Positions 1 through 16,125 of a DNA stretch of 16,125 bases are shown piece by piece. Origin of the DNA: Eubacterium sp. (GTDB lineage: Bacteria; Bacillota; Clostridia; Oscillospirales; Acutalibacteraceae); contig JAILGO010000095.1 in assembly GCA_024696725.1 (NCBI GenBank), positions 1 through 16,125 of the forward strand. Reading direction: 5' to 3'. Numbering within the stretch: position 1 is the stretch's first letter; the number at the start of each line of letters is the position of its first letter. Under the pieces are notes generated by a model, which worked only from the letters and a program-made list of their open reading frames with translations, was not told the origin of the DNA and did no database searches. Made by a program: the position numbers and the translations under genes.

Positions 1-616
1 GGTCGTCCTCGATTTTACCGCGAAGTCTCTTGATATAAACCGTAAGAGTGTTGTCGTTAACGAAATCGCCCTCAATATCCCATATATCCTCAAGAAGCTT
101 GTTGCGCGTCAGCACAGTACCGCGGTTATTCAGCATAGTGAGCAGAAGACGGTATTCCATAGCTGTGAGTATAACCTCTTTTCCGTCCTTCCAGACTCTT
201 GCCTCGTTTGTGTTTATTTTTACGTTCTGTATTGTTATAATTCCGTCGGCGCTTTCCTTACTGTATCGGCGCAGTACGGATTTAATCCTGGCGAGAAGCT
301 CTTTAAGCCTGAACGGCTTCGATATATAATCGTCTGCTCCGAGGTCGAAGCCCATTACGACGTTCGCCTCATCATCGTAAGCCGTCAGAAAGATAACGGG
401 GAGGTCGCCGAGAGTTTTGATTTTTCTGCATATATCGTATCCGCTTCCGTCGGGAAGGGTTAAATCGAGTATGTAAAGAGAAAAGCTCTGAGCGCTTATT
501 ATTCTGTTTGCTTCTTCTGCGCTTTTTGCAAGCGTGACCCCGTAGCCCTCGCTCTCGAGCGAATAGGTCAGCGCGATGCCGATGGCGCTGTCGTCCTCTA
601 AAAGAAAAATGGTCAT
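1..616 (-). CDS. OmpR/PhoB-family response regulator (3' end outside window)
   Basis: Two-component DNA-binding response regulator. About 205 residues are visible from the ATG at 616-614, and the family is usually about 225, so roughly 20 C-terminal residues lie beyond the left edge. The receiver domain (about 1-115) shows the acidic pocket E7-D8-D9, the phospho-acceptor D51 in LDLTLPDGSG, T78, and K100 before P101. A winged-helix output domain follows (about 125-205), ending in the recognition-helix region VNDNTLTVYIKRLRGKI, a form common in Firmicute regulators paired with small sensor kinases. A GAGGTGA ribosome-binding site (621-627) sits just upstream. A cognate histidine kinase would be expected downstream, outside the window. 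The gene is divergent from fucI, but nothing in the sequence proves that it controls fucI. The family call is very secure; the regulon is unknown. Confidence 0.95.
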   Translation of the reverse strand, partial: MTIFLLEDDSAIGIALTYSLESEGYGVTLAKSAEEANRIISAQSFSLYILDLTLPDGSGYDICRKIKTLGDLPVIFLTAYDDEANVVMGFDLGADDYISKPFRLKELLARIKSVLRRYSKESADGIITIQNVKINTNEARVWKDGKEVILTAMEYRLLLTMLNNRGTVLTRNKLLEDIWDIEGDFVNDNTLTVYIKRLRGKIEDD

Positions 617-633
617 TTTTTCACCTCTAAAAT

Positions 634-662
634 ATAGTAACATTTTTTATTAATTTCTTCAA
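634..662 (-). promoter_or_regulatory. Candidate promoter of the response-regulator gene
   Basis: Read on the minus strand, TTGAAG (662-657) is followed after 17 bases by TACTAT (639-634). It would start transcription near 627, giving a leader of about 11 bases with the ribosome-binding site at its very 5' end. A weaker alternative lies inside the dyad at 668-701 (TTGTCA, 17 bases, GACAAT) and would give a longer leader. Confidence 0.4.
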
Positions 663-667
663 TTACA

Positions 668-701
668 ATATTGTCACATTCTTTTATAAGAATGACAATA
701 T
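668..701. promoter_or_regulatory. Large imperfect dyad between divergent genes (candidate operator)
   Basis: The arms ATATTGTCA (668-676) and TGACAATAT (693-701) are perfect inverted repeats of 9 bases. A second inner pair, ATTCTT (678-683) and AAGAAT (688-693), continues the symmetry with a two-base offset. No T-run follows, so it does not look like a terminator. It lies between the divergent response-regulator and fucI promoters, which suits a regulator binding site. The cognate protein is unknown. Confidence 0.5.
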
Positions 702-725
702 GAAATAATTAATGCGGTTTTTATC

Positions 726-754
726 TTGTCTATTGCCGATATATATGGTAAGAT
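726..754 (+). promoter_or_regulatory. Candidate promoter of fucI
   Basis: TTGTCT (726-731), a 17-base spacer and TAAGAT (749-754) predict a start near 761 and a leader of about 29 bases. The ribosome-binding site GGAGGT is at 775-780. The hexamers are imperfect, which fits a regulated promoter. The dyad at 668-701 lies about 25 bases upstream of the -35 box. Confidence 0.45.
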
Positions 755-789
755 AAAAGAGTATTATAATTCTTGGAGGTAATATATTT

Positions 790-2574
790 ATGTTATATCC
801 TAAAATCGGTATAAGACCCGTTATTGACGGACGCTGGGGCGGCGTAAGGGAAAGCCTTGAGGCTCAGACTATGGGCATGGCTCAGTCGGCTAAAAAGCTC
901 ATTGAGGAAAATATCCGCTATCCCGACGGTACGCCCGTTCAGTGCGTAATAAGTAATACTACTATCGGCGGCGGCGCCGAGGCGGCAAAATGCGCCGAGC
1001 AGTTTTCGGGTGAAAACGTCGTTGCGACTCTGTCCGTAACGCCATGCTGGTGCTACGGAAGCGAAACCTTCGATATGGATCCGACTACAATTAAGGCGGT
1101 ATGGGGCTTTAACGGCACGGAAAGACCGGGCGCCGTTTATCTTGCCGCGGTTATGGCGGCATACGCCCAGAAGGGACTCCCCGCGTTTTCTATTTACGGT
1201 CACGACGTTCAGGACGCTGCCGATACGGAAATCCCCGCCGACGTAGCTGAAAAGATAATCCGCTTTGCTCACTGCGCCGTAAGCGTAGGTTGGATGAAGA
1301 ATAAGTCTTATGTTAATTTCGGCGGTATTGCTATGGGTATCGCAGGAAGCTTCTGTAACGCAGATATGTTCCAGAAGTATTTCGGCATCCGCGCCGAGTG
1401 GGTTGATATGACGGAAATAATCCGCCGTATAACGCTTGAAATATATGACCGCGACGAATACGAAAAGGCGCTTAAGTGGATTAAGGCCAACTGTAAAGAG
1501 GGCTTTGACTGTAATGCAGGCAAAAACCTTCCCGAGATTATTACTAAATCAAAGGTCGTAGCTCCCGATAAGGACTGGGAATTCATCGCAAAGATGACTA
1601 TCGTTATGCGCGATATCCTTTACGGAAATAAAAAGCTCGACGAGATGGGCTGGCACGAGGAAGCGCTCGGAAAGAACGCGGTAGCGGGCGGCTTTCAGGG
1701 ACAGAGACAGTGGACGGACTGGCTTCCGAACGCCGACTTTACCGAGGCGATTATGGCAAGCTCGTTTGACTGGAACGGAAGAAAGGCTCCGACTCCGTTT
1801 GCTACCGAAAACGATACGCTCAACGGCGTGGCTATGATGCTCGGAACGCTTGTAAGTGGCTCTGCGCCCTGCTTCCACGACGTAAGAACCTACTGGAGTC
1901 CCGAAGCGTGCGAGCGCGTTACGGGAGTTAAGCCCGACGGCGTAGCCAAGAACGGTTTTATCCATCTTATTAATTCGGGCGCAACTGCGCTCGACGGAAG
2001 CGGCGCCGCTAAGAACAGTAAGGGCGAGGGTTGTATGAAGCCCTTCTGGGAAATGACCGACGAGGATATCAGGGCGTGCCTTGACGCAACGGATTGGTGC
2101 AGAGCTAACTACGAGTATTTCCGCGGCGGCGGATTTTCAAGTCATTTCCGCTGCAGAGCAGAAATGCCCGTCACTATGCTGAGAGTCAACGTGGTTGACG
2201 GAATAGGTCCCGTGCTTCAGCTTGCCGAGGGCTATACTGCCGACCTCCCCGACGAAATACATAACGTAATTGATAAGCGTACCGACCCGACGTGGCCGAC
2301 AACCTGGTTCGTTCCGACGCTCACGGGTAAGGGCGCGTTTAAGGATGTCTACAGCGTAATGGCTAACTGGGGCGCAAACCACGGCGTAACCGTTTACGGT
2401 CATGTAGGCGCTGATTTAATCACGCTTGCCTCAATGCTCCGTATCCCCGTTAATATGCACAATGTTGACGAGGGAAGAATCTTCCGTCCGCATTCGTGGT
2501 CGGGCTTCGGAACCGAGGATATTCAGTCCGCGGATTACAGAGCGTGCAAGACCTACGGTCCGCTTTATAAATAA
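790..2574 (+). CDS. fucI: L-fucose isomerase
   Basis: Cytoplasmic aldose-ketose isomerase converting L-fucose to L-fuculose; the family often also acts on D-arabinose. The 594 residues match the usual length (E. coli FucI is 591) and similarity runs end to end, from [20 protein letters not shown] at the N-terminus to [12 protein letters not shown] at the C-terminus. The metal and catalytic residues are present: E340 in [10 protein letters not shown]364 in [10 protein letters not shown] and H531 in NWGANHGV, each three positions beyond E. coli E337, D361 and H528. The start is supported by GGAGGT nine bases upstream. It is followed after 16 bases by a LicC-like gene, probably co-transcribed. 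No fuculokinase, fuculose-phosphate aldolase, mutarotase or fucose permease is visible, so the rest of the pathway must lie elsewhere or the isomerase works in another context. Confidence 0.97.
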
Positions 2575-2590
2575 TTAAGAGGGTGTATTC

Positions 2591-3457
2591 TTGAGCTGCA
2601 GAGCAGACAATGCAATAATAATGGCGGCGGGTACGTCGAGCCGTTTCGCGCCGCTTTCTTACGAAATGCCGAAAGGACTTACCGTAGTAAAGGGCGAGGT
2701 TCTCATTGAACGCCAGCTCCGCCAGCTTCGCGAGGCAGGTATCGACGAAATAATCGTCGTTGTCGGTTATATGAAAGAAAAATTTGAATATCTGAGCGAG
2801 CGCTTCGGCGTAATATTAGTTGAAAATAAAGAATATCTTACGCGTAATAATAACAGCTCAATTATGGCGGTACGCGATTATCTGAAGAACAGCTATATCT
2901 GTTCTTCGGATAATTACTTTTCCGTTAATCCGTTTGAACGCGAGACGGAGAGCTCGTATTATGCCGCCGTCTACGCTGAGGGAAAAACTGACGAGTGGTG
3001 TATGACCGCCGACGGCGAGGGATATATAAACTCCGTAACCGTCGGCGGCAGCCGTTCGTGGTATATGCTCGGTCATACCTTCTGGAGCGAGGAGTTCAGT
3101 AAAGCGTTTCTCGAAATACTCGACAGGGAATATGACCTGCCCGAAACGAAGGGTAAGCTCTGGGAAAGCATTTTTCTCAACCACCTTGACGTGCTTAAAA
3201 TGAAGATTAAGAAATATCCCGACGGCGTAATCTATGAGTTCGACTCCTTCGACGAGCTGCGCGGCTTTGATAAATCATATATTGACGATTCACGTTCCGT
3301 TATATTAAAGAGCATATCGCGTCAGCTCGGATGTAAGGAAAGCGATATAAAGAACATCAGCGCGTTGTATAAAGACGATAACAGCGCGTCCGGCTTTACC
3401 TTTACCGTTTTCGACAGGGAATATGAGTATAGCTATGACGAAAAGCTGATAAAGTAA
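2591..3457 (+). CDS. LicC-like sugar/choline-phosphate nucleotidyltransferase
   Basis: Nucleotidyltransferase of the NTP_transferase fold, closest by eye to LicC-type CTP:phosphocholine cytidylyltransferases. Those make the activated head group used to decorate surface polysaccharide or teichoic acid. The signature AIIMAAGTSSRF (8-19) binds the nucleotide, with PKGL (27-30) supplying the lysine and D107 in SSDNYF as the likely metal ligand. The tracts YYAAVYAEGKTDEW and VIYEFDSFDELR also resemble LicC. The start is TTG: beginning at the next ATG (codon 11) would destroy the first beta strand, and an AAGAGGG site lies at a good distance. Residues about 238-288 form an extra C-terminal segment beyond a normal LicC. 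The substrate is not certain and another small phospho-compound is possible. It probably shares the fucI transcript. Confidence 0.8.
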   Translation: MSCRADNAIIMAAGTSSRFAPLSYEMPKGLTVVKGEVLIERQLRQLREAGIDEIIVVVGYMKEKFEYLSERFGVILVENKEYLTRNNNSSIMAVRDYLKNSYICSSDNYFSVNPFERETESSYYAAVYAEGKTDEWCMTADGEGYINSVTVGGSRSWYMLGHTFWSEEFSKAFLEILDREYDLPETKGKLWESIFLNHLDVLKMKIKKYPDGVIYEFDSFDELRGFDKSYIDDSRSVILKSISRQLGCKESDIKNISALYKDDNSASGFTFTVFDREYEYSYDEKLIK

Positions 3458-3496
3458 TAAAAAACACGATTTCCGAAATAAAAAATAAAAAAAATA

Positions 3497-3507
3497 ACGA
3501 ATATCGT
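3497..3507. promoter_or_regulatory. Short dyad upstream of the DUF2975 promoter
   Basis: ACGA-ATA-TCGT is a perfect inverted repeat 10 bases upstream of the -35 box. It shares ACGATA-type half-site sequence with the dyad at 3550-3566, so the two could be paired sites for one regulator. The surrounding spacer (3458-3517) is otherwise A-rich with no gene or clear terminator. Confidence 0.35.
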
Positions 3508-3517
3508 AAAAAAATAC

Positions 3518-3545
3518 TTGACAAACATAAAATTCGTGCTATAAT
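3518..3545 (+). promoter_or_regulatory. Near-consensus promoter of the DUF2975/Xre operon
   Basis: Consensus TTGACA (3518-3523) and consensus TATAAT (3540-3545) are separated by 16 bases. The predicted start is near 3552, inside the dyad at 3550-3566. This is the strongest pair of hexamers in the window, so repression rather than activation is the likely control. Confidence 0.85.
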
Positions 3546-3549
3546 CGAA

Positions 3550-3566
3550 TTAACGATAAACGTTAA
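3550..3566. promoter_or_regulatory. Candidate operator overlapping the transcription start
   Basis: TTAACG (3550-3555) and CGTTAA (3561-3566) are perfect arms around a 5-base centre, placed over the predicted start of transcription. This is a classic repressor position. The obvious candidate binder is the Xre-type protein encoded by the second gene of the operon; that link is inference. Confidence 0.55.
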
Positions 3567-3589
3567 ACATTTTATTTCGGAGGTTAATT

Positions 3590-4297
3590 ATGAAAAACTC
3601 AGGCATTAAAAGCATTAACACCGCGGGAACAATCGGCTATATTATTTCTATACTGCTGATTATCTGCACAATTACGGGTATGGTGGTTACCGCCATAGGA
3701 ACCGCTGCGGCAATTTCCGTATCAAACGACAGCGTTGAGGTTACGATGAACTCAAATATCGACGTTAAGTCGACGGGCGATATATATAAGAAGCTCAGTA
3801 AGTTTATGTCGTTCGGCGATTTTGACTTGGAAAAGGTCGGCGAGTCCGACGGTGCGGTTGTTATGACCGATAACGACGAATTCAGCGACGTTACCGTTAG
3901 TAAAACCGACGGGGGAATTACCGTTAACGCTAAGACGGCTCCCGAAACCTATACCGCTAAAAGATTTATAGCAGCGCTGGTTTCGCTCTTCTTTTATCTC
4001 GGCGCAATTACCGTCGCAGTAAAGATGCTTATGATTCTTATGAAAAGGCTCAGAAAGTGCGAAACCCCGTTTTCTGAGGATATTATTAAGTCCATGACGC
4101 GATTTGCCAATTCGCTTATCCCCGTTGTAATAATTAAATATATCTGCAGCGGACTGTGGTCGTTCCTCGGAAGCAATACGAAGATTGACTTTTCGCTTGA
4201 CATAGGACTTCTGCTTCTCGTTGCCGTGGTTTACGTTCTTGTAATGGTATTTAAGTACGGCGCTCAGCTTCAGCGTGAAAGCGACGAAACGCTTTAA
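3590..4297 (+). CDS. DUF2975 family integral membrane protein
   Basis: Membrane protein of 235 residues resembling the DUF2975 family (B. subtilis YoaS type), whose function is unknown. Hydrophobic segments are at about 15-43, 125-150, 174-194 and 204-222. Between the first two lies a polar domain of about 80 residues (44-124), likely outside the cell. Family-like tracts are visible: CETPFSEDIIKSMTRFAN (157-174) and the C-terminal FKYGAQLQRESDETL. The ribosome-binding site is CGGAGG. The next gene encodes a YozG-like Xre regulator ten bases downstream, the same pairing as yoaS-yozG. The long external loop is larger than I would expect for a minimal member and could be a sensing domain, but that is inference. 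Confidence 0.8.
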   Translation: MKNSGIKSINTAGTIGYIISILLIICTITGMVVTAIGTAAAISVSNDSVEVTMNSNIDVKSTGDIYKKLSKFMSFGDFDLEKVGESDGAVVMTDNDEFSDVTVSKTDGGITVNAKTAPETYTAKRFIAALVSLFFYLGAITVAVKMLMILMKRLRKCETPFSEDIIKSMTRFANSLIPVVIIKYICSGLWSFLGSNTKIDFSLDIGLLLLVAVVYVLVMVFKYGAQLQRESDETL

Positions 4298-4307
4298 GAG
4301 GTGGCTT

Positions 4308-4523
4308 ATGGGAAAAATAATTTTACGGCTCGACAGAGTAATGGCGGACAGAAAAATCGGTCTTAACGAGCTTTCCGAAAAGGTGGGCGTTGCTAACGTT
4401 AATCTTTCAAAGCTCAAAAACGGACACGTAAGTGCCGTAAGGTTTTCAACGCTTGAAGCGCTTTGCGAGGCGCTTAACTGTCAGCCGGGCGATATTTTAG
4501 AGTATCAGCCCGACGGTGAATAA
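4308..4523 (+). CDS. YozG-like Xre-family transcriptional regulator
   Basis: Small one-domain HTH protein of 71 residues. The helix-turn-helix spans about 17-50 (LNELSEKVGVANVNLSKLKNG), and the C-terminal tract LEALCEALNCQPGDILEY is diagnostic of the YozG/HTH_26 subgroup. The ATG at 4308 is chosen because GAGGTGG lies just upstream; an in-frame ATG at 4275 would overlap the previous gene and lacks a ribosome-binding site. It is translationally close to the DUF2975 gene and a terminator follows, so the two form a complete operon. In this pairing the regulator commonly controls its own operon, and the dyads around the promoter are its natural candidate sites. The signal sensed is unknown. Confidence 0.9.
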   Translation: MGKIILRLDRVMADRKIGLNELSEKVGVANVNLSKLKNGHVSAVRFSTLEALCEALNCQPGDILEYQPDGE

Positions 4524-4529
4524 AAAATT

Positions 4530-4560
4530 ACGGGATAGCATTTGCCTATCCCGTGTTTTT
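4530..4560 (+). terminator. Rho-independent terminator of the DUF2975/Xre operon
   Basis: A perfect 9-base stem, ACGGGATAG (4530-4538) with CTATCCCGT (4546-4554), encloses a 7-base loop and is followed by GTTTTT. It starts six bases after the stop codon. Confidence 0.92.
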
Positions 4561-4570
4561 ATGTTAAAAT
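4542..4570 (+). promoter_or_regulatory. Candidate promoter of the hydrolase gene, overlapping the terminator
   Basis: TTGCCT (4542-4547) lies in the loop and right arm of the preceding terminator. It is followed after 17 bases by TAAAAT (4565-4570), preceded by TG one base away (extended -10). The predicted start is near 4577, about 20 bases before the ATG. Confidence 0.5.
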
Positions 4571-4597
4571 ACTAATAATACGTTTTGAGGTGATATT

Positions 4598-5482
4598 ATG
4601 CGAAGCTTTATGAGTAAGTTTACCGCTTTTGTTATTAAAGCGAGCGGACGTAAAAAAATGGAATCCGACCCCGTTAAATGCGATAAATATATTGAAAAAC
4701 GCAGGGCGAAGAATAAGAAGCCTTTTATGCTTCCGCCCTTTCCTTACGCCTCGAAGGTTAAAAAGGAAAGCCTTTACGGCGTGGAAACGGTTTATTTTAA
4801 TAAGGGAAGAGATAAAAAAATTATTTATCTTCACGGCGGCGCTTTTACCGAACAGCCCCTTCTTCCGCATTTTATGCTCTGCGATAAAATATCAAAGAGC
4901 ACGGGATACGAAATAATTTTTCCCGTATATAAAAAAGCTCCCGACCATACATTTACTGAAACGCTCGATTTCCTTGAAACGCTGTATCGCGAGCTGATAA
5001 AGACGGTAAATCCCGAAAGCATTGTCTTTATGGGCGATTCGTCGGGCGGCGGGCTTGCGCTTTCCTTTTGCGAATACCTTAAGGAGCTGTCACTGCCTCA
5101 GCCGAAAAGAATGGTCCTTCTCTCGCCGTGGCTTGACGTAAGTATGGCGACTCCGTTTAATCCCGAGATTGATAAGGTCGACCCGAATCTTCAGTACGAC
5201 TTTCTTAAAAAGGCGGGCAAAAACTGGGCGGGGGATACCGACGTTCACGATTGGCGCGTAAGTCCGATTTACGGCGATTTATCCTCGCTCGCACCGATTA
5301 CCGCTTATTTCGGTACGTGGGAATGTATTATCGACGACGCGCGTATTTTCAGAGATAAATGCAAAGCGGCGGGCGCAGAGCTTGACTACCGCGAATACGA
5401 GGGTATGAATCATGTGTTCCCGCTTTATCCTATTCCCGAGGCAAAGAAGGCGCATAAGGAGATTATTGATATACTGACTTAA
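4598..5482 (+). CDS. Alpha/beta hydrolase, HSL-type esterase/lipase family
   Basis: Likely carboxylesterase or deacetylase of 294 residues in the hormone-sensitive-lipase (abhydrolase_3) group. The oxyanion-hole motif HGGA is at 79-82. The nucleophile elbow GDSSGG at 146-151 makes S148 the nucleophile, D247 in ECIIDDARIF is the likely acid, and H272 in GMNHVFP is the catalytic histidine. The N-terminal 60 residues are basic and form the usual cap helices. There is no convincing signal peptide or membrane anchor, so a cytoplasmic location is likely. The ATG at 4598 follows GAGGTGA. It probably shares a transcript with the membrane-phosphatase gene 28 bases downstream. The substrate cannot be read from the sequence; acetylated sugars or short esters are typical for the family. 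Confidence 0.9.
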   Translation: MRSFMSKFTAFVIKASGRKKMESDPVKCDKYIEKRRAKNKKPFMLPPFPYASKVKKESLYGVETVYFNKGRDKKIIYLHGGAFTEQPLLPHFMLCDKISKSTGYEIIFPVYKKAPDHTFTETLDFLETLYRELIKTVNPESIVFMGDSSGGGLALSFCEYLKELSLPQPKRMVLLSPWLDVSMATPFNPEIDKVDPNLQYDFLKKAGKNWAGDTDVHDWRVSPIYGDLSSLAPITAYFGTWECIIDDARIFRDKCKAAGAELDYREYEGMNHVFPLYPIPEAKKAHKEIIDILT

Positions 5483-5510
5483 TAATTACCTCAGTCTTCG
5501 GAGATTATCT

Positions 5511-6968
5511 ATGCAGTTTTACGATTTATACAAGGACATAATTTCATATATTCCCGAAAAATATGTGCTTATTCAGTCGGCGGCGGATTTTATACTTCCG
5601 TTCGTGCTTATGGCTTGCGCGCTTGTTACCGCTTTTTTCGGTCTTAAGTGCGTCGGCTGGTGGATAAAGGTTTCATTTTTCCTGTTCGGAACGGGCGCGG
5701 CTTCTAAGCTGCTGATAAAGAATGTAGACTTCTATGATTTCTATTTTTGGCTGTTTCTCGGAATTTCTCTCGCCGCGGGAATATTCTGCGCGCTTGTATC
5801 TAAATACCTGTCGCGTCTTGAGCTTGCAGGCTCGGAGTTTCTTATTATCTATGCGGCTCTTCCTTCATTCTTCAGCGTACTCGGTAAGCTTCCCGCTCAG
5901 CTGATAAGCATTATCGCGGCGCTTTGCGTTGTTTTTTTAACGGTAAAATATAAATATCTTATAATTATACCTACTACCTCGTTCAGCGGCTCGCTTTTGT
6001 TCTGGCAGATGCTTTCGCGTTACGTAGAGGTGGGGGATGAAAGACTTTGGGGAATTACTATGGGCGTCGCGGCGTTCGGCTTTCAGTGTCTGACCTCAAG
6101 AGAAAAAATTAAAGAGACCTGTAAGGACGTTAAGAAAAAAGCAAAAACCACAAAAAATGAGGGTGAAAGATTTATGCGTTTCGTTGAAAGAAAGCATCAT
6201 ACCGAGGGCGTGAATATTAAAAATATCCGCGTTAAAGGCGTTAAGAATCTGCGCGACCTCGGCGGACTTCCCGTAGAGGGCGGAAGGGTTAAGCCTAAAA
6301 AGCTTCTGCGCTCGGGCTGTCTTTATAAAATCAATAAAAAAGGCGCGGGATTTTTAAGCGAGGCGCTTAATCTTCATACGGTAATAGACTTAAGAAATTC
6401 TGCCGAAAAGGCTGAAAAGCCCGACTATGAAATCGAAGGGGTAAGCTACCACGAGCTCCACGTTTTCGACTCTACAATCCCCGGACTCAGCCATGAGGAA
6501 AAGAAGGTGGATTTGAATAAGGTACCGCTTATGACGGAGCTTTACGCAGCGGTTATGAACGGCGACAGCGTAATGAATCTCTGTAACGCGGTGCGCTTTA
6601 TCGTGCTTTCCGAAGAAAAAGAGTTTTCCGTTTTGTACCATTGCACCGAGGGTAAGGACAGAACGGGTATGGTTACCGCCGTGCTTCTTATGCTTCTCGG
6701 CGCGGAGCGCGAGGTAATACTTGAGGATTATCTCTATACGAATAAACAGAACCTTAAGAAGGCTCTCGGTTACTTCCTCCTTGTAAGGATTTTTAAGAAT
6801 AATCTTCCTGCCGCAAAGCGCGTGTTCGGCGTATTTATCGCCCGTGAGGAGTATATAAACGAGGTGTTTAAATTTATAGATAAGGTGGGCTTTGATAAAT
6901 TCAAGTCCGAGTACCTGAAGCTCACCGACGGGGATATAGAAAGATTTAAAGCTAACGTCGTAGAATAA
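5511..6968 (+). CDS. Multi-spanning membrane domain fused to tyrosine-type phosphatase
   Basis: A 485-residue two-part protein. Residues 1-195 hold about six or seven hydrophobic segments (near 27-49, 52-65, 75-96, 109-125, 131-145, 148-167, 178-193) that I do not assign to a family. A basic linker (196-221) leads to a complete phosphatase of the bacterial tyrosine/dual-specificity type (about 222-485). That part has the entry motif NLRDLGGLP, the tract IDLRN and the signature HCTEGKDRTG, with nucleophile C378 and R384 in a CX5R loop. Such enzymes hydrolyse phosphotyrosine, and some also phosphoinositides. M222 is preceded by a GAGGGTGA site, so a separate soluble phosphatase may also be made from the same frame. 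A missed stop between two original genes is an alternative. A strong terminator follows. Confidence 0.85.
   Translation: MQFYDLYKDIISYIPEKYVLIQSAADFILPFVLMACALVTAFFGLKCVGWWIKVSFFLFGTGAASKLLIKNVDFYDFYFWLFLGISLAAGIFCALVSKYLSRLELAGSEFLIIYAALPSFFSVLGKLPAQLISIIAALCVVFLTVKYKYLIIIPTTSFSGSLLFWQMLSRYVEVGDERLWGITMGVAAFGFQCLTSREKIKETCKDVKKKAKTTKNEGERFMRFVERKHHTEGVNIKNIRVKGVKNLRDLGGLPVEGGRVKPKKLLRSGCLYKINKKGAGFLSEALNLHTVIDLRNSAEKAEKPDYEIEGVSYHELHVFDSTIPGLSHEEKKVDLNKVPLMTELYAAVMNGDSVMNLCNAVRFIVLSEEKEFSVLYHCTEGKDRTGMVTAVLLMLLGAEREVILEDYLYTNKQNLKKALGYFLLVRIFKNNLPAAKRVFGVFIAREEYINEVFKFIDKVGFDKFKSEYLKLTDGDIERFKANVVE
6159..6176 (+). promoter_or_regulatory. Internal ribosome-binding site and start codon (M222)
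   Basis: GAGGGTGA (6159-6166) lies seven bases before an in-frame ATG (6174-6176), exactly at the junction between the membrane part and the phosphatase part. It closely resembles the GAGGTGA sites used by neighbouring genes. If used, it yields a soluble phosphatase of 264 residues. Confidence 0.45.
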
Positions 6969-6969
6969 G

Positions 6970-6997
6970 AAAAGCAGACTCAGCCGAGTCTGCTTTT
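6970..6997. terminator. Bidirectional terminator between convergent genes
   Basis: A perfect 12-base stem, AAAAGCAGACTC (6970-6981) with GAGTCTGCTTTT (6986-6997), encloses a 4-base loop, so a T-run follows the hairpin in either direction. It sits between the stop codons of the phosphatase gene (6968) and the minus-strand pyruvyl transferase gene (7001). Confidence 0.95.
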
Positions 6998-7000
6998 AGT

Positions 7001-8374
7001 TTATTCTTCATCTGTGTTTTTCTTTTTAAACAAGCCCCTTTTCTTTTTGGGAGGATTCTTAAGCTGTGCGATTTCAGCCTTAAGTTCTTCGATTTCAGCG
7101 CTTAATTCCTCGCCTCTTATGCTCTCGTCGGACTGAAGCTTTTTAACTATCGGGAACGCGTCTCTGTAGCGTTCAAGCTGTTCAGCCTCTCCGCATGCGC
7201 CGTAAGCCTTGATAACGCCGCAGAACTCCTGTTCTGCGATAAGCTTGTCGTAAGGCGTGCCGTCGGCGTAGCTGTGGTCATAAATCGTATCGAGTCCCAG
7301 TTTGTGCAGGAAGTCAAGGTAATGACTGAAGCGCTCGCCGTGTCCTCTGTTAACGGTTGTAAAATCTGTCTTTTCCGCAATATCGGTAAGCGACGCGCCG
7401 TCAAGAGCCTTGTAGTCGATAATCGGGATATTATGATAATCCGCGATTTCGTAAACACGTCTGTCGTAAGGTATCGCAAGCGCAGGCGTACCCGCAAGCA
7501 CAGCCGCTATATTGCCGTGAATTCTCGAGCCGACCGAAAGGTTAACGTCTTTGAAAAAGTCAATCCACGAATGAATGTCGACGAAGCTGACAGCCTTATC
7601 AATATCGTAGAACTTGTTATCTCTGCGCTTTCTCTTATATCTGTCAAGATAGAGCATTCTTATATCGTCAATCTGCTGAGCAACATAAACCGGATTTTTA
7701 AACTCCGCCATATTACTTTTCAGGAAATCAATAACCGGCGCGTAGCCCTTTCTTGTTTCAAATTCAACCTTTGAATTGAACGCAACGACGGAATCCCCGT
7801 TGAGCTTTAACGCCTTAACCTTGGGAAGCTTTTCCCCGTAGAGATACATCGACGGACAGCCGATAACCGTAAAGTCCTTTTCGGGCTTGAAGCCGAGGTC
7901 GCTGAGATAGTCGGAGGTGATTTCTCCTTTGACGCCGATAAGCGGCGACTTGTTAAGAACGGCGCTTACGAATTGTTTAACCTCGTCGTTATACGGATAA
8001 GTGTCGATAAATTTATCGCCCGTAAGCGTGCGCTGAATTCCGACTCCTATAATATGACAGGGAATTTTAAGCATTTTAATAAAATCCGCAAGGCTAACCA
8101 TTTCCTCGTGTCCCTGAACCTTAAAGGTGTTCGCAAGCGGTAAAACGAAGCAGTCGTAGGTGTCGTTTACATAATCGGCATAGTACCTGTCGAGCTTCTT
8201 TTTTGCGGTGTTAACGTAATCTATTTCAACGTCGTCGGAATACATAAGAGCCTCGGCGACGCTGTGAGTGAAAAGCATATTACATATATTGCCGCCCGTT
8301 CGGTTTTCAATTATAAACTTTGCCGTGTTCGGCGCTGTAAGCGGATTAACGGTACCGCGCATAAGTATCTTCAT
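7001..8374 (-). CDS. Polysaccharide pyruvyl transferase-family protein
   Basis: A 457-residue protein resembling the polysaccharide pyruvyl transferase family (CsaB/WcaK-like, PF04230), which adds ketal pyruvate to cell-surface glycans using phosphoenolpyruvate. Evidence is the GVGIQ tract (110-114) and the C-terminal core VGSRIHGNIAAVLAGTPALAIPYDRR, quoted in part: VGSRIHG at 281-287 and GTPALAIPYD at 295-304. The core ends near residue 345. After a further region of about 70 residues comes a predicted coiled coil (about 418-438, EELSAEIEELKAEIAQLK) and a very basic tail with KKKR and KKK runs, which could bind membrane lipid or a partner. AAAGGAGG (8383-8390) supports the start. No other glycan genes flank it, so the acceptor is unknown. 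Family membership is likely; enzymatic specificity is not proven. Confidence 0.85.
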   Translation of the reverse strand: MKILMRGTVNPLTAPNTAKFIIENRTGGNICNMLFTHSVAEALMYSDDVEIDYVNTAKKKLDRYYADYVNDTYDCFVLPLANTFKVQGHEEMVSLADFIKMLKIPCHIIGVGIQRTLTGDKFIDTYPYNDEVKQFVSAVLNKSPLIGVKGEITSDYLSDLGFKPEKDFTVIGCPSMYLYGEKLPKVKALKLNGDSVVAFNSKVEFETRKGYAPVIDFLKSNMAEFKNPVYVAQQIDDIRMLYLDRYKRKRRDNKFYDIDKAVSFVDIHSWIDFFKDVNLSVGSRIHGNIAAVLAGTPALAIPYDRRVYEIADYHNIPIIDYKALDGASLTDIAEKTDFTTVNRGHGERFSHYLDFLHKLGLDTIYDHSYADGTPYDKLIAEQEFCGVIKAYGACGEAEQLERYRDAFPIVKKLQSDESIRGEELSAEIEELKAEIAQLKNPPKKKRGLFKKKNTDEE

Positions 8375-8401
8375 ATCGGCTTCCTCCTTTAAGTATTAAA
8401 T

Positions 8402-8430
8402 ATTTTATCATATCGCGGATATTATTGCAA
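8402..8430 (-). promoter_or_regulatory. Candidate promoter of the pyruvyl transferase gene
   Basis: On the minus strand TTGCAA (8430-8425) is followed after 17 bases by TAAAAT (8407-8402) with an upstream TG (extended -10). The -35 box lies in the last codons of the upstream gene. It would let the pyruvyl transferase gene be transcribed independently. Confidence 0.55.
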
Positions 8431-9012
8431 CTTTAATAATTTATATATTTCCGTAATCAGATACGTTGCCGAGGCTGCGCTCAGAAAATATCTTCGTTTA
8501 ACGGTGAAAGCCGTCAGAAGCACTGTCACGGCGGAGAAGATAATAATCCTGTGGGAATTGTCCGAGAGAAGAGTGAAATAATAATCGTTTCTGCTCTGAA
8601 ACCTTACCGTTGAGGCTATGCTTCCCGTTCGGTTCTTTTCCGGCGTAAGAACAAGCGTGAGCGTTTCTCCCTTAAGCACCTCCCAAACCGGTATAAATAC
8701 CGTGTTACTGCCCGCACCGCTTTCGGTCAGTATCTTATTCCTCGTGAACGCGAATATTTCAAGGTCGGTTTTATTAATTATAAGATATGTGCCTTCGGGG
8801 TATTTCTTTTTCAGCTTAAGGTTAACGGTCAGCGCTCTGTCACTTTTAAACTTATGTAATTCAATCTTTTTCCCGCTGTCTGTATACCATCTGTTAGCCG
8901 TTTCGTACGCCGGCTCGCTTTTAAAGCCGTAAAATGCCGCGGACTCTAACGCTACCGTGAACACGATTACCGATAAAACCGCGGCGGCTTTTTTTATCAT
9001 TATCAAAACCAT
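8422..9012 (-). CDS. Small membrane-anchored protein of unknown function (receptor-like ectodomain)
   Basis: I do not recognise this 196-residue protein with confidence. It has an N-terminal hydrophobic segment (about 10-27) that could be a signal anchor. A beta-rich, probably extracytoplasmic domain of about 125 residues follows (28-153), including FIPVWEVLKGETLTLVLTP, and then two C-terminal hydrophobic segments (about 154-170 and 176-192). The ectodomain followed by membrane helices recalls the front half of 7TMR-DISM-type receptors, but the remaining helices and any kinase or GGDEF output are absent. The start is unclear: ATG codons at 9012 and 9000 are both in frame and neither has a ribosome-binding site. 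A TATAAT at 9023-9018 is so close that the mRNA may be leaderless. It is upstream of, and possibly co-transcribed with, the pyruvyl transferase gene. Confidence 0.7.
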   Translation of the reverse strand: MVLIMIKKAAAVLSVIVFTVALESAAFYGFKSEPAYETANRWYTDSGKKIELHKFKSDRALTVNLKLKKKYPEGTYLIINKTDLEIFAFTRNKILTESGAGSNTVFIPVWEVLKGETLTLVLTPEKNRTGSIASTVRFQSRNDYYFTLLSDNSHRIIIFSAVTVLLTAFTVKRRYFLSAASATYLITEIYKLLKLQ

Positions 9013-9017
9013 ATTAG

Positions 9018-9023
9018 ATTATA
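9018..9023 (-). promoter_or_regulatory. Candidate -10 box of the small membrane-protein gene
   Basis: A consensus TATAAT reads on the minus strand at 9023-9018. It predicts transcription starting at about the first base of the ATG at 9012. No good -35 hexamer stands at the proper distance. Confidence 0.35.
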
Positions 9024-9038
9024 TTCAAATTTATTGAA
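9024..9038. promoter_or_regulatory. Dyad in the divergent promoter region (candidate operator)
   Basis: TTCAA (9024-9028) and TTGAA (9034-9038) are inverted around a 5-base centre. The right arm overlaps the -35 box of the plus-strand operon and the left arm abuts the minus-strand -10 box, so one bound protein could affect both directions. The arms are short and AT-rich, so chance is possible. Confidence 0.3.
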
Positions 9039-9062
9039 AAGAATTATAGTTTTTGTTATAAT
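9034..9062 (+). promoter_or_regulatory. Promoter of the CooC/dehydratase/ACS-like operon
   Basis: TTGAAA (9034-9039), a 17-base spacer and consensus TATAAT (9057-9062) are preceded by TG at 9054-9055, forming an extended -10. The predicted start near 9069 leaves a leader of about 24 bases before the ATG at 9093. The next terminator on this strand is at 14329. Confidence 0.8.
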
Positions 9063-9092
9063 GATACTATACGGAAAAAAGGAGAGATGTTT

Positions 9093-9857
9093 ATGAACTC
9101 TGAAGCTAAGATTATCGCGCTTGCGGGAAAGGGAGGCGTCGGAAAAACCTCGGTTTCCGCGGCAATAGTAAAACTGCTGAGCGAGCGTTATCCCGATCAA
9201 CGGATTCTTGCGATTGACGCAGACCCTGCAATCGGACTTTCGACCGCTCTCGGAATTGATGTTAAGCTGACGATTGACGATATCCGTAAGGAGATTGTTG
9301 AAACCGTTGAGGACGGAAATACAAAGGCGGCGATTGAGCTTCTCGGCGACGCGAGGTATAAGCTCTTCGACGCGCTCGTTGAAACCGACGGCTTTGCTTT
9401 TATCGCTGTCGGAAGACCCGAAAGCGCGGGCTGCTACTGTAAAATCAATTCGTATCTTAAAGATGTTATTAGCCTTCTTTCCGCCGAGTTTGATTATGTA
9501 GTAATCGACGGCGAGGCGGGTATTGAACAGATTAACCGAAGGGTTATGGAAAAGGTTACCCACCTTATTCTCGTAACCGACGCGAGCAAAAAGGGAACTC
9601 AGGTTATCTCGACTATTAAAAGCGTTGCCGACGAGCTTGTTATGTATGAAAAGCTCGGAGCCGTAGTTAACCGAATCCCCGACGAAAGCGTAATACCCTA
9701 TATTGATACCGGCGATATTCCCGTGCTTGCTTATATTGCTAACGACGGTAATCTTGCCGTTTACGATATTCAGGGAAAAAGTATTCTTGAGCTTCCCGAC
9801 GACAGTAATGTTGTAAAGGGCGCTGAGGAAGCGCTGAAAAAGCTTGATATTTTATAA
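9093..9857 (+). CDS. CooC/AcsF-type P-loop ATPase (nickel-enzyme maturation)
   Basis: A 254-residue MinD/SIMIBI-class ATPase resembling CooC and AcsF, which bind nickel or zinc and load nickel into CO dehydrogenase or acetyl-CoA synthase. The deviant Walker A GKGGVGKT is at 12-19, followed by IDADPAIGLSTALG (41-54) and VVIDGEAGIEQ (136-146), which matches the switch region of CooC. The key clue is GRPESAGCYCKI (107-118): its CxC motif (C114, C116) lies almost where CooC1 carries its metal-binding pair (C112, C114). The start at 9093 is preferred over the ATG at 9087 because GGAGAG (9081-9086) would abut the latter. It opens the operon and is followed after 18 bases by dehydratase-type genes. 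Its usual clients are absent; the ACS-like protein at the operon end is the obvious candidate. Confidence 0.88.
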   Translation: MNSEAKIIALAGKGGVGKTSVSAAIVKLLSERYPDQRILAIDADPAIGLSTALGIDVKLTIDDIRKEIVETVEDGNTKAAIELLGDARYKLFDALVETDGFAFIAVGRPESAGCYCKINSYLKDVISLLSAEFDYVVIDGEAGIEQINRRVMEKVTHLILVTDASKKGTQVISTIKSVADELVMYEKLGAVVNRIPDESVIPYIDTGDIPVLAYIANDGNLAVYDIQGKSILELPDDSNVVKGAEEALKKLDIL

Positions 9858-9875
9858 ATTCCACGGGGTGTATTT

Positions 9876-11075
9876 ATGAAGGATTTAAAGTATTTGTATG
9901 AATTTGAAAATCTTTTGCAGGAGGCTAATAACGAGCTCGTGCAAAAGGCAAAGGCTGACGGAAAGCTCTGCCTCGGTTATACCTGTTACCATATTCCCGA
10001 GGTTCTTCTTAATCTTCCCGGCTGCTTTTCGACGAGACTGCGCGCGCCGCGTACGGGCTCGCTCGATATTTCAACCTACTATATGAGCTCGTTTCTCTGC
10101 GGCTTTTCAAAGGCGATTGTCGAAAGGGGAATAGAGGGCGGATATCAGCATCTTGACGCCCTGTTCGGAAGCGAAACCTGTTCACAGATGAACAGAGCGT
10201 ACGAGCATTTTGAGCTTCTCAATTTAGTCGATAACGAAAAGTTCTTTGTTACGATTTCCGATATTCCGTTTAAGGTTGAGTCTCACACCGTAAGACATTA
10301 CGTTCAGCAGATGCAGGCTAACGTCCTCGATAAGCTCAGCGAGATATACGGCGTCGATACGGGAGAGGAGGCGTTAAGAAAAGCAGTTGAGGAGCATAAC
10401 GAGGTGTGCCGCCTGATAACCGAAATCGGCGAATACAGAAAAGAGGAAAACCCGCGTATTACGGGCTATGAATATCACATATTAAATCTTATTACATATT
10501 GCTGTCCGAAATATCTTATTATTGATAAGCTCAGAGAAACAGCCGAGGAGCTTAAAACAAGAGTTCCCGACGAAAAGAAGAATTACAGGGCAAAGATAGT
10601 CGTAGTCGGCTCCGAAATGGACGACCCCGATTTCACGAAGCTTATCGAAGACAGCGGCGCTCTCGTTGTTGCCGACCGCTTCTGCTTCGGCGCTCTTCCC
10701 GGAAGAGAGGAGATAAAGCTCACCGACGAGAGTAACGTCCTTGAACAGATTATTCTTCACTATATGAAGACCTGTCAGTGTCCGCGCTATATGGCGCAGG
10801 ATAAGGTGCTGAGTAGACGCGAATACGTCCGTCAGCTTGTTGAGGACTATCACGCCGACGGCGTGCTTTACGAGCAGCTTAAATTCTGTGAATACTGGGG
10901 TTATGAAAGAGCTCTCGCTTCACACGTCGTAACTAACGATTTCGGTATACCGTCCGTCTGCGTTGACCGTCAGTATACCGCGAGCGCCTCGGGACAGCTC
11001 AGAACGAGAGTACAGGCGTTCGTTGAAAGTCTTGAAATTAAGAAAATCCAGAAGGGAAAGGAGGGTGCGAAATGA
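9876..11075 (+). CDS. 2-hydroxyacyl-CoA dehydratase/benzoyl-CoA reductase-type iron-sulfur subunit (HgdB-like)
   Basis: A 399-residue member of the HgdB/HgdA/BcrBC/double-cubane-protein superfamily. In known members such subunits hold a [4Fe-4S] cluster that receives one electron at very low potential from an ATP-driven activator. Known members dehydrate 2-hydroxyacyl-CoA, reduce aromatic CoA esters or reduce small molecules. The superfamily cysteine pattern is visible: C37 in GYTCYHIPEVL, C102 in SETCSQMNRAYE and C338 in QLKFCEYWGYE. Additional cysteines include C32, C50, C75, C209, C210, C270, C300 and C302. The start has GGGGTG upstream. The stop overlaps the next ATG (ATGA), so translation of the two subunits is probably coupled. 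The substrate cannot be assigned; no CoA-transferase or acyl-CoA dehydrogenase that would indicate amino-acid fermentation is in the window. Confidence 0.85.
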   Translation: MKDLKYLYEFENLLQEANNELVQKAKADGKLCLGYTCYHIPEVLLNLPGCFSTRLRAPRTGSLDISTYYMSSFLCGFSKAIVERGIEGGYQHLDALFGSETCSQMNRAYEHFELLNLVDNEKFFVTISDIPFKVESHTVRHYVQQMQANVLDKLSEIYGVDTGEEALRKAVEEHNEVCRLITEIGEYRKEENPRITGYEYHILNLITYCCPKYLIIDKLRETAEELKTRVPDEKKNYRAKIVVVGSEMDDPDFTKLIEDSGALVVADRFCFGALPGREEIKLTDESNVLEQIILHYMKTCQCPRYMAQDKVLSRREYVRQLVEDYHADGVLYEQLKFCEYWGYERALASHVVTNDFGIPSVCVDRQYTASASGQLRTRVQAFVESLEIKKIQKGKEGAK

Positions 11076-12643
11076 GCCTGAAGGACAGTTTAAAAAAGCT
11101 ATGGAGAAACGAGCCGAAAAACCTCGGTAAGCTTCATAAGGATAAAACGGGTATTCTCAGGCACAGAGAATGGCGAGGAATTTCCGACACCCTTTATGAC
11201 TATTACCGCTGGCTTGTTACATGGAAAGATATGATAGTAATGGTCGGGAAGGCTCCCGTATCGTCAGTTAAGGGTATATGGAGCTATCGCTGGATGGCGA
11301 GCTATCTCAGCGCTCCCGCGTGGGTTGACCGTCATACCGAGGGCTTAAGAGGACCTCAGCTGCGTATAACTCACCTTCACATGAATATGCTCGTTAAGCC
11401 GACCACCGATTTAATTAACTTCCTGCTTGCTAACGATAAGCATTTCCATAAAAATCCGAAGTGGGCGGATAAAACGGTTAACGTCGACGAAATATTTTCC
11501 TCGGAGTTTATCGCGGGCTTCCCGAATTTGAGGGATAACCACGTTACGACGATTCCGATTTTCCTTACCTCAATGGTAGACCAGAATATTACCGCGCCTT
11601 ACCTCGATATTACTGAGGGCTACGGCGTTCCCGCGGACGTATGTCCGCTTCCGTCGGCTGAGGCGGGCGTCGCAATAAATGACGACTATCCGCTCGTCGG
11701 CGTCTGCTCGCTGACCTGTAATATGCCATGCGACGGCTCAATAATGAACTCGTCGTACATTGACAGAAGGTTTAATATTCCGACCCACGTTATTAACGTT
11801 CCGCTTCGCTATAACGGCGAGGACGTACAGCAGTACGCGGTTGACGAGGTTAAGTCGGCTATTAAATTTGTTGAGGAACAGACGGGCGAAAAGTGGGACT
11901 GGGACGCCTTCTTCTCGGCAATGAAAACATATAATAAGCAGACCGAGTATGAAATTCAGAAATGGGATGTAAACAAGACCGACTATCCTCAGATGACGGG
12001 CGCTACCTTCTGGCTTTACAGACTTTTCTATTTCCATATCTCAGGCGGTATGGATAAGCGCTTCCTAAAGGTTGACGAAAAGGTTAACCGTATTATGATG
12101 AAAGCGTACGAAAACCGTGTTAAATGCTCTAAGGAAATGCGCCACAGAGCTATCGTGTGGTCCTGTCCCGCAAACTACTATACAAGTCTTGCGAACTGGC
12201 TTGAAAACTGTTGGGGCGTAAACGTAGTTATGGATATGGAAACCATGATTTCCTACTATATTTACGATACCGAGGATAAAGAAAAATCGCTTGCGACCTT
12301 TGCAAAAACGCTACAGCGTACAACGATGAGGAAGCATACAAAAGGCGGATATCAGAACGTTGTCGACGAGCTCTGGCGTATCGTCGAGGAGTTTAACGCC
12401 GATATGGTCATTATGTACGACCAGATTTCATGTAAGGGAATGGACGGACTTAACGGTATATTCGACGACCAGGCGAGAGAACGCAACGTTCACTTTATCT
12501 GGGTACCTCAGGACCTTATGGACCCCCGTACAATTTCAAGACGCGATATGCGCGAAAACATTAATAAGTATATGACGACGGTGCTTCAGGAGGAGCCTGT
12601 TGACCCGACTCTCGTTGATTTTGACGACACTTTAGCTTGGTAG
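11072..12643 (+). CDS. Enlarged, divergent 2-hydroxyacyl-CoA dehydratase-like subunit (HgdA-like)
   Basis: A 523-residue second subunit of the same superfamily, longer than the usual 400-480. The N-terminal 90 or so residues are basic and rich in tryptophan and tyrosine and have no counterpart I recognise. Candidate ligands are C191 in ADVCPLPSAEAG, a tight cluster C212-x3-C216-x3-C220 in VCSLTCNMPC, and C454 in DQISCKGMDG; further cysteines are C352, C365 and C380. The arrangement of one N-terminal cysteine, one central group and one C-terminal SCK tract fits the superfamily, but the triple cluster is unusual. The strong site AAAGGAGGG and the 4-base overlap with the upstream gene indicate a stoichiometric partner of that subunit. 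A reductase using the cluster for chemistry other than dehydration is a fair alternative. Confidence 0.78.
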   Translation: MSLKDSLKKLWRNEPKNLGKLHKDKTGILRHREWRGISDTLYDYYRWLVTWKDMIVMVGKAPVSSVKGIWSYRWMASYLSAPAWVDRHTEGLRGPQLRITHLHMNMLVKPTTDLINFLLANDKHFHKNPKWADKTVNVDEIFSSEFIAGFPNLRDNHVTTIPIFLTSMVDQNITAPYLDITEGYGVPADVCPLPSAEAGVAINDDYPLVGVCSLTCNMPCDGSIMNSSYIDRRFNIPTHVINVPLRYNGEDVQQYAVDEVKSAIKFVEEQTGEKWDWDAFFSAMKTYNKQTEYEIQKWDVNKTDYPQMTGATFWLYRLFYFHISGGMDKRFLKVDEKVNRIMMKAYENRVKCSKEMRHRAIVWSCPANYYTSLANWLENCWGVNVVMDMETMISYYIYDTEDKEKSLATFAKTLQRTTMRKHTKGGYQNVVDELWRIVEEFNADMVIMYDQISCKGMDGLNGIFDDQARERNVHFIWVPQDLMDPRTISRRDMRENINKYMTTVLQEEPVDPTLVDFDDTLAW

Positions 12644-12659
12644 TAAAGGAGATATGAAA

Positions 12660-13454
12660 ATGAAATATTTCGGCGGATGCGACGTAGGCTCAACCTATAC
12701 CAAATGCGTTATTCTTGACGAAAACGGAAAAATGGTTGCCAACGTAACAAACAGAAGTAAAATCAATCCCGTTCAGTCGGCTGAAATCGCTCTTGACGAC
12801 GCGGTTGCGAAGGTTGACGGACTTAACAGCGCAAAGGAATTAACCTATCTTATCGGTACGGGCTACGGACGAAATAAGGTACCCTTTGCCGATGAAAATA
12901 TCAGCGAGATTTCCTGTCACGCAATGGGCGTTCACGTAACCAATCCGAGCGTTAAAGCTATTATAGATATCGGCGGTCAGGACGTAAAGGGTATAGCAAT
13001 AGATACCGACGGCACGGTTAAAAACTTCGCTATGAACGATAAATGCGCCGCGGGTACGGGACGCTTTTTTGAGGCGATGGCAAGCGCGTTTGAAATGTCG
13101 CTTCCCGAGTTTTCGAAGCTTTCTCTCAAGGCGAAAAACACTATCCCGATTACCGCACAGTGTACGGTATTTGCGGAGAGCGAGGTTATCTCTCTTGTAG
13201 GCGAGGGAAAGCCAATGGACGAAATTGCCGCAGGCATTGAGCTTGCGGTAGCTAAGCGTTGCTTCGTAATGGCTAAAAAAGCCGGCGCAACCGACAGCAT
13301 TACCCTTACGGGCGGCTGCGCTAAAAACGACGGTCTTAAGCAGGCTATTGAAAAGGTGCTTAAAATTAAGGTCGTCGACCTTGATATCGACCCTCAGCTT
13401 ATGGGCGCTCTCGGCGCTGCTGAATATGCAAGACAGAAAGGAATGGCGAAATAA
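12660..13454 (+). CDS. HgdC-type ATP-dependent activator (archerase) of the BadF/BadG family
   Basis: A 264-residue ASKHA-fold ATPase. In the family it is a homodimer bridging one [4Fe-4S] cluster, and it drives one electron to the dehydratase or reductase subunits with ATP hydrolysis. The phosphate loops are GCDVGSTYTK (6-15) and IDIGGQDVKGI (102-112). The two cluster cysteines are C129 in NDKCAAGTGRFFE and C168 in AQCTVFAESEV, close to C127 and C166 of Acidaminococcus HgdC. The adenosine motif is LTGGCAKNDGL (216-226). Length matches the family. The ATG at 12660 lies eight bases after AAAGGAG; an in-frame ATG at 12654 is only two bases from it and is less likely. It lies 16 bases after the enlarged subunit, so it is the evident activator of this pair. 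Confidence 0.93.
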   Translation: MKYFGGCDVGSTYTKCVILDENGKMVANVTNRSKINPVQSAEIALDDAVAKVDGLNSAKELTYLIGTGYGRNKVPFADENISEISCHAMGVHVTNPSVKAIIDIGGQDVKGIAIDTDGTVKNFAMNDKCAAGTGRFFEAMASAFEMSLPEFSKLSLKAKNTIPITAQCTVFAESEVISLVGEGKPMDEIAAGIELAVAKRCFVMAKKAGATDSITLTGGCAKNDGLKQAIEKVLKIKVVDLDIDPQLMGALGAAEYARQKGMAK

Positions 13455-13455
13455 G

Positions 13456-13620
13456 ATGACTGCTTTAAAAATAATCTTAATAATCCTTGCGGTGCTTGTC
13501 GGGCTGTTTCTTCTCACCTTCGGAATTTACTGGTTCAACGGCGATATGAAGCTTATCCGCTTCGTTTACGAAAAGCTTCAGCCTCACTATGATAATATAG
13601 AAAAGGACAGAAAGCTGTAA
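13456..13620 (+). CDS. 54-residue single-pass membrane peptide
   Basis: A small protein with one strongly hydrophobic N-terminal segment (about 4-25, LKIILIILAVLVGLFLLTFG). A short, charged C-terminal tail of about 29 residues (26-54) ends in EKDRKL. No family is recognised. It is tightly packed: its ATG begins one base after the activator stop codon (TAAGATG), and its own stop shares a base with the next start (TAATG). This argues that it is a real gene in the operon rather than a chance frame. It could anchor the complex or the ACS-like protein to the membrane, or act as a small subunit; both are inference. Confidence 0.75.
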   Translation: MTALKIILIILAVLVGLFLLTFGIYWFNGDMKLIRFVYEKLQPHYDNIEKDRKL

Positions 13621-14306
13621 TGAACTTTTTTGACAGCCTTATTGAAAGAACCGACGGGCTTCTCTCTTCCTTTGAAAAGAAGGATTACCCCCTTTGCGAA
13701 GCGTGGAACGACTTAGGTAAAAATACCGTCGTTCTTAAGCGCGACGAGGCGTACGAGCTCGACGGTATCGGCTTTAACCTTGTTACCTCAAAGGATATCG
13801 GCGAAAGCGGTATAACCGTAATCGGGAGAGATTTAGGCGATATAGACGGAAATACTAAATTTGCGCGTATTTCGCTTATAAAAATGAAGCCTTATGAGGA
13901 CGAGCAGAGCGCGTACGGTGTTATCCGCAAGGTCGAGTACCTTAAATATCATTATTACCCCGAGGGCTTTATGGTGCGTACGGTTTCTACCTCTCATAAA
14001 GAAAACGTGCGCGTAACCCGCGACGCGCTCAAAAACGGAATAACCTTTCAGAAGGTCGGAAGCCTGCTTGTATCAAGGTATCTTGAAAACCCTTCTGTTT
14101 TAAGCGCAAGGGTAATATACGTTACCGAGCCTGCGGCAGATTATAACGCACTTGCGGAGATTGCCGATAAGAATTATGCTGTTACCGAAGCGTTGAATCA
14201 TATTATGGAAAACCTTCCGCTTGACTGCTCTGCGTGTAATCTCAAGCCCGTCTGCGACGAGGTAGAGGGTATGAGAGAGCTTCATTTTAAAAACAGCGGT
14301 ATGTAA
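13620..14306 (+). CDS. Acetyl-CoA synthase (CdhC/AcsB)-like central-domain protein
   Basis: A 228-residue protein that, by eye, aligns with the middle of acetyl-CoA synthase, around residues 340-520 of the Moorella enzyme. Matching tracts are FNLVTSKDIGESGITVIGRD (52-71), which parallels FELVRTVSES...IEVIGPD, and RVTRDALKNGITFQKVGSLL (131-150), which parallels RVSKDAVAKGFRFKNYGEIL. A terminal cysteine group C203-x2-C206-x5-C212 stands where the enzyme has its first three A-cluster region cysteines (CVLC...C). The protein stops soon after, so the following ACS domain with the remaining two A-cluster cysteines is missing, as is the N-terminal CO dehydrogenase-binding domain. It may keep a CoA-binding or metal-binding role; catalysis as a full synthase is unlikely. 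TAATG overlap couples it to the membrane peptide, and a terminator closes the operon. The homology rests on recalled sequence and needs a profile search. Confidence 0.62.
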   Translation: MNFFDSLIERTDGLLSSFEKKDYPLCEAWNDLGKNTVVLKRDEAYELDGIGFNLVTSKDIGESGITVIGRDLGDIDGNTKFARISLIKMKPYEDEQSAYGVIRKVEYLKYHYYPEGFMVRTVSTSHKENVRVTRDALKNGITFQKVGSLLVSRYLENPSVLSARVIYVTEPAADYNALAEIADKNYAVTEALNHIMENLPLDCSACNLKPVCDEVEGMRELHFKNSGM

Positions 14307-14328
14307 ATTATTAAAATTATGTAAAAAC

Positions 14329-14377
14329 AGTCCGTTTTTCTTTGACACAGAAGGAAAAACGGACTATTATTTTTTTG
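14329..14377 (+). terminator. Rho-independent terminator closing the ACS-like operon
   Basis: A perfect 12-base stem, AGTCCGTTTTTC (14329-14340) with GAAAAACGGACT (14354-14365), has a 13-base loop and is followed by ATTATTTTTTT. It begins 23 bases after the stop of the ACS-like gene. Confidence 0.93.
14342..14370 (+). promoter_or_regulatory. Promoter of the phospholipase-family gene, nested in the terminator
   Basis: Consensus TTGACA (14342-14347) forms part of the terminator loop. It is followed after 17 bases by TATTAT (14365-14370). The predicted start near 14377 coincides with the GAGGTGA ribosome-binding site, leaving a leader of only about 12 bases. Confidence 0.65.
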
Positions 14378-14388
14378 AGGTGATAAGT

Positions 14389-15327
14389 ATGCCTGCATTT
14401 GCAACGCACTATCTTTTTTTAGAGGAAATAAGAAACGAGCTTGAGGAAAAGCTCGGCTTTACGCTTGACTTTAAGGTTGCGGGAGTCGGAACTCAGGGAC
14501 CCGATATTTTTATCTTCCACAGGCTTTGGCCGCCCGTTACGATTTATAAATCGCTTTTCGGAACCGCCTCTTTAATTCACAGAAGCAAGCCTGACAAGCT
14601 TTTTGAGGCGTTTGCCGAGTATCTGAAAATCAGCGAAAAGCCTGACGTCGCGCGTTCCTATATCTACGGTTTTATTCTGCATTATGCACTTGACCGTAAC
14701 TGCCATCCTTATGTCTATGCTTTTCAGAATCAGATAACCGAAGCTGATAAGCATATCCACCCGCTTGCGGCGCATAATCGTGTTGAGCACGCGGTAGATA
14801 CCTATCTTCTTTACAACAGAAAGGGAATATACCCTCCGTCGCTCTTCAATCCCGAGGAAACCTTTACCGACGATAAGGAAAAGCTCGGCGAAATCGCTAA
14901 GCTTATGCGCTTTGTGATTAAACGTTGCTACGGTAAGGACGTAGCGGAGTCCGAGATAGTTAAAGCGGTAACCGATACCGCTAAGCTTCAGGCAACGCTT
15001 TCGGATAAGAAGGGAAACGCTACTAAGCTCGCCCATCTTATTGAAACGCCGCTTGGTCCCGTATCGCATTATTTTAAGCTTTCCGCCTCAATTAAGCCTA
15101 AGGATTTGGATTCAGCTCAGAAATACGCTAACGAGCGTCATAGGGAGTGGACCTCGCCTTACAGTAATGTAACGAGTACGGAAAGCTTTGAAGAGCTGTT
15201 CGAAAAGGCAAAGCCGGACGCGATAGCCCTGCTTAAAGGCTTTAACAAAATCCTCTGCGGTAAAACGACAGGCTTTGAGGTTACGGAAAATATATCGTTC
15301 CTGACGGGACTTGAGGTAACTGAATAA
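14389..15327 (+). CDS. Zinc-dependent phospholipase C-family protein
   Basis: A 312-residue protein of the Zn_dep_PLPC family (PF00882), related to bacterial phospholipase C but lacking a secretion signal, so its substrate in this form is unknown. Visible family features are MPAFATHYLF at the N-terminus (H7), TQGPDIF (35-41, D39), IHR (H64), the tract LHYALDRNCHPY (97-108; H98, D102, H106), and AHNRVEHAVDTYL (128-140; H129, E133, D137). These histidines and acidic residues are the expected metal ligands. Start choice: GAGGTGA (14377-14383) places the ATG at 14389 at a proper distance; an in-frame GTG at 14380 is part of that site. It has its own promoter and no clear terminator before the next gene. 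Family assignment is good, catalytic role inferred. Confidence 0.85.
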   Translation: MPAFATHYLFLEEIRNELEEKLGFTLDFKVAGVGTQGPDIFIFHRLWPPVTIYKSLFGTASLIHRSKPDKLFEAFAEYLKISEKPDVARSYIYGFILHYALDRNCHPYVYAFQNQITEADKHIHPLAAHNRVEHAVDTYLLYNRKGIYPPSLFNPEETFTDDKEKLGEIAKLMRFVIKRCYGKDVAESEIVKAVTDTAKLQATLSDKKGNATKLAHLIETPLGPVSHYFKLSASIKPKDLDSAQKYANERHREWTSPYSNVTSTESFEELFEKAKPDAIALLKGFNKILCGKTTGFEVTENISFLTGLEVTE

Positions 15328-15340
15328 AAACGTTTATTAT
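15311..15340 (+). promoter_or_regulatory. Weak candidate promoter for the Xre/zinc-ribbon gene
   Basis: TTGAGG (15311-15316), an 18-base spacer and TATTAT (15335-15340) would give a leader of about 90 bases. The remainder of the spacer (15341-15439) holds a small imperfect dyad, CGAATC to GGTTCG around 15367-15385, and GCTTAAGC near 15412, but no gene or clear riboswitch. Confidence 0.3.
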
Positions 15341-15439
15341 AAGCTCAACCAACAGTAGAGTTTCTCCGAATCAACCATCGGTTCGTGTAAAAACAAGGTG
15401 ATATCGGCTATGCTTAAGCCATGAAAGGAGGTGCCCGAT

Positions 15440-16063
15440 ATGGACCAAATCAAAATAGGAAAACTCATAGCGGCCTGCAGAAAGGAACAGGGCATGACTC
15501 AGGCGGCGCTTGCCGAGAAGCTCGGAATAAGCGACCGGGCTGTATCAAAATGGGAAACAGGAAGGTCGATGCCTGACTCCGGTATTATGCTTGAGCTGTG
15601 CGAGCTTTTGAAAATTAACGTAAACGAGCTCCTGTCGGGCGAAAGAATCATGGATGAATCGTATGATAAACGGGCAGAAGAAAACCTGCTCGAAATGAGA
15701 CGTCAGGTTGAGGAGAAGAACAGACAGCTTCTGAGACTTGAATATCTGGTTTCATTACCGACAGTAATTGCAGGGGTTATTATGTGCTTTGTCGCTTCTT
15801 TCGTGGAGATGCCCGCATGGGTGCGGATTGTTCTGATTGCCGCCGCGCTTGTAATGATATTTACTGTTGCGTTTATTGCTGTAGGAATTGAACAGAAGGC
15901 CGGCTATTATGAATGTCAGAATTGCTCTCACAGATACGTGCCCGCTTACTGGCAGACAAATCTTGCGATGCACATAGGCAGAACGAGATATATGAAATGC
16001 CCGAAATGCGGAAAACGGAGCTGGCAGAAAAAAGTTCTCAGCAAGGAAGACGAGAAGCAGTAG
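15440..16063 (+). CDS. Xre-family regulator with two membrane segments and zinc ribbon
   Basis: A 207-residue protein of a layout common in gut Clostridia. An Xre helix-turn-helix (about 6-60, with MTQAALAEKLGISDRAVSKW) leads to a charged helical, probably coiled-coil stretch (74-103). Two hydrophobic segments (about 104-122 and 128-150) follow, then a zinc-ribbon-like domain with CQNC (C159, C162) and CPKC (C187, C190). The DNA-binding and ribbon ends are probably both on the cytoplasmic side, joined by a membrane hairpin. Start: AAAGGAGGTG (15424-15433) supports the ATG at 15440; a GTG at 15431 is within that site. The regulated genes and signal are unknown. Its codon choice looks slightly different from that of the upstream genes (for instance more CTG and CGG), a weak hint of separate ancestry. 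Confidence 0.88.
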   Translation: MDQIKIGKLIAACRKEQGMTQAALAEKLGISDRAVSKWETGRSMPDSGIMLELCELLKINVNELLSGERIMDESYDKRAEENLLEMRRQVEEKNRQLLRLEYLVSLPTVIAGVIMCFVASFVEMPAWVRIVLIAAALVMIFTVAFIAVGIEQKAGYYECQNCSHRYVPAYWQTNLAMHIGRTRYMKCPKCGKRSWQKKVLSKEDEKQ

Positions 16064-16075
16064 AAAACTAACAGA

Positions 16076-16109
16076 AAAAAGCGGATGAGATTATCTCATC
16101 CGCTTTTTA
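16076..16109 (+). terminator. Strong rho-independent terminator at the right end
   Basis: A perfect 15-base stem, AAAAAGCGGATGAGA (16076-16090) with TCTCATCCGCTTTTT (16094-16108), encloses a 3-base loop. The A-run and T-run make it potentially bidirectional. It begins 12 bases after the stop codon. Confidence 0.95.
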
Positions 16110-16125
16110 TTACGAAACTAAAACC

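Follow-up and report, generated by a model that had tools for sequence, protein, structure and literature searches.

What do an AcsF/CooC-type ATPase and a relative of acetyl-CoA synthase (ACS) do in an operon that otherwise encodes an ATP-driven reductase or dehydratase? The question is raised by six adjacent genes, here g1 to g6, within a stretch of 16,125 nucleotides from Eubacterium sp. (contig JAILGO010000095.1; hereafter the window). The BCR/HAD-type enzymes covered by PMC11971306 contain iron-sulfur clusters that are fed by an ATP-driven activator; according to the same paper, the catalytic function of the double cubane is still unclear. Our best explanation, to which we give about an even chance, is that the operon encodes a conserved, self-contained and probably membrane-tethered ATP-driven BCR/HAD-family reductase with its own metal-site service genes, namely the AcsF-type ATPase and a small ACS-like protein (mini-ACS). 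Among the papers listed by searches of open-licence PMC articles, we recognized none as describing the six-gene set.

The six-gene unit and its conservation

All six genes lie where the initial annotation placed them, each on the forward strand. Gene g1 (9087..9857) encodes an AcsF/CooC-type P-loop ATPase of 256 residues, or of 254 residues from position 9093, which is the likelier start because a Shine-Dalgarno-like AGGAGAG (9080-9086) directly abuts 9087. It is followed by two genes for HGD-D proteins, g2 (9876..11075, 399 residues, BzdN/double-cubane type) and g3 (11072..12643, 523 residues), by g4 for an acyl-CoA dehydratase activase of the HgdC type (12654..13454, 266 residues), by g5 for a single-span membrane micropeptide (13456..13620, 54 residues), and by g6 for the mini-ACS, a free-standing protein related to the middle (A2) domain of ACS (13620..14306, 228 residues). 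The coordinates of g5 are those of a shorter reading frame read from the sequence, the ORF list giving only the longer one in that frame. The reported overlaps of g2 with g3 (ATGA at 11072) and of g5 with g6 (TAATG at 13618) are both present, and the earlier product names for g1 to g4, the membrane peptide and the ACS-like protein agree with profile matches, structural relatives and the sequence, so that the observation of the set as a whole is confirmed.

For the one promoter and one terminator proposed to enclose the genes, matching sites exist at both ends, namely a promoter-like TTGAAA-17-TATAAT with an extended -10 TG (9034..9062, 11 of 12 consensus positions) and a terminator-like hairpin with 15 pairs, a 7-base loop and a T-rich tail (14329..14365). 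Both are consensus matches only, because a scan of positions 8500-15000 on both strands finds many such sites, also in shuffled sequence (18 of the promoter type where shuffling gives 8.7, and 12 of the terminator type where it gives 7.3).

The gene order g1-g2-g3-g4-g6 is kept in 47 of the 52 related loci that have at least 5.3 kb of upstream sequence, and recurs in records whose titles read Clostridia, Lachnospiraceae and Erysipelotrichaceae. Although g5 itself has no Pfam match, 73 of 74 loci have an equivalent of it between g4 and g6 as judged by a hydropathy cut-off; the remaining locus has a similar peptide below the cut-off. A check of co-occurrence places g3 and the short g6 in the same five of 245 class genomes, four of which also harbor an operon-type g1 (54-100% identity). 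In the fifth (G007) g1 is unmatched, and the contig ends inside g3. The patchy distribution, with the short g6 in only these five class genomes and in 3 of 120 family genomes, might be taken to indicate chance neighbors, or two operons that became fused in a single strain. We regard this as highly improbable: it is contradicted by the order kept in the 47 loci and across the differently titled records, by the identical five genomes of g3 and g6, and by a locus outside the class (L132) that is rearranged yet combines the same kinds of partners. The six genes are thus a conserved unit rather than a feature of one strain, and neither the gene-order survey nor the ATPase tree described below ties the CooC-like gene to unrelated neighbors.

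Other candidate members and carriers were rejected. Genes for a methyltransferase (in 15 of 85 loci) and for an FMN oxidoreductase (in 9 of 85) adjoin the operon too patchily to count as parts of it; some rows of this neighbor survey were antisense reading frames picked by length and were left out of the counts. No relative of g6 was found in viral contigs with single-sequence patterns, and g3 is unmatched at 1e-20 in 72,556 plasmid records. In the genome of one locus (L072), whose completeness is unstated, g6 is present and an HGD-D match is absent.

A putative reductase core of the bzd type

The core of the unit consists of g2, g3 and g4. The first two match the Pfam family HGD-D (306 and 154 bits, respectively), about 170 residues preceding the match in g3, and g4 matches BcrAD_BadFG (191 bits) as well as TIGR00241 (213.3 bits, cut-off 125.4), with C131 and C170 invariant. 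Protein g2 has six invariant cysteines (C37, C75, C102, C270, C302, C338) and g3 has three (C191, C220, C454), the latter of the open-site [4Fe-4S] type. They are the only cysteines of the window's two proteins that are invariant across the chosen copies, which comprise operon copies (10 of g2, 12 of g3), paralogues (8 and 7, respectively) and L132, and they are also kept in L165, a further locus with an HGD-D pair. The cysteines of g2 align with those of BzdN and of the double-cubane cluster protein (DCCP); the [8Fe-9S] cluster of these two proteins and the aqua-[4Fe-4S] cluster of BzdO have been described (PMC11971306). Judged by its cysteine pattern, the core therefore resembles class I benzoyl-CoA reductases of the bzd type, and the g2-g3 pair would carry the complete BzdN/BzdO-type cluster set.

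The likeness to BzdNOPQ comprises the HGD-D pair, the six plus three cysteines and the BcrAD_BadFG activase (PMC11971306). The operon differs in having a single activase gene instead of two (L132 and L165 have two each), and in adding the AcsF-type ATPase, the micropeptide and the mini-ACS. No NCBIfam model for BCR proteins scores above cut-off, the equivalog cut-offs for BzdN, BzdO and BzdQ all being missed by the operon's proteins. In BzdO, the catalytic His131 follows three residues after the cluster ligand Cys128; in g3 its position is occupied by serine (S223), in L132 by asparagine and in L165 by alanine.

Two further systems are related. DCCP (6eno/7yyl) and its reductase resemble g2 and g4 in the six aligned cysteines and the activase partner; the operon differs by its two distinct HGD-D genes, and g2 remains under the cut-off of the double-cubane model NF040772 (144.4 versus 350 bits). 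In the 2-hydroxyacyl-CoA dehydratases HadBCI and HgdABC, as in the operon's core, one activase goes with a pair of HGD-D subunits; the activase of the operon presumably acts as a homodimer. Here, the differences are the six aligned cysteines of g2 against four in HadC, the extra genes, and the absence of any model match above cut-off (HadB/HadC equivalogs: g2 86.5 versus 700, g3 22.1 versus 750).

The ATPase, the mini-ACS and the direction of service

Protein g1 carries the P-loop GKGGVGKT and the CxC motif of AcsF/CooC ATPases. Its best solved relative is CooC (3kje, 5.9e-16), to whose CYC the motif C116-Y-C118 aligns (9432..9440; numbering from 9087), and the motif is unchanged in 52 of 52 copies. 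In a CooC/AcsF tree, 11 operon g1 proteins form one group (98/98), which is joined by the ATPases of L132 and L165 (99/98) and is separate from the CooC rows (100/100). The protein thus appears to fall on the AcsF side in a clade of its own, a placement that is partly circular because the tree labels were partly set by the score to g1. Compared with the nickel-insertion ATPases AcsF and CooC, g1 is alike in P-loop, CxC and nearness to AcsF-type rows, and differs in forming its own clade and in being encoded with HGD-D reductase genes.

An ordinary two-component BCR/HAD-type enzyme with nickel-free accessories could have the same core, since the core architecture equals that of known enzymes; g1 would then be a maturation ATPase for iron-sulfur or other sites, and g6 a scaffold or CoA-binding protein. 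A CxC is no proof of nickel. We nevertheless consider this reading unlikely, given the strict conservation of the CxC, the position of g1 in the tree, and the HypA- and HypB-type genes that adjoin one g2-g3 pair (L129).

The last gene had been described as an ACS-like fragment. Its likeness to ACS is borne out by profile comparison (Pfam CdhC/ACS, 25.1 bits with a gathering threshold of 24; profile match to the ACS middle domain 2.3e-7; HMM-HMM 4.5e-18), with the match covering residues about 41-190 (13740..14189) and the L132 homologue reaching 53.9 bits. Rather than a fragment, g6 is a complete conserved gene. Compared with CdhC/AcsB, it shares the middle domain and differs by its length of 228 residues, in which the rest of the A-cluster domain is missing. 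Its motif C203-x2-C206-x5-C212 (14226..14255) is invariant in 81 of 81 copies and in 23 of 23 rows picked across subfamilies. A local HMM-HMM alignment through the CxxC first suggested that these cysteines, which sit at a similar place, are the ACS A-cluster ligands. Controls weakened this: once the cysteines were masked or replaced, the alignment reached no further than the middle domain, and after reversal of the C-terminus it still paired the CxxC. Nothing but the cysteines drives the alignment, and the equivalence is kept as a suggestion. A candidate fourth ligand, H222, was dropped, as it is invariant in one set (81 of 81) but replaced by arginine in 16 and by lysine in one of the 23 rows. 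The window's genome has no match to the A-cluster domain (PF19436) and none to Prismane/CODH, in agreement with the earlier statement that CODH and full ACS are absent. Dependence of the unit on CODH/ACS is not supported, as only one of the five class genomes with a short g6 has PF19436.

The initial annotation went further and saw an ATP-driven electron donor that serves a metal-containing, CoA- or C1-handling protein. In this view, the mini-ACS would be the catalyst, bearing nickel loaded by g1 and merely supplied with low-potential electrons by g2, g3 and g4. In favor of this reading, the ATPases nearest to g1 are of the AcsF type, three of them directly adjoining a true ACS reading frame (L155-L157), and the partner of g1 in the operon is itself an ACS relative with an invariant cysteine motif. 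Furthermore, g1 directly precedes g6 in L010, and L078 has g1-g4-g6 without g2-g3. We likewise consider it unlikely, because g6 has nothing of the A-cluster domain beyond, at most, the cysteine motif and because three observations make it more likely that g1, and perhaps the mini-ACS, service the reductase. First, g2-g3 have their own full cysteine set. Second, g2-g3 pairs are multiplied in two genomes (G246 and G248), in each of which g1 is seen once, in the main operon, in the stretches read. Third, the ATPase of L165 adjoins an HGD-D pair and activases, and not a mini-ACS. The last point cannot show the ATPase working without a mini-ACS, because the L165 genome carries one elsewhere together with two true ACS matches. 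Of the original proposal, the ATPase, the ACS-like protein and the unity of the six genes are upheld, and the direction of service is not.

L132 and L165 are two further arrangements in which an AcsF-like ATPase is paired with HGD-D proteins and activases. L132 consists of two HGD-D proteins, two activases, a mini-ACS with CxxCx5C, an AcsF-like ATPase with CYC, and acyl-CoA dehydrogenases. L165/L170 groups a CoA-transferase, an AcsF-like ATPase, two HGD-D proteins, two activases, an acyl-CoA ligase, an enoyl-CoA hydratase and a thiolase; one L165 activase passes the BzdQ cut-off. Such gene content suggests that the substrate is an acyl-CoA and that the ATPase serves the reductase. Among the window genes scanned, there is no acyl-CoA gene beyond the operon's own.

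A possible mechanism and a role for nickel

In the serviced reductase that we favor, the activase g4, as a dimer, would receive an electron on its cluster from ferredoxin. Powered by ATP hydrolysis, it would pass this electron at very low potential to g2 with its double-cubane-type [8Fe-9S] cluster. From there the electron would reach g3, whose open-site [4Fe-4S] cluster would reduce the substrate, most likely an acyl-CoA. With its intact CxC, g1 may insert a metal, for which the analogy to AcsF makes nickel the likeliest choice, or may mature a cluster of the complex in another way; g6, with its ACS middle domain and three-cysteine motif, could be a docking partner, a metal carrier or a third subunit, and g5 probably anchors the complex in the membrane. 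Several observations speak against this picture: the serine of g3 at the position of the BzdO histidine, the lack of further acyl-CoA genes among the window genes scanned, the g6 of L072 in a genome devoid of HGD-D matches, the unmatched g1 in G007, and the missing remainder of the A-cluster domain in g6.

A nickel-insertase-type ATPase subfamily thus travels with BCR/HAD-type genes, in this operon type together with a stand-alone ACS domain. If a metal is involved, the unit would represent a new class of metallo-reductases in gut anaerobes, a new setting for the double cubane, and an ACS piece employed outside carbon fixation. A more specific version, possible but tentative, is that the AcsF-type ATPase and the mini-ACS put nickel into or beside the iron-sulfur clusters of a double-cubane BCR-type enzyme. 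This would give a membrane-tethered catalyst of extreme negative potential in gut bacteria without CODH/ACS. In some genomes, a single service set would then be shared by several g2-g3 pairs that act on different substrates. A parallel is offered by the isr operon for isoprene reductase of Acetobacterium wieringae, in which redox enzyme genes are encoded with nickel chaperones (PMC10134865). It differs in its oxidoreductase and in its chaperones, HypA and HypB, and the resemblance is confined to the neighbors of some g2-g3 paralogue pairs (L129, L130).

The operon and its conservation

The six genes (9087-14306, + strand, from gene calls) encode a P-loop ATPase with CooC as its best match of solved structure (g1), two HGD-D proteins recovered by family search (g2 and g3), an acyl-CoA dehydratase activase scoring above the NCBIfam cut-off (g4), a hydrophobic peptide of 54 aa (g5), and a 228-aa stand-alone relative of the middle domain of acetyl-CoA synthase, whose CdhC/ACS match barely exceeds the Pfam gathering score (g6, here mini-ACS). 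Consensus matches to a promoter-like site 5' of g1 (9034-9062) and a terminator-like hairpin 3' of g6 (14329-14365) flank the genes, consistent with the single transcription unit proposed in the initial annotation. The six-gene set described there is confirmed. The absence of a CO dehydrogenase, also proposed there, holds for the genome (1.82 Mb, 93% complete): a genome-wide search found no Prismane/CODH match, no HGD-D protein beyond g2 and g3, and no CdhC match besides g6. A gene of the zinc-dependent phospholipase C family lies 3' of the terminator (14380-15327); a copy with 81% identity is likewise found 3' of g6 in locus L004.

A search with g6 returned 726 relatives at E <= 0.001. A profile built from 15 of these relatives, of which 120 were listed, was run against a species-genome collection and matched 200 relatives in 238 candidate stretches, the best 80 of which were read as loci. 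Judging from record titles, most of them are MAGs from gut and rumen (Clostridia, Oscillospiraceae, Lachnospiraceae, Erysipelotrichaceae, Mogibacterium and others). Gene order was counted in the 52 loci whose sequence extends 5.3 kb or more upstream of g6, and 47 of these show g1-g2-g3-g4-g6; the arrangement is not specific to one strain. The other five are L010 (g1-g6), L078 (g1-g4-g6), and L070, L072 and L077 (g6 alone). The genomes of L010, L070 and L077 have g3 matches elsewhere, that of L078 has four HGD-D matches, and a search of the L072 genome gave no HGD-D match. The interval between g4 and g6 encodes a membrane peptide above the hydropathy cut-off in 73 of the 74 loci where both genes are visible, and a similar peptide below the cut-off in the 74th.

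In 20 of the 80 loci, g6 lies less than 2 kb from a contig end, with g4 alone before it in 15 of these. Since g4 is mostly 81-97% identical between loci, assemblies may break there (L004-L083). In L012, L013, L019, L020, L024, L032, L033, L040, L041 and L043, the next feature described 3' of g6 is a co-directional gene for a small protein of the SAM-methyltransferase type; such a gene is nearby in 15 of 85 loci, with a Pfam assignment made for one.

In a sample of 245 genomes of the class, the g6 profile matches seven, namely five with a short g6 and two with longer ACS ORFs. The g3 profile (1e-20) matches exactly the five short-g6 genomes. Because the genes are linked, this co-occurrence shows inheritance as a unit rather than independent selection. 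An operon-type g1 (54-100% identity) is present in four of the five; the fifth, G007, lacks one, and its contig stops inside g3. A true ACS, that is, an ORF with the A-cluster domain (PF19436), occurs in only one of the five (G184). The distribution is patchy, as g6 is found in 3 of 120 genomes of the family. In a sample of 398 genomes of the phylum, searched with the g6 profile and again with a wider one, a short-ORF g6 occurs in two, the genome of the window and G405; the remaining matches are in ORFs of 412-814 aa.

The reductase core and the ACS-like protein

Judged by its parts, the operon product would work like an ATP-driven reductase of the benzoyl-CoA reductase/2-hydroxyacyl-CoA dehydratase (BCR/HAD) family. 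It would be a variant of that kind, set apart by putative service genes related to AcsF and ACS; the use of nickel, the kind of substrate, a place at the membrane and any role of the mini-ACS are likewise putative. The gene set is not described in the excerpts of PMC7306483 and PMC12176620.

The activase g4 retains C131 and C170, the pattern we would expect for cluster ligands of the HgdC type. The best solved relatives of g2 are BzdN and the double-cubane cluster protein (DCCP), followed by HadC. Nine cysteines are kept among close g2 relatives (51 sequences), but only six (C37, C75, C102, C270, C302 and C338) stay invariant across a hand-chosen set made up of 10 copies from operons, 8 from paralogues and the distant one of L132. 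In alignments read by eye, all six coincide with cysteines of BzdN and DCCP, whereas HadC lacks two of them. In g3, three cysteines (C191, C220 and C454) are invariant in 12 operon copies, 7 paralogue copies and L132, and are also present in L165. BzdN and DCCP are reported to bind an [8Fe-9S] cluster, with six cysteines as the BzdN ligands, and Cys95, Cys128 and Cys380 to bind the aqua-[4Fe-4S] cluster of BzdO (PMC11971306). Since the six plus three cysteines match this pattern, the g2-g3 pair probably has the cluster layout of BzdN-BzdO. By the criteria applied, the pair is not a benzoyl-CoA reductase: none of the NCBIfam BCR models attains its cut-off on the window proteins, and the catalytic His131 of BzdO is replaced by a serine in g3.

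The ACS-like character assigned to the last gene is borne out by profile comparison. A solved ACS is matched at 2.3e-7 by the 15-row profile (at only 0.03 by the single g6 sequence). The wider, 23-row profile matches 24 of 24 distinct ACS ORFs (1e-22 to 1.2e-11, with E-values scaled to the small set), and HMM-HMM comparison gives 4.5e-18. Three cysteines are invariant in all 23 rows; their correspondence to the first A-cluster cysteines of ACS is only suggestive, because controls showed that the pairing depends on the cysteines alone. Tryptophan 418 of ACS, presumably part of the CoA site, aligns with an arginine of g6 in the 15-row profile alignment, which therefore gives no support for CoA binding.

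The ATPase and its client

The CxC motif of g1, invariant in 52 of 52 copies, aligns with that of CooC. Leaving aside sequences of the operon type, g1 has its best match in the class sample in the L165 ATPase (40% identity); the next include three directly adjoining true ACS ORFs (L155-L157, 32-36% identity). In a midpoint-rooted tree of 34 ATPases, the 12 rows labelled CooC fall on a single branch (100/100) and all 11 operon g1 group together (98/98), joined by the long-branched L132 and L165 ATPases (99/98). The AcsF-labelled rows are on this side, though not as a single group (two changes). By this placement g1 is AcsF-like, under labels that were assigned by us and are not independent: 11 of the 12 CooC rows (all except L169) adjoin an ORF of ~630 aa taken by eye for CODH, and 3 of the 9 AcsF rows directly adjoin an ACS ORF. 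The other AcsF rows are either located farther off within clusters of this kind or owe their label to a higher score against g1, which makes the AcsF labelling partly circular.

Beside the operon type of the window there are two other ARRANGEMENTS, L132 and L165/L170. L132, in G405 (same phylum, different class), combines acyl-CoA dehydrogenases, a 594-aa protein, two HGD-D proteins, two activases, a mini-ACS (CxxCx5C) and an AcsF-like ATPase (CYC); relatives of its g6 carry the record titles Firmicutes and Dethiobacteria. The 594-aa protein (L132, 14190-15971) heads the HGD-D, activase and mini-ACS genes and has no family above cut-off. L165/L170, in G184, unites an AcsF-like ATPase (CFC) with a CoA-transferase, two HGD-D proteins, two activases (one above the BzdQ cut-off), an acyl-CoA ligase, a thiolase, a hydroxyacyl-CoA dehydrogenase and an enoyl-CoA hydratase. 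In this benzoyl-CoA-reductase-like cluster, two transposase-like ORFs, named by eye, separate the HGD-D pair from the activase genes (L165, 12729-14074).

Common to all three arrangements are the AcsF-like ATPase, the HGD-D pair and the activase, while the mini-ACS adjoins this set in two of three. The reductase is therefore a likelier client of the ATPase than the mini-ACS. The argument is not strong, since the sole g6 match of G184 sits elsewhere, in a g1-g2-g3-g4-g6 cluster (L098), and the ATPase of L165/L170 could serve this mini-ACS, or the true ACS, in trans. Of the initial interpretation, an ATP-driven system serving a metal-containing, CoA- or C1-handling protein, the ATP-driven reductase with AcsF- and ACS-kin genes is retained; the mini-ACS as recipient gives way to the reductase as the likelier client.

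Additional g2-g3 pairs

The genome of the window has one g2-g3 pair. Three g3-like genes are found in G246 and six in G248, several with a partner g2, and the stretches read contain one g1 in each genome. In G246 (L129, 2939-9927), genes for a HypB-type GTPase, a large FAD/Fe-S oxidoreductase and HypA-type proteins directly precede a second g2-g3 pair, a set that recalls the isoprene reductase (isr) operon of Acetobacterium wieringae (PMC10134865). A similar oxidoreductase occurs with HypA in L130 and beside a g2-g3 pair in L124. As if each had its own substrate, some pairs of G248 and G246 (L123-L130) lie near GntR/TetR-type regulators, an AOR-like gene or molybdopterin-oxidoreductase-like genes, neighbours named by eye from their N-terminal letters.
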